Below, piece by piece: positions 1 to 64,000 of a stretch of 64,000 nt of DNA. Made by a program: the position numbers and the translations under genes. Location of the stretch: IMG/VR virus record IMGVR_UViG_3300005613_000001, positions 316,279-380,278 of that record; one strand, given 5' to 3'. Each line of letters starts with the position of its first letter. The stretch's first letter is position 1. The notes under the pieces were generated by a model. The model had not been told where the DNA came from. It did not search any database and saw only the letters and a program-made list of their open reading frames with translations. This stretch comes from a virus.

Positions 1-161
1 ACGCCTCTATAATTTATTTTGAATTTACCGCACTGACAGCGGTAGTAATGATAACTCGGCCATCTATTACAAACTCCCCCACGATCTAGGATATCGGTCT
101 TTTTTAGCCCGCTTTTTCCACCTAAACATTCCCATTTATGTTTGTGTCCTAAACCAAACAT
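1..161 (-). CDS. Hypothetical Cys-rich protein, partial
   Basis: Open reading frame starting with ATG at 161 on the minus strand and running off the left edge of the window. The visible part is rich in Gly, Lys and aromatic residues and has three Cys, including a CQC pair near the end, which could be half of a zinc-binding site. An upstream GGAAG may act as ribosome binding site. Function not recognised. It heads the leftward run of small genes and directly follows the next gene. Confidence 0.5.
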   Translation of the reverse strand, partial: MFGLGHKHKWECLGGKSGLKKTDILDRGGVCNRWPSYHYYRCQCGKFKINYRG

Positions 162-171
162 TTAATCTTCC

Positions 172-621
172 TTAATCTGGGGTTACTTGTTCGCCGGAAA
201 TCTCTTCAATTAGAGATTCGTAATGCATAACGAGGCTTATCCAGGGATCAATTTGCTCTAATAGTTCATCTCTGTTTAGCTTTTGTAGATTGCTTGACAA
301 CATCCAATACTCAGGTTTTGTGAGTGGTCTTTCTCTAGCCTTTTTTAGAATTTCTACCTCGGCACGGACTTCTTTCAATCGACTTGATAAAGCATGTTCA
401 AGCAAAAAGCAATCATCAATACCAAACACTAACGTTTTATATCTTGTTTGCTGGTCTTCCCACCATCGTTCGAATTGTTCATCTGACTTGAAATTACATA
501 CCTCCACCCGATCAAACATCTCAGTATTGGGAGGCATTTCACCCGCAAAGTCTTCCTCGGCTTTTTCGCCATCTTTCCAGAGGACGGGGATGTTCTTCCA
601 ATATGCTACTGTGCGTATCAT
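172..621 (-). CDS. Hypothetical protein, 149 aa
   Basis: Acidic protein with several Trp residues (YWKN, RWWED) and a central predicted helical, charged stretch (about residues 75-110). No family recognised. Its start overlaps the stop of the upstream alpha-CTD-like gene by 4 bases, so the two are probably translationally coupled in one leftward early operon. Confidence 0.7.
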   Translation of the reverse strand: MIRTVAYWKNIPVLWKDGEKAEEDFAGEMPPNTEMFDRVEVCNFKSDEQFERWWEDQQTRYKTLVFGIDDCFLLEHALSSRLKEVRAEVEILKKARERPLTKPEYWMLSSNLQKLNRDELLEQIDPWISLVMHYESLIEEISGEQVTPD

Positions 622-1079
622 TTGTCTCCCTTTAATTTTCTACCATGCTTTGCAAGAGTCTCTCTCAATTCAATTAATGTTGAATTGCCAAAATTGGGAC
701 AATTTACAAAATCGTCTGCGGTAAAAGAACACAACTCATTAAAACAAAAATTCTTTCTATCGGCTTGCCCATATTTTCCATACATAAGACGAATAAAAGC
801 CTTTTTGGCTCGCAATGGCATTTGGGAATAAAATAATTTAAACTCATCTGTTGGAAGACAATCATCAACTCTCACTTCAACAGTGGCTTTCATCGCCTTT
901 TTTACCGTCGCTTCTAATGCTTCAAATTGTTGCACCCAATCTTCATGTGGATTTTTACAGGTTTCACTTGCTATATGACAAAGCTTATAGACAAAACTCT
1001 GCCAGTCTGTTGGGGGTTCTAAGTCTAGAAGTGTGAAACCCTCTAAAGTTTTACATACTCTTTCAGAAAGATCAGACAT
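618..1079 (-). CDS. RNA polymerase alpha-CTD-like protein
   Basis: 153 residues from the ATG at 1079, which has a strong AGGAG ribosome binding site eight bases upstream; longer in-frame starts would lie inside the neighbouring tRNA. The last 40 or so residues (FTADDFVNCPNFG followed by NSTLIELRETLAKHG) match the helix-hairpin-helix pattern of the bacterial RNA polymerase alpha C-terminal domain, in which a leucine-rich helix, the N-(L/F)-G turn and an L-x-E-(I/L)-x-x-x-L-A-x-x-G helix follow one another. The first 100 residues are not recognised. Inference: it could replace or compete with host alpha-CTD at promoters, or simply bind DNA. Confidence 0.6.
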   Translation of the reverse strand: MSDLSERVCKTLEGFTLLDLEPPTDWQSFVYKLCHIASETCKNPHEDWVQQFEALEATVKKAMKATVEVRVDDCLPTDEFKLFYSQMPLRAKKAFIRLMYGKYGQADRKNFCFNELCSFTADDFVNCPNFGNSTLIELRETLAKHGRKLKGDK

Positions 1080-1098
1080 TTTAAACTCCTTTAAAAGT

Positions 1099-1181
1099 GC
1101 CGAAGGTGGGACTTGAACCCACACGGGATTTCTCCCACATGGCCCTCAACCATGCGCGTCTGCCAATTCCGCCACTTCGGC
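1099..1181 (-). tRNA. tRNA-Leu(GAG)
   Basis: Class II cloverleaf: 7-bp acceptor stem GCCGAAG, three-pair D stem with the Leu-type GGCAGA loop, anticodon loop TTGAGGG (anticodon GAG, reads CUC/CUU), long variable arm and a normal GTTCAAG T loop. CCA is not encoded. Confidence 0.95.
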
Positions 1182-1402
1182 TATTTTCTATTTTCTTCCC
1201 TACGTTGCCTGAAACTTTTACCATCTGGATTGCGAGGGGCATCCAAATCTTTTTGATCTTCTTCTAAACACCATTTAACAAATTTACAAATTATGTCCAA
1301 CTCTTCTTTTGATGCATCTACATGATCAAATCGCCAATGGTCTAATCTTATAGCCAAGTTCTCTGAACATTCTTCAATTAAATCAGCGGGCTCTATTTTC
1401 AT
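1181..1402 (-). CDS. Hypothetical protein, 73 aa
   Basis: Small, charged, mostly helical protein with four Cys or Trp-rich segments (KWCLEEDQK) and a basic C-terminus. Its start overlaps the stop of the upstream zinc-ribbon gene by 4 bases (ATGA type) and its stop abuts the tRNA-Leu(GAG) gene. Function not recognised. Confidence 0.65.
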   Translation of the reverse strand: MKIEPADLIEECSENLAIRLDHWRFDHVDASKEELDIICKFVKWCLEEDQKDLDAPRNPDGKSFRQRREENRK

Positions 1403-1653
1403 TCCTGCCTTTCATCTATTGTTTTAAACTCTTCATGACAAGCAAAACATCTAACTATGTGGGGAATTTGAACCATTTCAAATTGATCCCAACCTTCTGG
1501 TAGCTCTTCCCATTCTTCTAGTCCATGAAAATCACGATATGCTTCCTCCCGCCCCTCTTTTGTAAATTCTGCCTTTTGAGGAAGGGCATAATTAGCGGCA
1601 TCGCAATGTGGGCAATACCAATGATAGGCGGTTTGTAATTCAACTACTTTCAT
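1399..1653 (-). CDS. Small zinc-ribbon protein
   Basis: 84 residues with CPHC near residue 14 and CFAC near residue 69, spaced as the two knuckles of a zinc ribbon; the middle is acidic and Trp-rich. Such proteins are common among phage early genes and often bind nucleic acid or host proteins, but the target is unknown. Coupled by 4-base overlaps to the genes on both sides. Confidence 0.7.
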   Translation of the reverse strand: MKVVELQTAYHWYCPHCDAANYALPQKAEFTKEGREEAYRDFHGLEEWEELPEGWDQFEMVQIPHIVRCFACHEEFKTIDERQE

Positions 1654-1841
1654 GTTTTTTTACAGGGACAACTTGAACAGCCATCATCTAATGATCTTTC
1701 CCAACAGGTAATACTATCACCACAGGTATTGCGATTTCCGCCTCCTATTGTAAATGTGACTATCCTAGATTTGGGTTCTTCTGGAAGTTTTGGTACAAAA
1801 ACTCCTGCAATACAAGTAGCCAAAAAACTACGTCTTTTCAT
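1650..1841 (-). CDS. Small putative exported protein
   Basis: 63 residues from the ATG at 1841, chosen because it makes an ATGA overlap with the upstream gene. The N-terminus (MKRRSFLATCIAGVFVP) has a basic start followed by a hydrophobic stretch with a Cys, like a short signal or lipoprotein-type leader. The C-terminus is Cys-rich (CSSCPC). No family recognised. Confidence 0.55.
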   Translation of the reverse strand: MKRRSFLATCIAGVFVPKLPEEPKSRIVTFTIGGGNRNTCGDSITCWERSLDDGCSSCPCKKT

Positions 1842-2005
1842 GATTCGTACCCGTTGTATCTCCCATAGCCCGGTTGGCATTCTGGGTTTCTTTTTGCTCT
1901 ACGACGCTCAATTCTTCTTTTGCTAACTTTCAGGTGACGATGATACTTCCCGTGGCAGTAACCATCGGCTTGTTCTACGCTAGCTACTTTTCTGTCTTTA
2001 GCCAT
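1838..2005 (-). CDS. Small basic protein, 55 aa
   Basis: Very basic protein (RRIERRRAKRN) starting at MAKDRK, which has a GGGAG site nine bases upstream. A TTTCCA-N16-TATACT promoter of the phage early type lies just upstream. Function unknown; a nucleic-acid-binding role is only a guess from charge. Confidence 0.55.
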   Translation of the reverse strand: MAKDRKVASVEQADGYCHGKYHRHLKVSKRRIERRRAKRNPECQPGYGRYNGYES

Positions 2006-2023
2006 TGATAGTCTCCCATTTAC

Positions 2024-2051
2024 AGTATACCACACATTCAGCTAATGGAAA
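2024..2051 (-). promoter_or_regulatory. Early-type promoter (TTTCCA-N16-TATACT)
   Basis: Minus-strand -35 TTTCCA at 2046-2051, 16-base spacer ending TGTGG, and -10 TATACT at 2024-2029. It belongs to the repeated phage promoter family in this window and faces the small basic protein gene ending at 1838. The leader would be very short. Confidence 0.5.
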
Positions 2052-2331
2052 CCAAATCAAATCCGTAAAAGCCATCCACTTGCTCTTTATTGCCGGTATC
2101 GTCTTCTATCTCGGCATGTTTGTATTGAGCCTTCAAACAAGCCGCCTCTGCCCTTTCTCGGGTTTTAAATAGAAAAACGGACTGACAACATCCACAGATT
2201 GCTTGGCAAGTTACCTTAGTCCAGCCTTTATATTCATTTTTATATTTATCCTCCACTTTATCTAATGTACGTTTAGATTTAGGAGGCGTGGGCTTTTTAC
2301 GCTCAAATTTCTTCTGTTTTCTCTTTTTCAT
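2038..2331 (-). CDS. Small basic Cys-containing protein
   Basis: About 97 residues from MKKRKQKK; an alternative ATG lies 9 bases upstream. The first 30 residues are extremely Lys-rich. The middle has CQAICGCC, a possible metal-binding cluster, and the C-terminus is acidic. The start lies inside the end of the upstream gene. Function not recognised. Confidence 0.6.
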   Translation of the reverse strand: MKKRKQKKFERKKPTPPKSKRTLDKVEDKYKNEYKGWTKVTCQAICGCCQSVFLFKTRERAEAACLKAQYKHAEIEDDTGNKEQVDGFYGFDLVSIS

Positions 2332-2515
2332 TTTTCTCAAAATGCCATTTATTTAATTGTTGTCGCAATTCCTCTAACTCTTCTTCTCTGAATGTCATAT
2401 TACGGAATTCAGTCTTCACCTGATATCCAGCACCACCCGCAGGGTAGCAAATTTCTCTTTTGCACTTTACTAGACACCAACCATCTTCATTGGTAATGAT
2501 ATGGATTTTTCTCAT
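2303..2515 (-). CDS. Hypothetical protein, 70 aa
   Basis: Begins MRKIHIITNEDGWCLVKC and ends in a charged helix. It overlaps its neighbours on both sides by about 30 bases, a pattern that repeats through this early-gene block. No family recognised. Confidence 0.6.
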   Translation of the reverse strand: MRKIHIITNEDGWCLVKCKREICYPAGGAGYQVKTEFRNMTFREEELEELRQQLNKWHFEKNEKEKTEEI

Positions 2516-2687
2516 ATCGCTTCACCATTTCAATTATAATATTGCCTTTTTCATCGGTGTTTTCACATTCTGGACAAAGTTCAAGACCAGTCCCGCCGAT
2601 TACGCTTTCTAAATATGCGGTTCTAGAAAACGCCTTCTTACATTCTGGACATTCCGTAGTGACTTCTACTTTTGTTCCCCAAGTCAT
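2487..2687 (-). CDS. Small zinc-ribbon protein
   Basis: 66 residues with two CPEC knuckles (near residues 13 and 38), the classical pattern of a rubredoxin-like zinc ribbon. Unknown target; one of several tiny zinc-ribbon proteins in this window. Confidence 0.65.
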   Translation of the reverse strand: MTWGTKVEVTTECPECKKAFSRTAYLESVIGGTGLELCPECENTDEKGNIIIEMVKRYEKNPYHYQ

Positions 2688-2711
2688 AATTTTCTTTTTT
2701 TTGATGAATCT

Positions 2712-2822
2712 CTACTTTCTCAACTCTAAATTTCTTTCTATAGCTTTTTCAAGACTAGTTGCCTTAATGGCCCCATAAAACTGTTCTAATTTTGGGGCGA
2801 AACAAAAGTAGGTCTTTTCCAT
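2712..2822 (-). CDS. Very small protein, 36 aa
   Basis: ATG at 2822 preceded by a good AGGAGA ribosome binding site; reads MEKTYFCFAP and then an amphipathic helix (ATSLEKAIERNLEL) to a TAG stop. The clear ribosome site and compact fit between the tRNA cluster and the zinc-ribbon gene support it. Function unknown. Confidence 0.5.
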   Translation of the reverse strand: MEKTYFCFAPKLEQFYGAIKATSLEKAIERNLELRK

Positions 2823-2848
2823 CGAAATCTCCTTTTGTTTTATTTAGT

Positions 2849-2926
2849 GGCACAAGAGGGATTCGAACCCTCATCCACATGTTTTTGAAACATGTCGCTC
2901 TGCCAGGGTGATTGGCGTATTGTGCC
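2849..2926 (-). tRNA. tRNA-Leu(CAA), short variable loop
   Basis: Acceptor GGCACAA/TTGTGCC, anticodon stem CATGT/ACATG with loop TTCAAAA (anticodon CAA, UUG codon), T arm GAGGG/CCCTC with TTCGAAT loop, and A discriminator. The D arm is of Leu type (three-pair stem, GGCAGA) but with an enlarged loop of about 16 bases. The variable loop is only 5 bases (TGGAT), not the long arm normal for leucine tRNAs. Confidence 0.85.
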
Positions 2927-2931
2927 TCAGT

Positions 2932-3007
2932 GGCTCAGGTGGGATTCGAACCCACATCCACATAATTTTAAGTTATGTCGCTCTGCCGTTAGTTGGCGTA
3001 CTGAGCC
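2932..3007 (-). tRNA. tRNA-Leu(TAA), short variable loop
   Basis: Acceptor GGCTCAG/CTGAGCC, anticodon stem CATAA/TTATG with loop CTTAAAA (anticodon TAA, UUA codon), D loop about 14 bases, variable loop TGGAT. Clearly homologous to the tRNA immediately next to it. Confidence 0.85.
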
Positions 3008-3011
3008 TTCA

Positions 3012-3218
3012 TCATCCAAATGCCTTTCTAGCATCTGTTTCGTTATTGAACAAACGACAACCCCAATAGGTTAAACTGTTTTCGTCAAACGATGAGTTGT
3101 TAGCTAATGCTATTTTACATGCTTCGTTAAAAGTGTCTGCTTCTTGAATGGCATACAAGAAAGCCGTACCACTCTGTCCCGTCGCCCTAAACCCTTCTAC
3201 CCAAATTTCAAATTTCAT
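3012..3218 (-). CDS. Hypothetical protein, 68 aa
   Basis: Starts at MKFEIWVEG, which has an AGAGG site at good spacing. The pattern EAxTFxEACxxALA followed by a short C-terminal strand resembles the small 'RATG-type' phage proteins that modulate host enzymes, but I cannot name a family. It lies between two Leu tRNA genes. Confidence 0.6.
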   Translation of the reverse strand: MKFEIWVEGFRATGQSGTAFLYAIQEADTFNEACKIALANNSSFDENSLTYWGCRLFNNETDARKAFG

Positions 3219-3238
3219 TTTAACCTCTTTTTTCAAGT

Positions 3239-3316
3239 AGCACGGGAGGGATTCGAACCCTCATCCACTAGTTTCTAAAACTAGTCGCTCTGCCAGGGTG
3301 ATTGGCGTACCGTGCC
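3239..3316 (-). tRNA. tRNA-Leu(TAG), short variable loop
   Basis: Anticodon stem CTAGT/ACTAG with loop TTTAGAA (anticodon TAG, reads CUN codons, not the amber stop). Acceptor pair 1-72 is G-U. D arm almost identical to that of tRNA-Leu(CAA); variable loop TGGAT. Confidence 0.85.
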
Positions 3317-3320
3317 ATAT

Positions 3321-3518
3321 TTACAAGTTGTCACTCAATGATTTTAAATCTTTTATAATTTGCTTATCAATAGGCTCTAAAAGTTTTGAACTAATATCCG
3401 CATGCTTAGCACATGATGCACACAAATGCCGAAGACCATTCAAATACTGCCGCGTTGTTACCGCATCTTCATCGCAGGTCGCCCTTGGATTGCTACTATG
3501 CCAATGTTCGCATTTCAT
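3321..3518 (-). CDS. Small Cys/His protein, 65 aa
   Basis: Begins MKCEHWHSSNPRATCDED and contains CASCAKH, so it has enough Cys and His for one zinc site. Sits between the last of the Leu tRNAs and a structured RNA region. Function not recognised. Confidence 0.6.
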   Translation of the reverse strand: MKCEHWHSSNPRATCDEDAVTTRQYLNGLRHLCASCAKHADISSKLLEPIDKQIIKDLKSLSDNL

Positions 3519-3529
3519 GATAAAATTAA

Positions 3530-3924
3530 GTTAATTGTGCGTGGTCCACACCCCTTTCAGGGTTCTGTTACTGCTTCGGGTAGTCAGTGGTTTATTTCTG
3601 ACCTTGAAGCAACCTATCTTGTGTGGTAGGTCTGCGGGTATCAGTCATTTTTGTTCAACTTGTAAGAGTTACTTACAAGTTGGATTTGTTAGACATTCCC
3701 GCCCCCGCTTTATTACGTATGCGGTTGCCACCGTCCAATAGTTCTCCATCTATCGGACCCTTTCGCTGGTTAAGGCGATACCGACACAATCAACTTTGTT
3801 TGCAGCTTAGGATCAATACATGCACCCTGACCTTACGCCCGCAAGCGGCCAATTAATTTGACTTACCAGGCAGCACCTTGTTAGTTCCCCTAAGCCCCAT
3901 CAAGGCTATTCGGTTGCAAACAAG
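3530..3924 (-). ncRNA. Candidate large structured RNA
   Basis: About 395 bases without a credible gene but with many nested inverted repeats on the minus strand. The 5' end 3915-3924 pairs with 3794-3804 (TGCAAACAAG), and inside it GCTTAGG pairs with CCTAAGC (3805-3811 with 3889-3895). Further hairpins are GTCCGATAG/CTATTGGAC, a perfect 8-bp CTTGTAAG/CTTACAAG near 3660, CCGC/GCGG and GCTTC/GAAGC. It is embedded among tRNA genes. Large ornate phage RNAs (GOLLD, ROOL) occur in such places; I do not recognise either one here, and there is no tRNA-like end as in tmRNA. Confidence 0.55.
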
Positions 3925-3925
3925 C

Positions 3926-4009
3926 GGAAGGTGGGGGATTCGAACCCAACCAACCCATTTTCAGGGCGACCGGCTTCCAACCGGCTTCCTAACCATTCGG
4001 TTACCTTCC
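3926..4009 (-). tRNA. tRNA-Ser(GGA)
   Basis: Acceptor GGAAGGT/ACC-type stem, anticodon stem GCCGG with loop TTGGAAG (anticodon GGA, UCC/UCU), long variable arm, G discriminator as usual for serine. Confidence 0.92.
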
Positions 4010-4021
4010 AAATTATAAAGC

Positions 4022-4108
4022 GGAAGGAGCCGGAGTCGAACCGGCACGGGTCGTTAACCCCTAACAGTTTTCAAAACTGCGGCCACCACCACATTGGCTT
4101 GCCCTTCC
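4022..4108 (-). tRNA. tRNA-Ser(TGA)
   Basis: Anticodon stem GCAGT/ACTGT with loop TTTGAAA (anticodon TGA), long variable arm with a GGGGTTAACGACCC hairpin, T loop TTCGACT, G discriminator. Confidence 0.92.
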
Positions 4109-4116
4109 TAAAAAGC

Positions 4117-4204
4117 GGAAGCGACTGGAATCGAACCAGCACCGGGTTTGAAACCGGAATTGATTAGCAATCAACCGCAACGAGCCAATATTTGCCTCGC
4201 TTCC
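4117..4204 (-). tRNA. tRNA-Ser(GCT)
   Basis: Acceptor GGAAGCG/CGCTTCC, anticodon stem GTTGA/TCAAT with loop TTGCTAA (anticodon GCT, AGC/AGU), long variable arm, G discriminator. Confidence 0.92.
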
Positions 4205-4209
4205 GTAAG

Positions 4210-4292
4210 TGCGCCAGAGAGGAATCGAACCTCTACAGCCGAAGGCGTGTGATTTACAGTCACAGGGGCTCACCACCTGCCCAACTGACGCA
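4210..4292 (-). tRNA. tRNA-Tyr(GTA), copy 1
   Basis: Anticodon stem TGTGA/TCACA with loop CTGTAAA (anticodon GTA), class II variable arm containing CGCCTTCGGC, T loop TTCGATT. Confidence 0.93.
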
Positions 4293-4307
4293 TTTTTAAC
4301 TCCTAGT

Positions 4308-4392
4308 GGGCCGGGAGGGATTCGAACCCCCATCGTTTACCCTGTGGGACGTGATTTACAGTCACGTAGCTTCACCATTTGCATACCGACCC
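4308..4392 (-). tRNA. tRNA-Tyr(GTA), copy 2
   Basis: Acceptor GGGTCGG/CCGGCCC with one G-U pair, anticodon stem CGTGA/TCACG with loop CTGTAAA (GTA). The anticodon arm matches copy 1 but acceptor, D and variable arms differ, so it is not a recent tandem duplicate. Confidence 0.93.
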
Positions 4393-4397
4393 TAAGC

Positions 4398-4482
4398 GGA
4401 AGCGGTGGGACTCGAACCCACAACGGGCTTTCGCCGCGCACTTGTTTTCGAGACAAGCTCCTCATCCAGCCGGATCGCTTCC
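4398..4482 (-). tRNA. tRNA-Ser(CGA)
   Basis: Acceptor GGAAGCG/CGCTTCC, anticodon stem CTTGT/ACAAG with loop CTCGAAA (anticodon CGA, UCG), long variable arm with a GCGGCGAAAGCCCG hairpin. Confidence 0.92.
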
Positions 4483-4500
4483 GTAGGCTTTACCAAATTG

Positions 4501-4737
4501 TCAAAGATCTCTCTGCCGCCTCTTTGAGACAGCCTTTTCTCTCAAGTACAATTCCAATTCTTTCGCATCTTCTGGGGTCATTGAAGCAATCTTATCTCCA
4601 AGAGCCCTAATCCAATCATCGGGATTTGTTGTGCCCACTTTCGGTGGTTTCCGAGGCGGCACCAAATCCGGGTTTGTTTTCAATTCTTCTGAAAACTCTT
4701 CCAAACCTTCAATGATTTTCTCTGCTATAGTTTTCAT
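4501..4737 (-). CDS. Hypothetical protein, 78 aa
   Basis: Acidic N-terminal helix (MKTIAEKIIEGLEEFSEEL), a Pro-rich linker and a C-terminal basic helix. It lies between tRNA-Ser(CGA) and tRNA-Phe genes, a few bases from each, so it is probably expressed from the same leftward transcript. Not recognised. Confidence 0.6.
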   Translation of the reverse strand: MKTIAEKIIEGLEEFSEELKTNPDLVPPRKPPKVGTTNPDDWIRALGDKIASMTPEDAKELELYLREKAVSKRRQRDL

Positions 4738-4740
4738 AGT

Positions 4741-4812
4741 GGTACGGGCCGGATTCGAACCGGCGTCTCCTGGGCTTCAACCAAGCGCTATTCCAAACTC
4801 AGCTACCGCACC
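4741..4812 (-). tRNA. tRNA-Phe(GAA), copy 1
   Basis: Acceptor GGTGCGG/CCGTACC with a G-U pair, anticodon stem CTTGG/CCAGG with loop TTGAAGC (anticodon GAA), T loop TTCGAAT. Confidence 0.9.
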
Positions 4813-4819
4813 TTTTAGT

Positions 4820-4892
4820 GCTACGGACTGGATTTGAACCAGTGACACCCAGATTTTCAGTCTAGTGCTCTACCGGGCTGAGCTACCGCAGC
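4820..4892 (-). tRNA. tRNA-Phe(GAA), copy 2
   Basis: Acceptor GCTGCGG/CCGTAGC, standard GGTAGCTCAG D arm, anticodon stem CTAGA/TCTGG with loop CTGAAAA (GAA), T loop TTCAAAT. Confidence 0.92.
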
Positions 4893-4902
4893 ATTTTAAG
4901 TT

Positions 4903-5052
4903 TTACATCATATATCCTGAACCATCTCTACCGCCATCTGTACGACAAGGAAGATCTTCTTGACTTCCTTTTGGTGGTTCTGGTCGTTCTCCCATGTTCT
5001 CGGGTGGATTTTGACCACCTTTACAAATTTCTGGTTCTGTTATGTGCTTCAT
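4903..5052 (-). CDS. Small Pro-rich protein, 49 aa
   Basis: ATG at 5052 preceded by TGGAG; reads MKHITEPEICKGG, then Pro/Glu-rich, ending GSGYMM before a TAA. Composition with two Cys. It sits between the tRNA cluster and a perfect terminator. Function unknown and the call is modest. Confidence 0.4.
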   Translation of the reverse strand: MKHITEPEICKGGQNPPENMGERPEPPKGSQEDLPCRTDGGRDGSGYMM

Positions 5053-5071
5053 TTATGTTACTCCAATAAAA

Positions 5072-5108
5072 AAAGCCTTTTTCCGGCGTTGCGCCGGAAA
5101 AAGGCTTT
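5072..5108. terminator. Strong bidirectional terminator
   Basis: Perfect 16-bp inverted repeat AAAGCCTTTTTCCGGC...GCCGGAAAAAGGCTTT with a 5-base loop; followed by TTTTTTTA on the minus strand. Confidence 0.9.
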
Positions 5109-5257
5109 ATCGTTGAATCCTCTTAGCCTTAGGCGCACCGCCACCGATCACTGAGATACAGTGATAAAAACAAAAAACTAAGGCTTGAGGAGAAGATACC
5201 CATTTTAAACACTTCCTTTTCGTGATTTCAACCCACGCCATAAAGGCGATTGTTGTG
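5072..5257 (-). ncRNA. Candidate small RNA with own promoter and terminator
   Basis: A near-perfect sigma70 promoter (5264-5292) faces left, and a strong terminator ends 186 bases later. In between are hairpins CGCC/GGCG, CGTG/CACG, AGCCTTAG/CTAAGGCT (5125-5132 with 5178-5185) and inside it ATCACTG/CAGTGAT (5147-5153 with 5159-5165). The only ribosome-site-preceded frame is about 24 codons (MGIFSSSLSF...). The arrangement fits a discrete structured small RNA; a leader peptide or tiny membrane protein is an alternative. Confidence 0.5.
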
Positions 5258-5263
5258 TAATCT

Positions 5264-5292
5264 ATTATAGTCCACTCAGGACAAATTTTCAA
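5264..5292 (-). promoter_or_regulatory. Sigma70 promoter (TTGAAA-N17-TATAAT)
   Basis: -35 TTGAAA at 5287-5292 and consensus -10 TATAAT at 5264-5269 with 17-base spacing. It differs from the phage TTTACA family and should be read by host RNA polymerase directly. Confidence 0.75.
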
Positions 5293-5392
5293 GAGTTTTT
5301 TTCCAAGAGTTAGCGAGTGGGTGGTGGTGGCTGCTAGGATGGTAAGCATCTTCGAGCGTCCTGACCCACCCGCCGACTCTATGACGCATTTT

Positions 5393-5737
5393 TCATTCGG
5401 CAGGTTCGGTACAATTCCTTTTTTTCTTCAAGCCCCCCGATCTGACTACTTCATTGATCGCCAAAAGAAGGGCTTCTCCCATATTCCTGCCTGTTTCTAT
5501 GAATTCATCACCATCTTCATTCCAAACTCTAGCTCTCAATGACGTAGAGACCTCATCATGAGGGTATACGCCAACCTCCCAATACCATTTGGTTTCGGGC
5601 CACTCATTAGAATGAAGACAATTCGCAGCCAACTCCGCCACACTAGCAGGATCGTGTGCAATTACTACTTCAGATGTCCAAACACCCCCTATTACGGTGG
5701 ATATGTTTTCCGCTAAGTCTTCTGGCAACAGGTCCAT
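5393..5737 (-). CDS. Hypothetical protein, 114 aa
   Basis: Starts at MDLLPEDL; contains a Trp-rich central beta-type region (ETKWYWEVGVYPHDE) and a basic C-terminus. An early-type promoter overlaps the region just upstream, so the leader is nearly absent. No family recognised. Confidence 0.6.
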   Translation of the reverse strand: MDLLPEDLAENISTVIGGVWTSEVVIAHDPASVAELAANCLHSNEWPETKWYWEVGVYPHDEVSTSLRARVWNEDGDEFIETGRNMGEALLLAINEVVRSGGLKKKRNCTEPAE

Positions 5738-5743
5738 ATTCCC

Positions 5744-5771
5744 ATGATACCACACGAAATTACGATGTAAA
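5744..5771 (-). promoter_or_regulatory. Early-type promoter (TTTACA-N16-TATCAT)
   Basis: -35 TTTACA at 5766-5771, spacer ending TGTGG, -10 TATCAT at 5744-5749. The predicted start of transcription falls about at the ATG of the gene to its left, which would make that mRNA leaderless or move the true start inward. Confidence 0.5.
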
Positions 5772-5802
5772 GCTACTCTCTTAGAGAAAATAGGAGAAAT
5801 CT

Positions 5803-6858
5803 ATGAGAATCAAAGGCGGCTTCGTACCCAAGATTACGATAAACAATCAATTTGGAGATGCATTTGAGGCTCCTCAAAAAGTTACCTCAGAGGAGAAGAT
5901 TGAAAAGCTTAAAAAGGCAAAAAGGGTGGAAACCCCTGTTATTGAAGTGCCTATTTCTCCTGTTGGTCCTAAGAATGTTTTATTTCTTTACCCGGCGACT
6001 GAAGAAAACAATAGGCTAGATTTATACCTCAATAATTTATTTGACCGCGACAGTGTGGGTGTTGCAAAAACATTTCAAGAAGTTGCGGATCAAATGAGTG
6101 CGTATGATGTTTTGCATATTCAATACGATGAAGAGTTGTATAATGATAAAGAGTTAGTGCAGTTAATGGAAGCTCTTAAGGGCAAATATAATATAAACAT
6201 TTTTATCACTCTCAATACATTAACTAGCGAAAAAACACAATTCTATCAATATTTGTCACGCATTTGCCATGTGGTTGTCAACAACTCTATTCCAGCAAGA
6301 TTTAATCAGAATATAAACTTCATAGAGCCCGGTTGTGTGGCGGTTGATGTGCCTTTCCAATCTGAAAAAAATGATAAGATTGCCACATTCGGGTTTTCAA
6401 CTCCTATCAAGAATACAGAATCTTTGGGAATGATCGCTAAAGAACTAGACACGGAGGTTGATGTTTATAGTCCGAACGAATATATGGGCAGCTATTCAGG
6501 GGTCAATATAATAAATGAATTTATCCCAATGGATGAACTACTTGAAAAGCTCTCCCAATACCGCCTCTTATTATTTCTCCGTAGAAATTCTTCTTATTTG
6601 AGTGCTAGTCACAGTGTTCGTTTGGCTTTAAATTGCAGGGTGCCAATTATCTGTCAGTCTTCACCATACTTCAGTGATTTAGCCCATGTGGTCAAAGTGG
6701 CTGATTATGAGGATATTCCTAGAACGATCCACAGTTTATTTTCTGATGAGTCTCAATATCATGAGATGATTGCAAAACAAGAGGATTTTTTAGCCCAACA
6801 CACTGTAGATGAGGCATTCCAGCAACACTTAGTTTTATACGATAGAGTGTTAAGGTAA
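5803..6858 (+). CDS. Glycosyltransferase-like protein (GT-B type)
   Basis: 351 residues with AGGAG ribosome site. After an 80-residue N-terminal extension comes a Rossmann-like half (DVLHIQYDEELY, FITLNTLTS, VVVNNSIPARF), then a second half with TFGFSTPIKN and a C-terminal ALNCRVPIICQSSPYF stretch typical of GT-B transferases. Catalytic residues cannot be pinned down. It opens a rightward three-gene surface-sugar cluster. Confidence 0.55.
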   Translation: MRIKGGFVPKITINNQFGDAFEAPQKVTSEEKIEKLKKAKRVETPVIEVPISPVGPKNVLFLYPATEENNRLDLYLNNLFDRDSVGVAKTFQEVADQMSAYDVLHIQYDEELYNDKELVQLMEALKGKYNINIFITLNTLTSEKTQFYQYLSRICHVVVNNSIPARFNQNINFIEPGCVAVDVPFQSEKNDKIATFGFSTPIKNTESLGMIAKELDTEVDVYSPNEYMGSYSGVNIINEFIPMDELLEKLSQYRLLLFLRRNSSYLSASHSVRLALNCRVPIICQSSPYFSDLAHVVKVADYEDIPRTIHSLFSDESQYHEMIAKQEDFLAQHTVDEAFQQHLVLYDRVLR

Positions 6859-6861
6859 TAT

Positions 6862-6869
6862 AATAAATA
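6862..6869 (+). promoter_or_regulatory. Late-promoter-like AATAAATA
   Basis: AATAAATA just upstream of the AAGGAGG ribosome site of the amidase gene starting at 6888; one mismatch from the T4 late consensus TATAAATA. Confidence 0.35.
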
Positions 6870-6887
6870 CAAGCAAGGAGGTCAAGT

Positions 6888-7595
6888 ATGAATATGATTG
6901 GTTGGATTGTAATTATTTTACTGGCGGCTGCTTTCATGTATTGGCAGAGACGCAAAATCCTTCTTTCTTTAATGAATTGGAGCATCTACACCTGGGTCTT
7001 ACGAAGGGTTATCCCTTACATTAGATTTAGCTTCTACTACACCACCATGAGAGGGTGGAAATACAAAAGAGGGTATGAACTTTTAAAGCCAGGACATATT
7101 CTTCTTACTAAAGACAATTCAAAGTTATCCACTTTTTTGATCCCCGGCAGTCTTCCACATGCTGCTCTTTGTGTTGGGAAGATTGAAGATGGGGATGATT
7201 ATGAAATTGGGGAGATGATAGCCAAGGGTTATACTAAGAGTTTCTTTTTTGATTGCTGCCACGAAGCAGATAGAATTGTAATTTTAGATTGTGTTGATTG
7301 GGATGATGAATACAAGCAAAAAGTTATAGAGAAATGCAAAACCTTTGAGGGTTTGCCTTACGATCTACAGTTTGATTTCGGGGTTGCTGCTCTCTATTGT
7401 TCTGAACTCGTTTATCAAGCAGACTTTGAGAGGCGATTAGATGTCAATAAGGCTGATTTGATGGGACTCAATGTGCGAGAGTATATTACACCCCAAGGTC
7501 TTTTCAACGCCAAAAATGTGGTGGTAGTTTGGGACTCCGATCAGGAAGAAATTGACGATGAAGAATTTAATACAGCATATTTGAGATTTCAATGA
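6888..7595 (+). CDS. Permuted papain-like amidase, YiiX/YebB type
   Basis: 235 residues. An N-terminal membrane segment (about residues 4-19) is followed by a basic region and then the family's hallmarks: PGHILLTKDNSKLSTF (around 68-83), the His motif LPHAALCVG (around 92-100), the acidic EIGEMI strand, and YCSELVY (around 167) with the catalytic Cys and Glu. In this NlpC/P60-related clan, members cleave amide bonds in peptidoglycan peptides or lipids. Tethering to the inner membrane suggests action on the envelope. Overlaps the next gene by 4 bases. Confidence 0.75.
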   Translation: MNMIGWIVIILLAAAFMYWQRRKILLSLMNWSIYTWVLRRVIPYIRFSFYYTTMRGWKYKRGYELLKPGHILLTKDNSKLSTFLIPGSLPHAALCVGKIEDGDDYEIGEMIAKGYTKSFFFDCCHEADRIVILDCVDWDDEYKQKVIEKCKTFEGLPYDLQFDFGVAALYCSELVYQADFERRLDVNKADLMGLNVREYITPQGLFNAKNVVVVWDSDQEEIDDEEFNTAYLRFQ

Positions 7596-8695
7596 TACGA
7601 TATGTGATACCATTCAATAGAGCTAAAAATATAGGTGTTTCTTACAATGAAGCATTTAATGGATTAAACAATGATGATTTTGTTTGTTTTGTTGATGGAG
7701 ATACCATCTTTTTAGACAGCTATTTTGGAACTAAGATTGAAGATATATTAAAGTACAATGAGAAAAAAGGAATAACAATAAATGCAGCCACATGCATGAC
7801 CAACAGAGTGTATTGTAAATGGCAAATTTATAATGATGAATGGTCTAATGATAATATGTTAGACCATGACAAATTCACTAAAGAATGTTGGGCAGAACAT
7901 GGTACAAATGTTGAAGAAATAACCAACGAACATATTACTCAGCCACCGCATGGCAATTATCTAATGAGTGGTGTAATGATTCTGCTGAGAAAATCAACTT
8001 GGCTAAAAGTTGGTAAATTTAGAACAAAAGGGATGTTGAGGGTAGATAATAACCTTCATCAAAAATTAATTAACCATAATGAAAAATTATATTTAATGAA
8101 GGGGATTTATCTCTATCATAAATACAGATTTGGAAACATCAGTGATAAAGGACACTTGAGAAAAAGGAAAAGAAAAACGGTTATAAACGTGGGCCGAGGA
8201 AGGACGGGGACAACAAGTTTAAATAGAGCATTACGTATGCTGGGATATTGTTCGCTTCATGATCCAAATGTAATTAGAGGCATGCCTATCTTGGATGGTA
8301 TAAATGAAATAGGCAGATTGGGATATAACACTGTGACAGAAAGTGTGCGTTGGACATTAGAAGATATTATAAAAGTAGATGAAGAATATCCTAATATAAA
8401 ATGGATACTTACCACTAGAAAAAACAAAGATGTTTGGTATTCAAGTTTTTTAAATCGTCATAAACTCAAGCAGGAAAAACTATCGCTTTGTCTTCCTGGG
8501 GCTGATCCAAAATTAGAAACGCTCTGGAAGTGTGAATTCTATGATGAATATAATAAAATGGTGGTCTCTCATCTTAAAGATAGAGTATTAGTGCTTGAAG
8601 CTGAATTGGACTCAGCTTCTAAATGGAAAAAGCTTTGTGAATTTCTAGGCAAAGATATTCCAAAAGAGGAATACCCCTTCTTAAACCGCTCTTAA
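7592..8695 (+). CDS. Glycosyltransferase-sulfotransferase fusion
   Basis: 367 residues. Residues 1-190 look like a family 2 GT-A glycosyltransferase: FNRAKNIGVSYNEAF start, the DxD-like FVDGDTIF near residue 33, and the acceptor-side GNYLMSGVMILLRKSTW. Residues 200-367 form a sulfotransferase: the PAPS 5'-phosphosulfate loop GRGRTGTTSLNRAL near 200 and the 3'-phosphate region ILTTRKNKDVWYSSF. The likely role is adding a sugar and sulfating it on a virion or host surface glycan. A and T content is higher than in neighbours, hinting at separate acquisition. Confidence 0.75.
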   Translation: MIRYVIPFNRAKNIGVSYNEAFNGLNNDDFVCFVDGDTIFLDSYFGTKIEDILKYNEKKGITINAATCMTNRVYCKWQIYNDEWSNDNMLDHDKFTKECWAEHGTNVEEITNEHITQPPHGNYLMSGVMILLRKSTWLKVGKFRTKGMLRVDNNLHQKLINHNEKLYLMKGIYLYHKYRFGNISDKGHLRKRKRKTVINVGRGRTGTTSLNRALRMLGYCSLHDPNVIRGMPILDGINEIGRLGYNTVTESVRWTLEDIIKVDEEYPNIKWILTTRKNKDVWYSSFLNRHKLKQEKLSLCLPGADPKLETLWKCEFYDEYNKMVVSHLKDRVLVLEAELDSASKWKKLCEFLGKDIPKEEYPFLNRS

Positions 8696-9010
8696 AAGAT
8701 TGTACTTCTTAAAATGCTTACGATCTTCGCCATAGATCGGTTCTGTAGCAATAGCGGTAAGTTGGTTGCCAATATCCGCCTCGTAGAAAGGCTTGTATTT
8801 AATCCCTAAAGAACTGAGATAGGAAGTCTGCTTCTCTAATTTCCTCTCATTACTGATCTGACAGATAATGACATGAGGATGTTCAATTTGAGGCGGGATT
8901 AAATGGCGAGTGGCTTCAATAGCCGCGTGAGTAGATTGAACAGCTTGCTGCTCAATAGAAAGATCTTTTCGCACAAGGATGTAAACGTAAGGGGTTTTGT
9001 TCTACAACAT
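8681..9010 (-). pseudogene. Pth2-like gene interrupted by amber codon 3
   Basis: A strong AAGGAGAGAG site and ATG at 9010 start a frame that reads M-L-stop(TAG at 9002-9004)-N-K-T-P-Y-V-Y-I-L-V and continues without break to 8681. The continuation (RKDLSIEQQAVQSTHAA, HVIICQISNERKL, EADIGNQLTAIATEP) matches the Pth2-type peptidyl-tRNA hydrolase fold, including the conserved first beta strand which lies upstream of the only alternative start (GTG at 8974). So either the gene is broken, the amber is read through, or a shortened protein starts at the GTG. TAG ends many other genes here, so it is not reassigned. Confidence 0.65.
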
Positions 9011-9020
9011 CTCTCTCTCC

Positions 9021-9329
9021 TTAAAAGTAAGTAAATTCAACAAACACTTTCGTTAATTTGGCTTTTCTAGCCGCACAGAGACGGTGACAGCCATCTCTTA
9101 CTCTCATTGCATCTGGATGTACGTCAATTATTATAGGATGTTTTTTATCATAGCCCGTTGTTTGGAAGGCTGCTATCAACTTCTTATAACTATTTTCTCG
9201 TCTTACCGATACTTTGAGGTCTTTTAAACTAGAAACCGTTACCCATTTTCTTTCACGCTTCTTTATTGGATGATTAACTAGGTATTCTAGTATTATCTTG
9301 ACTTCTCTAGCTCTTTGTTTTGATCTCAT
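9021..9329 (-). CDS. ParB/sulfiredoxin-like fold protein
   Basis: 102 residues. HPIIIDVHPDAMRVRDGCH near residues 64-82 followed by RLCAARKAKL resembles the ParB N-terminal/sulfiredoxin signature (I-V-DGxHR-xxA). In phages such stand-alone domains are often DNA-binding or nucleotide-hydrolysing regulators. Function remains open. It is one base from the next leftward gene. Confidence 0.6.
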   Translation of the reverse strand: MRSKQRAREVKIILEYLVNHPIKKRERKWVTVSSLKDLKVSVRRENSYKKLIAAFQTTGYDKKHPIIIDVHPDAMRVRDGCHRLCAARKAKLTKVFVEFTYF

Positions 9330-9917
9330 TTAACCTGAAAAATACTTGCCTAATAAATCTTCAAATGGTCTCCCTCGCTTCTTTATTGTTGATCTCATAC
9401 TCTTAAACCTTTGAGAGAATCCATTTGTATCTAGTGATTCCCATTCTTTTATAGTTTTGAACACTCCTTCTGTTGCATATCTCAAAGGTCCATACCAAAA
9501 TTCTGTTGCCCAAAATGTTGAAATCAATTCGTCAAGAGTTGTATTTCTTGGATGTATTACGTGGCGTTTTGTATCTACACATACAATCATTCCTAAACTG
9601 TTTAGTGGAGATGGATAAACTATTGTTTGTTTTGTCACTGGGGAGACTAATGACATAGCATGAACAAGAACTTTGCCACCACTATATTTTTTACTTCCAA
9701 AAATAAGATAAGGTAAAGGAAGATTTACATAGTTTGATCCCTTTATCCTTAATCCCCTTTTGAGTCCTCGCACTTTAATTGTTCGCCTACAAGGGGGATA
9801 CAATCTAAACGTAGGAGCTATTTTTTCGTAATTAGGCTCTCCCCATTCAATGTTAATTCTACTTGCAAGAGGTTTTGTGTACCACATATCATCTCCGTAC
9901 AATTTTGTTTTGCGCAT
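9330..9917 (-). CDS. Paralog of the protein at 29585-30319
   Basis: About 195 residues; the start at 9917 or the ATG at 9887, which has a better GGAG site, are both possible. It shares with the protein at 29585-30319 the blocks YPPCRRTIKV / YPPVRRTINV, LPYLIFG / FPYMIFA, IVYPSPLN / IWYPPIPN and ISTFWATEFWYGP followed by KEWESLD. Two copies of the same unknown domain in one phage, each in an early leftward operon next to a putative nucleotide-handling protein. Fold not recognised. Confidence 0.7.
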   Translation of the reverse strand: MRKTKLYGDDMWYTKPLASRINIEWGEPNYEKIAPTFRLYPPCRRTIKVRGLKRGLRIKGSNYVNLPLPYLIFGSKKYSGGKVLVHAMSLVSPVTKQTIVYPSPLNSLGMIVCVDTKRHVIHPRNTTLDELISTFWATEFWYGPLRYATEGVFKTIKEWESLDTNGFSQRFKSMRSTIKKRGRPFEDLLGKYFSG

Positions 9918-9920
9918 AAA

Positions 9921-9957
9921 GCAAGCCCCACCATGCGGGGACAACGGTGAGGCTTGC
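9921..9957 (-). terminator. Hairpin after secreted-protein gene
   Basis: GCAAGCCTCACC / GGTGGGGCTTGC stem with 13-base loop, directly downstream of the gene ending at 9972, followed by only TTT. It may be a weak terminator or processing site; it also covers the start region of the next gene. Confidence 0.5.
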
Positions 9958-9971
9958 GGTCGCCGTTCAAG

Positions 9972-10298
9972 CTAATATGGGTAGACTGGGTATATCTCGC
10001 GGTGGTATGCGCACGGCGGCACAACGGGCACAACAGGTCGTGGCGGGCAAATGAATGCTCTGAGCCTGGGGCACCATACCCTTTCAAGCACTACTTTTGG
10101 AGTATAAACCGTTCTCGGCGTATACACCGTCCTCGTTTGTTGTTCCCACACAGTTCGGGGGACGTAGTAGGTCTGTTGTGCTGGTTCCCATACCGTTTGC
10201 GGTTGATAGATGGTTCTTTCCTGGTATACCGGAGGGCCAAATGCCATCGCGGAAGACGCAAGAACCATCACCAAAACACCGCACAGAATCCATCTCAT
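9972..10298 (-). CDS. Secreted Tyr/Pro/Thr/Val repeat protein
   Basis: 108 residues with a clear signal peptide (MRWILCGVLVMVLASSAMA, cut likely after AMA). The mature part is a run of degenerate Y-x-P-(R/Q)-T-V-(W/Y) repeats and ends in a Pro-rich tail with several Cys. This kind of repeat is familiar from planctomycete exported proteins, so a host origin is possible. Its own early-type promoter lies at 10338-10365. GC content appears higher than the phage average. Confidence 0.6.
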   Translation of the reverse strand: MRWILCGVLVMVLASSAMAFGPPVYQERTIYQPQTVWEPAQQTYYVPRTVWEQQTRTVYTPRTVYTPKVVLERVWCPRLRAFICPPRPVVPVVPPCAYHREIYPVYPY

Positions 10299-10337
10299 AT
10301 CGTTTCTCCTATTCTGGGTTACAACCCCTCTACTTCC

Positions 10338-10365
10338 AACATACCATGTTTATTGGGAATGTAAA
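10338..10365 (-). promoter_or_regulatory. Early-type promoter (TTTACA-N16-TATGTT)
   Basis: -35 TTTACA at 10360-10365, spacer TTCCCAATAAACATGG, -10 TATGTT at 10338-10343. Drives the secreted repeat protein gene with a roughly 30-base leader. Confidence 0.6.
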
Positions 10366-10547
10366 GCTTCCAATTTTCGGACTTTCTTTAGCAATCGTTG
10401 AATACGATATCCAGTCTCACCGCACATGACCACTTGAGAGTATAACTCAAGATACTCTTCATCGCTCAGATTCTTCACTTCGCCAAGCTTATCAGGATTT
10501 ATAAATTCTTGGAGTGTCAAGATTTTACAAATCCTATTACTTGGCAT
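10350..10547 (-). CDS. Hypothetical protein, 65 aa
   Basis: Helical small protein (TLQEFINPDKLGEVKNLSD, IQRLLKKVRKLEALH). The 5' end overlaps the upstream gene by about 30 bases, and the 3' end overlaps the promoter of the secreted-protein gene. Not recognised. Confidence 0.5.
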   Translation of the reverse strand: MPSNRICKILTLQEFINPDKLGEVKNLSDEEYLELYSQVVMCGETGYRIQRLLKKVRKLEALHSQ

Positions 10548-10702
10548 GTGACCGGCTCGCCTTCAAATTCATTGGGAATTTTGGAGGCTTGTTCGGCGGT
10601 TTCAACACGGGCCTGTAAACTACCATCTTTTCCAAACCCGACTGCTGCAAAATGATAGGCTTTGCTGAAACGTAGCTTTCTGGCTACATCGTCTGAAGTC
10701 AT
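10517..10702 (-). CDS. Hypothetical protein, 61 aa
   Basis: Compact alpha/beta-looking small protein (AVGFGKDGSLQARVETAEQA, PVTCQVIGFVKS). Directly follows the vWA gene by 4 bases, so it belongs to that operon. Not recognised. Confidence 0.55.
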   Translation of the reverse strand: MTSDDVARKLRFSKAYHFAAVGFGKDGSLQARVETAEQASKIPNEFEGEPVTCQVIGFVKS

Positions 10703-10706
10703 TTTA

Positions 10707-11522
10707 TTACCCCTTTAAATCTTTATCCGCCTGCTTTGCCTGGGCCTTAATTCTTTCAATAGAAGAAGGCGTAGCGCTTTGGGCACCTATATTGCCTGCT
10801 GTTTTGTCATCTTCCTCCGTCAAATTGGTGCAGTCCAACATTTCAGCGCTGTCAGAATAAAAATTAACCGCGCTGGGAACAACACCGGCTGAACGGGAAG
10901 TAAAATATTGCTTTTGCCGAGTCCTAGTGGCACGATACCCAGCACCCAAAGCGCTGGCGTTGGTATCTTTAAGCACCGCACAGTTGGCAACAGGAATTGA
11001 AAAGTTTTTAGCTGCCTTTTCAACTTCCCTCTTTGAAACGCCCATCCAAGAAACCGTCCATTGTTGCTTGCCTTCGGAGTTTTTCACTTCTTGGATAGAT
11101 TGAGACATTTCATTAACAATCGGATTCCCATTTACTCCTGGGTACTTTTGTGACGAATTTTCATCGCCATCTGTCATAATGACGATCATTCCGGCATCAT
11201 TTTCCCCAAGTTGAATGGTCTCTTTGGCTTTCGATAAAACGTAAGCCACAGCATCATTTAATGCTGTTCCACCCGTAGGCAGATAGGTTTGTTCTGTCAA
11301 CTCAACCAATTCATCTGCCGACTGACACCACAAATGTTCGTCTGCATGATGGTTAAATGTAACAAGACACACCAAAACTTCCTGCTCTCCCTCTTCATGT
11401 ACATCTTTGTACATTTGGACCTTTTCATTAAAATCTGAAATGGTCTTCATCTTCTTTTCTGGATACTGACCCATAGAGCCAGATTTGTCCAGAAGTAAAA
11501 TTACATAAGTCTTAGGTTTCAT
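10707..11522 (-). CDS. von Willebrand factor A domain protein
   Basis: 271 residues. Residues 5-190 form a vWA domain: the metal-binding MIDAS motif DKSGSMG near residue 12, the Thr of LPTGGTALNDAV near 80 and the Asp of VIMTDGDENSS near 115. The C-terminal 80 residues are low complexity with TNASALGAGYRAT and a Lys/Gln-rich tail. vWA domains are metal-dependent protein-binding modules, often paired with chaperone ATPases or surface complexes. Here it sits at the end of a four-gene cluster of unknown proteins. Confidence 0.8.
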   Translation of the reverse strand: MKPKTYVILLLDKSGSMGQYPEKKMKTISDFNEKVQMYKDVHEEGEQEVLVCLVTFNHHADEHLWCQSADELVELTEQTYLPTGGTALNDAVAYVLSKAKETIQLGENDAGMIVIMTDGDENSSQKYPGVNGNPIVNEMSQSIQEVKNSEGKQQWTVSWMGVSKREVEKAAKNFSIPVANCAVLKDTNASALGAGYRATRTRQKQYFTSRSAGVVPSAVNFYSDSAEMLDCTNLTEEDDKTAGNIGAQSATPSSIERIKAQAKQADKDLKG

Positions 11523-11532
11523 TCGAAACTCC

Positions 11533-11940
11533 TTAAATTAGCTTTCTAGCCTTTTGGCATGTTTCTTTTAAGTCTTTGACTCCCTTAAACGGAGTTTTAG
11601 GTTTGGCTTTGCACGTACCACACCTGGGTACGGGATTGCCGGGCAGAGCAACACCCTGAGGATTAGGCATTCCCTCTGGAACTTCGCCGTGAGTTAATCC
11701 CGCCTCAGTTTCATGACCTTCTGCTTTGTCCATTTTAAGTTCCTCAGTCAAAGGTTTAAATTTTCCACTCTTGACAAATCTTACTTCATACGGAAGCATT
11801 TCGTCAATATCTTTTTCTTCTTTAGCAGTAAGCCCACTGTGATAGACCACATGAATGCCATCGGCACCCACACCTATTCCTTCCACATTGGGAAAGGCTG
11901 TGATTACTGCTAATTCAAGTTTAATGTTAGGATCTAACAT
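11533..11940 (-). CDS. Hypothetical protein, 135 aa, in vWA cluster
   Basis: N-terminal alpha/beta part (AVITAFPNVEGIGVGADGI, VVYHSGLTAKEEKDI) resembles a small ferredoxin-like fold, followed by an acidic linker and a CGTC motif near residue 110. One base separates it from the upstream gene. Unknown role. Confidence 0.6.
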   Translation of the reverse strand: MLDPNIKLELAVITAFPNVEGIGVGADGIHVVYHSGLTAKEEKDIDEMLPYEVRFVKSGKFKPLTEELKMDKAEGHETEAGLTHGEVPEGMPNPQGVALPGNPVPRCGTCKAKPKTPFKGVKDLKETCQKARKLI

Positions 11941-11941
11941 T

Positions 11942-12925
11942 TCACTTATTACCTACCTTAACGCCATTCAAGAAACCTTCTTTAGTTTCTTCGCGTTTTC
12001 CACCTTCAAGGATTTGTTGGCAAAGTTCAGGGTTGATATAATTTACATAAATCATACCAGCCGGTTCTTCTTCCCAGAAATCAATATCCTTGGGATCAAC
12101 ACCGATTTCCTGATCGATCCTGGCACCAGCACCCACTTCTAATTTCTTGGTGGCTGCTCTTTTGGCACTAACACTTCTGGTAGCACCGCGCTCCTGCACA
12201 TCCATGCTTTCTAGTCCCAATTCATCGGCAGCATAACTAAGAGTGTCAGCATCACCATTAAACGAACAGCACTTAGCCATAGTGCCGCCGCCAGCGCCCA
12301 TGCTATACAGCCGTCTCTCACGATATACCGGCTTCGGCTTTGCTTCCTTACTTAAATAAAAGGCAAATCCAATTGCCCAAACTCGGTCTTCACCGATCAT
12401 TTGCTGTGCTACACCACGCTGCATTTCTTCTTCGGAGATAATGTACTGCCGCACTTCACCTTGTTCATTTCTGAACCCATCCAACCACAAGGTTTGACCC
12501 GTAGTGGTCGAAATATAGCTTTGCGCAGGCCATTTGTACTCACACTCTGGGCAAAAACGATCCTGCTGAAAATCAACATTATGAATTGGGCATTGCTTTT
12601 TGTACTGCTCCAAATTCAAAGCAGTCATTTTCTTACCAGTGAGCGGATTAATGCCCTGGACAGAAATAACGACTGCAACTTCATGGGCGTGCCCTTGATT
12701 CATCGTGAAATCAAACCACATTCCCTTTCCCGCTTCTACGGGAACAAAATAACTAGATGCTTTATCTGAGCCGTTCATCCAGTTTTCGGGGCACTTAGGG
12801 TATTCATCTACCACATGTGCCGGTCTTGGAGCGCCGGGTGGCAATGAATGAAGATCATCGCCTTCCAATGCCTGAGGAGTGTGAATTACTGCACTTAAAC
12901 CATTAACTGTCATTACATTATTCAT
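11942..12925 (-). CDS. Hypothetical Zn-ribbon-containing protein, vWA cluster
   Basis: 327 residues. A zinc ribbon is likely at CPIH...CPEC near residues 112-130. Other blocks are GMWFDFTMNQGHAHEVAVV, DRVWAIGFAFYLSKEAKP and a Gly-rich MGAGGGTM. No family recognised. It is bounded upstream by a strong terminator (12965-12996), but read-through from the promoters near 14100-14217 would still include it. Confidence 0.65.
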   Translation of the reverse strand: MNNVMTVNGLSAVIHTPQALEGDDLHSLPPGAPRPAHVVDEYPKCPENWMNGSDKASSYFVPVEAGKGMWFDFTMNQGHAHEVAVVISVQGINPLTGKKMTALNLEQYKKQCPIHNVDFQQDRFCPECEYKWPAQSYISTTTGQTLWLDGFRNEQGEVRQYIISEEEMQRGVAQQMIGEDRVWAIGFAFYLSKEAKPKPVYRERRLYSMGAGGGTMAKCCSFNGDADTLSYAADELGLESMDVQERGATRSVSAKRAATKKLEVGAGARIDQEIGVDPKDIDFWEEEPAGMIYVNYINPELCQQILEGGKREETKEGFLNGVKVGNK

Positions 12926-12964
12926 TTTATTTTCCTCTTTCTTGAAATTGCTTTAGAAAAGAAA

Positions 12965-12996
12965 CCCAAACCCCCGGCTTATGCCGGGGGTTTGGG
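12965..12996. terminator. Strong GC-rich hairpin terminator
   Basis: CCCAAACCCCCGGC-TTAT-GCCGGGGGTTTGGG, a 14-bp perfect stem between the genes at 13006 and 11942. No long T run on the minus strand, so it may attenuate rather than stop transcription. Confidence 0.75.
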
Positions 12997-13005
12997 AATT
13001 CTCAT

Positions 13006-13881
13006 TTACCAAACTCTGTGACCCGTTTTGAAGGGATCATTCGTACCGCCACCCATCTTTTTGCCTCCAAGTCGGATTTTAAGCTGAGGCAGAGTGCCCA
13101 AGCTATCCTGTTCTTGGAATTTGACGGAGGCTTTCGGGTAGCGTTTTGCTACCTGGGCGAAATCTTTACCTTGAACTCGGTCAAAGATATCGATTTCTTT
13201 ATCGTCTTCCTCTCCCGTTCGCACAGCAAGATAAACAAGCTGTTGAACATTCAAAGGAAGACTCGCCCAATTGCAACCGGCGTCAGAGACACCATCGGGG
13301 CGAAGCGGCGTACCCGGTTCGGCAGGGTTCTCGCTGGCAAATCGGTCGGGACGTTCGCCCACACGATAAACCTGCGACGGAACACCATCAACTGTTACAG
13401 TATCTCTTTCGGGATACTCCAAGTTGACGATTTCATCCACCAACTGCTTGGAAAGTTCCGGGTTAAGAGAACCGTCCTTGTTATAAACAAGGCAACGACG
13501 ATCATTGGTAGCCTCTTTCAGCTTTAAGCCGTAGGGGCTGATATGATTGTCGGGGTCAAAATGATCCACAAGCTGAACAGCGGTCAAAGTGGCCGCATGC
13601 TTTTCGGGATCATTAGAGATATCGATCTTTATCGGCGTGGGAGCCGCCTTAGAATCGTCTTCACCCCGGAAGATACGAGCAATTCTACGGGCTCGGATTA
13701 ACGGCACACCACACTTTTCGATATCTTCGAATCGGGCGGCGCACAGATCGTCGTCGCAAATTGCCTCGGGGTGGTTCTCTACGCCACAGAGTTTGGCGAA
13801 CTTTTTCAAGAACTCATCAACATTGACACTGGTGCCTTCTAGAGCTTGGCGCGCAGCATCCAACTTTTCGGTAGCATTCAT
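13006..13881 (-). CDS. Hypothetical protein, 291 aa, first of vWA cluster
   Basis: Acidic soluble protein. Blocks visible are a helical N-terminus with CGVENHPEAICDDDLC (possible metal site), TAVQLVDHFDPDNHISPYG, LVDEIVNLEYPERDTV and a C-terminal FDRVQGKDFAQVAKRYPKAS. Function not recognised. Gene is visibly more GC-rich than the rearrangement of AT-rich genes around it, suggesting recent acquisition. Two early-type promoters precede it. Confidence 0.7.
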   Translation of the reverse strand: MNATEKLDAARQALEGTSVNVDEFLKKFAKLCGVENHPEAICDDDLCAARFEDIEKCGVPLIRARRIARIFRGEDDSKAAPTPIKIDISNDPEKHAATLTAVQLVDHFDPDNHISPYGLKLKEATNDRRCLVYNKDGSLNPELSKQLVDEIVNLEYPERDTVTVDGVPSQVYRVGERPDRFASENPAEPGTPLRPDGVSDAGCNWASLPLNVQQLVYLAVRTGEEDDKEIDIFDRVQGKDFAQVAKRYPKASVKFQEQDSLGTLPQLKIRLGGKKMGGGTNDPFKTGHRVW

Positions 13882-14084
13882 GGCTACTCTCCTTTCTCGG
13901 TTTTACGGATTTACTCGGTTTTACTCTACTCTCTAACTCTCTCTTCTCTTCTGGTCCAGGCTTTCCGTCCTGGCACGGGCGAGGATTGCTACGGCAGGGC
14001 TCTTTTTCGGGGCCAGCCGGTGCGGTGTCTTCGCTACACCTTTAATCTAGTGTGGCAGAAGCGATTTTTCTGCCGTCTTTTCCC

Positions 14085-14114
14085 ATTATAGCATAGCAAA
14101 TTATAGCATAGCAA
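14085..14114. repeat. 15-bp tandem repeat carrying two -10 elements
   Basis: Two copies of ATTATAGCATAGCAA in tandem; on the minus strand each copy contains TATAAT. Only the upstream copy has a matching -35 (TTTACT). Confidence 0.85.
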
Positions 14115-14127
14115 AATGGAAAGTAAA
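14100..14127 (-). promoter_or_regulatory. Early-type promoter (TTTACT-N16-TATAAT)
   Basis: -35 TTTACT at 14122-14127 and -10 TATAAT at 14100-14105. Faces the vWA cluster. The transcribed leader of over 200 bases contains hairpins GGCAGAA/TTCTGCC and CCAGG/CCTGG; no gene is seen in 13882-14225. Confidence 0.65.
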
Positions 14128-14189
14128 CCAGTTTTTTACCGCCACTTTTGGGGGGTATATAGCCACTCTAACATTCCCCTCTATCTTCC

Positions 14190-14217
14190 ATTATACCACA
14201 GGGTTAGGGAAAGCAAA
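14190..14217 (-). promoter_or_regulatory. Early-type promoter (TTTGCT-N16-TATAAT)
   Basis: -35 TTTGCT at 14212-14217, spacer ending TGTGG, -10 TATAAT at 14190-14195. Second promoter in front of the vWA cluster. Confidence 0.65.
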
Positions 14218-14225
14218 GTGGCAAG

Positions 14226-14233
14226 CATAAATA
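14226..14233 (+). promoter_or_regulatory. Late-promoter-like CATAAATA
   Basis: CATAAATA followed 17 bases later by the AAGGAGG ribosome site of the gene at 14259; matches the T4 late consensus at seven of eight positions. Confidence 0.55.
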
Positions 14234-14258
14234 GTATAGTCAAACCAAGGAGGTTGAT

Positions 14259-14960
14259 ATGAAAAAGCGTTATCGTCCTATTCTTTTCTTCCTCATCTTC
14301 TTTATGACTACAGCTTTGATTTTCACCATGATTAACCAGAAAGAAGGCGAGCGTCCGAACCTAATCAACAAACTTGTTGAAACGGTAACTGTAGATCATA
14401 AGCCGGTCTACACAGGGGAACATAAGTTTGTCATACCCCAAAATTTTGATCTAGTAAAGAAGGTCATGCTCTACAAAGACCCACAACCAGCCATTGTAGA
14501 GGCAAATAATGGCAGACTTTTAAGCAGCCAGGTTGATGAATCTGATGTTATTTCTGTAATGCCTTTACTTGTTGAGGCAAAAACATCTTACACCGTAGAA
14601 TATAATGGAGAATTTACTGCTATTCTGGAAATGGAACAAGATTGCAGCTTTAAAGCCGCAGACATAAAAACACACACTAGAATGATAAAACCCACTGAAC
14701 GCCTCAAAGTTTATGAATGCATAATCATACTGAAGAAATCAGATCGGGGCACGTTGGGTACAATTCAAATAACAACTGGTGTGCAGTATTGGGTGCCCAA
14801 AGGAGCTACGGGAATTGTTGATAAAAAGCTCAAAAAGGCCATAGATGAAGAATGTCAAATTACGGCTGAGGCTCTTGCCAAATATGTTGATGACCACAAA
14901 AATGATCGATTTAATTTAAGAGAATTATTAGACAAGCGAAAAACGACCAAAGATCACTAA
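14259..14960 (+). CDS. Membrane-anchored hypothetical protein
   Basis: 233 residues. One N-terminal membrane segment (about residues 8-24, PILFFLIFFMTTALIFTM) with a positive start, so the rest should be periplasmic. The ectodomain is rich in beta-type strands (HKFVIPQNF, TSYTVEYNGEFTAILEME). Not recognised. Late-type promoter and strong ribosome site suggest late expression, possibly in lysis or superinfection control, which is inference only. Confidence 0.65.
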   Translation: MKKRYRPILFFLIFFMTTALIFTMINQKEGERPNLINKLVETVTVDHKPVYTGEHKFVIPQNFDLVKKVMLYKDPQPAIVEANNGRLLSSQVDESDVISVMPLLVEAKTSYTVEYNGEFTAILEMEQDCSFKAADIKTHTRMIKPTERLKVYECIIILKKSDRGTLGTIQITTGVQYWVPKGATGIVDKKLKKAIDEECQITAEALAKYVDDHKNDRFNLRELLDKRKTTKDH

Positions 14961-14969
14961 ATAAAATTG

Positions 14970-15359
14970 ATGAAAACATTTAGGCAATTTATAGAACAAC
15001 GTCTTATAGCAGAAGCCGCGCCCCTTGGTGGTCCAATGGGCGGCGGCATTTCAGCACCGGGTGCGCTACCTCCCGGTGGTCCTCCTGGGATGGGCGGTGG
15101 CGCTCCACCTATGCCACCACCACCAGGAGGGATGGGTGGCATGGGCGGACCTCCTATGGCTCCCCCTATGGGCGATCCAATGATGGGCGGGGGAATGCAA
15201 CAAAAGCCCCTGCATTTAAAACCTTTGGATGTGTGGCAAGTTTTAGAACGTATTTTGAGTGGTAAAGAGGTTGAGGAAAAAAAGAAGCAAGAACCTCAAC
15301 AGCAACAACAACCACCGCAACAACAAGGTCCGCCTCCACCGCAACATCTTCAAATGTAA
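14970..15359 (+). CDS. Putative capsid-packaged Gly/Pro-rich protein
   Basis: 129 residues from the ATG at 14970. The N-terminus MKTFRQFIEQRLIAEAAP closely resembles the T4 internal-protein capsid-targeting sequence MKTYQEFIAEA, including a prohead-protease-type L-I-A-E/A site. The rest is low complexity: Gly/Met/Pro-rich, then a short helix (KPLDVWQVLERILSGKEV) and a Gln/Pro tail. Likely packaged in or scaffolding the head; by inference only. Confidence 0.6.
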   Translation: MKTFRQFIEQRLIAEAAPLGGPMGGGISAPGALPPGGPPGMGGGAPPMPPPPGGMGGMGGPPMAPPMGDPMMGGGMQQKPLHLKPLDVWQVLERILSGKEVEEKKKQEPQQQQQPPQQQGPPPPQHLQM

Positions 15360-15401
15360 ATAAAAGTTGACTTTTAATGCAGTTTACTCTAAATTCTCTG
15401 T

Positions 15402-16502
15402 ATGGATTCTAACCGCGTTTTAATATATTCCGATCTGCATATTCACCCCCACAAGAAAAGCCACGAACGCCTCTATGATTGTTTAGAGGTTTTGGAATGG
15501 GTTTTTAAAACTGCGGAAGAAAAGGGGGCGCGAAATATCATATTTGTTGGGGATTTATTTCATGATCGCCAAAAGGTAGATGTATTAACGTACCAACACA
15601 CCTTTGAGATTTTTGAAAAACACCTTTGCAATAGTCAAATGAAGGCTTGGATGCTTCTCGGCAACCATGATATGTGGTCTAGAGAGAAGTGGGATTATTC
15701 TAGCGTTAAGCCTTTAGGTTCGGTATGCGGGGTTACGGTGATTGATGAGCCCTGCACGATTTCGATAGATGAGTTTGGCCGACCACCTTTTATAAGTTTC
15801 TTGCCCTTCACCAAAAATCCCATTGAAGCTCTTTCTAATCTTGACAACGACAGCGACTTTAAAATTCTTTTCGCACATATCGCTGTTGATGGAGCTTTGT
15901 GGAATGTTCGTTCTAATACCTTTGCTGAGGTATTAATTGAGCATGATGGGGATATGGTGAAGGTAGATGCGGGCATTCTCAGTAAGTGGGATCAAGTATT
16001 TTTAGGTCACTATCATGCTGCCCAAAACATTACAGATAAAATTGAATATATTGGGTCTCCATTACAATTAAGCTATGGAGAGGCTTTTCAGAAGAAGCAT
16101 ATCATTCTTTATGATTTGAATACCCATGAAAAAGAATATATTACAAATACATTTAGCCCTAAGCACTATGTCTATGAGCTTTCTGAGTGTCCAAGAGCTA
16201 AGTTTGATGCAAATGTAGATTTATTTGTAAAGATTAAGACAGAGGATATAACCTCTCCTGAAAACATTGAAGCACAAAAGAAGATATTAGAATTACCTAA
16301 TTGCAAGGAAGCCCGAGTTGATCCTATCAAAAAGAACAAAGCAGAAGAACAAAAATCTATAGAAGATGCAAAGGCTATTCTATTAAATGAGGATGAAATG
16401 GCTGAACGCTATTTGGATGAAGTGGGTACAAATGGATTAGATCGTCAGAAGCTACTAGATGTTTTTAAAACAATATGCAATAAAAGGGAGCAAAATGCCT
16501 AG
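15402..16502 (+). CDS. 47: Recombination endonuclease subunit gp47
   Basis: 366 residues, SbcD/Mre11 family. Metallophosphoesterase motifs are in order: DLHIHPH (about 11), GDLFHD (about 50), GNHDMW (about 87), AHIAVDG (about 157) and GHYHAA (about 202). With gp46 it forms the Mre11-Rad50-like complex that processes DNA ends for recombination-dependent replication in T4-type phages. The adjacent gp46 and 93-residue spacer gene confirm the assignment. Ends with TAG inside the next gene's start. Confidence 0.93.
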   Translation: MDSNRVLIYSDLHIHPHKKSHERLYDCLEVLEWVFKTAEEKGARNIIFVGDLFHDRQKVDVLTYQHTFEIFEKHLCNSQMKAWMLLGNHDMWSREKWDYSSVKPLGSVCGVTVIDEPCTISIDEFGRPPFISFLPFTKNPIEALSNLDNDSDFKILFAHIAVDGALWNVRSNTFAEVLIEHDGDMVKVDAGILSKWDQVFLGHYHAAQNITDKIEYIGSPLQLSYGEAFQKKHIILYDLNTHEKEYITNTFSPKHYVYELSECPRAKFDANVDLFVKIKTEDITSPENIEAQKKILELPNCKEARVDPIKKNKAEEQKSIEDAKAILLNEDEMAERYLDEVGTNGLDRQKLLDVFKTICNKREQNA

Positions 16503-16776
16503 TGATAAAAAAATATTCTTAGAAGTTTGTCATGATTACGACATTCCTCTAGAAAATGCAGAACGAGCTTGGGAAAAGCTTGAGTTTTTGAAGGAATATA
16601 TTAAAAAATATTGGAGCCGATGTAAGGATATGCAGTTTTATTCTACAGAGGAAAGATTAAAACTAAGAACCTCAGCGGCAGAGGCAGGAATGGAAATTAC
16701 TCCTAGTGATTTAGACCGATTGATTGATATTTTAGGAACGGTGCAGGACGGAATCAATGAATGGGAAGCTGAATGA
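16495..16776 (+). CDS. Hypothetical protein between gp47 and gp46
   Basis: 93 residues starting at MPSDKK with an AGGGAG site. Predominantly helical (ENAERAWEKLEFLKEYIKK). Overlaps gp47 at its start and gp46 at its end (ATGA), so all three are co-translated. T4-like phages often carry a small gene here; function unknown. Confidence 0.7.
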   Translation: MPSDKKIFLEVCHDYDIPLENAERAWEKLEFLKEYIKKYWSRCKDMQFYSTEERLKLRTSAAEAGMEITPSDLDRLIDILGTVQDGINEWEAE

Positions 16777-18752
16777 AAAAGGTATATGTCAAAGCGCAAA
16801 ACTTCTTGTGTTTTGGCCCCGAAGGTATTGAAATAAATTTCGATGATTATGGAAATATAATCAATATTTGGGGCGAAAATCTAGATGTTGAACCCATAAG
16901 AAGTAATGGAACTGGGAAAAGTTCCTTTCCTGAAATCTTTACCTATGCGCTTTATGGTAAAACTATTAAAAACCATAAGAAGATCAAGCATGCCAATGTA
17001 ATTAATAATCAGGTAAAAAAGAAGCTCTTTGTTGAATTCCAATGGGACAATTACCGTGTAGTTCGCACCCGAAAACCTGATTCTCTTAGGTTCTGGGAAA
17101 GCGAAGATAGGGCTTGGAATGAAAATACAGAGAGAACGCTAGGCACTTCCCGAGCCACCCAAGAAGAAATTGATAAAGCTATTGGCTTGAGCTATGACAG
17201 CTTTATTAACATTGTCATGTTCACCGACCGAAATGAAGGTTCATTTCTTGAGTGTGACGGCCCTGAAAAGCGGAAAATAGTAGAAAATCTTCTGTCGTTA
17301 GAAAAATATCGTGAATACTGTGAAATTGTTAAGGAGTTGAGGAAAAAACTCAAAGAAAACATCGAGTTGATGTTGAAAGATTTGGACCGCCTCATAAATG
17401 AGAGGAAAGTTGCGGAGAATCGTGTAGAACATATAAAGTCCCAGGAGACGCTGTGGCGTAATAAATTAAAAGACGAAATAAAAGACCTCATTGCGAGAGC
17501 TAAAGTTAAAAAGGAATCTTTAGAATCCACCACAGAGGGCTCAGCACTGGCATTCTGGCAGTCTGCCCAGGAATCACTCAAAGAAATCCAAATTCAACTG
17601 GATGCATTGGAAGAAAAGAAAAAGAAATTAAATAGTATTGCTCAGGAAATAAGAAGCAACTCAGACAAAACACGGGAATCCAGACATGCTCTAATTCTTG
17701 AAATACAGACACATAAAAGAACAATTGAAGATAATAATAATTCAACTAAGAATCATAATGAATTTATTCGCAACTTAGAAAGCCGTAGAGGGGGGAAATG
17801 TCCATATTGTTTTGGTGCTGTTACTGATGAGAATTGCAATAATGCAATCCTTAAAACTCATGATGAAATCAAAAAGTTGGAAATCTCTAGTGATGAAATC
17901 CAATTTAAAATTAATGAGGCGGAAAGTAAGGTAGCCAATAAGGACAAATTGATCTCAAAATTCACAGAGGGACTTGCTACGGTAGATGAAAAGCAACGAG
18001 AGATTAATAATCGTAAGAATGCATTAAATGAAGAGTATTCATCTCATGCCAAGATTCCACGTCCTGATGTAGATGCTAAGCATCTTGTTCTTGAAAAAGA
18101 AATTGAGGAACTTAAGAAGCAGGCAATGGAGAAAACCAAGGCATATGAGGGTCCATCGCCCCATGCTGAGATTCTTGAAAATGCCAAGATTGAGTTAAAT
18201 GATAAAATCAAAGATATAGATGAAAAATCTAATGAAATTGAGGAAGCTAGAAATTTAGTACCATATTATGATTTTTGGGCACACGCTTTTGGAGATACTG
18301 GAATACGGAAGTTCATTATTGATGGAATTATCCCAGCCCTAAACTCTAGGGTATCGTTCTGGTTAGATTATTTGATGGATGGCATTGTATCTTTGGTATT
18401 TGACAATGAATTAAATGAAACTATTGAACGAAGTCCGCCTGATGGGGATGCATTTGTTTATCATGCTATGTCAGCGGGCGAAAAAAGAATGCTTAATCTA
18501 GCGGTTTCCCAGGCTTTTGCCCATGTTATGACATTGAGCTATGGAGCTTCCCCTCCTTTCGTATTTTTAGATGAAGCCGCCTCAAATATGGATGAGATAG
18601 CCAAGCAGGGCGTTTATAATATGATTTACGAGTTGTCAAAGTCTAAGCAGGTTTTTGTCACAAGCCACGACCCTCACCTGTTAAATCTTTTAGAAGGGTG
18701 TGACAAAATCGGTCTCAGAAAAAAGGATGGATTCACAAAGCTTGTAAATTAA
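16773..18752 (+). CDS. 46: Recombination endonuclease subunit gp46
   Basis: 659 residues, SbcC/Rad50 ATPase. Walker A RSNGTGKSS near residues 43-51, long coiled coil from about 180 to 500 with a zinc hook KCPYCFG near 343, ABC signature MSAGEKRML near 566 and Walker B VFLDEAASN near 596, then the His switch TSHDPH. Drives DNA-end resection with gp47. Length and motif order are standard for the family. Confidence 0.95.
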   Translation: MKKVYVKAQNFLCFGPEGIEINFDDYGNIINIWGENLDVEPIRSNGTGKSSFPEIFTYALYGKTIKNHKKIKHANVINNQVKKKLFVEFQWDNYRVVRTRKPDSLRFWESEDRAWNENTERTLGTSRATQEEIDKAIGLSYDSFINIVMFTDRNEGSFLECDGPEKRKIVENLLSLEKYREYCEIVKELRKKLKENIELMLKDLDRLINERKVAENRVEHIKSQETLWRNKLKDEIKDLIARAKVKKESLESTTEGSALAFWQSAQESLKEIQIQLDALEEKKKKLNSIAQEIRSNSDKTRESRHALILEIQTHKRTIEDNNNSTKNHNEFIRNLESRRGGKCPYCFGAVTDENCNNAILKTHDEIKKLEISSDEIQFKINEAESKVANKDKLISKFTEGLATVDEKQREINNRKNALNEEYSSHAKIPRPDVDAKHLVLEKEIEELKKQAMEKTKAYEGPSPHAEILENAKIELNDKIKDIDEKSNEIEEARNLVPYYDFWAHAFGDTGIRKFIIDGIIPALNSRVSFWLDYLMDGIVSLVFDNELNETIERSPPDGDAFVYHAMSAGEKRMLNLAVSQAFAHVMTLSYGASPPFVFLDEAASNMDEIAKQGVYNMIYELSKSKQVFVTSHDPHLLNLLEGCDKIGLRKKDGFTKLVN

Positions 18753-18786
18753 ACTTGATTAAAATGGGCGATAGTTTATACTTAAG

Positions 18787-18812
18787 GGCTCTCCATTTGA
18801 GAGCCTTTTTTT
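18787..18812 (+). terminator. Rho-independent terminator after gp46
   Basis: GGCTCTC-CATTT-GAGAGCC followed by TTTTTTT. Separates the recombination operon from the reductase gene. Confidence 0.9.
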
Positions 18813-18910
18813 ATTATAAATTTTGTTAAAATAATAGCTATTTTTTTTCGATTCATAACACTTAGATATACGAATGCGATGGTTGAGTTCAACGAAGAAG
18901 GAAATAAAAT

Positions 18911-21163
18911 ATGTCATTGAAAGCTTTGCAAGAGTACACCTACTACAGTCGATACGCACAATATAACGCAGAAAAGAAAAGAAGAGAAACGTGGCTGGAA
19001 GCCGTAGATCGTGTTGAAGGGATGCACCTTAAAAAATACCCTCAAATCCAAGAAGAAATCCGTTGGGCTTTTGACCAAGTAAGACAAAAACGGGTATTAG
19101 GAAGTCAAAGAGCACTTCAGTTTGGTGGCCCACCAATCGAGAAAAAAAATGCAAGGATGTATAATTGCATAGCTAGTCACTGCGACAGGATAAGGTTTTT
19201 TCAAGAGGCTTTCTGGCTTTTGCTGTGTGGTGCTGGTGCTGGATTCTCCGTTCAGAAGCACCATGTAGCAAAGCTGCCAGATTTCCACGGTCATTCTCCT
19301 GAAGACAGGCCAGTTAAAAAGTTTTTTATCCCAGACACAATTGAAGGGTGGGCCGACGCTTTAGGCATTTTATTGGCAACTTATATGCCCAATCCTGAAT
19401 TTGAAGATTGGCATAATCGTAAAGTGGAGTTTGATTATTCGTTAATCAGACCAAAAGGAGCACCACTAAGCTCTGGCGTGGGCAAAGCCCCAGGGCCAGG
19501 ACCATTATCACGCTCTCTCGAAGTAATTAGAGCTTTATTGGATAGGTGTGTTGAAGATGGTCAAACCCGCCTACGTCCCATAGATGCCTACGATGTTGTA
19601 ATGCATTCTTCTGACGCCGTGTTATCAGGTGGAGTAAGACGATCAGCAACCATCTGTCTTTTCTCTCTTGATGATACTGAGATGGCAACAGCTAAGACGG
19701 GCAATTGGCAAAATGAAAACCCGCAACGTGGCCGCTCAAATAACTCCGCATTGCTCCTTCGTGACAACACTCCGAAGGAGCAATTTTTTGATTTAATTGA
19801 ACATGTTAAGCAATTTGGCGAACCAGGATTTGTATGGAGTGATGATACCGAGTTGGTAGTCAACCCCTGTGTAGAAATTGCACTTTATCCTGTGGACGAG
19901 GAAAACGGAGCTACTGGATGGCAGGCTTGTAATTTATGTGAGATCAATGGAAGAAAAGCCAAAACAAGAGAAGACTTTGAAATTGCAGCAAGAGCAGCAG
20001 CAATTATTGGCACACTTCAAGCAGGGTACACAGAATTTTCTTATTTAGGGCCAGTAAGTGAAAAGATTATCCGCAAGGAAGCATTGTTGGGTGTGAGTGT
20101 TACAGGAATGATGGATAATCCCGACGTTTTATTTGATCCTAAGAACCAACGTGACATGGCAAAGCTTGTCATTAAGGTCAATGAAGAAATTGCTGACAAA
20201 ATCGGTATCAATCCCGCCTCAAGATGTACTTGTGTCAAGCCAGCGGGCACAACAAGTTGCATTCTAGGAACCGCTAGCGGCATTCATCCTCACCACGGCA
20301 ATTTTTACTTTAGACGAGTACAAGCAAATACTCTTGAAGAGCCTCTTAAGCAATTTAAAAAATACAATCCTTTTGCAGTTGAACCTTGCGTTTGGTCTGC
20401 TAACCAGACTGATGAAGTAATTACATTTTTGATTGAAGTGCCCAAGGGCGCAAAAACAAAGAATGACTTGAGTGCTTTGGATTTGCTAGAATACGTCAAA
20501 ACCACGCAGAAAAATTGGGTACAAGCAGGGACAGTTAAAGAGCGATGCACTAAGCCTTGGTTGAGACATAATGTTTCTAATACTATTCATGTCAAGCCTG
20601 AAGAGTGGAGTGATGTAGCCGCAATGATCTACAGAGATAGAAACCACTTTGCTGGTGTGTCCCTATTATCAGCCACAGGTGATTTGGATTATCGTCAAGC
20701 TCCAAACGTAAAAGTACACAACCCCAGAGAGTTGTTACAAATTTATGGTGATGGGGCTATTTTTGTTCACACATTAATAACTGAAGGTATAGCTGTGTTT
20801 GGCGACCTTTGGACAGCTTGTGACATAGCACTAGGAATCAGTCCACTTGAGGCACCTGAAGAGCCTGAAATCAAAGATGATGTTATTGATATGCGTGACC
20901 ATGTAGAATATCAAAATGCAAAACAAGAGCATAATAATAAAGTTGAATGGATTAATAACGTTACCGAATTTTCACTTCTATACACAGATGGCGACTTCAA
21001 GAAATGTACCTACTTGATGAAAGAAGTTTATAATTGGGAAAAGTGGCTTAAGTTAAAAGGTCAATACCAAGAAGTTAATTACACGGAGATGTTTGAAGAC
21101 GAAGACAACACTACTTTAACTGAAACCATCGCGTGTGCAGGAGGCGCATGTGAGATAATCTAG
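18911..21163 (+). CDS. nrdJ: Class II (B12-dependent) ribonucleotide reductase
   Basis: 750 residues, like the monomeric adenosylcobalamin-dependent reductases (Lactobacillus leichmannii type). Visible: MYNCIAS near residue 83 (active-site Cys), NPCVEI near 317 (radical Cys), CNLCEING near 339 (second dithiol Cys), and the C-terminal redox pair CAGGAC at 742/747. It reduces ribonucleotides to supply dNTPs for phage DNA. Needs host cobalamin. No separate small subunit is present, as expected for class II. Confidence 0.93.
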   Translation: MSLKALQEYTYYSRYAQYNAEKKRRETWLEAVDRVEGMHLKKYPQIQEEIRWAFDQVRQKRVLGSQRALQFGGPPIEKKNARMYNCIASHCDRIRFFQEAFWLLLCGAGAGFSVQKHHVAKLPDFHGHSPEDRPVKKFFIPDTIEGWADALGILLATYMPNPEFEDWHNRKVEFDYSLIRPKGAPLSSGVGKAPGPGPLSRSLEVIRALLDRCVEDGQTRLRPIDAYDVVMHSSDAVLSGGVRRSATICLFSLDDTEMATAKTGNWQNENPQRGRSNNSALLLRDNTPKEQFFDLIEHVKQFGEPGFVWSDDTELVVNPCVEIALYPVDEENGATGWQACNLCEINGRKAKTREDFEIAARAAAIIGTLQAGYTEFSYLGPVSEKIIRKEALLGVSVTGMMDNPDVLFDPKNQRDMAKLVIKVNEEIADKIGINPASRCTCVKPAGTTSCILGTASGIHPHHGNFYFRRVQANTLEEPLKQFKKYNPFAVEPCVWSANQTDEVITFLIEVPKGAKTKNDLSALDLLEYVKTTQKNWVQAGTVKERCTKPWLRHNVSNTIHVKPEEWSDVAAMIYRDRNHFAGVSLLSATGDLDYRQAPNVKVHNPRELLQIYGDGAIFVHTLITEGIAVFGDLWTACDIALGISPLEAPEEPEIKDDVIDMRDHVEYQNAKQEHNNKVEWINNVTEFSLLYTDGDFKKCTYLMKEVYNWEKWLKLKGQYQEVNYTEMFEDEDNTTLTETIACAGGACEII

Positions 21164-21172
21164 GAATTTCAC

Positions 21173-21394
21173 ATGAGTTATAATTACCTCTGTCCTTATT
21201 GTTTTACACCTTACGATAGGGATGAAAACGAAACGTGCCCTATATGTCACAATAACGCGGATTACGCGAATGGGCATTTAGCAGGATGGTACGCCGCCAC
21301 CAAGCAGAATGAAGTTAATAATATGATGCTTGGAGAATATAAGCGCTCGTACAACGATCTATTGGAACTAAATGCTTCTATGTTTGCTAAATAA
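21173..21394 (+). CDS. Small zinc-ribbon protein
   Basis: 73 residues with CPYC and CPIC knuckles at about 7 and 22, then a helical C-terminus. Lies 9 bases after nrdJ, so it is probably co-transcribed; a helper role for the reductase is unproven. Confidence 0.7.
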   Translation: MSYNYLCPYCFTPYDRDENETCPICHNNADYANGHLAGWYAATKQNEVNNMMLGEYKRSYNDLLELNASMFAK

Positions 21395-21397
21395 TGT

Positions 21398-22185
21398 ATG
21401 AGTCGATTTTTGCAAGTCAATACAAATCTTGACGATGTAATTGACTTAATAGTACATAGGATAAAAAACAAAGTGCCATTTTCGCTTACAAGGTACGGTC
21501 ATGGCGAAATAAGCATTTTGAATAATTCTCGTAATGTTCTTCAAAGAAAAGCAGACTGCACAAGGCATTCCTACAAATACAGATGGCAACACAAGATTTT
21601 ATACCCAAAATTGCGAGAAATTATATTTAATGGCATTAAACATGCAGATATTATAGGGCTATTAGACAAAAATGGATTGTTGAAAGATCAATTTAAACAT
21701 TCGGAAGAATTGTGGTCTATTAAAAAGGGTTTATTGGCAAGAAATGGAATAAAATGGAATAAAATTAAAGTCTGCGACCATCAAATCTTCCGTGGTAAAA
21801 GAATGGGGGATATATCTGAATTAAGAAAATTCTAAGTGGTGAAAGTCTTCACATTGTATCCCCGCGAACGGTTAAATTAAAAGCTAATAATTTAGATAAG
21901 CTTTTGGATGCCCCCGTAACATACACTAGATTTCCTGTGCCTATAGATTTGGACAAGCGATCTGAAATACTTGAAGAGCTTGATAAAGTTACTGCTCACG
22001 TTGTGCTATTTGGCACAAGCACAGCCGGGAAAGATCTTGGCATGCACCTCAATAGTAAGGTTTGTCTTGATTTTGGAGCCACATTAGACGCATGGGCGAG
22101 CATTGAATCTAGAGGGTGGTTTTTTAAAGGGTACAGCCAGGACCATTGTGTAATAAAAAATTCAAATGCTCTAAATACAGTATGA
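21398..22185 (+). pseudogene. GT-D-type glycosyltransferase, frameshifted
   Basis: Two adjacent frames make one protein. Frame one (21398-21835) has the GT-D signature FSLTRYGHGEISIL and DIIGLLDKNG; it stops at TAA. The second frame is open from 21820 and reads IKKILSGESLHIVSPRTV and on to VVLFGTSTAGKDLG and CLDFGATLDAW, the C-terminal half of the family. A one-base loss or a -1 slip at the AGAAAATTC run near 21826 would join them. Either a broken gene, a sequencing error, or a frameshift product. Confidence 0.65.
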
Positions 22186-22448
22186 GGAATTTTTGGCTAA
22201 CCCAAAGACTAGAGCGTGTGGCTCAAGTTTTGCAAACAGAATTAGAAAACACCTTCATAGGGAAGGATGCTAAATCAAGCGCTAGACAAATATACCTTGC
22301 AAAATTGGATTTTCTAACTCGCTGTGGACTCTCTGACGCGGAAATTAAGAAAATAAAAGTTGAAGTTAAAATTAAACCAGATCAAGAGTACGATGGCGTT
22401 GTAATCAAGGGTATTATCACTGGTTTTGAAATGCATGTATTAGACTAA
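22182..22448 (+). CDS. Hypothetical protein, 88 aa
   Basis: Starts MRNFWLTQRLERVAQ with ATGA overlap to the glycosyltransferase frame. N-terminal helix, GLSDAEIKKIKVEVKI and a beta-rich C-terminus. Not recognised. Confidence 0.6.
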   Translation: MRNFWLTQRLERVAQVLQTELENTFIGKDAKSSARQIYLAKLDFLTRCGLSDAEIKKIKVEVKIKPDQEYDGVVIKGIITGFEMHVLD

Positions 22449-22720
22449 TGTTTGAAATAAAGCAAATATCAAAGGATTCTATTGTGGCTAAACCTAAAGT
22501 TTGGATTTATGGTTTTGTAATTTGGATGTGCTTCATGCTCGCCAGTGTTCTTATAGGGTTTTTCTGGGGATTTAATCATGGTGTAGAACAAGGTACGCTA
22601 GCATCTCAAGAAAGCTATGAGAACTGGATAATAGAACATGAAAAATACAGGCGAATTGTTGAATACGTCTTTGAAGATCTGTCTCCTGAAGAAAAAGAGA
22701 AGTATTTGATATCACAGTAG
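22448..22720 (+). CDS. Small membrane protein, 90 aa
   Basis: One membrane segment at about residues 21-45 (IYGFVIWMCFMLASVLIGFFWGF) followed by a charged cytoplasmic or periplasmic helix ending SPEEKEKYLISQ. Overlaps its upstream neighbour by one base. Unknown role. Confidence 0.6.
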   Translation: MFEIKQISKDSIVAKPKVWIYGFVIWMCFMLASVLIGFFWGFNHGVEQGTLASQESYENWIIEHEKYRRIVEYVFEDLSPEEKEKYLISQ

Positions 22721-22734
22721 AAATACATACCTGT

Positions 22735-23514
22735 ATGGGTAAGAAACTAATTAGGACATTATTTATTTCTGATGTCCATATGGGGTCTGGTTTTTCTCGC
22801 GCCGATCTCTTATTGGAAACATTGGAAGCCTATGAGTACAAATCACTGTACATAGTGGGTGATTTCATCGATGGGTGGAAGTTCAATAGAAACTTTCATT
22901 GGACACAATCCTGTAATGATGTGCTAAAGAAAATCTTGGAATTAGCTGAAACTATACCAGTCTACTACTGTATAGGTAACCATGATGAATTCTTAAGATC
23001 TTTCGCCCCCGCTACGCTCAATGAAATTAAAATAGCAGAACGATTTATTCACACGACCGCTGGTGGAAGGAAAATGATCGTTAGACACGGGGATTTCCTA
23101 GATTATGCTGTAAAACACATGGCATGGTTAGCCCATTTTGGTGACAAAATGCTATCATTCATATTGACACTTAATCGAGCATCTTACTGGCTACAGCAAA
23201 AAATAAAAATTAGGTATTGGTCTTTAAGTAACTACCTTCGTAGAAAAGTCAATAAAGTGCTATCCACACTGAAAAACTTTAAAAAGATGATAATGTTTGA
23301 AACCGTTGAGGAAGAATTGGAAGGTGTGATTTGCGGACACATACACGCCCCAGAAATTGTAGAAGAAGATGACTTCTTATACTGCAACTGTGGAGATTGG
23401 GTAGAAAATGGTTCTGCAATTGTAGAGCATTTAGATGGAAAATTTGAACTCATCCATAATGAGAATTTCCCCAAACTAATCACCCCCGTAGTAGAATATG
23501 ATTGGCCGGGCTAA
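22735..23514 (+). CDS. LpxH-like calcineurin phosphoesterase
   Basis: 259 residues. Metallophosphoesterase motifs SDVHMGS (about 12), GDFIDGW (about 41), GNHDEF (about 81), and CGHIHAPE (about 200), closest in pattern to UDP-2,3-diacylglucosamine diphosphatase (LpxH) proteins that act in lipid A assembly. A basic stretch between about 140 and 190 could bind membranes. In a phage it may adjust host outer-membrane lipid or act on a nucleotide substrate. Confidence 0.7.
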   Translation: MGKKLIRTLFISDVHMGSGFSRADLLLETLEAYEYKSLYIVGDFIDGWKFNRNFHWTQSCNDVLKKILELAETIPVYYCIGNHDEFLRSFAPATLNEIKIAERFIHTTAGGRKMIVRHGDFLDYAVKHMAWLAHFGDKMLSFILTLNRASYWLQQKIKIRYWSLSNYLRRKVNKVLSTLKNFKKMIMFETVEEELEGVICGHIHAPEIVEEDDFLYCNCGDWVENGSAIVEHLDGKFELIHNENFPKLITPVVEYDWPG

Positions 23515-23687
23515 CCACTATATCCCAAAGTGGCTTTTATATATGTCAAAACAATCTCCATAGCTTGATTGTCATTAAAACCCTCATTCTTAGAATTCTC
23601 AAATAACTTCCATAAAAGAGGCGGTAAGCTTTCCGATAAGAATACTGCGGATTGGTCAAATTCCGATATCTGTTTTGGATCTAACAT
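23511..23687 (-). CDS. Hypothetical protein, 58 aa
   Basis: ATG at 23687 with AAGG upstream; reads MLDPKQISEFDQSAVFLSE and a helical remainder to TAG. The coding is clean with typical phage codon use, and it overlaps the convergent phosphoesterase by 4 bases. A TATAAATA motif overlaps its start. Not recognised. Confidence 0.6.
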   Translation of the reverse strand: MLDPKQISEFDQSAVFLSESLPPLLWKLFENSKNEGFNDNQAMEIVLTYIKATLGYSG

Positions 23688-23694
23688 ATTTATA
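23687..23694 (-). promoter_or_regulatory. TATAAATA at start of 58-aa gene
   Basis: Exact T4 late consensus on the minus strand, but it overlaps the ATG of the gene at 23687, so it would miss the start codon; may be chance in an A/T-rich start region. Confidence 0.25.
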
Positions 23695-23713
23695 TCCTTT
23701 TTTGTTCTACTTT

Positions 23714-23721
23714 AATAAATA
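23714..23721 (+). promoter_or_regulatory. Late-promoter-like AATAAATA
   Basis: AATAAATA 22 bases ahead of the ATG at 23744, with a GAGGG ribosome site between. Confidence 0.4.
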
Positions 23722-23743
23722 TAGTAATCATAGAGGGATAAAC

Positions 23744-24292
23744 ATGGAATTTAAAGACTATCTTTTGAATGAAAATAGAGCGTATTTGGGTGAGAAGATT
23801 GGCGATATTTTGAATGCCGTTCACGACCTGGAACAAGAGGGCGCAAATATGGGAGCCCGCCAGATGATGAAGTTCTCTGAGAAGATAGTCTCTAGAATCC
23901 GCCGCATTTTACACAGCAATTGGCCTCAAACTGAGGACGGTCATCTTAAAAGCCTACAGAAAGTAGGTGTGGCTCTTATGAAGGCAATTGAAGAGAAGAA
24001 TGATTTGCGAGAACTAATGCCTCAAATAAAACAGGAATTAGAGGATGTCTCTGGGAAATTAGGTGTCCCGGTCAATACTCTTGCTGCCCCCGAAGGCGAA
24101 GAATCCCCCGAAAATCCACCAGAAGGGGAACCAGGACAACAGCAACAACCTGAGCAACAACCAGAACAGCCCCCGGAGCAAATGCCAGATCAACAACAAC
24201 CCGGCCAGCAACCAGGGGCACCACCGCCAATGCAGGGGCCAGTACCGGGAGCACCCATGATGCCACCGCCAGGGGCCATGCCGCCCGCCTAG
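23744..24292 (+). CDS. Putative capsid-packaged protein, Pro/Gln-rich tail
   Basis: 182 residues. N-terminus MEFKDYLLNENRAYLGEKIG is a variant of the MKTF-type leader found in several genes here, with a possible cleavage after LLNE. Residues 20-120 are helical; the last 70 are Pro/Gln/Gly-rich with no fold. Its low-complexity tail matches that of the protein at 14970-15359 in style, so both could be head-internal proteins. Confidence 0.55.
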   Translation: MEFKDYLLNENRAYLGEKIGDILNAVHDLEQEGANMGARQMMKFSEKIVSRIRRILHSNWPQTEDGHLKSLQKVGVALMKAIEEKNDLRELMPQIKQELEDVSGKLGVPVNTLAAPEGEESPENPPEGEPGQQQQPEQQPEQPPEQMPDQQQPGQQPGAPPPMQGPVPGAPMMPPPGAMPPA

Positions 24293-24843
24293 TTTAAATA
24301 ATTTTTAATGCGGTCAATCATACCCTCACTGACACCTTTAACCTCTAGCATCTTATTAAAATCATCATATGGTCCATATTCCACTAATCTCTTGGCGGTT
24401 GTGGCCCCAATGCCTTCAATTTTCTTCCATTCCTTCTCTGTAAGCTCAATAAGAGGCTTTTTAGGAGGCGGGGCATAAGATTTTGCCTTCACTGGTATGG
24501 GTTCAGGCTCTTCTTCTTTTGGAGGCGGGGTATAAGACTTTGCCTTCTTCTTGATTGCTGAAATGGATTTTTGGGCTCTAGATCGGGATTCTGCCACGCC
24601 GTCATCTACAAGTTCGGTGGCTGTATGGAGATGGTATTTATCAAAGAAAGGGCCTTCCCATATATCTTCTGATCCATCTTCTGCTTTGCCCTTCTTAATT
24701 TCCCAAGTTTTAGGCACACAAAAACATACAAAGCATATTTCTGTATATTTTTTCCCAGTAACAAATGGTACACTTCTGTGACCTGAGCATAGAATCTCCA
24801 TATACTCACCACAAATAGGGCAATTATCTGGATTTCTAGCCAT
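24289..24843 (-). CDS. Zn-ribbon plus helix-hairpin-helix protein
   Basis: 184 residues. N-terminal CPIC and CFVCFC form a zinc site. Middle has two copies of KAKSYxPPPK. C-terminus is a double helix-hairpin-helix (WKKIEGIGATTAKRLVEYG, LEVKGVSEGMIDRI), a DNA-binding module also found at the C-terminus of the protein at 55368-55877. Probably binds DNA; no catalytic domain is seen. Confidence 0.7.
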   Translation of the reverse strand: MARNPDNCPICGEYMEILCSGHRSVPFVTGKKYTEICFVCFCVPKTWEIKKGKAEDGSEDIWEGPFFDKYHLHTATELVDDGVAESRSRAQKSISAIKKKAKSYTPPPKEEEPEPIPVKAKSYAPPPKKPLIELTEKEWKKIEGIGATTAKRLVEYGPYDDFNKMLEVKGVSEGMIDRIKNYLN

Positions 24844-24846
24844 CCT

Positions 24847-25398
24847 CTAGCCTTTGAAGAAAAATTCGTCCGGTAATTTCAATAGTTCTGTCGCGGGAAT
24901 AATCAGCCATTCCCTGTATTTAAAACTGTATTCAAATGTATGATCTTGTATGATCTTTTGTTGAATAAATATGATCCAAGGCTTGTAGTCCTTTTTCCAC
25001 GCTATCATGGGTATCCGATCACAACGTTTTGATTCATCAAGGGCTTGTTTTATCCACCCATCTATTTCCGCCCGCCCCGTATTTTTACCCAGAACCATAT
25101 GCAAATCTTCGTCATTATAACCGTCTTTGCATTCAATTACAAATTTAAATGTCTCAGGGCAGACAAGATCACCCGAAAAGGTTTGCTGTGCGTGTTCCGG
25201 CAAAGACCGAACTTGTCCCCATCGGTTGCCAGATCCAAGAGTGCGAGTAAAGTCAAATCCAAATCTCTCTTTAAGAAGTTTTCCAAATAATCTTTCGCCT
25301 CTATTCCCTTTATCTTTACTTCTTACTTTCTTTTTAGACTTTTTCTTTTTCTCTGCATCTGATATAATGTCTTCGAAATCTAAATCATTAAAGTCCAT
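24847..25398 (-). CDS. PD-(D/E)XK nuclease, resolvase-like
   Basis: 183 residues. After a Lys-rich start, GNRGERLFGKLLKERFG (about 31-47) supplies the first Glu, SGDLVCP (about 74) the Asp and FVIECKD (about 85) the E-x-K of the PD-(D/E)XK core, as in archaeal Holliday junction resolvase-type phage proteins. Likely cuts branched DNA during recombination or packaging. Lies 3 bases from the HhH gene. Confidence 0.75.
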   Translation of the reverse strand: MDFNDLDFEDIISDAEKKKKSKKKVRSKDKGNRGERLFGKLLKERFGFDFTRTLGSGNRWGQVRSLPEHAQQTFSGDLVCPETFKFVIECKDGYNDEDLHMVLGKNTGRAEIDGWIKQALDESKRCDRIPMIAWKKDYKPWIIFIQQKIIQDHTFEYSFKYREWLIIPATELLKLPDEFFFKG

Positions 25399-25406
25399 AC
25401 CTTAAT

Positions 25407-26477
25407 TTAGTAGTAACCATTATTTAATAATCTCATTACATTTTCAAGGTCTCTTTTGATGTCGTCAACATTTGATATCAAATCTTCAAAATTACAGATA
25501 TTTCCATCATCATTACTGGCAATTGTATTTATGTCTAATGCTAAATCAGCTATACAACTACAATTAATTTCTAATGATTCCTTTTCATGATCTGTTGGTG
25601 TATGATAGATTTCTTGAGGCGGAATATCATCTTCAAATACACTTTCATCGCCTTCCTGCAATGTAAGGTCATTCTTATAATTTGTAAGCATGAATCTATG
25701 CAAGTGCTCATCATCTAATGGCGTGTTGGAGGGATAAAGGAAAAACCAGACTTCTTCAGGAGGCAATTCAATTAGTGTTTTCTTGAAAGTAGCTACTTCA
25801 TCCCATATCTCGGGAGTAGAACAAAAGAAAATTTGCCCCAATTCATCTCTCATATCCACCAGCCAAAGGCTCCGATGTTCATTACGAAACAACCATAGGC
25901 ATCGCTGTTGCTCCAATTGTTCTCCAATTGCAACAGCCATATGTCCTTTTTTTATGCGCCTCCATATATTCCTTACCCCAGAGATTCTTTTAGCAATGGG
26001 AATATTAAATTTCGATGTCATTCTTTCAAAGAATCGGGAATAATCCCATTTTACTGATTCAAACAGTTTTAATAGAACCTCCGAATCGCACTCTGAGGCA
26101 AGGTTGAAGTCTTCTTTTATATCATTGTATTCTTCTGATATATTCCCATTATGAATGAGTCCAATAAGCCTATCATCGCTGACAAAGGGGTGATTGTTGA
26201 CATTTTGAGCAGGCTTTCCCACTCCTGGCGTAGCTGCTCTGCAATGAGTTAGCAACATGTCCAAGTTTTTATCTCTTAGATTCCCCCATAATGACTTTTT
26301 TACCATTTCGCTTGATTTAATGGGTTGTTTATAAAAAACGATATTGTTCTTTGACGTTCCCCAGAAGCCAGAAGCATCTTCGCCTCGGGTTTCTGTTCGT
26401 TCAAATAACTTGGTGATTAAATCATGGGAAAAATCGGGGTCTTTAGACTTGCCTATAACGCCTGCTATGCCACACAT
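25407..26477 (-). CDS. Class II glutamine amidotransferase domain protein
   Basis: 356 residues. Starts M-C-G-I-A-G with the catalytic N-terminal Cys; TRGEDASGFWG, LLTHCRAATPG and IGLIHNGNI are the family's glutamine-binding blocks. No sugar-isomerase or synthetase domain is attached; the last 80 residues are acidic. It could deliver ammonia to a partner, for example in nucleotide or sugar modification, but no partner is evident. Confidence 0.85.
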   Translation of the reverse strand: MCGIAGVIGKSKDPDFSHDLITKLFERTETRGEDASGFWGTSKNNIVFYKQPIKSSEMVKKSLWGNLRDKNLDMLLTHCRAATPGVGKPAQNVNNHPFVSDDRLIGLIHNGNISEEYNDIKEDFNLASECDSEVLLKLFESVKWDYSRFFERMTSKFNIPIAKRISGVRNIWRRIKKGHMAVAIGEQLEQQRCLWLFRNEHRSLWLVDMRDELGQIFFCSTPEIWDEVATFKKTLIELPPEEVWFFLYPSNTPLDDEHLHRFMLTNYKNDLTLQEGDESVFEDDIPPQEIYHTPTDHEKESLEINCSCIADLALDINTIASNDDGNICNFEDLISNVDDIKRDLENVMRLLNNGYY

Positions 26478-26504
26478 AAGGATAATTATAATTTATTAGT
26501 CAAT

Positions 26505-27752
26505 TTAAATCAATAAGGCTTTACCTTTTTTGGGTTTCTTCCAAAGTCGCTCAAAGTGCTTTCTGAAGCCATCATAAAGAGTTGGGTCAATTAACTTCAC
26601 CGCAGTCTCATCATTTAAACGAAGGCCAGGATGGGTAAAATTATAAGAGCCCGTCCATACTATTTTTTGATCTTGATGTTTGATTAACATGAATTTATGA
26701 TGCATTCGCCCTCGCCAATTATCTTTAAACGAACCCACTATTAACTCGCCCTCACCATCCTCGTCTTCTTCATAGCGGTTACTTTCATTTAAGTGTTTGT
26801 TTTTAATGATGCAATATGGAATTTTAGCCTCTTTAAATCTTGTAATGGTATTTCTATTTTGGAACTCTTCACTCATCACAACACGAATTTTACATTTAGT
26901 CTTTTTGAGTTTTTTTAGTATTTTAGAAAAATTCACCCTAGTTAAAAAAGACATTGCTATATCAATCTCTGTGCTAGAATCTGCTGTTTTTGCAATGTGT
27001 TTTAATTGCCTTTCAACAGGACATGTTCTGCGTGGGAAAAACCACACACCATTTTCATGATTTATTGATGTGCCTGTAGAAGCCCCCTGAAAATTGCGAT
27101 GTTTAATTGACCACACATTTCTCTGAATTACTCCCTTTCTAAGATCATCCCAATGTTTTACATACATGTCAAATAGCTCTTTGTCATCATATATAATCAA
27201 AAAATTATTATATTGATGATACTGTGTATAATTTATATTTGCTGTCATTTGAACTATGACATATTTTCCTATTCCTGTTAATTCAGAGAATAGAAAGAAT
27301 TTATCGTGCATGTACCCTTCGGTGGCTGGTTCTTGCTTCCTAGCTAAACCCATTCTAACTTCAGGATCACTCATTCCAACACGATTATCAATTATTACAT
27401 TTTGGCTACCGAATTGCTCCCTAAATCTCTTCATCGTGACTTTATGATTTTTAAGACTATAACTATCAATAATTAATTTTGTATCACATTCCTGAGCATT
27501 GTTTACAAAAATGTCTGTTATTTCAAGCGGATTGCCTGTCCGTTCGCCAAACGGCAAATTTAGATTATCACCACTATTTTCCCAATCTTCGCCTATTTCC
27601 TGGTTCCACATATAAAGTGCCCCTCGCACCAAAGAACCAGGAGTGATGCGCGAAAATAAGCTCATAAGTTCCAAAAATAAATTAAAGTCTGGAAGTGTTT
27701 CTTTTCTTTTTATATTAGGATAGGAAAAATACGGCCCTATAAACTTAGTCAT
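26505..27752 (-). CDS. Phospholipase D superfamily protein
   Basis: 415 residues. Two HxK motifs typical of the PLD clan: MHDKFFLF near 148 and MHHKFMLIK near 352, the second followed by WTGSYNFTHPG. Members include phospholipases and DNA nucleases. No signal or membrane segment is visible. Next to a resolvase-like nuclease and an amidotransferase, so a nucleic acid substrate seems as likely as lipid. Confidence 0.75.
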   Translation of the reverse strand: MTKFIGPYFSYPNIKRKETLPDFNLFLELMSLFSRITPGSLVRGALYMWNQEIGEDWENSGDNLNLPFGERTGNPLEITDIFVNNAQECDTKLIIDSYSLKNHKVTMKRFREQFGSQNVIIDNRVGMSDPEVRMGLARKQEPATEGYMHDKFFLFSELTGIGKYVIVQMTANINYTQYHQYNNFLIIYDDKELFDMYVKHWDDLRKGVIQRNVWSIKHRNFQGASTGTSINHENGVWFFPRRTCPVERQLKHIAKTADSSTEIDIAMSFLTRVNFSKILKKLKKTKCKIRVVMSEEFQNRNTITRFKEAKIPYCIIKNKHLNESNRYEEDEDGEGELIVGSFKDNWRGRMHHKFMLIKHQDQKIVWTGSYNFTHPGLRLNDETAVKLIDPTLYDGFRKHFERLWKKPKKGKALLI

Positions 27753-27770
27753 AACAGGAGTATATAGAAT

Positions 27771-28199
27771 ATGAAATTGGGATTTACGGTTGGGGTGTGG
27801 GATCTCCTACACGAAGGTCATATTAATCTATTAAAGCAAGCCAGAGAGCATTGTGACTATCTTTTTGTGGGTATAATGACAGATTTTTGGGTCAGAGTAC
27901 AAAAAGATCACAACCGCCCCTTTGAATCACTTGCTCAAAGATTAGTTAATTTAAGAAATACAGGACTAACGGATAAAATTGTAATTCTAGACACATTAGA
28001 TATGACCCCCTACTTACAGATGATAGATGTATGGATTAAAGGGGACGATCAAAAAAACATGCTTCCAATCGAATGGGGGAATGAGGTATTTTTACCTCGC
28101 ACACCCGACATCTCAACCACAGAATTAATTGAAAAAGCAAGAAAGTCTAAAGACGAATATGATGCATTTAGTGAAAGGTTGCACACCACAGACCCGTAA
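27771..28199 (+). CDS. Nucleotidyltransferase (TagD/RfaE2-like)
   Basis: 142 residues. HxGH-type cytidylyltransferase: GVWDLLHEGHINLLKQA near 7-24, RVQKDHNRPF near 43, PYLQMIDVWIKGDD and the family's C-terminal ISTTELI. Makes CDP- or ADP-linked precursors (glycerol, heptose or similar) for surface polymer. Works with the LicD-like protein it overlaps. Confidence 0.8.
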   Translation: MKLGFTVGVWDLLHEGHINLLKQAREHCDYLFVGIMTDFWVRVQKDHNRPFESLAQRLVNLRNTGLTDKIVILDTLDMTPYLQMIDVWIKGDDQKNMLPIEWGNEVFLPRTPDISTTELIEKARKSKDEYDAFSERLHTTDP

Positions 28200-28863
28200 G
28201 TGTTCACCCTCTAAATGGCCTGTGTTTGGTGACAACCCAAAGAAGAAAATCAAGGGATTTAAAGTAATGCCTCAATGCTGTGTCCAACACTTGAGGCAAA
28301 TATTACATTATCTGCATGATTTATTTGAAGAGAAAGAAATTAAATATTGGATGGATTTTGGCACCCTATTGGGCGCAGTAAGAGGCGGGAGAAACATAGA
28401 GCATGACACGGATGGGGATTTGTGTCTAATGCTGGAAGATCGGAAAAGAATTTTGCAGCTAGACCGAAGAATGGCTAACGATGGATTTTGTATGGCCTGC
28501 TACAAACCTAAAAGAAGAAATGACACCCACATTAAAATCTGCCGAAGTAAAACAAATCGTATGGTGGTAGATTTGTTTTTTTGGAATGATAAGAAGCTCA
28601 CGGGCATACTGAGCAGTCCTGGCTTGAATGAGCCAAAATCATTCCCTGATTATTTTACTAAAAGATTGGTCTTAATTGATATGTTTGGGAAGCCCATGTG
28701 GGCTCCTCAAGACACCGAAAGGTTTTTGCGGTATAGATTTGGGAAAGATTGGAAAAAACCCCAAGATAAAAAGGTTCATTTCCAAGACGCAGAGAAGACC
28801 CACGCGCCCGCTTTCGCTTATGCCAAATCAAAAGGATGGCGGAAAAAGATTGAAATGACTTAA
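28159..28863 (+). CDS. LicD-family phosphotransferase
   Basis: About 234 residues; start uncertain (ATG at 28159 or 28162, both inside the previous gene). YWMDFGTLLGAVRGG (about 74-88) and IEHDTDGDLCLM show the family's D-x-D-x-D metal site. LicD proteins transfer phosphocholine or similar groups from CDP-activated donors to surface glycans, which fits the preceding cytidylyltransferase. Confidence 0.75.
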   Translation: MMHLVKGCTPQTRKCSPSKWPVFGDNPKKKIKGFKVMPQCCVQHLRQILHYLHDLFEEKEIKYWMDFGTLLGAVRGGRNIEHDTDGDLCLMLEDRKRILQLDRRMANDGFCMACYKPKRRNDTHIKICRSKTNRMVVDLFFWNDKKLTGILSSPGLNEPKSFPDYFTKRLVLIDMFGKPMWAPQDTERFLRYRFGKDWKKPQDKKVHFQDAEKTHAPAFAYAKSKGWRKKIEMT

Positions 28864-29051
28864 TCTTTTTTCCTGATTTGGAACCGCAAAGTAGAAATAT
28901 CGTATCCCCGATTAGTCAATTCATCCAATACCTCTTGTGGGAAGAGGCTCAAAACATAACGAGGATTAGCCTGCCCAGCTTCATGGTCCCAGTCAACCAT
29001 GAGATCACCCTCTTTCTTACTCCAATAAACCCGAATTTTATCTTTCGGCAT
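28860..29051 (-). CDS. Hypothetical protein, 63 aa
   Basis: Start at MPKDKIRVYW (GAGGG site); one base after the HD gene ends. Small alpha/beta protein with an EVLDELTNRGYDI helix. Unknown. Confidence 0.6.
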   Translation of the reverse strand: MPKDKIRVYWSKKEGDLMVDWDHEAGQANPRYVLSLFPQEVLDELTNRGYDISTLRFQIRKKD

Positions 29052-29052
29052 T

Positions 29053-29598
29053 CTAATCCCTCTTTCTGAGATCATCCATAACCGCCTCTAATTCTTTTGT
29101 TAATTCGGGGTCAACATCCCTCCCGATAGCATCTAACAGTAATCGTGATTCCTTAACGTATAGTCCAATAAAATTAGTATCGGCTCCCTTCATTTCAAGA
29201 AGGTTATCAATACGATCTAACAATTTTATAATTTTAGCCTCTACGCTTACTTCTGTTAAATGCGCTCGATCTGTCTCTTTACGCACTTTTCGGGAAGCCT
29301 TCATGCCCTTACTGGGGTTGGTGAGTTCATTAACCAACTCCACAACCCCAGGAGGAAATAAAGTGCTAAGGGTTTCGGGAGTGACCCAAGTATCTTCTAC
29401 AACATCGTGAAGATACGCTGCTGCTACCATTTCTTCTGTGGCAAGTTTATGAACACAAGTTCTACCCGCCACTCTTGCGGGATGCGTAACATACGGCTTC
29501 CCATTATACATACGCTTTTGGTTCGCATGGGCTATCCGAGCCACATGCGCAGCACGTAAAATCAGGTTGTCTATTTCTATTGCTTTATTCAGCGACAT
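29053..29598 (-). CDS. HD-domain hydrolase, SpoT/MESH1-like
   Basis: 181 residues. The motifs HANQKRMYNGKPYVTHPARVA (His at about 25 and 39), AAYLHDVVEDT (HD at about 64) and KIIKLLDRIDNL (D at about 128) are those of the (p)ppGpp hydrolase HD domain of SpoT and MESH1. No synthetase or TGS domain. A phage-encoded ppGpp hydrolase could block the host stringent response. Confidence 0.8.
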   Translation of the reverse strand: MSLNKAIEIDNLILRAAHVARIAHANQKRMYNGKPYVTHPARVAGRTCVHKLATEEMVAAAYLHDVVEDTWVTPETLSTLFPPGVVELVNELTNPSKGMKASRKVRKETDRAHLTEVSVEAKIIKLLDRIDNLLEMKGADTNFIGLYVKESRLLLDAIGRDVDPELTKELEAVMDDLRKRD

Positions 29599-30319
29599 CT
29601 TCTGCTAGTTTCCATCCTCCCTGGTTAGCAAGGAATTCTCCAAAGGTTTCAGGAGGATCATATCCACCCCGATAACCCCGAGGCAATCTAGAGTTATAGC
29701 CGTATGGACGATATTTTAATCGTTCCAACACTGCCTCTAAATCTAATTTTTCCCATTCCTTAAATCTTCCAAAGTTAGCTTTCAGTGCGGAAGTACATTC
29801 TCCTCCGGTATAATCAGTTGACCGGAATTGTGTTTGCCAAAAAGCTTTTACAAAGCCTTGAACTGTGTAGTCATTCCGGGGCACAGGCACACAAACATTG
29901 TATTGCTCGGGGAAAACATTGGGTATCGGTGGATACCAAATTTCGGTCTTTGTACTTGTGATGGGCTCTTTTGCAAAAAAGCAATAGAATCCAACACCAT
30001 CCTTAGCAAATATCATGTAAGGAAATTGAAGTGTGAAAAAATTACCGCAAACATTAATGGTTCTACGGACAGGCGGATATTCTCTTATCTCGCCTTGCAT
30101 TTGCAACGCTCTAGCCTCTGCAAGTCTCTTTTGTCGCTGAGTGGCTAGTTTCCGATTGGGCTTCTTCCCTTCTCTTGTAGCCAAAGTACGAAATTCACTT
30201 TGCGGCTTTATTACGATACCTTCTTTATAGGTATCAATAAACTCATGCAATGATTCTAACATCGCAAGAGTTTTCTCATATTCTGCTTGAATATCAGGGC
30301 TAGCAAAGTTCAGATTCAT
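29585..30319 (-). CDS. Paralog of the protein at 9330-9917
   Basis: 244 residues; N-terminal 80 residues are helical and basic, then the shared domain (YPPVRRTINV, FPYMIFAKDGVG, IWYPPIPN, FVKAFWQTQF, FKEWEKLD). The C-terminus adds a Tyr/Arg/Gly-rich stretch (RLPRGYRGGYDPPETF). Overlaps the HD gene by 14 bases and lies 2 bases from the macro domain gene, so it may be part of a nucleotide-handling operon. Confidence 0.7.
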   Translation of the reverse strand: MNLNFASPDIQAEYEKTLAMLESLHEFIDTYKEGIVIKPQSEFRTLATREGKKPNRKLATQRQKRLAEARALQMQGEIREYPPVRRTINVCGNFFTLQFPYMIFAKDGVGFYCFFAKEPITSTKTEIWYPPIPNVFPEQYNVCVPVPRNDYTVQGFVKAFWQTQFRSTDYTGGECTSALKANFGRFKEWEKLDLEAVLERLKYRPYGYNSRLPRGYRGGYDPPETFGEFLANQGGWKLAEDVAE

Positions 30320-30321
30320 TC

Positions 30322-30807
30322 TTATCCCTTGTAATCGTAAACATAAACTGGAATGTCTTCATCACAAAGAATCTCTTGAATAAGAGGTTCAATTGACTCC
30401 CATTTTCCGCCCGCGAGACCTGTTCCTATTCGGGGCATATGGATACTGGCGTACAATTCCTTTGCTTGCACCCCTAGCTTTTTCAGGCATTCCTCTACAG
30501 CACTATACCTTATGGGGGGTCTTCCATTCCCCCCTGTGCGCATACCGTGTTGCCCCACCATGTTAGCTATGTGAATATACTTCTCAACTTGGATTATTTG
30601 GAGAGCACCCAGTCCAAAATCGTTTTTTGCCCTATTTCTATGCCATTTCCTGTATTCTGCTTCCGGTTCCGACCATCGTTTTGATATTGCCAAAACGAAG
30701 CCCTTTCCCCATCCTCCCAAATCATTACAAATGTGTGCAATAATCTTTACCCCACTTGTTTGGGGGCAAGTAGCATCCCCTTGGATGTACGTAATCTTAG
30801 TAGGCAT
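30322..30807 (-). CDS. Macro domain protein (ADP-ribose processing)
   Basis: 161 residues from MPTKITY (GGAGGG site). ITYIQGDATCP near 5 and IIAHICNDLGGWGKGFVLAISK near 25-46 are typical macro domain motifs, close to the ALC1/TARG1 type that removes or binds ADP-ribose; IGTGLAGGKW near 128 forms the phosphate loop. Likely reverses or reads ADP-ribosylation during infection. Confidence 0.82.
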   Translation of the reverse strand: MPTKITYIQGDATCPQTSGVKIIAHICNDLGGWGKGFVLAISKRWSEPEAEYRKWHRNRAKNDFGLGALQIIQVEKYIHIANMVGQHGMRTGGNGRPPIRYSAVEECLKKLGVQAKELYASIHMPRIGTGLAGGKWESIEPLIQEILCDEDIPVYVYDYKG

Positions 30808-30827
30808 AGTATCTCCCTCCAATAACC

Positions 30828-30855
30828 ATTATACCACAATAATGAGCAATGTAAA
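30828..30855 (-). promoter_or_regulatory. Early-type promoter (TTTACA-N16-TATAAT)
   Basis: -35 TTTACA at 30850-30855, spacer ending TTGTGG, -10 TATAAT at 30828-30833: the best match of the family. Drives the macro/HD operon leftward. The -35 overlaps the T tract of the upstream terminator. Confidence 0.8.
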
Positions 30856-30893
30856 AAAAATACCCCTCCTGGGCATACTACCCAAGAAGGGTA
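30853..30893 (-). terminator. Terminator of leftward virion operon
   Basis: TACCCTTCTTGGG / CCCAGGAGGGGTA stem followed by eight T. A second perfect 9-bp hairpin GCACGAAAA/TTTTCGTGC lies just upstream at 30902-30926. Confidence 0.85.
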
Positions 30894-30972
30894 TAGGTCA
30901 TGCACGAAAAGCGAGGTTTTTCGTGCCTTCACAACACGTACATCAAGGAGTTATAAAGATTAATCGGACTGA

Positions 30973-31719
30973 TTAATCAAAGATTTGCAATTGGTATTTA
31001 GGGGAGATGAATACATTATCCCCAAATTCCATACGGAACCACACATCGTAAATTCCGCAATCCAATTCTTCCGTATCAAGCTGATAATAGCCTAATGTTT
31101 GTTCTCTCAATTCAACCAATTCTTCTTCGGCAACCAATCTTAGATCAGCTTCCGCTGGCATGCAATCTCCGCATCGTTGTCTAATTGTAATCCTCAAAGG
31201 GGATGAAATTGCAACACTCTTATAATACCTGTCCAAATCAGAGGCATGAGGTACATTGGGAGTTACTTTGATTATGAGATATTGCTTCGCACCTTGTGGT
31301 ATCTTATTTGGCATGAAAGAGAAGCTAAAATCATACACAAACGGTACAGGAGTGGTTATCCACAAGTCCCGAACAATCTCAAAATCTTGCTCAATAGAAG
31401 CTGTTTGACATTGGTTTTCTTCATAATCTTCAAATGACATGTACCAAATGTCAACATATTTTCCTACACAATAAAGAGTATCCTCTAATACAACATTTAA
31501 AAAATAATGGCCTTCGGCGTTACGCTGAACAGCGTCACCATCAAATTCTTCTACTTTGGTTCGCAAATCCACATCCATAGGATTTGACTCATCCAACCGC
31601 CAGATTTCCACCCTATCAATAGAATGCACATTGCTAAATTGATGATTATTCATCACTAACATTCGCAATTTAGCTTTATCACCTACATTGGGGTTTTGAT
31701 AGCGTTCCTTTGTTGCCAT
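30973..31719 (-). CDS. Hypothetical virion-operon protein, 248 aa
   Basis: Beta-rich acidic protein (VEIWRLDESNP, YCVGKYVDIWYMSFEDYE, CGIYDVWFRMEFGD) of the kind found in tail or baseplate components. It closes a leftward operon with the two baseplate-hub assembly genes. Not assigned to a family. Confidence 0.6.
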   Translation of the reverse strand: MATKERYQNPNVGDKAKLRMLVMNNHQFSNVHSIDRVEIWRLDESNPMDVDLRTKVEEFDGDAVQRNAEGHYFLNVVLEDTLYCVGKYVDIWYMSFEDYEENQCQTASIEQDFEIVRDLWITTPVPFVYDFSFSFMPNKIPQGAKQYLIIKVTPNVPHASDLDRYYKSVAISSPLRITIRQRCGDCMPAEADLRLVAEEELVELREQTLGYYQLDTEELDCGIYDVWFRMEFGDNVFISPKYQLQIFD

Positions 31720-31737
31720 ATTATATTTACCTTTTAA

Positions 31738-31941
31738 TTATGACTTTTTCCGTTCCTTTTCAATTGCTTTCGCCTCTTTTTCTTTTTGGTCAATGAATTC
31801 GTGGATAAAGTATTTTCGTTGGAACACTGGAATGCTCAATATTTCGTGGTATCCTCCTAGCCCTGGCATGTGGTAGGCTAGGAAGAATAGCTCTTGGAAC
31901 CACGCTTTAAAAAATTGAGCACTACTTAGCTCCCAATTCAC
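31738..31941 (-). CDS. Baseplate hub assembly protein, gp51-like
   Basis: 67 residues: a helical core with FLAYHMPGLGGYHEILSIP and FQRKYFIHEFIDQKEKE, the pattern of the small partner that follows the gp26-like protein in T4-type and related phages. Start overlaps the upstream gene by 4 bases. Confidence 0.5.
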   Translation of the reverse strand: MNWELSSAQFFKAWFQELFFLAYHMPGLGGYHEILSIPVFQRKYFIHEFIDQKEKEAKAIEKERKKS

Positions 31942-33023
31942 TCTTCCTGATTCGTCTTGGACCGTGGGAAGAAAAAACCCGCTTCTAATGGCAAATCAAG
32001 GCTGAATTCATTCGTGCATGCTGGGCAAAAACAATCTACATTAGTATCCACACCGAAAGGAGGCTCACTTGCTAAATTCCGCAAATAGGCAACATCTTCT
32101 ACGGGCAATCTCTTTAGTAGAACTTGTAATTCATCATTATCAGTAATAGTTTCAATGTTATTCAACAGTAAAGCTGTTCTGAATGTAAGTGTATTATCTG
32201 CGGCTTGATCTCCAAATCTTCTAAGTCGCCTTTCGCGGTATTCATTTACAGCTAAATCATCTGCACCAGTAGCCAACCTATAGCTAAATTGGTATCCCGA
32301 TTTGGGAAGAGTTCCACTTAATTTGGCTGTTGTGAAAGAATCTGGGCAATAATCCACATTCATATGGTCTAAATCAATAGTAGTTTGGAATTTAGTTTCA
32401 CACCCAAATCTAGGACATTCAACTTCAACCTCATATTTTGTTGAATATGAGATACCCCGTAGCCAGATTAATAAATAAGTTCTATCAACTGTCAAAAGGT
32501 TATAAGTGTTACAATGTTCTTGAATACAAGCATTGAAGATCATATCCATTGCTTCATTTCTTTTAATATGTCTAGGTGTGGCTAGAATTTCTTCTTCCGC
32601 ACCCGTCATAGGACGCACATGCAAAGTTCCACCCTTTAATGCCTCATCTTCATAAAATCTTCCGCGAGATGGCAAGTTAATAGGTTCATAATTTACATGT
32701 AGCCCCTCTAAGAGCTTCTGTAAGTCTGACGTGTTAGCCATTGACGCCCCTAAATTTGGAGCCGGTTTAAATTGCTGTTCTTTGGGGTTAACCGGAGCAG
32801 GCGGCGGTTCATCGGGCGTAGGGGATATGTTAGGCGGTCCAGCTTGCGGAGCCGAAGGTTTAGCTTGCTGTTGCTGCTTTTCTTTTTGTTTTTGTGCTAA
32901 TACTTTCTTAAACTCTTCTGGCACATTACCTTGCACTTCAATACCACCGTCTGACATAAGCGGTCCTTTTACCGGACCCTTTGGGGGTTTAAATTCTGAT
33001 TGTCGATATGTTTCATCTGGCAT
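31938..33023 (-). CDS. Baseplate hub assembly protein, gp26-like
   Basis: 361 residues. Residues 1-100 are a Pro/Lys/Gln-rich extension; the rest has INLPSRGRFYED, HVRPMTGAEEEILATP (about 130-150) and a C-terminal zinc site with CFCPACTNEF. This is the T4 gp26/gp51-type baseplate hub assembly family. The N-terminal extension is longer than in T4. Confidence 0.65.
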   Translation of the reverse strand: MPDETYRQSEFKPPKGPVKGPLMSDGGIEVQGNVPEEFKKVLAQKQKEKQQQQAKPSAPQAGPPNISPTPDEPPPAPVNPKEQQFKPAPNLGASMANTSDLQKLLEGLHVNYEPINLPSRGRFYEDEALKGGTLHVRPMTGAEEEILATPRHIKRNEAMDMIFNACIQEHCNTYNLLTVDRTYLLIWLRGISYSTKYEVEVECPRFGCETKFQTTIDLDHMNVDYCPDSFTTAKLSGTLPKSGYQFSYRLATGADDLAVNEYRERRLRRFGDQAADNTLTFRTALLLNNIETITDNDELQVLLKRLPVEDVAYLRNLASEPPFGVDTNVDCFCPACTNEFSLDLPLEAGFFFPRSKTNQEE

Positions 33024-33066
33024 AAAATTATCTCCTAAATTGATGACGCCTTATTTTAATATTAGT

Positions 33067-33432
33067 ATGTTGGGTTTAAATATAACAAATATTGAGGAGC
33101 TAATCTTTCATGATCAAAAAGTCCGTACTTTGCTCCCCGAGTTCCAAAATCTCTTTCAGCAATGGCAATTTGCTAAAATACACGATCTTAGATCAGTTCG
33201 GCAGCAATGTGTGCTCAGCTTTTTAAATTCTGCTAATGACAATCACATGGCTGTTCTTAAGGGGTATTTTAAATGTGAAGTTACTCTAACTAAAATTAAC
33301 AATCAAATAGTAAAGAATGAAACAATCCCAATTTCTGATTTAGAAAATGTGCTGCGTGATATGGAAGGGGAGTATCAAGACTTTGCAGCATACAGAGACA
33401 AGGATCAGATTTATATATCCTTTTGGAGATGA
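33067..33432 (+). CDS. Hypothetical protein, 121 aa
   Basis: Starts MLGLNITNIEELIFHDQK; helical with LPEFQNLFQQWQFAK and a beta-type C-terminus. It begins the rightward control island that ends with gp55. Divergent from the baseplate gene. Not recognised. Confidence 0.65.
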   Translation: MLGLNITNIEELIFHDQKVRTLLPEFQNLFQQWQFAKIHDLRSVRQQCVLSFLNSANDNHMAVLKGYFKCEVTLTKINNQIVKNETIPISDLENVLRDMEGEYQDFAAYRDKDQIYISFWR

Positions 33433-33434
33433 AA

Positions 33435-33779
33435 ATGACAGATATTTTATTATTCGCGTTTGCGGTAATCGGACTTACACATATTATTGTGGACAGCAGA
33501 ATATTTGAATCTCCAAGAGAATGGATTAAAAGCCGAGATGCATGGATATTTAAAAAAGCAACAGAAGCCATAGAATGCTACCAATGTAGTGGTTTTTGGT
33601 GCGGTCTTTTTTGTGGACTTATTTTTGTATCGCCCGCCTCTATATTTGTAAGCATACTATGGGTGTTCTTATCAGGCTGTGCGGGCAGTTTTTTAGCACA
33701 ATGGGGTGCTAACTATCTGCAATATCTAGAATCTCAAATATCTATTGATCTTAATATGGAAGAAGACGATGAGCATTAA
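33435..33779 (+). CDS. DUF1360-like membrane protein
   Basis: 114 residues with GGAG site. Two or three membrane segments (LLFAFAVIGLTHIIVDS, FCGLIFVSPASIFVSILWVF) flank a CYQCSGFWCG motif, matching the DUF1360 family of small phage and bacterial membrane proteins. Function unknown. Confidence 0.7.
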   Translation: MTDILLFAFAVIGLTHIIVDSRIFESPREWIKSRDAWIFKKATEAIECYQCSGFWCGLFCGLIFVSPASIFVSILWVFLSGCAGSFLAQWGANYLQYLESQISIDLNMEEDDEH

Positions 33780-34098
33780 AACATACTTGCTTTACTGTGA
33801 AATATGTGGGTACAAGAGAATCACTGATGGTTCTGATGCTACTGATTTAGTGGAAGTAAAAACGAGCCCATTATTCACAGGGGCTCCTAAACTTGATTCT
33901 ATTACCAAAAAAGTCTTCGTTCCCAAAGCCAAACCCCAAAGAAAAAGATTCAAGTGCCCCAAGTGTGGTCGTATTGTTTTCCCACGACAAATTAATAAAA
34001 CCTTACCCGTATCAGAGGAATTAGATGAAGAAAGTAACGCTCTTGGAGATCAAGGAGGCGATGAGGGACAGTCGCTTTCGGAAGAGTCTTCCGCCTGA
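33769..34098 (+). CDS. Small zinc-ribbon protein, 109 aa
   Basis: Start at MSIKTYLLYCEICGYKRI; a second knuckle KCPKCGRI near 65 completes the zinc ribbon. Acidic Ser-rich tail. Overlaps the membrane protein gene by 11 bases. Confidence 0.7.
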   Translation: MSIKTYLLYCEICGYKRITDGSDATDLVEVKTSPLFTGAPKLDSITKKVFVPKAKPQRKRFKCPKCGRIVFPRQINKTLPVSEELDEESNALGDQGGDEGQSLSEESSA

Positions 34099-34402
34099 AT
34101 TACAAGATGATGTAAAAAAATATCTCAAGAATCCCAAATGTAAATGCAATCTACCAATATATCTGCGGGTTATGAAAGAGTGTAGAAAGCAAATTAAAGC
34201 ATATTTTCCGGGGCGGGCAATTGAAAACCCAGATGAAGAAATAAACAAAATGGCCCAGAACAATTGGACTGTAATCAATTGCAAAATACAAGACTTACAA
34301 AAACGGTTAAAGCAATTACCTAGCGGGCGCAAGCAAATTGCCATTACTAGATATGAAGATGAAGTTACTGTAATAGTTAATGAACTTGATATTTCGTTCT
34401 AA
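34025..34402 (+). CDS. Hypothetical protein, 125 aa
   Basis: Starts MKKVTLLEIKEAM with a GAGG site; overlaps the preceding gene by 74 bases in another frame. CKCNLPIYLR and a helical middle (IQDLQKRLKQLP) visible. Found in a rightward gene set ahead of gp55; role unknown. Confidence 0.6.
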   Translation: MKKVTLLEIKEAMRDSRFRKSLPPELQDDVKKYLKNPKCKCNLPIYLRVMKECRKQIKAYFPGRAIENPDEEINKMAQNNWTVINCKIQDLQKRLKQLPSGRKQIAITRYEDEVTVIVNELDISF

Positions 34403-35046
34403 TTATTTTCATTATTTTCATATCTTTTTATAAATTGGCAATTCATGCAGAGAATTTGAAACCCAGGTGGAAAATTATTTCTTTTTATCCATCTATAAAT
34501 TTCATCCCCTTTCATTCGTTCGCCTTTTTTATTTTTATGTTTACAACCATCTCCTTCAATGTGGTCAATGCTAAGAGCCCTTATATCAGAATAATTGCAT
34601 TTTACACACTGCATTGATCCATTTGAATAATAAGAAAAAACAGACAACTTGTTTTTCATTTTAGAGCGATAAATTGCACTTTGCATATACTCTGGGTTGT
34701 TTTGACGGCGACGTGCAGAATTTTTCCTTTCATATTCTTTTTTGCACATAACACAATATCGTGTATTTTTATATCTGTTTTTATCAATTAAAACCTTATT
34801 ACATAAACAACATTTATTTTTACAATCATTACACAACGCATGTTTATTGCGTCCTGTTATCCCACTTAGAGATTGACCACATATGGTACACTTTTTGCGA
34901 TTGTTAATTGTTTTTTCGAGATCTTTAGTCTCATAAAGATGTGGCCTTCCAATAATTCTAGAAAGAATACCTTTTTTAACCCAAGACTCAATTGTTGCTC
35001 TAGATATATTGTATTTTTGAGACGCTTGTTTAGCTGTAATCTTCAT
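34399..35046 (-). CDS. HNH homing endonuclease with HTH
   Basis: 215 residues from MKITAKQ. N-terminal MerR/excisionase-like helix-turn-helix (ASQKYNISRATIESWVKKG), then three zinc-knuckle pairs (CTICGQ, CCLC, CVMC), and a C-terminal HNH core: ALSIDHIEGDGCKHK and PGFQILCMNCQFIKR. Inserted on the opposite strand between genes, a free-standing mobile endonuclease. Confidence 0.85.
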   Translation of the reverse strand: MKITAKQASQKYNISRATIESWVKKGILSRIIGRPHLYETKDLEKTINNRKKCTICGQSLSGITGRNKHALCNDCKNKCCLCNKVLIDKNRYKNTRYCVMCKKEYERKNSARRRQNNPEYMQSAIYRSKMKNKLSVFSYYSNGSMQCVKCNYSDIRALSIDHIEGDGCKHKNKKGERMKGDEIYRWIKRNNFPPGFQILCMNCQFIKRYENNENN

Positions 35047-35069
35047 ATATTTAAACAAACAATTTACCA

Positions 35070-35999
35070 TCAACGAATTAGATGCTGCTTACTAACAATG
35101 CCCATGTGACGGGTATTATTGATGATTTCCTCACAGCTTGCTCTCATTTTTGCTGGATATGCCTTATATTTGTTAATTTCCATCGGCCAATCATCTGATT
35201 GTAGTCTATTTTGCCCTAAGATTAAGGCATTTTCATAAAATGATGCCGCCTTTTTGTATTTCTTGAGTAGGTGGTAATATACGTCACCAAGAAGACACCA
35301 AAACTCAGCCATTAAAGGCTTTACACTCAAACAAGACAGTAGATTCTTAATTGCTCGCTCTGCATCTTTTTTAACATAACAATGAACCATAGCGCAATAA
35401 TACCTTGTCATTGTGACTGGCATTTGTTTTTCTTTATCTCTAAACAAATACTGCTCTGCGGCACTTAAAAATTCATTGTGTTTCTTCTGCGATAAAAGTA
35501 CGCACGCCTCATAATAATAGGGCTCTGGCGATGTTGGGAATTGTGCTTTCCATTCTTTGATATACTCTAGAGCATCAGGATCAGTGGATGTAGTGGCGTA
35601 TATGATGACATTTAAATCTTTAGCTTCGTTGTCAATAAGGCATTCAAAAATAGGATTGGAGAACTTTAATTCTCGCTCTATGTGCCACAATCTTATCTGT
35701 TTGGTAATAATATCACCCTGAAATATAGGGAGGCGGTAAGATTCGGGAGTCCCGTTTATCGCCTCTAATACATCTTGTGCTCCATAGGCAAGTGTTTCTC
35801 CTGAATTTAAGTACATTTGCCACTTTGCTTGTGTTATTAGCCCATTGCGAAACTCGCTTCTATCTCTATATTCACGCTCTGCGATATTACCAACGACTAC
35901 CTCAACTCGCTCATCTGACTCCAATGATTTAAGCGAATCCAGGGTCTTTTGAGAGTCGTCTTTACAATTGCTTATTATTTGGATTGTTAGATTTTTCAT
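35070..35999 (-). CDS. Glycosyltransferase-like protein with TPR repeats
   Basis: 309 residues. N-terminal half looks like a degenerate GT2 domain (IQIISNCKDDSQKTL, MYLNSGETLAYG) without a clear DxD. C-terminal half has TPR-like helical pairs (YYYEACVLLSQKKHNEFL, AEFWCLLGDVYYHLLKKYKKA). May be catalytically dead or act on protein glycosylation. Confidence 0.6.
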   Translation of the reverse strand: MKNLTIQIISNCKDDSQKTLDSLKSLESDERVEVVVGNIAEREYRDRSEFRNGLITQAKWQMYLNSGETLAYGAQDVLEAINGTPESYRLPIFQGDIITKQIRLWHIERELKFSNPIFECLIDNEAKDLNVIIYATTSTDPDALEYIKEWKAQFPTSPEPYYYEACVLLSQKKHNEFLSAAEQYLFRDKEKQMPVTMTRYYCAMVHCYVKKDAERAIKNLLSCLSVKPLMAEFWCLLGDVYYHLLKKYKKAASFYENALILGQNRLQSDDWPMEINKYKAYPAKMRASCEEIINNTRHMGIVSKQHLIR

Positions 36000-36137
36000 T
36001 TATAATCTCTATTAATTTTACCAAAGCCTGGGCTTCATTGTCCATTTGGACAGATTGGTAATGTGACGCGAGACTTTTATAGGGGTTAGGATTAAGCGGG
36101 TTTTCCAATATTTCTAAAAAAGTTTTATAAAGGTCCA
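35962..36137 (-). CDS. Hypothetical protein, 58 aa
   Basis: Start MDLYKTFLEILEN; one TPR-like helical pair (PYKSLASHYQSVQMDNEA) similar to the downstream protein's repeats, whose start it overlaps by 38 bases. Possibly a split-off N-terminal TPR piece. Confidence 0.5.
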
Positions 36138-36168
36138 TAAAATTAATGGAGTAAAACAGTATATAATA

Positions 36169-36176
36169 TATAAATA
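36169..36176 (+). promoter_or_regulatory. Late promoter TATAAATA before gp55
   Basis: Exact T4 late consensus 29 bases ahead of the gp55 ATG, with a CGGAGG ribosome site in between. Suggests the late sigma factor boosts its own gene. Confidence 0.65.
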
Positions 36177-36204
36177 GCCCTTTTTGTATCTTAATCGGAG
36201 GATT

Positions 36205-36807
36205 ATGGCAGCTAACGAATACTTGAACAATAAGTTCTTTGAAAGTGTGATTGTTAAATTTCAAACTTCAAAGCGTGAAAAAACAATGCGAGAGTTTATT
36301 TTAGAAGATTTGAAAGAAGCGCAAGAAAGGCGAATGAAACGGAATAGAAATAAAAAAAGAGGCGACCAACTAAGAGAATTGCTTGAAAGAAATGATGAAA
36401 GATACAAAGAGGTGTGTGAAAAATTCCACGAATCACAAGACGACTTGGCAATACTTTTTTATACGCTAAGTGAAAAAATAGTCCAATATGCTAAGTTCCA
36501 ATTTATAGATGAAGACGACGCTGTGCAAGAGGGGGTTGTGATTTGTTTTGAAAAGGTGGATAGATTTGATCCTGAATATGTTGGCAAGAATGGGCAGAAA
36601 GCCAAAGCCTTTAACTATATGACAACCTGTATTTTAAATCACTTTCGGCAACTATATCGCACTGCTAGAAACTACCAGGAACTAAAGAGAAAATATCTCG
36701 ATTACCTACAAACTGAATTAGAAAAGATTGTTATACATAATGGAAAAATCAACCCAAATACTACAAAAACAATACCTGTAGAGAATAGTAGATCAAGATA
36801 CGAATGA
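36205..36807 (+). CDS. 55: Late-transcription sigma factor gp55
   Basis: 200 residues. DDAVQEGVVICFEKVDRFDPEY (about 110-131) and AFNYMTTCILNHFRQLYRTARNY (about 142-164) are sigma region 2 as in T4 gp55: core binding helix, -10 recognition and melting segment. It lacks region 4, so it cannot read a -35, which fits the single-box late promoters here. N-terminal 80 residues are helical and basic. Confidence 0.85.
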   Translation: MAANEYLNNKFFESVIVKFQTSKREKTMREFILEDLKEAQERRMKRNRNKKRGDQLRELLERNDERYKEVCEKFHESQDDLAILFYTLSEKIVQYAKFQFIDEDDAVQEGVVICFEKVDRFDPEYVGKNGQKAKAFNYMTTCILNHFRQLYRTARNYQELKRKYLDYLQTELEKIVIHNGKINPNTTKTIPVENSRSRYE

Positions 36808-36808
36808 C

Positions 36809-36837
36809 TTGCGCCATCTGTTTATATTGTGTATAAT
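36809..36837 (+). promoter_or_regulatory. Sigma70-type promoter (TTGCGC-N17-TATAAT)
   Basis: -35 TTGCGC at 36809-36814, -10 TATAAT at 36832-36837, 17-base spacer. Drives the small gene at 36863. Confidence 0.6.
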
Positions 36838-36862
36838 AACCCCGGAGAGGTAATTTAATTAT

Positions 36863-37099
36863 ATGTTTATTACAAGAAACAGCTTAAATGATATTGAGGA
36901 GCGAGAGTTAATTCAAAAATTAATTGATAATGGATTCGGTGATATGGTCCTGGCTCTTTTGGAAAATGAAAATAAAGTCTATACCAAAAAAGGAAGACTC
37001 AATAAAAGCGGGGCATGTAGAGTGTTGGGGTGGAAAACCAAAGAGCTTGAAGATAAATTAGAAGAATGCCGAAAACTACTTAAAGAAGATGTAGAATAA
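36863..37099 (+). CDS. Hypothetical protein, 78 aa, next to gp55
   Basis: N-terminal helix pair, then GRLNKSGACRVLGWKTKELEDKL, which looks like a short helix-turn-helix. GGAGAGG site. Placed directly after gp55 under its own promoter; a role in late transcription as gp33-like adaptor or antitermination factor is possible but unproven, as the sequence does not resemble T4 gp33. Confidence 0.6.
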   Translation: MFITRNSLNDIEERELIQKLIDNGFGDMVLALLENENKVYTKKGRLNKSGACRVLGWKTKELEDKLEECRKLLKEDVE

Positions 37100-37112
37100 A
37101 CGAGGCGGGGTA

Positions 37113-37676
37113 TTAGCTATAATCGGCTGATCCACCGATCATGGTGTATGCTCGATCAAACCTTAAAGTAACTTGGCAAGTTACCACTTCGGAATTGCCC
37201 ATATCTAATTCCCCCCAATCTGTTGTCAAAGGCCAACAGTTTTCTAATCTCCACCTTTCAATTACATCCCCACATCCACTTAAAATGCTTAAGTTGCCTT
37301 GACGTTTAAAACTATCGGCTCCGCCTGCCCGCGAAGCTCCACCGGAAACAATTGGCCTAAATTGCATACCGCCACCGGCATTGAGATCATAGACTTCACG
37401 AATCCATTGGAATACAGGGTGGTTACCACTGCGGAAGCAGTAGTCATAGAGTGTTAGCTGAAGAGGTTTCCAATCGGGCTTTCCTGGGAAATAGACATTT
37501 TCTACAGCATGTTGAGCTTCAATTTCTTTCCATGTTAATTGTGGTCGGCCTCCTTTTTGTGGAGGTAAGACATCAACTCCATTATCATAATCATCTATGA
37601 TACTATCGATAGAGAATGTCCATCGAAATTTCCGTTTGAAGGTTACATCAATTAGACCGCCAATTCCCATCTGCAT
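37113..37676 (-). CDS. 19: Tail tube protein, gp19-like (copy 1)
   Basis: 187 residues. FKRKFRWTFSIDS near the start, WKPLQLTLYD, ENCWPLTTDWGELDMGNSEVVTCQVTL at the end: the layout of T4-type tail tube proteins. Paralogous to the next gene, with which it shares FKRKFRW, the Trp-rich middle and the RWRLxxxWP C-terminal block. A terminator separates them. Confidence 0.8.
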   Translation of the reverse strand: MQMGIGGLIDVTFKRKFRWTFSIDSIIDDYDNGVDVLPPQKGGRPQLTWKEIEAQHAVENVYFPGKPDWKPLQLTLYDYCFRSGNHPVFQWIREVYDLNAGGGMQFRPIVSGGASRAGGADSFKRQGNLSILSGCGDVIERWRLENCWPLTTDWGELDMGNSEVVTCQVTLRFDRAYTMIGGSADYS

Positions 37677-37703
37677 CGCACATACTCCTAAATATAAACA
37701 AAT

Positions 37704-37728
37704 GGACTCCCGCTTTAAACGAGAGCCC
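37704..37728 (-). terminator. Hairpin between the two tube genes
   Basis: GGGCTCTCG / CGGGAGTCC stem with 7-base loop, followed by ATTTGTTTAT. Probably tunes the ratio of the two tube proteins. Confidence 0.6.
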
Positions 37729-37755
37729 TTTTGTTTATTTTAATTCTTGTTAGCA

Positions 37756-38379
37756 TTAGCTTCCAAGTAGTGCTTGACCGAAGGACGTTACACCCCCACC
37801 ACAGGCCGTGCAGCCACATGGTCCGAATGTACCTTCGCAAGACGTATATTGAACATCAGAATATCTAAGTGTTAATTCCACTGTAGCTTCTTCTGAACTC
37901 GCATAGTCAAGGTCTCCAAAGTTGATAGCTTGCGGCCATGCATCCCACAATCGCCATGTTTCCATCGCTACGCCGCAACCATCATACATTTTAAGGGTTG
38001 CTTGTCCCGCATAGTCTTGGACGGCTGCCCCCATGTTAAGTTGGCCTCGGATACCACCACCCTCTAGTCGGAAGTCATATACGGATGATAACCACGAATA
38101 TAGTGCCATAATGCCGGGCTGTGATCCACTACCCGCAGCATTTACCACGTCGTAATACTGTACCGTAATTTGTTCCCAGGAGGCTTTACCGGGTATCCAC
38201 GTTTTGGCGTTTTTAACATTTATTTCGGTTTCTTCAATCGAAATATTAGGACGAGCAGCAATCTTGACGAAATGTTCAGGAATTGAATCTCCGCAGAAAT
38301 CAACTCTAAAACCCCATCTAAACTTTCTCTTAAAGATTACATTGGGTTGTCCCAAGTCACCTAAACCCATTTCAGCCAT
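37756..38379 (-). CDS. 19: Tail tube protein, gp19-like (copy 2)
   Basis: 207 residues. FKRKFRWGFRVDF start, ASWEQITVQYYDVV, MALYSWLSSVYDF, and METWRLWDAWPQAINFGDLDYASSEEATVELTLRY end. Follows the sheath gene, as gp19 does in T4, so this is likely the main tube protein. C-terminal tail is Cys/Gly-rich (CGCTACGGG). Confidence 0.85.
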   Translation of the reverse strand: MAEMGLGDLGQPNVIFKRKFRWGFRVDFCGDSIPEHFVKIAARPNISIEETEINVKNAKTWIPGKASWEQITVQYYDVVNAAGSGSQPGIMALYSWLSSVYDFRLEGGGIRGQLNMGAAVQDYAGQATLKMYDGCGVAMETWRLWDAWPQAINFGDLDYASSEEATVELTLRYSDVQYTSCEGTFGPCGCTACGGGVTSFGQALLGS

Positions 38380-38397
38380 ATCATACCTCTCTAATTT

Positions 38398-40869
38398 TTA
38401 GAAGTTTTCTGAAGTCTCTTCAAAGCTATCAGCTTGGTTGTGAATAGAGAATTCAATAAAGATGAATTCCACAGCCTTGGTTGGCTTAACACCAATTCGT
38501 GCCCTGAATTCATTTCTGTCGATTACTTCGGGCGTATTCAACTCTTCGTCAGCCTTAATTCTGTAATCGGTTAATCCTCGCCCCACTTTAATCTCTTCCA
38601 GAACGCCAGTTGCTATATTAATAAATCTTTCACGGAAAATCTCGTCGTGAGGATTGAATAGCAATCTACGGGCCTTCTTTCTAATCATCTTAGCTGCAAC
38701 AAAGAGCATTCTACGAACATTAACACGGTCCAATGCTGTGGGTCTGCGTTGCAACGTCTTTTGACCCCAAACTACGAAACCGTCAATATCAGCGAACTGA
38801 ACAATCGGGTTAATTGCATTTCGATACCCATACATCAAGTCTCTTTCAACAAGAGTCGGGCGGCTAAATACATCGGTGACAGCCGGTACTTGCCCTCTGT
38901 CTGCCCCAGCGGGAGCCCACCAAGGATACGCCAGAAGGTCGTTTCGGGCATACACAGCCATTACGGAGCCAGAAGGAGGAGCCCATACGTCAATTCCATT
39001 CCAAGAGTCACGAATCTTAACCCACGGCCAATATAGAGCCGCAAAGTCCGTATCAAACTTGGTAGAGTTCAACGGATGAACACCATTTTGCCAGTGAACA
39101 ATCTCGGTCACAGTTAATCCGAATGGAGGATCAACAATACACATTGAGTCCATGCGGTGGTTCTGGCAAACATCAATCATTGCAAGAATGACAGATGTAG
39201 AAGAGTGACCAGGAACAGCTAGTAAGTCAATATCAATTTGTTCAGGTTCGGATAGAGAATACACACCGCTCATTTCGGTACTGTTACCAATCAAGAGAGC
39301 GTCTTGGTCATCGGGATCAGCCGGAATTCCGTCTGCTCCACCAACCAAAGTGTATGTTCCATCTGCGGGCGATGCTGGGTTGCTTGTTACATCTTCGCAC
39401 TTCACCCAATCAGAAACCACATTCAAAAAGACTTCAACATAATAACTGCTCGTTTCGTCTTTATTTAAGTTACCCCAAGTTTCCATTTGGACGCTATTAT
39501 TATAAACATCCATCGTGAAAGTACCTTGGTGGGTATCATTTGTAATAACAACTTGAGTATCATTACCATCAATGCCAGGGCTATCGGCGGTAATTGTCAT
39601 TGTCGTTGTTGCAGAAGCATTTTCAGAACCATTTACAATACCTGCGACATATACATCTGCATCGCCTGTATCACGTTCTGGGCTTGCTCCGGTATAGGTC
39701 AAGTTTTGGAAGCCAAACACTGTATCGGCGGTACTATCCGCTTTTACAAGGATTTTAGCATCTTGACCGAAGTGATTTGTAATAAGTGTTACACTTAAAG
39801 CCGCAACTTCTGTTGCATAATCTGGATCTGTTGGACCCACACCACCACCAACGGCTTGGAAGCCGCCCGGTAGAGAAGCAATCTGCGTATTAATCGCAGC
39901 CACGGCCTGAGCCGTTGAGACAGTTGCATCACCTTCTAAAGCAGCCAAATCAATCACTTGGACAACATTATCAATTAAAACGTTGTCAGTGCCATCAATG
40001 ACCACCTGTAAATTCATATCGCTTAACTCACCGAAATTGAAGTTACCATCAACGGAAGCGGACCCTGATGTGGGGTAAGCTAAATTGGAACCAGGAGCGA
40101 CAGCGCGTGTCATATCTGTTCCCAATCCTGTTACGTTTGTCCCTCCACCAGCTACGACAGTACCGCCGTAAATGGAGTCCGAAACGGAAACTAATTCGAT
40201 GCTAGCGTCTGGACCATATGAGAAAACTGACATAATGCCAATTTCATCATCGTCCGTGCAATAGAACTGAATGCCGTCATCGGCATAAGTTAATTGCAAG
40301 TTCAAGTCTTCAACTAATTGCTCACATGTGTAAGCGGTATTGGTAAGAGGTGCCGGTCTATTGGCGTTCGCTAAAACAACCAATGTTTTACTGGCGATAT
40401 TACCATTTAGTCTCCAACGGAAAAACGAATCACTGCTAAAACTATAACCACCAGCAATAACAATCCCATTAGCATCTTGAGTCGCATTATCGGGAGTATC
40501 GGAAGCGAATAATACCACACCACCAGCAGAAGGTACATCTACCTCTGCAATTTGTGCTGCTTCATGTTCAACAGGTTCCGACACGCCTACACGAACGATA
40601 TAACAGTCACTTGCAATACGCATGTACTGTTGTGCGGCGTAAATTAAATATGGATCACCAACGTCAGGATGCGGGTATCCAAAAATGTCATTTAGCTCTC
40701 TTTGATTTCTAACTAATGTTGGAACTCCAATTGGCCCTTTACTTGCAAATCCGACCATTCCAGCTTTATGATAACTTCTTTCAGATTCATAAAAGCTTAA
40801 GTCCTTTTCTGCAATTCGGACACTTGGACTTATTGTATTAGATGGTGGAAACCCCTTAAGAATTGCCAT
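38398..40869 (-). CDS. 18: Contractile tail sheath protein gp18
   Basis: 823 residues, longer than the 659 of T4 gp18. N-terminus KGFPPSNTISPSVRIAEKDLS and GKASKGPIGVP-like MVGFASKGPIG are typical; the conserved C-terminal half has WPWVKIRDSWNGIDVWAPPSGSV and RRPTALDRVNVRRMLFVAAK. The middle, about residues 90-480, is a Gly/Thr/Asp-rich insertion expected on the outer face of the sheath. Confidence 0.93.
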   Translation of the reverse strand: MAILKGFPPSNTISPSVRIAEKDLSFYESERSYHKAGMVGFASKGPIGVPTLVRNQRELNDIFGYPHPDVGDPYLIYAAQQYMRIASDCYIVRVGVSEPVEHEAAQIAEVDVPSAGGVVLFASDTPDNATQDANGIVIAGGYSFSSDSFFRWRLNGNIASKTLVVLANANRPAPLTNTAYTCEQLVEDLNLQLTYADDGIQFYCTDDDEIGIMSVFSYGPDASIELVSVSDSIYGGTVVAGGGTNVTGLGTDMTRAVAPGSNLAYPTSGSASVDGNFNFGELSDMNLQVVIDGTDNVLIDNVVQVIDLAALEGDATVSTAQAVAAINTQIASLPGGFQAVGGGVGPTDPDYATEVAALSVTLITNHFGQDAKILVKADSTADTVFGFQNLTYTGASPERDTGDADVYVAGIVNGSENASATTTMTITADSPGIDGNDTQVVITNDTHQGTFTMDVYNNSVQMETWGNLNKDETSSYYVEVFLNVVSDWVKCEDVTSNPASPADGTYTLVGGADGIPADPDDQDALLIGNSTEMSGVYSLSEPEQIDIDLLAVPGHSSTSVILAMIDVCQNHRMDSMCIVDPPFGLTVTEIVHWQNGVHPLNSTKFDTDFAALYWPWVKIRDSWNGIDVWAPPSGSVMAVYARNDLLAYPWWAPAGADRGQVPAVTDVFSRPTLVERDLMYGYRNAINPIVQFADIDGFVVWGQKTLQRRPTALDRVNVRRMLFVAAKMIRKKARRLLFNPHDEIFRERFINIATGVLEEIKVGRGLTDYRIKADEELNTPEVIDRNEFRARIGVKPTKAVEFIFIEFSIHNQADSFEETSENF

Positions 40870-40872
40870 ATC

Positions 40873-41094
40873 TTAATCTCCCTTATCTAACCTATTGGGT
40901 ACGTATTGTGTAGAAATTAAACCTTGTTTTTCTGCACGCTCTATATATTCAGTTGCTCTTTCATCTTCTAATAAATAAATATTTTTTCCCGAGCCAAGAC
41001 CCGGAATATTTAAACACGTTAAGGCTCTAGGTGCTCTTCTTGATCTAATAACAAGCTGCACTGGACCCCTCTGTTTGTTCTGTATTCTTATCAT
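40873..41094 (-). CDS. Hypothetical protein between gp15 and gp18
   Basis: 73 residues: basic N-terminus (QLVIRSRRAPRALTCLNIPG), then a helical acidic segment. Overlaps the gp15-like gene by 4 bases and ends 3 bases before the sheath gene. Similar small genes are seen at this spot in other large myoviruses; role unknown. Confidence 0.65.
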   Translation of the reverse strand: MIRIQNKQRGPVQLVIRSRRAPRALTCLNIPGLGSGKNIYLLEDERATEYIERAEKQGLISTQYVPNRLDKGD

Positions 41095-42083
41095 TCTAGT
41101 TCTTTTACCGCCGTTTCAAGTTTCGCTAGAACATCCGTCATTTCTTCATCTGATGTTCCTGCTACTATTTCCTCTTTTATACGAAGAACCGCTTTATCCC
41201 TTCTAATTGGTTGGGGTATATAACTCTTCGCTGTCATATTAAATTGGAACTTCACTACTCTAATAGCCTGATCCCCAGGTTTAACATCAATATTGTTTCC
41301 CGTAGAATCCAGTTCCACTATGGTTTCCCAATGCACTCCTCTTACGTTTATGTATGCAACCGGGTTAAATTTTGTAAATATTTGTTCGGCTATCTGGTTC
41401 ATGTCTTCAAGGTACAAAGTCCAGGCATACAAAGTATAAGAAATATCCACAGGTATGCCCCTTGTAATGCCAAAAACCGTATCTCTATTGTACTTTTCGG
41501 AGATGGTAAATCCGGGGCGTCCGTCTAATAATCGCCCCAAATATCTCGCCTCGCTGTAAGTGTATCTTTCCTGGTTAAATTGAATGTCTGTTGAGTGAAC
41601 GGCCAGCATGGGAAGCCTAATGCGATCCACTACTAAGGTCTTATCTTTACGAACATTATCTTGAAGAACCGCAGCCACAGCCTTTTCCTGTGTCGCCCAA
41701 ATTATAGGCACATGATGTGCCTTCCCATTTTCGTCAATAACCACAAGATCTCTAAAAAGATCCATTATCGCCTCATCGGCCCCTCGCAAAGCTTTTGAAT
41801 AACGATAAATTGTGTTATAACTAGGCTGTTCTACATCATTAATAATATGACCCGACATCATCGGATCACAGTCACCCCTTGCTCCCAAGCCAGTCTTTTG
41901 ATTGCTGTCACTCTCTTGAATCCAATCCTTAAATTCATCCTCAATCCTACGAAATGAGGGCTCTCCGGTGTCGTGACATTGACCTGGAACGGGATCTAGA
42001 TTAGGCTTATCATTAAGAGGGCTTTTTACATCACAAGGACGCAATGTTGGTTCTCTATTAATGGGATTTTGATGTTGCTCCAT
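41091..42083 (-). CDS. 15: Tail sheath completion protein, gp15-like
   Basis: 330 residues. After a 90-residue polar N-terminus, IYRYSKALRGADEAIMDLFRD, HVPIIWATQEKAVAAVLQD and RGIPVDISYTLYAWTLYLEDMNQ, then KFQFNMTAKSYIPQPI, follow the T4 gp15 pattern of a terminator ring at the tail end. Located directly upstream of sheath and tube genes. Confidence 0.75.
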   Translation of the reverse strand: MEQHQNPINREPTLRPCDVKSPLNDKPNLDPVPGQCHDTGEPSFRRIEDEFKDWIQESDSNQKTGLGARGDCDPMMSGHIINDVEQPSYNTIYRYSKALRGADEAIMDLFRDLVVIDENGKAHHVPIIWATQEKAVAAVLQDNVRKDKTLVVDRIRLPMLAVHSTDIQFNQERYTYSEARYLGRLLDGRPGFTISEKYNRDTVFGITRGIPVDISYTLYAWTLYLEDMNQIAEQIFTKFNPVAYINVRGVHWETIVELDSTGNNIDVKPGDQAIRVVKFQFNMTAKSYIPQPIRRDKAVLRIKEEIVAGTSDEEMTDVLAKLETAVKELE

Positions 42084-42129
42084 AAATCGCTTTCTTTTAT
42101 ATTATATAGCTTAATAGGCTGTTATTTAA

Positions 42130-43035
42130 ATGAGAATGAAAGAAAAGATAATAATTAAGTGTAATTTGTGCCCCGGCGATTTGTGTACTTTAACAGCCGC
42201 CATCTACTCATTGCATGTCAAATATAAAAATCAATATGTAACCGATGTGAGAACGCATTGGCCTTCTATTTTTAATAACAACCCCCACATAACACCTCTC
42301 CAAGATAAAGAGGCGAGATCAATTGAGGCTCACTACACCGACTTAATCGATGCCTCTAATACTGTGCCCGTGCCGTTCTTATTAGGCTACACCCAAAATT
42401 TAAGCCAACAGCTAGGTATTCGGCTTACGCTGGTAACCAATAAGCCCCAATTGTATTTGAATAGCGAAGAAGAAAAAATTAAGTTGTTTTCTGAACCCTT
42501 TTTATTAATCAATGCTGGCACAAAGAGAGATGTAACTTGCAAACAGTGGCCTGTAGAATACTACCAAGCCGTAGTAGACCAATTAAAAGATAAAATAAAA
42601 TTTATACAAGTGGGCAATCCCAATGATAATCATGTGGCATTAAAAGGAGTTATCAATTGGGTGGGAAGAACGCCTGCCCGGAAATTAATCATCCTAGCTA
42701 GCCAATCGATGGGAGGTATTGGTCCCGTCACATGGCTTCAACATCTTTGTGCTGCTTTTGAAAAACCTTATTTCTGCCTTCTAGGAGGAAGAGAGGGGGT
42801 GTCTTGGGTTCAATATCCATTTCAACAGACCTTTCACGTTATGGGGCAACTGGATTGTTGTAGCCACGGCGGTTGCTGGAACGCTAGAGTGGTGCCACTT
42901 TCTAAGAATGAAGAGAATCTATGTGAATGCCCTCAAACTAATTTTAAGATTCCAGCACCCCGTTGTATGACTATGATAAAACCTGAACAAGTGATAATGT
43001 CACTACACACATATTTGGATGCCCTACGAGGCTAA
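42130..43035 (+). CDS. Heptosyltransferase-like GT9 glycosyltransferase
   Basis: 301 residues. CNLCPGDLCTLTAAIYSLH at the start replaces the usual GDxxxxTP motif; LLINAGTKRDVTCKQWPVEYYQ and MGGIGPVTWLQHLCAAFEKP are the C-terminal donor site (S/G-x-D-x-G region). GT9 enzymes add heptose or similar sugars from ADP donors. C-terminus is Cys-rich. May modify host lipopolysaccharide or phage glycan. Confidence 0.75.
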   Translation: MRMKEKIIIKCNLCPGDLCTLTAAIYSLHVKYKNQYVTDVRTHWPSIFNNNPHITPLQDKEARSIEAHYTDLIDASNTVPVPFLLGYTQNLSQQLGIRLTLVTNKPQLYLNSEEEKIKLFSEPFLLINAGTKRDVTCKQWPVEYYQAVVDQLKDKIKFIQVGNPNDNHVALKGVINWVGRTPARKLIILASQSMGGIGPVTWLQHLCAAFEKPYFCLLGGREGVSWVQYPFQQTFHVMGQLDCCSHGGCWNARVVPLSKNEENLCECPQTNFKIPAPRCMTMIKPEQVIMSLHTYLDALRG

Positions 43036-43746
43036 ATGTTCCCAATATGTTTGTTGGGCTTTTTGTGTAATTCTAATTAATTTCCTATCAAAACAATTTA
43101 TCCAATCTCCAAATGTGCCCTTTCTTAATGCCCTTGGATTTCCCTGATTGCGGAACATCTTTTCATTTACCACTTTTACTAAAATATCCAAAGATTTGCA
43201 TTCAACCCCTAAGAAATCAACAATCTTCCTAATTTCTGCTGTTGTGTTGTACTTCATCCACTCATAACTTGTCCAAATATAAGGCATCTCATTAGCTCTT
43301 TTGCGTCTTGTTGAATAGCCCCGCTCCATTCGTTTGATTTGTCTAGCTAAATCAACCTCAGCAAATTCGGTATAAAGATCTTTTATGGTTTTAGCCAAAT
43401 TCGGCTTGCCACGCTTCCATCGCTTCGGCCACACAGATTGTTTTAAATCGAAACGAGCCATTCTAAAATGGGCAATGGATGTGAGAATATCCCTTGGATT
43501 TCTGACTACTGTTATAATCTTGTAATCATGTGGTTTTAATTTATCTAAAACATCCGTATGAATAAAATGATGTTGTTTTTGTATCCGCCCTGCATCTATA
43601 TTCTTTCTAACAGCCTTTATTTGATCTTCGCCAAACACCTCTCCATCCACCACAGAAGCCACCTCACTACCTAAGACGGTTTGTAGAATTTCCCCCATCC
43701 AAGTGCTTCCTGTCCGCATTTCAGATAAAATTATAACTTTATTCAT
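43024..43746 (-). CDS. Sulfotransferase
   Basis: 240 residues. 5'-phosphosulfate loop SEMRTGSTWMGE at residues 8-19, 3'-phosphate motif VVRNPRDILTSIAHF near 80, and RKGTFGDWINCFD near 210 that closes the PAPS pocket. Transfers sulfate from PAPS to a sugar hydroxyl. Second sulfotransferase in the window. Convergent with the GT9 gene and 8 bases overlapping the double glycosyltransferase. Confidence 0.85.
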   Translation of the reverse strand: MNKVIILSEMRTGSTWMGEILQTVLGSEVASVVDGEVFGEDQIKAVRKNIDAGRIQKQHHFIHTDVLDKLKPHDYKIITVVRNPRDILTSIAHFRMARFDLKQSVWPKRWKRGKPNLAKTIKDLYTEFAEVDLARQIKRMERGYSTRRKRANEMPYIWTSYEWMKYNTTAEIRKIVDFLGVECKSLDILVKVVNEKMFRNQGNPRALRKGTFGDWINCFDRKLIRITQKAQQTYWEHLAS

Positions 43747-45739
43747 TTAAATATCCCTTCATGAGTTTTCCAATATTCTCCCATGAAAATCTTTGTAAGT
43801 CTTTTACTGCCTGCTTGCCCCTGCCCTTGGCTTCTTCTTGGTGTTCATAAACCCATCGCATTGTGGCTTTCAAGTGATCTATCTCAACCTCAGCCCAAGA
43901 TTGTGTTTCATCATACCATTTAAATTGAGGCATCCCTGAAACTGGAACTAATGTATAATCCAATAGAAAACTATTTTTTCTTGTCATATACTCTAGATTT
44001 CCCCCGAAATTCGTAGCTATCGCAGGGTTGCCAAAAGACATAGCCTCAAAAATTGGAATTCCCCAACCTTCACTTCGATGAGGCATCACATAGCAATCGC
44101 ACGCTGTGTGAATTCCATCAATTTGTGTGTTGGAAAGATTCTTTACAATTAAACTTACGGGAGCACGGGGTTTCTTAAATTTGGAGGCAATTTCAGCAAT
44201 CTTATCAGTAATTGCCTTATATTGATCCTTATGACGAAAAATGTGTGCTTTCATAACCAAGCATACATTGTCGTTTGTATTAAACTCGCTAAAATATGCA
44301 TGAAGCAATGCTTCTGCGTTTTTGCGAGCACACCAATCAAAAATGCAATAAAATTTATATTTACCTTTTGTACTTTCATCACACAAATCGTCTAAGTCAT
44401 CTTCATAGAATTCCACCTTCCTATCGCACATTGGAAAAGAATGTGGAGTCACTCTAATTTTTACATTAACACCCGATTTTTTGAAGACTTGCGCATTCCA
44501 CTGAGTCGCTGTCCATATCTCATCCATTTGGTTGCAGTGATCTACCAATTCATGAGGAAGCTTGGTTGTTTCCCATATGGTTAAACCTATATTTTTAACA
44601 CCTTCCTCTTTATGTTCATCAAAGAAATGAGGCAATGTGTGAATTATCTTAGTTTTGTAGGGATATCTTTTCTCAATTAAGGGGTAAATTCTATCTGCAT
44701 AGTCCCCTAAATCAGTTGTACCATGAAAAACAATTGATTGAATGGGGACTTCTACCCCTGCTACTGTCATAGCTGTAATATAATTTCTAGCTGCTGCCGC
44801 ATAACCATTTGCATCTAAAACCGTTCCACAGTATTTTACAGAATGTTCTTTTGCTTGCCATTTTGATTTTAAATCTTTGATGTAAGAAAAACATTTATCT
44901 TCGTACTTAAACCCAGGAATGTGTACATTATTAGACAAGTTCCATTTTGCAAGAAATGTCTTATGCTGGAAGACTACCCTTCCTTGAAAGTCATGCTGAA
45001 GCATTGCATGACCTTTTCCAAATGAACCAATTAGTTTAGTTGCTTTTGAAGGCATAGCAAATGGAGCATTTAATTTACGCCATGCCATATGGAAGGTGTC
45101 TTTATCCCCATTGATGTAACCATAATAAAATGAAGAATATAGGTTATACCAGTTGGTCAGCATAAGTGGCTTCCAACTTTTTTTCTTATTTAAAACAATT
45201 TGACCACTTTCAAATTCAGGTTCATTACGATATGGAATATTGCCCGCTACCTTCCATATTGGGTGATCTTTCGGCAGCCTAGTTATGTCCGGCCAAAAAA
45301 CAGCACCATGTTCTTTATATTGGGGCGTTTCAAATAAAAACGTTGGGTCCACTACGGGAACATTATCTGCATCAATGAAAATTACTTCTTTAAACGGACA
45401 GTGAGTAATTGCAAATGGCTTTACTTCATAGCCATTTAATCTTGGATGGGGAAAATTCTTGCGAACTTTATAAGCATCTACACATTCTACATTTAGAGGT
45501 TCAACTAATTTAGCCCATCTTTCGTCATATTCTGCAACTCCCAAATACCATACTTGAATAGGAAGCTCACACCCTAAGTGTCTTAACTGTTGAATTAAAA
45601 CCCAAGCATTTGTATTATAGCACAATCCTCCCGCACATGTTACAATGCCCCGCCCCTTATATTTGTCTGGATAGGGGGGCATGTTTTTTATGAAATCATT
45701 TACAATTGTTGGTGCTGTATTTTCAGTTAAAATCTTCAT
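43739..45739 (-). CDS. Two-domain glycosyltransferase
   Basis: 666 residues. Residues 1-290: GT-A domain of MNN1/GT8-like type (GGLCYNTNAWVLIQQLRHLG, DxD in VIFIDADNVPVVDP). Residues 300-666: GT4-like GT-B (CIFDWCARKNAEALLHAYF, the donor motif HRSEGWGIPIFEAMSFGNPAIAT). Two transfer steps in one chain implies stepwise building of a glycan. Starts at the last base of the upstream structural gene's stop. Confidence 0.85.
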   Translation of the reverse strand: MKILTENTAPTIVNDFIKNMPPYPDKYKGRGIVTCAGGLCYNTNAWVLIQQLRHLGCELPIQVWYLGVAEYDERWAKLVEPLNVECVDAYKVRKNFPHPRLNGYEVKPFAITHCPFKEVIFIDADNVPVVDPTFLFETPQYKEHGAVFWPDITRLPKDHPIWKVAGNIPYRNEPEFESGQIVLNKKKSWKPLMLTNWYNLYSSFYYGYINGDKDTFHMAWRKLNAPFAMPSKATKLIGSFGKGHAMLQHDFQGRVVFQHKTFLAKWNLSNNVHIPGFKYEDKCFSYIKDLKSKWQAKEHSVKYCGTVLDANGYAAAARNYITAMTVAGVEVPIQSIVFHGTTDLGDYADRIYPLIEKRYPYKTKIIHTLPHFFDEHKEEGVKNIGLTIWETTKLPHELVDHCNQMDEIWTATQWNAQVFKKSGVNVKIRVTPHSFPMCDRKVEFYEDDLDDLCDESTKGKYKFYCIFDWCARKNAEALLHAYFSEFNTNDNVCLVMKAHIFRHKDQYKAITDKIAEIASKFKKPRAPVSLIVKNLSNTQIDGIHTACDCYVMPHRSEGWGIPIFEAMSFGNPAIATNFGGNLEYMTRKNSFLLDYTLVPVSGMPQFKWYDETQSWAEVEIDHLKATMRWVYEHQEEAKGRGKQAVKDLQRFSWENIGKLMKGYLNE

Positions 45740-46326
45740 TAACTAAAATCCGGTTGAATATCAGAGGGCATAGTTGTAAAAACGTATCCCCACCCTTTCG
45801 GCTCCTTTTTTGTAACTTTCCACCACCGCTTTTCCTTGGTCTGAGGATAAACAATAGATCCTGCCTCAATTGTCTTAATATCACTCCAAAAAATCAAAGA
45901 AAAATCATTTTGATTTATAATAATACCCTCAAACAGAAATTTTGCTCCATATTGTTGAGATTTACGAACCTCATTATAAAGCTCATCATGGTGCTCTATT
46001 GTTACTAGAGGGAGGCAGTGAATTTTTATTTTGTTTTCTAATTGAAATGTTTTTTGGGGTTCATAAGGTTTAGGTGGTTCCGGTTCTGGTTCCGGTTCCG
46101 GTTCTGGCGGTTCCAATTCGATAGGTTCTTCTAAAGATACATCTGATTTGACATTAAAATCGCTTTGATCGGTAACCACATCGCCTTCATCTTGGCGTGT
46201 TTCATTGTCCCACTCACAATTATGCAGAACAAACTCTTCTTCTTCCTCCCAATTTTTCTGCTTTTTCATAAGGGGGTTCGGACCACGCAATCTGAACACT
46301 GTACCATCTTTATTTTTTATAGACAT
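45739..46326 (-). CDS. Hypothetical protein with Pro-Glu repeat
   Basis: 195 residues from MSIKNKDG. The first half is acidic and includes a PEPEPEPEPEP stretch; the second half is a compact beta-rich domain (IHCLPLVTIEHHDELY, FEGIIINQNDFSLIFW, KKEPKGWGYVFTTMP). Possibly a virion protein with a flexible linker. Divergent from the structural genes at 46359. Confidence 0.6.
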   Translation of the reverse strand: MSIKNKDGTVFRLRGPNPLMKKQKNWEEEEEFVLHNCEWDNETRQDEGDVVTDQSDFNVKSDVSLEEPIELEPPEPEPEPEPEPPKPYEPQKTFQLENKIKIHCLPLVTIEHHDELYNEVRKSQQYGAKFLFEGIIINQNDFSLIFWSDIKTIEAGSIVYPQTKEKRWWKVTKKEPKGWGYVFTTMPSDIQPDFS

Positions 46327-46358
46327 CTTACTTCTATATAAGAGTGTAATTTTCACAA

Positions 46359-46784
46359 ATGGTGGTAGAAATGGCTGATTATGTAATCCCAGATGAAGGT
46401 GAAGTGGAACTTCTTGAGTATATGGTTAACAAGACGGCAACTGGCGACCTAATATTAAAACTATTTACCAATGATATCACTGCTGACGGGGACACAGCCT
46501 ACGCAGATATGACAGAATCCACTGTCGGAGATTATGCCCCAATCACACTTACAGGAGCTAGCTGGACAGTCGCCACAGCCGCAGGGGTTACAACGGCCCA
46601 ATATGCTGAACAGACTTTTAGCTTTACAACCTCTGAAACAGTATATGGATATTACGTAGTTAATAATGCTGATGATACCCTGCTTTGGGTTCATAGAGCC
46701 AGCTTTGCCCCCGCCGCCATTCCCCCAGTGGGAGGAGTATTTACTGTAGTTCCCAAATTAAGGATCACAAGTTGTGATACTTAA
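46359..46784 (+). CDS. Putative virion protein, 141 aa
   Basis: Ala/Thr-rich beta protein (MVNKTATGDLILKLFTND, ASWTVATAAGVTTAQYAEQTF, VYGYYVVNNADDTLLWV) of the kind seen in tail, collar or head-decoration components. The ATG at 46359 or one at 46371 with a better ribosome site may be used. A late-promoter-like box follows for the next gene. Confidence 0.6.
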   Translation: MVVEMADYVIPDEGEVELLEYMVNKTATGDLILKLFTNDITADGDTAYADMTESTVGDYAPITLTGASWTVATAAGVTTAQYAEQTFSFTTSETVYGYYVVNNADDTLLWVHRASFAPAAIPPVGGVFTVVPKLRITSCDT

Positions 46785-46785
46785 C

Positions 46786-46793
46786 CATAAATA
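46786..46793 (+). promoter_or_regulatory. Late-promoter-like CATAAATA
   Basis: CATAAATA only 5 bases ahead of the ATG at 46799 and with no ribosome site; if used, the mRNA would be leaderless. Confidence 0.4.
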
Positions 46794-46798
46794 GTTTT

Positions 46799-47347
46799 AT
46801 GGCAATCTATAATCCAGATGGAAGCGTTTACGGACCAGTAGGAAGTATGCGGTCGTTCGATCCCGATTCGCCCGACCACGATCTCTTCAATATCTGGGAT
46901 GAAGAACTAATTAAAATTAGTGGAACGCCTCTTTTTTACTATGAAGTATTCATCCAAGATCAAACTATTGATCCTATTTATTGGGAAGATCGTGGCAAAA
47001 TATGGTCCACTCATCCAATTACCCTTTATGGGTACTATGAACCAATCCCCTCACAAAACTTTATGTCAAACTGGGGAGTTGATGCGCCTGATGAGATGAT
47101 CTTTGAACTTAATTATAAATCAACATTACAAGCTGTAGGGCATCCACCAAAAATTGGATCAAGAGTCTACAGCCCTCACCTAAATGAAAATTGGAAACTC
47201 ATCCAAAGAAATTTAGGAGAATTTAAAAAATGGGGCGTGGTAAGATTAGAATTAATATGCCAGAGATTCCAAGAATCGCTTACTACGGGCGAGGGTGAAG
47301 TTACACAAAATGAACCAGATTTCAAAATAGATGAGGTATTAGAATGA
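46799..47347 (+). CDS. Neck/head-completion-like structural protein
   Basis: 182 residues. YYEVFIQDQTIDPIYWEDR, LYGYYEPIPSQNFMSNWG and KKWGVVRLELICQRFQES resemble a conserved structural protein found in many T4-like and other large myoviruses near neck genes, perhaps equivalent to gp14. Order of neighbours (structural, then MKT-leader gene) agrees; not certain. Confidence 0.5.
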   Translation: MAIYNPDGSVYGPVGSMRSFDPDSPDHDLFNIWDEELIKISGTPLFYYEVFIQDQTIDPIYWEDRGKIWSTHPITLYGYYEPIPSQNFMSNWGVDAPDEMIFELNYKSTLQAVGHPPKIGSRVYSPHLNENWKLIQRNLGEFKKWGVVRLELICQRFQESLTTGEGEVTQNEPDFKIDEVLE

Positions 47348-47787
47348 AAACAATTAATGAATGGCAAATAAGTCAGACAGAATATGAAGATCAAGAAGAG
47401 TTTATCCAGAATATGAGCGAATTGTCGGAATCGCTTAATGTAGCACTTAAATCTTATCATGGTGATAGATTTGATGCTTTCCTTGATATCATTGGTATAT
47501 GCAATGAAACGGAACGAGCGATAGCCGATGTGCGACACGGGACTGTCCAAGAACGAAATCAATGGACAAATAAATTACAACAATGGAAAATAGAGCAACT
47601 AGAAAAGCTAAACCCTCCTGAAAACTCCGAATTGGCAAATTGGGCTAAACAGGTTTGTGAAATCGTTGAGCAATTCCGAAATGAACAAATGCGATATAAG
47701 GGAGAAAAATTCCCTGGTTATTCGGAAATCGTTGAGGGAATAGATAATTTGTCTTTGATATTAAATAAAATTGGATTGTCAAGCTGA
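47344..47787 (+). CDS. Helical protein with MKT-type N-terminus
   Basis: 147 residues starting MKTINEWQISQTEYED, a diverged form of the leader peptide seen in other genes here; the rest is helical and charged. Overlaps the structural gene by 4 bases and is followed by a terminator. Possibly a minor head or internal protein. Confidence 0.55.
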   Translation: MKTINEWQISQTEYEDQEEFIQNMSELSESLNVALKSYHGDRFDAFLDIIGICNETERAIADVRHGTVQERNQWTNKLQQWKIEQLEKLNPPENSELANWAKQVCEIVEQFRNEQMRYKGEKFPGYSEIVEGIDNLSLILNKIGLSS

Positions 47788-47822
47788 AATCCCGAAGGCG
47801 GAGATACATTTTTAAACAACCT

Positions 47823-47856
47823 AAGAGGCACTTTGGGTTTTTCCAAAGTGCCTCTT
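47823..47856. terminator. Bidirectional hairpin terminator
   Basis: AAGAGGCACTTTGG-GTTTTT-CCAAAGTGCCTCTT, 14-bp perfect stem between convergent genes. Confidence 0.85.
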
Positions 47857-47874
47857 GTATTTAAAATCAAAACT

Positions 47875-48144
47875 TTATTGTTGCTTCTCTTTGGTTTGTA
47901 TAACTTCATTTTGGGAACCAGGAACTACCTTTACATTGTATCCAACTTTAGCTAATTCTGTTCTATAGCTGTCAACGGCTCTGAGAAATCCCATTTCCCA
48001 CAAATCAGCCACAAGACCAGCAAAGTTTTCTAAGTCTTTCTCTGTTTGGATGGCGGTAGCCAACCTGGAAATGATATCTTCATTCTTGGGATATCTGTCT
48101 TTCAGCATCTCAAGAAGATATTTCTTAACTGCGTTTTCTCTCAT
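47875..48144 (-). CDS. Hypothetical helical protein, 89 aa
   Basis: Start MRENAVKKYLLEMLKDRY (an ATG 12 bases upstream is also possible). Begins inside the 3' end of the 947-residue gene. Helical, unknown; the N-terminus faintly recalls the leader-type KKYLLEML motif. Confidence 0.55.
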   Translation of the reverse strand: MRENAVKKYLLEMLKDRYPKNEDIISRLATAIQTEKDLENFAGLVADLWEMGFLRAVDSYRTELAKVGYNVKVVPGSQNEVIQTKEKQQ

Positions 48145-50968
48145 GTTTGGGAACATTTTTAACTCTTTCTTCTAATCTACTTCTATAATAGTTGAGTTTC
48201 TGTTCCTCTAAATATTCTTTGAGAGACTTCTTTTTCTTCTTTTTTGCGCCAATGGGATCACCCTCAATAGAATTGCCCGTATTGCAATTCCCACCATTAG
48301 GGTCACAATCAACAGCACCCCAGAAATTAGCTGTCCTTTGCACCTTATTGACTTCACCTTTATCATATGGTGGATAGCCCGCTACGACAGCCGCCTCACC
48401 CTGTAGTGTGCCAACCTCTTGTTTCCATTTTAAATAATCCTCAATCCACTTCATCATGCTTTGAACTTTAGCTTTAACTTGAGGATCAGGGTGTTGAGAC
48501 AACATTTGTCCAGCCTGCCTTAAGTTGGTTATATTTTCAGGGTTAGCAAGGAACTGTGCAACCTTGGGCACAGGTGTCTTTGTGTCTTTTACAAATGCGG
48601 CATATATTCTTTCTAATGATTTATATTTTTGATCTAACGCTGTGGGTGCCGATGTGGTTGGGCCGGGGGCTGCTGTTTTTCTAAGTGCTGCTAGTCTCTT
48701 TTCAACTTGAGGCCAATATTGGTTAAAAATAGCATCATGAACATTGTCATTGAAATACTTTTTAACAACTTGTAAGGTTTGATTTAATTGATTGTCGTCT
48801 AACTTGCTCAAAGTTTCTAAGTCAATCTGTACTTCATTGCCATTAGGCAATACGATTTTCCCCTCTCCCTGTTGAGCTAATTTTTGAAGTTCAAATACAA
48901 TTTCATCTTCTTCTTCAAATCCTCCGGTATCTTCCCCTGCTGATTTACCAACTTGTCCTGCTACACTCTTTGCCAGATCCTTGTCATACTCTATCCCACG
49001 GCGATCAAGCTCGTCAGGAAGGTTCGCCGCCGCGAATTCAATCGAGTCATCTGAACTGTTGCCTTTTGCCAGGTGTTGATTATAAAGAGCTTGGAAAGCT
49101 GCTTGAATATCTTCGGCCTTTTTACCAAATGCCATTTCATCTTGGGTAATTGTCATATCACCAGAAAAATCGGGGCGTTTCATGTGTAGCCAAGTGGCAA
49201 TATCCACTGCGCCTACTTTTGTACGATTTGCCTCGGAACGCTGTCCCTGAGTGGCTTTATCCACTTCAGTTCCCGCTAACCCCGAGACTTTCTTTTCTGC
49301 GCCTGTGAGCGACCCCACGGTTGCACCTTCTTCTCCCGACCCTCCTGCCGAAGCGGGGGAGTCCAAAGACACACCCATTTTATTTCTTCTTCTTCGGGTG
49401 CCCATCATTCCATCTAAATCTAACTGTGCAAACCTTCTGCACATGTCTTTGGCAAACCCCTTTTGTCTCTTGTCAAGCTCTTCATCAGCCTCATTGGGGT
49501 CTCTGCTCATAACCTCTTCTTTGCCTTGTCCAACGCCCCATTTTGGGTGACACAAGTTGTAAGCTAACCAATCGGCAATTACTGCTTCTACTTGGTCGTT
49601 AGATGCTAAACAAGAGGCGATAGATGAATTTAATGGTCCTGTTCCTGCCAAGCTAGCACAGAAAGATTTCTTCCCTTTCTCAGCTTGCTTTAAGAATCTT
49701 TGATACCACTTGCCAATTGTCTCCCGCAACTCGGTAACAGACATATCAGCACAAGTGTATCGTTGTCCTTGTTGTTTCTGTGCATCCCACCCGCCGAATA
49801 GATACATCTGGCTTAATGACGGTGAATTCGCCTTATACTCATCATCCCACAGCCTCTTTGCGACGTGGGCACTTGTATATTGCGAACTTAAATAACTTTG
49901 CTGTTCAGGTGAAAGCCTATCAAATGCTTTGAGCATTGACACTCTATTGGCTTCATCATTTGGACTTTCTCTAAAGTCAAGGAATTTCAACAAATCCGCC
50001 AGAGTCTTGCTACTGCCCGATTTTGCATTTTCTTCCAACCATTCTTGCGCATCCTGCAAACGAGCACTTCCAATATTCATTTCTTTCAGCTTGTTAAGAA
50101 TGTCGCCTTTGTGGAAGTCAGTTAGATAGGTCTTAGTAAGCTCTTTATCGCCTGCTCTCCCTGCATCTAAATTAAATGCCTCTTTTACTTTGGTTCTGTG
50201 GCTAGGTGGCGATTTCACCAACCTACCGTTATTAAGGACAGGCTGTTCAACCTCTTTGCTGACTGGCGTTTGTTTTCCTGTTTTATCAACAAGTGTATAA
50301 TTTAGAGTTTTCTTTACCACGGGGACTACAAATGTTTCACTGCCAAATTTGACTGTGCTCATTGTAGTTGGTTGTCCATCAAATTCTTTTCGTGATTCCC
50401 CTAAAATACCTGCCTGAGTCGCCCAAAACCACAATCTTAGGGTTCTTTTAGCGGTAACCAAAGGATCTTGGGGCATAGTTTCAAATGAAGAGAAAGAATG
50501 TTGTGCTTTTAAATCTGTTCTCACATTACCCTTTTTGTCTTTAGCACGCATTGGGGCTGATACATCCCAGTCGTTATGACCGCCTGTATATTTCCCCTGG
50601 GCAATCTCGTCATGTGATAAATTTCGTAGTTGTTCAATATCAACAGGTTTTTCTAGCTGAGTTATGAGATCCATACTCTTGGGGTCAATTTGGAAAATAA
50701 GCCATTTCCCATGACCAGCGAATACTCTTACTTCTTGAACGCCGTCTGGTGTTATGCCCTGTTCTCGGGCTTCTGACGCTCGTAAAAGACCTTCACTATA
50801 TCTCCATGCTATGGCTCTATTCCACTTGTCTATTGGGAAATTGTGAAGCCATTTTAAATCGTGGTCATCATACAATTTACGCAGACCCGTAATGTTCTTC
50901 TGCTGAAAGGCCATCTCAAGCTGAAGATCATATGGAGTTTCATAAAAGAAGTTTTTAAATGTTTTCAT
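48125..50968 (-). CDS. Large putative packaged internal protein
   Basis: 947 residues from MKTFKNFFYETPYDLQLEMAF, the MKTF-type leader, with a possible cleavage after DLQLE. Internal regions are mostly helical and charged; residues around 510-570 are Ser/Gly-rich low complexity. Near the C-terminus SLKEYLEEQKLNYYRS repeats the leader-like motif after a poly-Lys stretch. No enzyme motif recognised. By analogy with T4 it may be head-internal; a large scaffold or ejected protein would also fit. Confidence 0.6.
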   Translation of the reverse strand: MKTFKNFFYETPYDLQLEMAFQQKNITGLRKLYDDHDLKWLHNFPIDKWNRAIAWRYSEGLLRASEAREQGITPDGVQEVRVFAGHGKWLIFQIDPKSMDLITQLEKPVDIEQLRNLSHDEIAQGKYTGGHNDWDVSAPMRAKDKKGNVRTDLKAQHSFSSFETMPQDPLVTAKRTLRLWFWATQAGILGESRKEFDGQPTTMSTVKFGSETFVVPVVKKTLNYTLVDKTGKQTPVSKEVEQPVLNNGRLVKSPPSHRTKVKEAFNLDAGRAGDKELTKTYLTDFHKGDILNKLKEMNIGSARLQDAQEWLEENAKSGSSKTLADLLKFLDFRESPNDEANRVSMLKAFDRLSPEQQSYLSSQYTSAHVAKRLWDDEYKANSPSLSQMYLFGGWDAQKQQGQRYTCADMSVTELRETIGKWYQRFLKQAEKGKKSFCASLAGTGPLNSSIASCLASNDQVEAVIADWLAYNLCHPKWGVGQGKEEVMSRDPNEADEELDKRQKGFAKDMCRRFAQLDLDGMMGTRRRRNKMGVSLDSPASAGGSGEEGATVGSLTGAEKKVSGLAGTEVDKATQGQRSEANRTKVGAVDIATWLHMKRPDFSGDMTITQDEMAFGKKAEDIQAAFQALYNQHLAKGNSSDDSIEFAAANLPDELDRRGIEYDKDLAKSVAGQVGKSAGEDTGGFEEEDEIVFELQKLAQQGEGKIVLPNGNEVQIDLETLSKLDDNQLNQTLQVVKKYFNDNVHDAIFNQYWPQVEKRLAALRKTAAPGPTTSAPTALDQKYKSLERIYAAFVKDTKTPVPKVAQFLANPENITNLRQAGQMLSQHPDPQVKAKVQSMMKWIEDYLKWKQEVGTLQGEAAVVAGYPPYDKGEVNKVQRTANFWGAVDCDPNGGNCNTGNSIEGDPIGAKKKKKKSLKEYLEEQKLNYYRSRLEERVKNVPKHERKRS

Positions 50969-51014
50969 TTTTAACCCGTCCAACTACCTCATATATATAG
51001 CGACTACTACAATA

Positions 51015-51022
51015 TATAAATA
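51015..51022 (+). promoter_or_regulatory. Late promoter TATAAATA
   Basis: Exact late consensus, but only 4 bases ahead of the ATG at 51027 and with no ribosome site; leaderless if used. Confidence 0.45.
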
Positions 51023-51026
51023 TATC

Positions 51027-51908
51027 ATGGCAAGCACAATATTATTAAGTACCCCAACAAGATCTGCTACAGGGCAAGCCTGCGCAGGTACGAGTTGCGG
51101 CGACGTAGGCCCAACAGAACCCTTACATAAAGATGAGTTAGGCCCAAGAAGGAATCGAGAAAAAGTGCGAGAGCAATTAAAAGATTTTGCCCTTCTTATG
51201 CTCGGTGCCCCCGCCGTTACCGTTGAATTAGATCAACAAAACCTAGATTTGGCTGTAGACCAAGCACTCAAGGTATTCGAAGATTACGCCCCAAGAGAGT
51301 ATTTTGATTATTACGTATTCAATACCACTCCTGGGAAATCTGTTTATGAACTCCCCCCAGATGTGGGCCTAGTTCGTAATGTATTTTATAAAGAACACGG
51401 AAATTTCGCATTCCAGGCTTCGGACTTGGATGGTGCTATTCCAATTGAATATTTCTATCCCGGTGGAGCTTACGCCTCCATTCAGGGTGGTTTAATCGAC
51501 CCCATTCAGCCAATTTGGGGCAGAATGGGAGAGTGGGTGCTGTACAAACAGTATGAAATGATGTACTCACGCATTAGTTCAAATATCGGTGGTTGGGAGT
51601 GGGTTAGTGGCTTGAGACATATTAAATTATATCCTACGCCCTTTAACAGCCAAAGAGTTATGGTTCATTACCTTCAAAAAATGAAGGATTGGAATGAGGT
51701 TGTAGAAGGCATGCAGGAAGGCACCCTTGCCTATGCATTAATTATGTTGGGTAGAATTCGTGGAAAATACGCTAATATCCCAGGACCAGGCGGCGGCGGA
51801 GAACTCGATGGAAGAGAAATGCTAAATGAAGGAAAAGAGGCGCTGGAAAAATGGCGTGAGAATATGATCTTCAGGTACGGAGATCTGCTCCCAATTATGC
51901 TCGATTAG
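51027..51908 (+). CDS. Neck/connector-like structural protein
   Basis: 293 residues. After a 60-residue polar start, VTVELDQQNLDLAVDQALKVF, YELPPDVGLVRNVFY and RHIKLYPTPFNSQRVMVHY resemble the head-tail connector/neck proteins of T4-like phages (T4 gp13 is about this length). C-terminal Gly-rich GPGGGGE. Assignment to gp13 is tentative. Confidence 0.55.
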   Translation: MASTILLSTPTRSATGQACAGTSCGDVGPTEPLHKDELGPRRNREKVREQLKDFALLMLGAPAVTVELDQQNLDLAVDQALKVFEDYAPREYFDYYVFNTTPGKSVYELPPDVGLVRNVFYKEHGNFAFQASDLDGAIPIEYFYPGGAYASIQGGLIDPIQPIWGRMGEWVLYKQYEMMYSRISSNIGGWEWVSGLRHIKLYPTPFNSQRVMVHYLQKMKDWNEVVEGMQEGTLAYALIMLGRIRGKYANIPGPGGGGELDGREMLNEGKEALEKWRENMIFRYGDLLPIMLD

Positions 51909-51931
51909 AAGTCCTTTGATAGCAAGGACTT
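51909..51931 (+). terminator. Hairpin after neck-like gene
   Basis: Perfect AAGTCCTT-TGATAGC-AAGGACTT stem beginning with the base after the stop codon; no T run, so perhaps a processing or attenuation site. Confidence 0.5.
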
Positions 51932-51970
51932 ACGACAAAACGTTTATATATAATATTAGATTGAAAAATT

Positions 51971-52003
51971 AAAACCTCCACACTATATTACTGTGGAGGT
52001 TTT
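51971..52003 (+). promoter_or_regulatory. Hairpin sequestering endonuclease ribosome site
   Basis: Perfect 12-bp stem AAAACCTCCACA/TGTGGAGGTTTT. The 3' strand contains the GGAGG ribosome site (51995-51999) of the HNH gene, seven bases before its ATG. Folded, it blocks translation of read-through transcripts. It may also act as a terminator for the structural operon. Confidence 0.75.
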
Positions 52004-52006
52004 ATT

Positions 52007-52777
52007 ATGGCTTTAAAGAGAACTACTGAAGAGGCAAGAAGGTATTTTAAAAAGTTAAAATACGAGCTATTAGATGAATACACTGGCTGCATGGTTAAGA
52101 TGCGATATAAATGCACCAATTGTAACCACATCTCAGCGATTAGCTGGAATAATATATCCAGGGGCAAAAGATGCCCCTATTGTGGCAAAGGGCAAAGGAA
52201 GAAAAAATACACTCTTGAAGAAGTTCAAAAGATATTTAAAGACCGTGGGTGTGAGCTTTTAGAGCAAGAATATAAGAATAATGAAACACCCATGCAGTAC
52301 AAATGCAAATGCGGTAGAACAGCTAAAATATCGTTGATTGGTTTCAAGCATCAAAACCAAGATTGTTATTATTGCGGATTGGAAAAAAATAAGAAAGAAA
52401 ATCATCACGGTTGGATTGCTGATCGGGAGCTTAAGAGGGAAAATGACCTTTTGCGTAAGAGATGTTATAAAGCCCTCTCCAGCACGCTAAAAGCATGCAA
52501 CAGAGTAAAAGTTGGTCGTACTTCTGATATGTTGGGATACACTCCTGCCGAACTCCAAGAGCACGTTAAATCTCATCCTAACTGGGAAAATGTGAAGGAT
52601 CAAGAATGGCACTTGGATCACATTTTCCCCATTAATGCTTTCTTGAAACATGGTATAAAAGATGTTAAAATAATTAATAGGCTGGACAACCTTCAGCCCC
52701 TTCCTGGTAAAGAGAATATCAGTAAGAGTGACAATTATAATGAAGAGGAGTTTTTGGAGTGGTTAGAAAAACGATAG
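52007..52777 (+). CDS. HNH homing endonuclease with zinc modules
   Basis: 256 residues. Two N-terminal repeats with a helix and zinc knuckles (CTNCNHISAISWNN...CPYCGKG and CKCGRTAKISL...CYYCGLE), then the HNH core WHLDHIFPINAF and INRLDNLQPLPGKENISKSD. It probably cuts a related gene lacking the insertion. The 3' end overlaps the next endonuclease by 19 bases. Confidence 0.85.
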   Translation: MALKRTTEEARRYFKKLKYELLDEYTGCMVKMRYKCTNCNHISAISWNNISRGKRCPYCGKGQRKKKYTLEEVQKIFKDRGCELLEQEYKNNETPMQYKCKCGRTAKISLIGFKHQNQDCYYCGLEKNKKENHHGWIADRELKRENDLLRKRCYKALSSTLKACNRVKVGRTSDMLGYTPAELQEHVKSHPNWENVKDQEWHLDHIFPINAFLKHGIKDVKIINRLDNLQPLPGKENISKSDNYNEEEFLEWLEKR

Positions 52778-54168
52778 CCGATTATCCTGAGCTAGTTTCC
52801 CAATGGCATCCTATTAAAAACGGTGATTTAAAGCCAGCAAACATAAGCCGCCGAAGCAGAAAAAAGATTTGGTGGAAATGTTATGATGGCGAATGGCCTG
52901 ATGGGTCATTTGCAGATGATCATGAGTGGAAAATAAGCGCAAATAATAAATCCTCTAAATGTCCTTTTTGTAGTCGCAAAAGGGTATGTCATTCCAATTC
53001 GCTGAAAGCCACTCATCCCGAATTAATATTACAACTCCATCCTACCAAAAATGGTAACTTTGATGCTACAAGAGTGCTATCGGGCACAGCAATGAAAGTA
53101 TGGTGGCAATGTGTTGATGGACACGAATGGCATGCATCCATTGCCAATCGAACTCATGCCACCAACCCACGCGGCTGTCCTCATTGCTATACTAAGACTT
53201 TTAAAAAACCCACCAAACAAGTTTTTTTAGAGTTTTATAGTACACATACTTTTGATGAGTGTTGCAAACACTTTAAAGTTAAGTCTGCCAGAATTTTTAA
53301 TTGGCGAAAACAGTTTGGAATAGGAACAAAATTAGAGTTGAGAAATGAAAAATTATGTCTTACTTCCCGACAAATTCAAATTTTAGAAGGATCATTATTG
53401 GGAGATGGGAGTTTATCAGCACCAAAGAAATTTTCCCACTTTAGAGAAATGCATTGTTGGAAACAGGCAGATTATGTTGATTTCAAGGGACAAGAATTAG
53501 GGGAGTTCACCAGCAATATCAGCACCACTTGGTCACATGGTAAGAAACGAAGGTCATTGGAATCAATAGGCCATCCTCAAATAACCGCATTGGAACAACA
53601 ATGGTATAAGCGAGATAGTAAGGGAAATTACATTTTAAACCACAGAGGATATAGAACTAAAATAATACCCCCTCATTTGAAATTGACCCCCCTTACAATA
53701 GCCATTTGGTATTGTGATGATGGTTGGCATTCTCCCAAAGATAGAAGTGCTCATTTGTGTACCAATGGGTTTGCTTTTGATGAAACAGAATTTCTTGTAA
53801 TAAAATTGAAAGAATTTGACATATCTTGTTGGGTACAATCCAGGTTTCAGCGTAAGACTCAAAAATTTGAACCACAAATATACATAGGACCACAATCTTA
53901 TAAGAGCTTCATCCAAATGATTACTCCGCATGTATCGGCCCCCTCAATGCAATATAAAGTAGATTTAAGTAATTATACGGAATCACAACACCAAGGCTAC
54001 AAACCAAAGGGCTATTGGAGCGAACAGACTGTTCTAAAACACCTTATGTCGTATAAAGAGTTTCCAAGAAGAAGTCAATTAGACGGATCGTTATTGAATG
54101 CCATCAAACATTATGGAGGATTTAAATATTTTAGACATAAATTTGGAGTAATTAAAAGCGGAGGATAG
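52759..54168 (+). CDS. LAGLIDADG homing endonuclease with Zn-ribbons
   Basis: 469 residues, GTG start with a GAGGAG site. Residues 1-155 hold two DUF4379-like treble-clef zinc modules (WHPIKNGDL...CPFC; LHPTKNGNF...CPHC), an HTH-like segment near 180 and then the endonuclease: first motif LEGSLLGDGSLS near 215, second LTIAIWYCDDGWHS near 315. Single-chain LAGLIDADG enzyme. Sits in tandem with an HNH enzyme, between structural genes. Confidence 0.88.
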   Translation: MVRKTIADYPELVSQWHPIKNGDLKPANISRRSRKKIWWKCYDGEWPDGSFADDHEWKISANNKSSKCPFCSRKRVCHSNSLKATHPELILQLHPTKNGNFDATRVLSGTAMKVWWQCVDGHEWHASIANRTHATNPRGCPHCYTKTFKKPTKQVFLEFYSTHTFDECCKHFKVKSARIFNWRKQFGIGTKLELRNEKLCLTSRQIQILEGSLLGDGSLSAPKKFSHFREMHCWKQADYVDFKGQELGEFTSNISTTWSHGKKRRSLESIGHPQITALEQQWYKRDSKGNYILNHRGYRTKIIPPHLKLTPLTIAIWYCDDGWHSPKDRSAHLCTNGFAFDETEFLVIKLKEFDISCWVQSRFQRKTQKFEPQIYIGPQSYKSFIQMITPHVSAPSMQYKVDLSNYTESQHQGYKPKGYWSEQTVLKHLMSYKEFPRRSQLDGSLLNAIKHYGGFKYFRHKFGVIKSGG

Positions 54169-54171
54169 TCA

Positions 54172-54429
54172 TTACGTCAGAGCACCCAGCATATCCAATT
54201 CCGAGTCAAGGGCTAATCCATATCTTTGTCTCATTTGAGGGATAATATCTCTTATGGTGGCTTTTAAATGTTCTACATGAGCATCACTCTCACCATCTGC
54301 ACCAAGCACATGTATAGCCTGTTGGAGATATTTTTTTAGTGCTGGTAGGGGTAGGCTCATCCACTTCATTTCAATGGGATATCCAAAGATGCCCTCTCTA
54401 ATAACCATCCATTCTCTAAATGTTTTCAT
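54172..54429 (-). CDS. MKTF-leader small protein, 85 aa
   Basis: Starts MKTFREWMVIREGIFGYP, a capsid-targeting-like leader; the remainder is helical (ALKKYLQQAIHVLG, VEHLKATIRDIIPQM). Only 29 bases from the divergent leader gene at 54459. Candidate packaged protein. Confidence 0.6.
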   Translation of the reverse strand: MKTFREWMVIREGIFGYPIEMKWMSLPLPALKKYLQQAIHVLGADGESDAHVEHLKATIRDIIPQMRQRYGLALDSELDMLGALT

Positions 54430-54458
54430 ATTTTTATATATGGCACTAAATAAAGAAT

Positions 54459-54929
54459 ATGAAGACATTTGAAGATTGGATTTTTGAGCACCTATTTACC
54501 GAATCCGCTAGCACCACACGGTATAGCGTAGAGGTTAATTATCGCACCACTTCAAAAGAGGCGATGGAAGGTTTTGCAAAAATAGCTCTTGGGTACGTGA
54601 GTGCCACCCTAAAAGGTCATGATTATCACGTCAAACACGTATTTGACGAAAAGCCCCTGAGAATCTTAGTATCTAGCCGCAATTGGGATGATGGTGAATG
54701 GGCAGGCGTGTGTTCATATAATTACGAACATCGATGTTTTGTGGTTTCCAGGGGATTCTTTAATAAAGACCGCAGAACGGTATCAATTCAAAAATCAGCT
54801 AAATGCAGTGGTAATTCAGCATCAGAAGTAGCCAAAGAAATGATGAATATGATGCACAATCTGAAAGATAAGCCTGATAGGAAACAAGAGAAACTCAAGC
54901 CTGTGCCCCTGAAAAGAGGGCCAAAATAA
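54459..54929 (+). CDS. MKTF-leader protein, candidate packaged protein
   Basis: 156 residues starting MKTFEDWIFEHLFTESAST, with a possible prohead-protease site after LFTE. The body has VNYRTTSKEAMEGFA, RCFVVSRGFFN and a basic tail ending KPVPLKRGPK. Not recognised. CTAAATAAA upstream resembles a weak late box. Shares one base with the Nudix gene. Confidence 0.6.
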   Translation: MKTFEDWIFEHLFTESASTTRYSVEVNYRTTSKEAMEGFAKIALGYVSATLKGHDYHVKHVFDEKPLRILVSSRNWDDGEWAGVCSYNYEHRCFVVSRGFFNKDRRTVSIQKSAKCSGNSASEVAKEMMNMMHNLKDKPDRKQEKLKPVPLKRGPK

Positions 54930-55414
54930 TGTATCACCGCCTCGGTAAAGATGGACGCAAATATTGGGGAAAGAGGGGTGCCGGGATTGTTTTCACAGAC
55001 GGCAAACAGATTCTTCTTCTTAAGCGTGCTGAGGGTGATGAGCATGGCACTTGGGGCATCCCTGGCGGTCGTCTTGAAGAGGGCGAATTAGACATAGATG
55101 GAGCTATCAGGGAGTCCAAGGAAGAGTGTGGTAATTTTGAAGGTCAAAGAGTGGGCAAGTTTGAGGAGGTTGATGGAACTCATCGTTGGTCCACATTCAT
55201 TTACCGTATTGACAAGCCTTTTAAATGTAAATTAAGCAGGGAGCATAGTGAGTGGGATTGGTTTGAATTTGACGAGCTAGAGAATCTTCCACTACACTCT
55301 AAATTTCACAAGAACTGGCCTTCTTATCTAAAGTTAGTCAAAAGGAGATTTAAAGGATTTCAAACCTTTAAGGAGTGGCTTGCTGATCGTCTTCCCACGG
55401 AGCAATCTGGTTGA
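54929..55414 (+). CDS. Nudix hydrolase with leader-like C-terminus
   Basis: 161 residues. N-terminus MYHRLGKDGRKYWGKRGAGI, Nudix box near 50-72 (GRLEEGELDIDGAIRESKEEC, with REx2EE core). Hydrolyses a nucleoside diphosphate derivative. The C-terminus FQTFKEWLADRLPTEQSG resembles the MKTF leader placed at the other end, with a possible LPTE cleavage. It may be packaged too. Confidence 0.75.
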   Translation: MYHRLGKDGRKYWGKRGAGIVFTDGKQILLLKRAEGDEHGTWGIPGGRLEEGELDIDGAIRESKEECGNFEGQRVGKFEEVDGTHRWSTFIYRIDKPFKCKLSREHSEWDWFEFDELENLPLHSKFHKNWPSYLKLVKRRFKGFQTFKEWLADRLPTEQSG

Positions 55415-55877
55415 CTACAAACTCAATATCTTTGAGGACTTTCTTACCAACACCTTTTATTTTCCCTATTTCATCTAAAGAGGCGTAGGGTCCATTTTCA
55501 ACGAGGCGTTCTGCTAGTTTGGCTCCAACACCTTGAATTTCCATCCATGATTCTTTACTGAAACTAATTGATGTTCCATTATCCTCGTTTGGCAAGACAT
55601 TAAAAACTGGCAATTCTTCAGGAATGGGCTCTTTATTCCACACGGGCTCCATAGCAGCGACATATTCTGGTGGTAATTGATCCACTGGAATTGTTACAGG
55701 TTCCCCGCCATCAATTAGTGACGGTATTTCACCCGCCTCTTTTGTATAGAATTCGTGTTTCATATCGCCGGGGGATATTTCTTCATCAAAGCTCTTAACA
55801 GTATCTTCAACTTCTTTCATGAAGTCATCATCTTTTTTTTGTTCTTTTTTCCAATCATCCCAGGTCTTAAGAGCCAT
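55368..55877 (-). CDS. Helix-hairpin-helix protein, paralog of 24289
   Basis: 169 residues. N-terminus MALKTWDDWKKEQKK is charged; the middle is Pro-rich and acidic. The C-terminal 55 residues (WMEIQGVGAKLAERLVENG, IGKIKGVGKKVLKDI) form two helix-hairpin-helix motifs nearly matching the protein at 24289-24843. Likely binds DNA, perhaps guiding the neighbouring uracil-DNA glycosylase. Confidence 0.7.
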   Translation of the reverse strand: MALKTWDDWKKEQKKDDDFMKEVEDTVKSFDEEISPGDMKHEFYTKEAGEIPSLIDGGEPVTIPVDQLPPEYVAAMEPVWNKEPIPEELPVFNVLPNEDNGTSISFSKESWMEIQGVGAKLAERLVENGPYASLDEIGKIKGVGKKVLKDIEFVVNQIAPWEDDQQATP

Positions 55878-56436
55878 TATTTATCTCCTTCAGTAACACT
55901 TTAAAGTCTTCAATCATACCGAGTTTTGCACTGGGGTTTCTTAGTGCATATGCGGGATGGAATATGGGTAGAACTTTCATTTCCCCGAATTGTTGCCATA
56001 TCCCTCGTATCTTACTTATAGGAGTGTCAATGCCCAATAAATTATGGGCTGCTACCGCCCCCATGCAAACGATGTATTTAGGATTGATGATTTTGAGTTG
56101 TAAATCAAAATAGGGGCGGCAATTCAACCTTTCCCCCAATTCAGGATTTCTATTTTTAGGGGGGCGGCATTTGATGGTATTTAGAATATAAACATCATCT
56201 CTATCCCATCCACAGGCAGTTTTTAATACATCATCTAGAAGTTTGCCTGCGCGGCCTACAAATGGGGTTCCCTGTAGGTCTTCATCCCGGCCTGGTGCCT
56301 CTCCGCAGAGTACGATTCCCTTATCTGGATTTCCAGTCCCGAAGACGGTGTTTGTTCTGGTGCTGGCTAATTCTTCACATTTAGTACAAGTTTCTACCTT
56401 CTTGTTTAGAAGGGCTAACATATCTTTTCTATTCAT
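55867..56436 (-). CDS. Uracil-DNA glycosylase, family 4
   Basis: 189 residues. CTKCEE near 17 supplies part of the iron-sulfur site, GEAPGRDEDLQGTPFVGRAG (about 45-64) is the uracil pocket, NTIKCRPP near 85 and HPAYALRNP near 160 are the other signature motifs. Removes uracil from DNA. Unusual for phages, where it would act on deaminated phage DNA or in repair. Confidence 0.9.
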   Translation of the reverse strand: MNRKDMLALLNKKVETCTKCEELASTRTNTVFGTGNPDKGIVLCGEAPGRDEDLQGTPFVGRAGKLLDDVLKTACGWDRDDVYILNTIKCRPPKNRNPELGERLNCRPYFDLQLKIINPKYIVCMGAVAAHNLLGIDTPISKIRGIWQQFGEMKVLPIFHPAYALRNPSAKLGMIEDFKVLLKEINNGS

Positions 56437-56675
56437 GGATATCCTGCCTCATTTCCACTCTCTAAAATTGCTTGATTAATTAATCCTCGTAATTGCGCAA
56501 CTTCTTTAGGCTCCTTCGGTTCAACCACTTGCCCGGTTTGAGAACAGTGATAACCCCTTGTGCATTTACAGGGGGTGTTGGCTAGTTGTTTCAATGCGTT
56601 AAACAAATGTTCTGATAGAGACATTTTGACATTAAATGTGTTGGTAACGGTAGTTTTTTTCTTAATTTCTATCAT
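56433..56675 (-). CDS. Hypothetical protein, 80 aa
   Basis: Starts MIEIKKKTTVTNTFNVK with a GGGAGA site; has CKCTRGYHC near 43, a possible zinc site, and an acidic end. Overlaps the glycosylase gene by 4 bases, under a sigma70-type promoter. Confidence 0.6.
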   Translation of the reverse strand: MIEIKKKTTVTNTFNVKMSLSEHLFNALKQLANTPCKCTRGYHCSQTGQVVEPKEPKEVAQLRGLINQAILESGNEAGYP

Positions 56676-56696
56676 TGATCGTCTCCCTTTTATGTG

Positions 56697-56725
56697 ATTA
56701 TATGTAATAAATACAATTAAATCAA
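56697..56725 (-). promoter_or_regulatory. Sigma70-type promoter (TTGATT-N17-TATAAT)
   Basis: -35 TTGATT at 56720-56725, -10 TATAAT at 56697-56702; drives the leftward glycosylase operon. Confidence 0.65.
56706..56713 (+). promoter_or_regulatory. Late-promoter-like AATAAATA
   Basis: Overlaps the divergent sigma70 promoter and lies 20 bases ahead of the glycosyltransferase ATG at 56734, with a CAAGGAG ribosome site between. One site serves both directions. Confidence 0.4.
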
Positions 56726-56733
56726 GGAGCAAG

Positions 56734-57483
56734 ATGAACATAATTGTCAATACAATATGCTGGAATGAAGAGAAGATGTTACCTTTCTTTTTGAAGTATT
56801 ATGAGCAATTCGCCTCTGAAATCATAGTACATGACAATTATTCAACTGATGAATCGCCTCAGATTATTAAAAAGCACCCTAAAGCTAAGCTAAAGCATTT
56901 TTTCACAGGTGATAAATCTAGAGAGGATGTAGAGATTAAGGTAAAGGGACATGCTTGGAAGAAGTACCGAAGGGCTGATTGGGTTATAAATGTGGATATT
57001 GATGAGTACCTTTATCACCCTGATCTTCTGGGGTTTTTAGATAAGTGCAAAAAGAAAGGCATTACAGCCCCCACCCCAAAGGGCTATGAAATGATAAGTG
57101 ATAGGTTCCCCAATTACGGCAGTCATATTTTTGAGCAAGTTCAGTGGGGAATGAGAAAGCACAAGATGGATAAGATGGCTATATTTGATCCCAGAGAAAT
57201 TCAAGAAGTGAATTATGGCCCTGGATGCCACCCCCCTAGAGGCCCACAGGCGCATATGTTTCAACCCAAAGGAAACATTGTGAGTCGTCGGAACCCTGAT
57301 TTTAAATTACTTCACTTCAAATTCCTCGGATTTGAATACGTTCGCCAAAGATATGAGGTATTGGGGGCTAGAAAAAGCCAAGAAGATATTGCATGTACTT
57401 ACGGAATGTGTTATTTTGATAGCGCCAGGAAGCTTATGAAGCGATTTAACAAAATAAAAGCTAATTCCGTAAAGGTGGTATAG
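56734..57483 (+). CDS. Glycosyltransferase family 2/92-like
   Basis: 249 residues. NTICWNEEKMLPFFLKYYEQ at the start, DADYIDE-like ADWVINVDIDEYLYHP near 80 (DxD), and FKLLHFKFLGFEYV near 185. Transfers sugar from a nucleotide donor; acceptor unknown. Ends 2 bases before the convergent methyltransferase. Confidence 0.75.
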   Translation: MNIIVNTICWNEEKMLPFFLKYYEQFASEIIVHDNYSTDESPQIIKKHPKAKLKHFFTGDKSREDVEIKVKGHAWKKYRRADWVINVDIDEYLYHPDLLGFLDKCKKKGITAPTPKGYEMISDRFPNYGSHIFEQVQWGMRKHKMDKMAIFDPREIQEVNYGPGCHPPRGPQAHMFQPKGNIVSRRNPDFKLLHFKFLGFEYVRQRYEVLGARKSQEDIACTYGMCYFDSARKLMKRFNKIKANSVKVV

Positions 57484-57484
57484 A

Positions 57485-58159
57485 TTAACGCTGAGCAGTT
57501 AGAGTAATTCGCAATCCTTCTTCGTATGCCTCCAATTGCTTCCCTCTTGCTTTCCCCCAATCAAAGTAATTTATTTTTTCAAAGCTAAAACTGTGCAACA
57601 TCATCTCAATAGCTTTGATTGAAGGGATGCCAACAAGGGCCATTCCATGTTGTGTGTTAGGCTTTAATATGCCATTTTGAGCAGCGGTGCCTTTTTCTGT
57701 TTTTAATCCAATGGATGGCTGATCGTCTCCATTTACTTGGCTGTCAATAATTATATGTTTGACTCCCGTTTTAACTATTTTTTCAAGAATGGCGTATTGA
57801 CTTAATGTGTGATAAAAAACACCCAAGATAAAAGCTACATCGTATTTCCCCTCGATGGCCTCTACATCTATATTTGCTTGTTTAAATTGATATTTATTTT
57901 TGTCTATCCCGTATTGTAAGAAATTAGATTCAGCAATTTTGAGTGATGATTCTCTTGCCTCATATCCTGTTATTGATTTCGCTCCATTTTTGAGAGCGGC
58001 AAAAGACCATCGACCATCGCAAGAGCCCAAATCAATTATGCGAGCCCCTTTGATAATTTCGAGATTATTTTGAATAATTGCTTTATATCGCCATTTAAGT
58101 CTATCAGGGTGATTGGCGACCGGGCCTTTTAAAAATACAGGGTATTTATTAAAAAACAT
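57485..58159 (-). CDS. SAM-dependent methyltransferase
   Basis: 224 residues. ARIIDLGSCDGRWSFAALKNG (about 38-58) is motif I of the Rossmann SAM fold, ITGYEARESS motif II, DVAFILGVFYHTLSQY motif IV region. Substrate unknown; placed beside sugar-nucleotide genes, so possibly a sugar or small-molecule methylase. Confidence 0.8.
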   Translation of the reverse strand: MFFNKYPVFLKGPVANHPDRLKWRYKAIIQNNLEIIKGARIIDLGSCDGRWSFAALKNGAKSITGYEARESSLKIAESNFLQYGIDKNKYQFKQANIDVEAIEGKYDVAFILGVFYHTLSQYAILEKIVKTGVKHIIIDSQVNGDDQPSIGLKTEKGTAAQNGILKPNTQHGMALVGIPSIKAIEMMLHSFSFEKINYFDWGKARGKQLEAYEEGLRITLTAQR

Positions 58160-58224
58160 ATCTTCCCTTTGTTTTCATATTATGTTATAGTATGTGTTAT
58201 ACTTCCGATAATTAGGAGTTAAAA

Positions 58225-58962
58225 ATGCGAGGCGTAATATTAGCAGGCGGAAAAGGGACGCGAATGTGCCCTTCTACCAAAGTAACAAATAAACACCTTC
58301 TGCCCGTTTATTCTGAGAAGGGTGCTGTACCAATGATTTTCTATCCTATCAGAACATTGGTGCAAAGCGGTATTACTGACATCCTCATCATCTCATCAAG
58401 AGAGCATTGTGGGCATATCATCCAAAATCTAGGAGATGGATATGATTTTGGGGCAAACTTCTCCTACAAGATTCAAGATCACCAACGAGTCCAATTAGGA
58501 ATTGCCAGTGCATTAAAATTAGCTGAAAATTTCGTTAATGGAGAAAACTTTTCTGTTATATTAGGTGATAATTTCTTTGAAGACACCTTTGTAGATCAAG
58601 TAGAAGAATGGAACATGGGTGGTTGTTTGCCTCCCGCCGCCGTCTTCTTAAAAGAAACAACTGAAATTGAACGATTCGGTTGTGCAACTTTAAGTGAAGA
58701 TCGTGTTACTAAAATTGTAGAGAAGCCCAAAGTTCCTGAAAGCAATTGGGCCGTCACGGGACTCTATTTCTACACGCCTCAAGTATTTGAAGTGGCTGAA
58801 ACTTTAAAGCCGAGTCATCGTGGAGAATTAGAAATCACAGATATTAACAATCATTATTGTCCCGATTTACTTGGTGTGAAATTAAAGGGGTTCTGGAGCG
58901 ATATGGGAACCCCTAATAGCATGGCGAACACTCAAGAATTTATGCAACATCATAATTTTTGA
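58225..58962 (+). CDS. rfbA: Glucose-1-phosphate thymidylyltransferase (RmlA-like)
   Basis: 245 residues. LAGGKGTRMCPSTKVTNKHLLPV near 6-28 is the nucleotide-binding signature, VILGDNFF near 110 binds Mg, and VEKPKVPESNWAVTGLYFY near 165 completes the site. Makes dTDP-sugar donors that the phage's glycosyltransferases could use. Longer C-terminal helices of host RmlA are missing. Confidence 0.85.
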   Translation: MRGVILAGGKGTRMCPSTKVTNKHLLPVYSEKGAVPMIFYPIRTLVQSGITDILIISSREHCGHIIQNLGDGYDFGANFSYKIQDHQRVQLGIASALKLAENFVNGENFSVILGDNFFEDTFVDQVEEWNMGGCLPPAAVFLKETTEIERFGCATLSEDRVTKIVEKPKVPESNWAVTGLYFYTPQVFEVAETLKPSHRGELEITDINNHYCPDLLGVKLKGFWSDMGTPNSMANTQEFMQHHNF

Positions 58963-59821
58963 GGCGAGCTTGTATAGACTTGTGAATTTTCTTTAATGCT
59001 TGAGTTTCTGTTTCTCTATATCTCTCAACCTCTAATACCAATTTCTTCTTTTCGGTAATATCAATTACTGCACCTTCTACGCATCTGAAGCCGGGACAAT
59101 TTGGAAGACATTTACCTTGGCGTTGACATAAGCCCTTACATATTTTCCCTGTAATTAAAACCCATTTTTCTTCTTTGGTTAAGGGCAGTTCAATATGAAC
59201 TTCAAAATCTGTAACTTCCCCATGTTTTTCTACAAGGTGGATGAACTGCCTTCTCTTCAAGGGGTCAAGATAAAGTTCAGTTGATTTAATGTTTTTTAGA
59301 TCGCTGAATTCTACCCCAAGCAACCTAACCATAGCAGGATTCGCTTTAATAAAAGTGCCATCTTCAAGTGTGGTGGTATAGAATCCAATAGGGGCGTTGT
59401 TATAGAAGTTCTGGTAATATTCTCGTTCATTCTCTGTGTTTTTAACTTTGATTGCATTCACAACAGAGTGGCATAACAAACCAGGCTCCGCCTCTATTTT
59501 ACCTTTGGGTATATAATCTTGAGCCCCGGCTTTGAGCATCTCAACAGTAAGGGTTTCATCTCCATAACCAGTTATGACTATAATGGGGGTAAGAATTTGT
59601 CTGGATCGAATATCTTTAATTAATTCTAATCCAGTGTAATCTGTCATCATATAGTCTATGATGATACAGTCGAAACTGCGTTTTCTTATCCAGTTTAGAG
59701 CTTCTTTGCCTGTTGAGGCTTTTTTCAATTCAGGACGCAGGCCCTTTAGCGCCTTTGAAAGCATCATTAGGTCAGCATCATCATCATCTGCCAAAAGCAG
59801 AACATATTTTTTCTTTGCCAT
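58940..59821 (-). CDS. Response regulator with PAS domain
   Basis: 293 residues. Receiver domain 1-125: acidic pocket ADDDDAD near 10, phospho-acceptor Asp in CIIIDYMMTDYTG near 54, IPKGK Lys near 105. PAS-like domain 140-255 with a Cys cluster (CKGLCQRQGKCLPNC), then a helical end. No output DNA-binding or kinase domain. Partner of the histidine kinase it follows by 23 bases. Confidence 0.85.
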   Translation of the reverse strand: MAKKKYVLLLADDDDADLMMLSKALKGLRPELKKASTGKEALNWIRKRSFDCIIIDYMMTDYTGLELIKDIRSRQILTPIIVITGYGDETLTVEMLKAGAQDYIPKGKIEAEPGLLCHSVVNAIKVKNTENEREYYQNFYNNAPIGFYTTTLEDGTFIKANPAMVRLLGVEFSDLKNIKSTELYLDPLKRRQFIHLVEKHGEVTDFEVHIELPLTKEEKWVLITGKICKGLCQRQGKCLPNCPGFRCVEGAVIDITEKKKLVLEVERYRETETQALKKIHKSIQARLKNYDVA

Positions 59822-59844
59822 TTTCCCTTACTTTCCTTGTATGT

Positions 59845-61374
59845 CTATTTATGAAGTGTGAAGTAAAATTTCGCACCTTCTCCCTCTTTTGAAATAACCC
59901 AAATTTTGCCTTTATATTCTTCTACTATCTTTTTTACTAATGATAAACCTATTCCCGTACTTTCTGTAGAATCTTTAGGTTCTAGAGTCTGGAATATCTG
60001 AAATATCTTATCATGATACTTAGATTCTATCCCAGGACCATTATCCGAAACACAAAATTCAACACAATCCCCGACATCTCTATTAGATATTTCAATTTTA
60101 ATATTATCGGGATCATTATGATGTTTTACAGCATTATTTATTAAATTAGAAAAAAGCTGTATCATCCTAGTGGGATTAGCCTCAATAAACTTCACTTCGA
60201 AACTTTTTTCTGTAACTGTTTCTAATGAGACTTCTACTTCCTTTATTACTCTCTGGATGTTTAATTTCTCTTTATTTACTTCCATACGGCCAATGCGAGA
60301 GAATTCAAGCAAGCCATTAATTAGAGATTCCATTCTTTTCACTCTTTGTTGTAAAAGCTCAACATGATCTGTAACATCTAGATTTTCTTTTAAGTCCTCC
60401 GCAATCCAAGATGATAAATTAAACACTGCCCTCAAAGGAGCTTTCAAATCGTGAGATGCCACATAAGCGAATTGACTAAGTTCGGCATTAGAAGCAAGCA
60501 ATTCATCTGTCCGCTGCGCAACGCGAATTTCTAGAGAATCATTTGCCTCTTTCAATTGTTCATTTTGAATATAAATTTGATCTTTATTCTCTTTCAGGGA
60601 ATGCATCATTTGCACCACGGAATGAAATATGCCGGTAGTTTCTTTTTCTACTGCAACATTCAAATCGCCTGTTGCAATTCTTTCTGTTAATGATGCAATT
60701 TCTGAAGGTTCGCCACCTACCTGTGTTAAAACATTGCGAGTAATAAAGATAGTCAAAACTATCCCTGCCAAACAAGCAATGACGGTACTCACAATTAAAA
60801 AAATAACAGCATGTCTTGCTGTTGTTGTCGCTTCTTGCTGACGGGTTTCCAACAACCCCTTTTCCACATTGATAAATTCTTGTATGTGAAGTCGTATGTT
60901 GCCCATCTTGCCTTTGCCAATAGGAAGCATTGCAATGATTTCAGGATGTATTGGGCCTTCAAGATCTGTTATGCGAAGTTTAATTTCTTCTTTAGCTACG
61001 GAGTCCAGCCAATCCTGAACTAATTTATCAATTTCTCTCACCTTTTCAATTTGAGATGGATTATCTGAAACGTGGTTATTCAAATGGGTTTGCATTTCCG
61101 CATATTCTTTTTGCCCACGCTCATAGGGCTCTAGAAATTCCCGTGTGCCCGTAATAATGAAACCCCGCAATCCTGTTTCCATGTCAATAATTGATCCTTC
61201 AATAGCATGTGCATCGCCTATCACTTCATTTGTGTGAATTACCCATTCTTCCGTTTCAATAATTGATGAAATGCTAAAGTGGCTCACAAGCGAAGTGGCA
61301 ACCATAATCGCTAAAATAACAGCATAACCAAAAATTAATTTGGTGCGTAATGGGGCATCATTTTTCCAGTTCAC
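59845..61374 (-). CDS. Sensor histidine kinase with CHASE3 and HAMP
   Basis: 509 residues. Membrane segments at about 12-34 and 188-211 flank a CHASE3-type sensor (ETGLRGFIITGTREFLEPYERG). HAMP follows, then a coiled segment, the phospho-His in FAYVASHDLKAPLRAV near 310, and an intact ATPase (N box LINNAVKHHND, G1 SDNGPGIES, G2 STGIGLSLVKK). All catalytic motifs are present, so it should be active in the host membrane. Confidence 0.9.
   Translation of the reverse strand: MNWKNDAPLRTKLIFGYAVILAIMVATSLVSHFSISSIIETEEWVIHTNEVIGDAHAIEGSIIDMETGLRGFIITGTREFLEPYERGQKEYAEMQTHLNNHVSDNPSQIEKVREIDKLVQDWLDSVAKEEIKLRITDLEGPIHPEIIAMLPIGKGKMGNIRLHIQEFINVEKGLLETRQQEATTTARHAVIFLIVSTVIACLAGIVLTIFITRNVLTQVGGEPSEIASLTERIATGDLNVAVEKETTGIFHSVVQMMHSLKENKDQIYIQNEQLKEANDSLEIRVAQRTDELLASNAELSQFAYVASHDLKAPLRAVFNLSSWIAEDLKENLDVTDHVELLQQRVKRMESLINGLLEFSRIGRMEVNKEKLNIQRVIKEVEVSLETVTEKSFEVKFIEANPTRMIQLFSNLINNAVKHHNDPDNIKIEISNRDVGDCVEFCVSDNGPGIESKYHDKIFQIFQTLEPKDSTESTGIGLSLVKKIVEEYKGKIWVISKEGEGAKFYFTLHK
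59846..59853 (-). promoter_or_regulatory. Late-promoter-like CATAAATA
   Basis: Minus-strand CATAAATA at the 3' end of the kinase gene, 25 bases ahead of the PAS-response regulator, with AAGGAAAG ribosome sites between. Confidence 0.5.
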
Positions 61375-61777
61375 AAAGGCTCCAATATTTTCCTAAAATA
61401 GCCATTTTTTCAACAAATTGTTCCATCCCTACCGGCTTTAACAAATAGCCAGCAACATTGTTCCCATATGCTTTAACAATATCTTCATCATTGGCAGAAG
61501 AAGTAAGTATAACTACAGGAAGTGATTTCAACTCATCGTCTTTCCTGATTTCTGTTAGGAATTCAAGACCATTCATTTTCGGCATATTTAAATCTAAAAG
61601 AACAATAAGAGGTTGTTTGAGCTTCTTTTGCCCATTCTCTCCTCTCAATAAATCTAATGCTTCCAATCCATTTCCTGCCACATGAAGACTGTTAATAATA
61701 TTGGCCTTTTTAAAGGCTCTTTTAATGGTTATAACATCTACTTCATCATCTTCTACCAAAAGAAAGCTGTACATCAT
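61358..61777 (-). CDS. Single-domain response regulator (CheY/Rcp1-like)
   Basis: 139 residues. VEDDEVD near 8, phospho-acceptor in LLDLNMPKMNG near 63, Thr/Ser in LTSSA near 92 and Lys in LLKPV near 112. The SLL-x-EDD start and long alpha4 loop are as in Rcp1-type regulators that partner soluble or membrane kinases. Overlaps the kinase gene by 17 bases. Confidence 0.9.
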   Translation of the reverse strand: MMYSFLLVEDDEVDVITIKRAFKKANIINSLHVAGNGLEALDLLRGENGQKKLKQPLIVLLDLNMPKMNGLEFLTEIRKDDELKSLPVVILTSSANDEDIVKAYGNNVAGYLLKPVGMEQFVEKMAILGKYWSLCELEK

Positions 61778-61795
61778 AATTAATTTCCTCCATAC

Positions 61796-61803
61796 TATTT
61801 ATG
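61796..61803 (-). promoter_or_regulatory. Late-promoter-like CATAAATA
   Basis: CATAAATA then GTATGGAGGAAATT and the ATG at 61777: well-formed late promoter plus ribosome site for the two-component operon. Confidence 0.65.
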
Positions 61804-61812
61804 CGCATAAAA

Positions 61813-61842
61813 AAAACCCTCGCCAAATGGCGAGGGTTTTTT
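61813..61842 (-). terminator. Terminator after Hsp20 gene
   Basis: AAAACCCTCGCC-ATTT-GGCGAGGGTTTT followed by more T on the minus strand; separates early Hsp20 operon from the late two-component operon. Confidence 0.9.
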
Positions 61843-61856
61843 AAATTAAAGGGATT

Positions 61857-62282
61857 TTAGCCCGTTTTAATTTCAATCTTGTGCGGCTTGTGGGCTTTAG
61901 ATTTCCCCAATTTAACGGTCAGCACACCATTTTCTAATTGTGCTTCAACAGATTCGGAATCAACGTCAGTGGGAAGGGCGATTGTGCGGGTGAGATCTTC
62001 GGCAGAAAACTCTCGCCTAATGACTTGAGTAGTTTCCGCTTCAAAAGGATCATCACGCTTCGCGGCAATTGTAAGGGAATCTCCGCAAACTGATACATCA
62101 ACGTCTTCTGCTTTGAATCCTGGCAACTCACACTGTACGGTGAAGCCATCTAGTGATTCCGACACATTTAATGGCAGAGCCCTTTCAAACAGCCGAACAT
62201 CACCTTGCATTCCTTTTTCAATAGCTTCCAAGAGTGCTGCGCCACCAATTCCTGCCGCAATAGGTCCAAAAACTCTAGTCAT
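61857..62282 (-). CDS. hsp20: Small heat shock protein Hsp20
   Basis: 141 residues from MTRVFGPIAAG with an AAGGAG site. Alpha-crystallin domain at about 40-135 (GFTVQCELPGFKAEDVDVSV, LTRTIALPTDVDSE, LENGVLTVKLGK) and the IEI motif at the C-terminus that links subunits. ATP-independent chaperone, known from T4-like cyanophages. Likely aids folding of phage proteins. Confidence 0.92.
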   Translation of the reverse strand: MTRVFGPIAAGIGGAALLEAIEKGMQGDVRLFERALPLNVSESLDGFTVQCELPGFKAEDVDVSVCGDSLTIAAKRDDPFEAETTQVIRREFSAEDLTRTIALPTDVDSESVEAQLENGVLTVKLGKSKAHKPHKIEIKTG

Positions 62283-62292
62283 GGTAATCTCC

Positions 62293-62475
62293 TTAAAAAT
62301 GAGCGAGTGCAGATAGATTGCTGGAAAAGTCACATCTAGCTACATCAAACACAAAATGTTTTTCATCAAGCGTTTGTTCAACTTGTTCTTGAGCTTCTCT
62401 TGAACTGGGAGAATCTACTAGAACTGATTTTTTTCTTCGATTTATTGAAGATGCAATAGTAACTTTGTACGTCAT
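62293..62475 (-). CDS. Hypothetical protein, 60 aa
   Basis: Begins MTYKVTIASSINRRKKSVLV; small beta-helix type protein ending SNLSALAHF. ATGA overlap with the upstream gene. Unknown. Confidence 0.55.
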   Translation of the reverse strand: MTYKVTIASSINRRKKSVLVDSPSSREAQEQVEQTLDEKHFVFDVARCDFSSNLSALAHF

Positions 62476-62984
62476 GCTATTTTCATTGATTGCACCGCAC
62501 GAACTTCTTGAAGACAGCGAGTTAGTTCGTGTGCGGCATTTAGTCCATCGGTGGCAGGTTTATATACTGCTGGGTCTTCTGCCTTGATTTCCTGCAAAAA
62601 ATCAATAACAGCACTAAGAGCGACTTCCAATTGTGACTTGTTGATTGCCCTATCACGAACAATTTTCAGTGCTTGTGAGGTATCATGTCGCAAGCGTTCC
62701 CGTAAATTTTCTGCAAATTCATCGTCTGTTAAAGTGCGAAGAATAACGGTTTCAACCTTAGCATTTTGGTTGAATATAACCGAACGACCGTCTGGGGAAG
62801 GTTTAGCACCCCATAAATCTAGCCCTCTTGGAACCCCCCCTGGGTAGATATCACGCATATCCACCAGGGCGGTAAAGCCATCACCAAACCCCAACCTAAC
62901 ACTTCCGTTTTCATTAACTGCGGAGGTTAGGTAAAGTGGGGAGGTAGAATCATTCTTCGGAAGGCTGTGAGATGGAATTTCCAT
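62472..62984 (-). CDS. Hypothetical protein, 170 aa (DUF2442-like N-terminus)
   Basis: RLGFGDGFTALVDMRDIYPGG followed by GLDLWGAKPSPDGRSVIF loosely resembles DUF2442, a small domain that reads sequence-position-like motifs in host regulators. The C-terminal half is helical (VALSAVIDFLQEIKAED). First gene of the Hsp20 operon. Confidence 0.55.
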   Translation of the reverse strand: MEIPSHSLPKNDSTSPLYLTSAVNENGSVRLGFGDGFTALVDMRDIYPGGVPRGLDLWGAKPSPDGRSVIFNQNAKVETVILRTLTDDEFAENLRERLRHDTSQALKIVRDRAINKSQLEVALSAVIDFLQEIKAEDPAVYKPATDGLNAAHELTRCLQEVRAVQSMKIA

Positions 62985-63001
62985 TTATGCTCCTTTTTCA
63001 C

Positions 63002-63029
63002 AATATACCATAAAAAAGGAGCATGTAAA
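63002..63029 (-). promoter_or_regulatory. Early-type promoter (TTTACA-N16-TATATT)
   Basis: -35 TTTACA at 63024-63029, spacer ending TATGG, -10 TATATT at 63002-63007; drives the Hsp20 operon, leader about 12 bases with an AAAGGAG ribosome site. Confidence 0.7.
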
Positions 63030-63033
63030 GGAG

Positions 63034-63465
63034 CTAGTCTATAACAACACCGTCCATTGGGTCTTCATTGATAAGCACTTCTGGATCAACTTGATCGTCC
63101 ACCGGAGCTTCATTTAGCTTTTTAATCGGTGGTTCTTCAACAATCTGCTCAACAGTGCCTTCTGTAGTAACTGTTTCAGGTTGATCTAGAATAAGTTTTT
63201 CCTCGGTCATTGTATTCTCCATTTGTTCTGGTGGAATGAGAGTGCGAACCAGTCTCGCCTCATTTGTTTTAACAAGGTCCATGAAGTAATCATCACCTTG
63301 AAACTCTTGCCCTGGTCCCACTACTCTGGAACCATTTGCATCTGGCTTGGGTAACATTAAATCAGAATCTTGTGCATTTCTGAACACATACAACCCCTTG
63401 CCTCTTAAATCATATTCCAGCTTTTTCTTGCGGAATGCTCTCGCCTCGTACTTAGAAATTTTCAT
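63034..63465 (-). CDS. Hypothetical acidic protein, 143 aa
   Basis: Residues 1-75 form a compact basic N-terminal domain (YDLRGKGLYVFRNAQ, GPGQEFQGDDYFM); the rest is acidic and low complexity with VEQIVEEPPIKKL. Lies 5 bases upstream of the Hsp20 operon promoter. Unknown. Confidence 0.55.
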   Translation of the reverse strand: MKISKYEARAFRKKKLEYDLRGKGLYVFRNAQDSDLMLPKPDANGSRVVGPGQEFQGDDYFMDLVKTNEARLVRTLIPPEQMENTMTEEKLILDQPETVTTEGTVEQIVEEPPIKKLNEAPVDDQVDPEVLINEDPMDGVVID

Positions 63466-63540
63466 AACCCGTTCTTTCCTTTCGCTGCCTTTTCTATTAT
63501 AATAGTAGCAATCAGATTATAACCTTGTGGAGATATATAT

Positions 63541-63933
63541 ATGAACTGGGACAAAGTTATTAAAAAAAGAATCAAAACAAGTGAAAAAAACAGAAAGGGT
63601 AATACGGTGAGCAAACCTCCTAAATGGACACAGGTATATCCTCAAGGAACACCCGCTGGGGATGAAGAACAGAGATTTTTCATTTCATTAGAACGACATA
63701 AAAAATTCATCTTCCGTAGTGTTGCCCAGTTAGCCAAGGAGACTCGCTTAACGAAAGAGCGAATAGAACAAATCATTCAAAAATATGCTCGCCGCAACAT
63801 GGTCTTTCAAAATCCCAAGAATGAAGACCAGTGGGGTTACTGGGAACGCTGCCCCAAATTACTCAAGTCAGATGAGATTAGTCTTTCTCGAAAAGATCAG
63901 AAAGATCGAATGGAGAAGTCTGAAGAAAAATAA
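63541..63933 (+). CDS. Winged-helix-type DNA-binding protein
   Basis: 130 residues; after a Lys-rich N-terminus, FIFRSVAQLAKETRLTKERIEQIIQKYARRNMVFQN (about 58-95) has the layout of a helix-turn-helix with wing, then a charged tail. Could regulate early genes. Divergent from the acidic protein gene, with a TATAATAG box at about 63498. Confidence 0.6.
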   Translation: MNWDKVIKKRIKTSEKNRKGNTVSKPPKWTQVYPQGTPAGDEEQRFFISLERHKKFIFRSVAQLAKETRLTKERIEQIIQKYARRNMVFQNPKNEDQWGYWERCPKLLKSDEISLSRKDQKDRMEKSEEK

Positions 63934-63940
63934 AAGCACA

Positions 63941-63964
63941 AAGCCCACACTAAAGGTGGGCCTT
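63941..63964 (+). terminator. Hairpin after winged-helix gene
   Basis: AAGCCCAC / GTGGGCCTT stem with a 7-base loop and no T tract; weak terminator or processing hairpin near the right edge. Confidence 0.45.
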
Positions 63965-64000
63965 GTACTTCCCTTATTTCTTAGACAACTAACAAGATAA

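Follow-up and report, generated by a model that had tools for sequence, protein, structure and literature searches.

Introduction

Does a huge phage carry a complete two-component signal transduction system of its own, and what would such a system do for it? Phages sense peptides (arbitrium) and quorum signals via intracellular receptors. The question of a membrane-bound sensor is raised by three adjacent genes in a virus record of 527,112 bases, of which we analyzed a stretch of 64,000 nucleotides (positions 316279–380278), hereafter referred to as the window. A first-pass annotation, made from the sequence of the window, had recognized there an intact histidine kinase with two response regulators.

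Results

Gene organization and phage setting

The three genes are intact open reading frames that follow one another on the minus strand (Table 1), encoding a receiver protein (RR1), the kinase and a receiver-PAS protein (Rec-PAS). All three are whole and their Pfam domains lie above the cut-offs, in agreement with the first-pass annotation. The GTG start of the kinase is located 17 nt inside RR1, giving a 17-nt overlap, and a gap of 23 nt separates the kinase from Rec-PAS. The downstream nucleotidyltransferase gene is convergent and shares 23 nt with the end of Rec-PAS. Upstream, a hairpin followed by a T-run ends the transcript of an Hsp20 gene, indicating that the module begins its own transcript.

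Table 1. Features of the two-component module (positions in the window)
Feature	Position	Strand	Description	Basis
Intrinsic terminator in the gap between the Hsp20 gene and the module	61809..61836	-	CCCTCGCC-ATTT-GGCGAGGG, then T8	fold -22.8 kcal/mol, z -7.5
T4-late-like box CATAAATAG	61795..61803	-	26 nt before RR1	positional enrichment, 204 kb
RR1	61358..61777	-	single-domain receiver, Rcp1 family, 139 aa	Pfam, solved relatives, identity to RR1 of L015
Sensor histidine kinase	59845..61374	-	509 aa, GTG start	Pfam and structure model
Predicted kinase architecture	59845..61374	-	TM - CHASE3 - TM - HAMP-like linker (sub-threshold) - HisKA - HATPase_c	
T4-late-like box CATAAATAG	59845..59853	-	32 nt before Rec-PAS, over the kinase stop codon	positional enrichment, 204 kb
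Rec-PAS	58940..59821	-	293 aa, Cys-rich loop CKGLCQRQGKCLPNCPGFRC, C-terminal coiled coil	Pfam and AlphaFold2

The module is phage-encoded and is not a host flank. The window contains genes for a tail sheath (19 kb from the module), tail tube, baseplate hub, sheath stabiliser and head-tail adaptor, together with an SbcC-like nuclease and ribonucleotide reductase. Farther along the same record lie the capsid gene gp23 (423769–424998 of the record, 45 kb from the module) and the large terminase gene, TerL (437184–438656, 60 kb from the module). A Portal_T4 profile search gave a match nowhere and was hence uninformative. A bacterial chromosome or prophage border, which the first-pass annotation had named as the finding that would overturn its reading, was looked for and not found. 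The gene content is of bacterial type, as it would be if bacterial DNA had been joined to a phage contig; however, phage-type genes on both sides, unbroken G+C across the module (0.37–0.42), phage-type boxes within it, gp23 and TerL on the record and the same module in other phage contigs make an assembly chimera or prophage border extremely improbable.

The whole 527-kb record contains exactly two PF00072 matches, both in the module, and two HATPase_c kinases. The second kinase is an orphan PAS-HisKA_3 protein (G000:C1:17639-18697) without its own regulator.

A membrane kinase and two receiver proteins

The kinase matched CHASE3 (8e-34, residues 42–181), HisKA (3e-10) and HATPase_c (2e-27), all above the curated cut-offs. 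Reading of the sequence revealed hydrophobic stretches at about residues 13–35 and 188–212, so that CHASE3 is predicted to be placed between two transmembrane helices, and the structure model shows an all-helical N-terminal bundle joined to a kinase fold. The DHp domain with its phospho-acceptor histidine (FAYVASHDLKAPLR; residue 308) and the HATPase_c domain with the N, G1 and G2 boxes (NLINNAVKH, DNGPGI and STGIGL) are all intact. The CHASE3 sensor and the phospho-His and ATPase motifs were therefore read correctly in the first pass, but the HAMP domain described with them was not confirmed by the profile search, which gave HAMP_2 only at E 0.13, below the cut-off. Among PDB entries, the nearest to the kinase core are a histidine kinase (8f71) and bacteriophytochromes, and the CHASE3 part most resembles Cytophagales kinases (L058, L047). 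The H-box is HDLKAP, not E/DxxT/N. The latter is typical of HisKA kinases whose phosphatase activity is strong, and for an HDLKAP kinase this serves as a lead only.

Both regulators matched Response_reg above the cut-off (RR1, 3e-21; Rec-PAS, 2e-22), and both keep the acidic pair, the phospho-acceptor Asp, the Thr and the Lys of the active site (D10/D11, D62, T92 and K114 in RR1; D12/D13, D56, T84 and K106 in Rec-PAS), so that the key residues are present throughout the module, as had been proposed. The best solved relatives of RR1 are 5te9, 5ic5, RcpB, RcpA and Rcp1, and 1i3c, 1jlk, 1k66 and 1k68 are among its matches. RR1 is accordingly classified by sequence as an Rcp1-type regulator, a single receiver with an Rcp1-like C-terminal extension. 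Rec-PAS matched PAS_8 above the Pfam cut-off (1e-5). These matches uphold the earlier description of the pair as an Rcp1-like single receiver and a receiver-PAS protein. AlphaFold2 predicted the arrangement Rec-helix-PAS-helix for Rec-PAS, the last helix spanning residues 256–292 (mean pLDDT 81). The loop at residues 214–244 was poorly modelled (pLDDT below 50). It contains five cysteines (CKGLCQRQGKCLPNCPGFRC) and might coordinate either a metal or an Fe-S cluster; no other protein of the fetched set has such a loop, and a close relative of the PAS part was likewise absent from that set.

The Pfam search detected no catalytic or DNA-binding output in Rec-PAS and no DNA-binding domain in RR1, bearing out the earlier statement on the two regulators. 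Pfam and profile searches of the three proteins also found no HPt domain and no receiver within the kinase. The module is thus not a strict phosphorelay, because it has neither an HPt protein nor a hybrid receiver-kinase, and is best described from its domains as a putative branched system of one kinase and two receivers. The first-pass annotation had stated that phages rarely encode a full phosphorelay. The rarity stands, as the kinase is not covered to 80% by any INPHARED record, while the term phosphorelay does not. The INPHARED matches that were obtained are weak, partial and below 35% identity, many of them in bacterial-looking contigs filed as phages, and were not used.

Late-like boxes upstream of both regulators

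Late promoter boxes had been reported before both regulators. The strict T4 late box TATAAATA occurs 3 times in the window, against 5.2 copies expected, and so shows no enrichment. A longer box, [CT]ATAAATAG, is positioned before open reading frames: in 204 kb of the record, 6 of its 11 copies, a small number on which the case rests, lie 9–50 nt upstream of an ORF start, compared with 0.29 expected. Two of these precede RR1 and Rec-PAS. The claim thus holds for the longer box and not for the strict one. The resemblance of [CT]ATAAATAG to the T4 late box speaks for an integration of the genes into the expression programme of the phage.

The same cassette in other large phages

When IMG/VR was scanned with the kinase as a single sequence, no relative was returned, and the relatives were found using a motif pattern and alignments. 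This search for homologues in other phages, which the first pass had suggested, yielded by neighbourhood scan nine more large IMG/VR virus contigs (133–548 kb) that carry a kinase, an Rcp1-like regulator and a second receiver protein: L018 (219 kb), L019 (133 kb), L020 (153 kb), L021 (548 kb), L022 (298 kb), L024 (169 kb), L025 (142 kb), L026 (182 kb) and L028 (351 kb). The active sites of their cassettes are intact. TerL was not found in the 219-, 298- and 351-kb contigs, whose phage status is based on a gene order in common with the TerL-bearing 548-kb contig and on the IMG/VR classification. L024 is the least certain member, its terminase match being weak and stop-containing. L017, a phytochrome beside a terminase in 16 kb of GC-rich DNA, and L023, a Mu-like prophage with flanking kinases, look like host flanks and were not counted; L027, L029, L032, L034 and L036 were also placed outside the phage set.

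The third protein of the cassette differs among phages. It contains PAS in the window phage, GGDEF in two others, a coiled coil with a membrane anchor in two and a bare receiver in four, and is unclassified in one. In L019 and L020, the Rec-GGDEF protein has an intact GGDEF motif and adjoins a phage DNA polymerase, which points to a c-di-GMP output in these phages. In L025 and L026, both of which have TerL, a receiver is followed by a coiled coil and a membrane helix. The bare receivers (L018, L021, L022, L028) are encoded on the opposite strand with a few conserved genes between. The sensor of the kinase is equally variable (CHASE3, GAF, PAS, Cache-PAS or none). In most of the nine records, the two receivers of the module are the only canonical ones; G012 has one further receiver, and four huge records have an extra weak receiver match below the cut-off, of which one was scanned (L129 of G008) and proved to be a cREC domain.

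Two shorter contigs complete the set. L015 (28.7 kb, with a gp23 fragment), in which the locus is cut off at the contig end, encodes an RR1 and a kinase 65% and 54% identical to those of the window with all catalytic residues kept, and L016 (48 kb, with gp23) carries a kinase. The module therefore appears to be a recurrent and modular phage cassette, which goes beyond the view of the first-pass annotation and makes the observation more interesting than first stated.

Repeated capture and co-inheritance

In the maximum-likelihood tree of the kinase core, the kinase of the window pairs with that of L015 (100/88), and the phage kinases as a whole are interspersed with those of bacteria. A single clade of the twelve phage kinases was rejected (AU test, p = 9e-10), whereas one clade of the window, L015 and L016 was compatible with the data (p 0.53). 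The RR1 tree yields the same phage groups. These results indicate that the cassette was captured several times and that kinase and regulator travel together; judged from the trees, the captures by large phages were independent and repeated. Kinase and RR1 distances were correlated (Mantel r 0.73 across 66 loci and 0.84 across the 11 from phages; none of 2000 permutations reached such a value), a pattern that cognate partners should show.

The three-gene set is common in bacteria and is a known kind; what is new is that huge phages carry it. An Rcp1-type regulator was found in 46 of the 71 bacterial or archaeal loci with a recognised kinase ORF, and in 27 of the 71 both regulators lie within 2.5 kb and on the same strand, the outputs of the second receiver including HK, GGDEF, PP2C and HTH. 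Operons of this type are widespread among bacteria, and huge phages collect genes from their hosts, so the module could be a host operon recently acquired as neutral cargo, without function for the phage. We regard this as unlikely, because late-like boxes stand at both regulators, the divergence from L015 with all catalytic residues kept implies a long common history, captures by phages were repeated, and four huge-phage contigs keep the kinase and regulator pair amid the same neighbour genes.

Discussion

Our analysis suggests that the module is a self-contained branched two-component system belonging to the phage, whose regulators contact host signalling proteins. We consider this reading probable. 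The membrane kinase would be made late in infection, a timing that we infer from the late-like boxes, and CHASE3 would sense a signal in the envelope or outside the cell, beyond the inner membrane. The kinase would autophosphorylate at His308, and the phosphate would pass to RR1 (at Asp62) and to Rec-PAS (at Asp56). Once phosphorylated, the regulators would bind other proteins, the most probable partners being host kinases, diguanylate cyclases or stress regulators. Outside the module the phage encodes no canonical receiver protein, and within it there is no DNA-binding domain, which makes host signalling the likeliest target. In the sister phages L019 and L020, such an output would be built in as the GGDEF domain.

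A different use of the same proteins would be as a decoy or sink, draining phosphate from host two-component proteins or dimerising with them and thereby silencing a host response without any sensing. Stand-alone receivers, of which RR1 is one, often serve as a phosphate sink, and the orphan PAS-HisKA_3 kinase, lacking a regulator, would have to use one of the host if it is active. However, a protein that served purely as a decoy could do without a CHASE3 sensor, a membrane anchor and an intact ATPase, and the kinase and regulators evolve together; we give this explanation a low probability.

Less probable still is a timer of lysis or superinfection, in which the kinase would detect an altered envelope or the adsorption of a second phage, and lysis would be tuned by the regulators. 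The late-like boxes, the position of CHASE3 outside the inner membrane and the coiled coil and membrane helix that end the second receiver protein in L025 and L026 would suit such a role, and in L024 the gene following the second receiver protein is weakly similar to XhlA/holin (E 0.009 and 0.05). These matches are near chance, however, and nothing holin-like lies beside the module in the window.

A broader role can be envisaged. Large phages may have captured the cassette repeatedly as their own modular sensor, keeping the kinase and the Rcp1-type regulator and swapping the sensor (CHASE3, GAF, PAS, Cache or none) and the output of the third protein (PAS, GGDEF, coiled coil-membrane or bare receiver), so as to monitor the condition of the infected cell and adjust a second messenger or late timing. 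We put this forward tentatively, as an idea with nearly even chances. The second-messenger rewiring that the first-pass annotation had considered would, for the window phage, whose third protein has no enzymatic output, follow only by analogy with the GGDEF proteins of L019 and L020.

Among the closest known arrangements is the three-gene operon of bacteria (L049, Hassallia; L052, Nitrospirota; L055, Shewanella) and archaea (L092, Lokiarchaeota), which has the same three parts and a variable second-receiver output. The gene order is kinase, Rcp1-type regulator and second receiver in the bacterial operon, but RR1, kinase and Rec-PAS in the window; the phage-borne module also differs in its late-like boxes, a third protein without an output enzyme and the Cys-rich PAS loop. 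As in Cph1-Rcp1 and BphP-RR, RR1 belongs to the Rcp1 family and the kinase core is near bacteriophytochromes. In contrast to these systems, the kinase of the window has a CHASE3 membrane sensor in place of PAS-GAF-PHY and has no chromophore domain.

In the literature searched, with subscription papers outside its scope, we found no earlier description of a complete phage two-component system, and searches there on phage histidine kinases, phytochromes and diguanylate cyclases gave nothing closer than phiCDHM1. This phage carries agrDBC, including a kinase without an identified receptor domain, and has no response regulator (Hargreaves 2014, PMC3901668). The sensor kinase is phage-borne in both cases, and the T4-like 527-kb phage analyzed here adds a sensor and both regulators. 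A survey of 224 jumbo phages described cREC domains, never linked to histidine kinases (PMC7824862); these likewise have the receiver fold, whereas the receivers of the window match PF00072 and have the phospho-acceptor Asp. Hot-spring phages with a hybrid kinase gene have been mentioned (PMC6302217), and the main text of "Clades of huge phages" makes no mention of kinases or two-component systems (PMC7162821).

The captures by several large phages suggest that phages operate a signal sensing of their own while they infect a cell. If the system works, a lytic-type huge phage would follow the cell exterior in real time and intervene in host signalling. The combination of one constant and two variable parts across unrelated phage groups makes the proposal testable by comparison, and from the GGDEF version in two other phages one would expect c-di-GMP synthesis driven by the phage.

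Results

A kinase and a divergent pair of regulators were kept around conserved genes in four huge-phage contigs (L018, L021, L022 and L028). The conserved genes number three and include a VWA protein gene, in two cases, as well as two families of unknown function. The window seems to contain homologues of this neighbourhood at 10707-13881, 47 kb from the module.

In L019 and L020, a phage DNA polymerase adjoins the kinase, regulator and Rec-GGDEF genes, a set that possibly constitutes a phage diguanylate cyclase system. Two further phages encode membrane-anchored receivers. In phage contig L024, the gene following the second receiver protein showed weak XhlA or holin likeness (E 0.009, 0.05).

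Features of the window's phage and of related loci
Feature	Coordinates	Description
Orphan histidine kinase, second in the phage record besides the module kinase	G000:C1:17639-18697 (= locus L127:139-1197)	352 aa; PAS_3, HisKA_3, HATPase_c
Five-cysteine loop CKGLCQRQGKCLPNCPGFRC	window 59100-59170	within PAS domain of Rec-PAS
Fused receiver, coiled coil and C-terminal membrane helix	L025:6706-7611	phage
Same fusion	L026:6675-7586	phage
Kinase, Rcp1-type regulator, Rec-GGDEF	L019:7950-9952	phage contig, 133 kb
Same set	L020:7944-10013	phage contig, 153 kb
Bacteriophytochrome, Rcp1-type regulator	L125:10619-13296 (same as L017)	16-kb IMG/VR contig with terminase

The five-cysteine loop of Rec-PAS was absent from every other protein fetched for comparison. 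The orphan kinase is followed by a NUDIX gene, and no partner regulator for it was found in the whole phage record.

Beside the module, window 56734-58962 holds glycosyltransferase-like, methyltransferase and glucose-1-phosphate nucleotidyltransferase-like genes, which together with several further glycosyltransferases in the window are putative surface sugar genes carried by the phage. The ORF at G000:C1:24154-25566 reads like a nicotinamide phosphoribosyltransferase and has a possible ADP-ribosylglycohydrolase (9653-10627) near it; both are putative NAD-related phage genes.

The bacteriophytochrome locus looks like the host flank of a prophage. The same gene order, kinase, Rcp1-type regulator and receiver protein, recurs on Lokiarchaeota contigs L092 (4-2183) and L098; there the C-terminal half of the receiver protein reads like an AsnC/Lrp-type DNA-binding protein.
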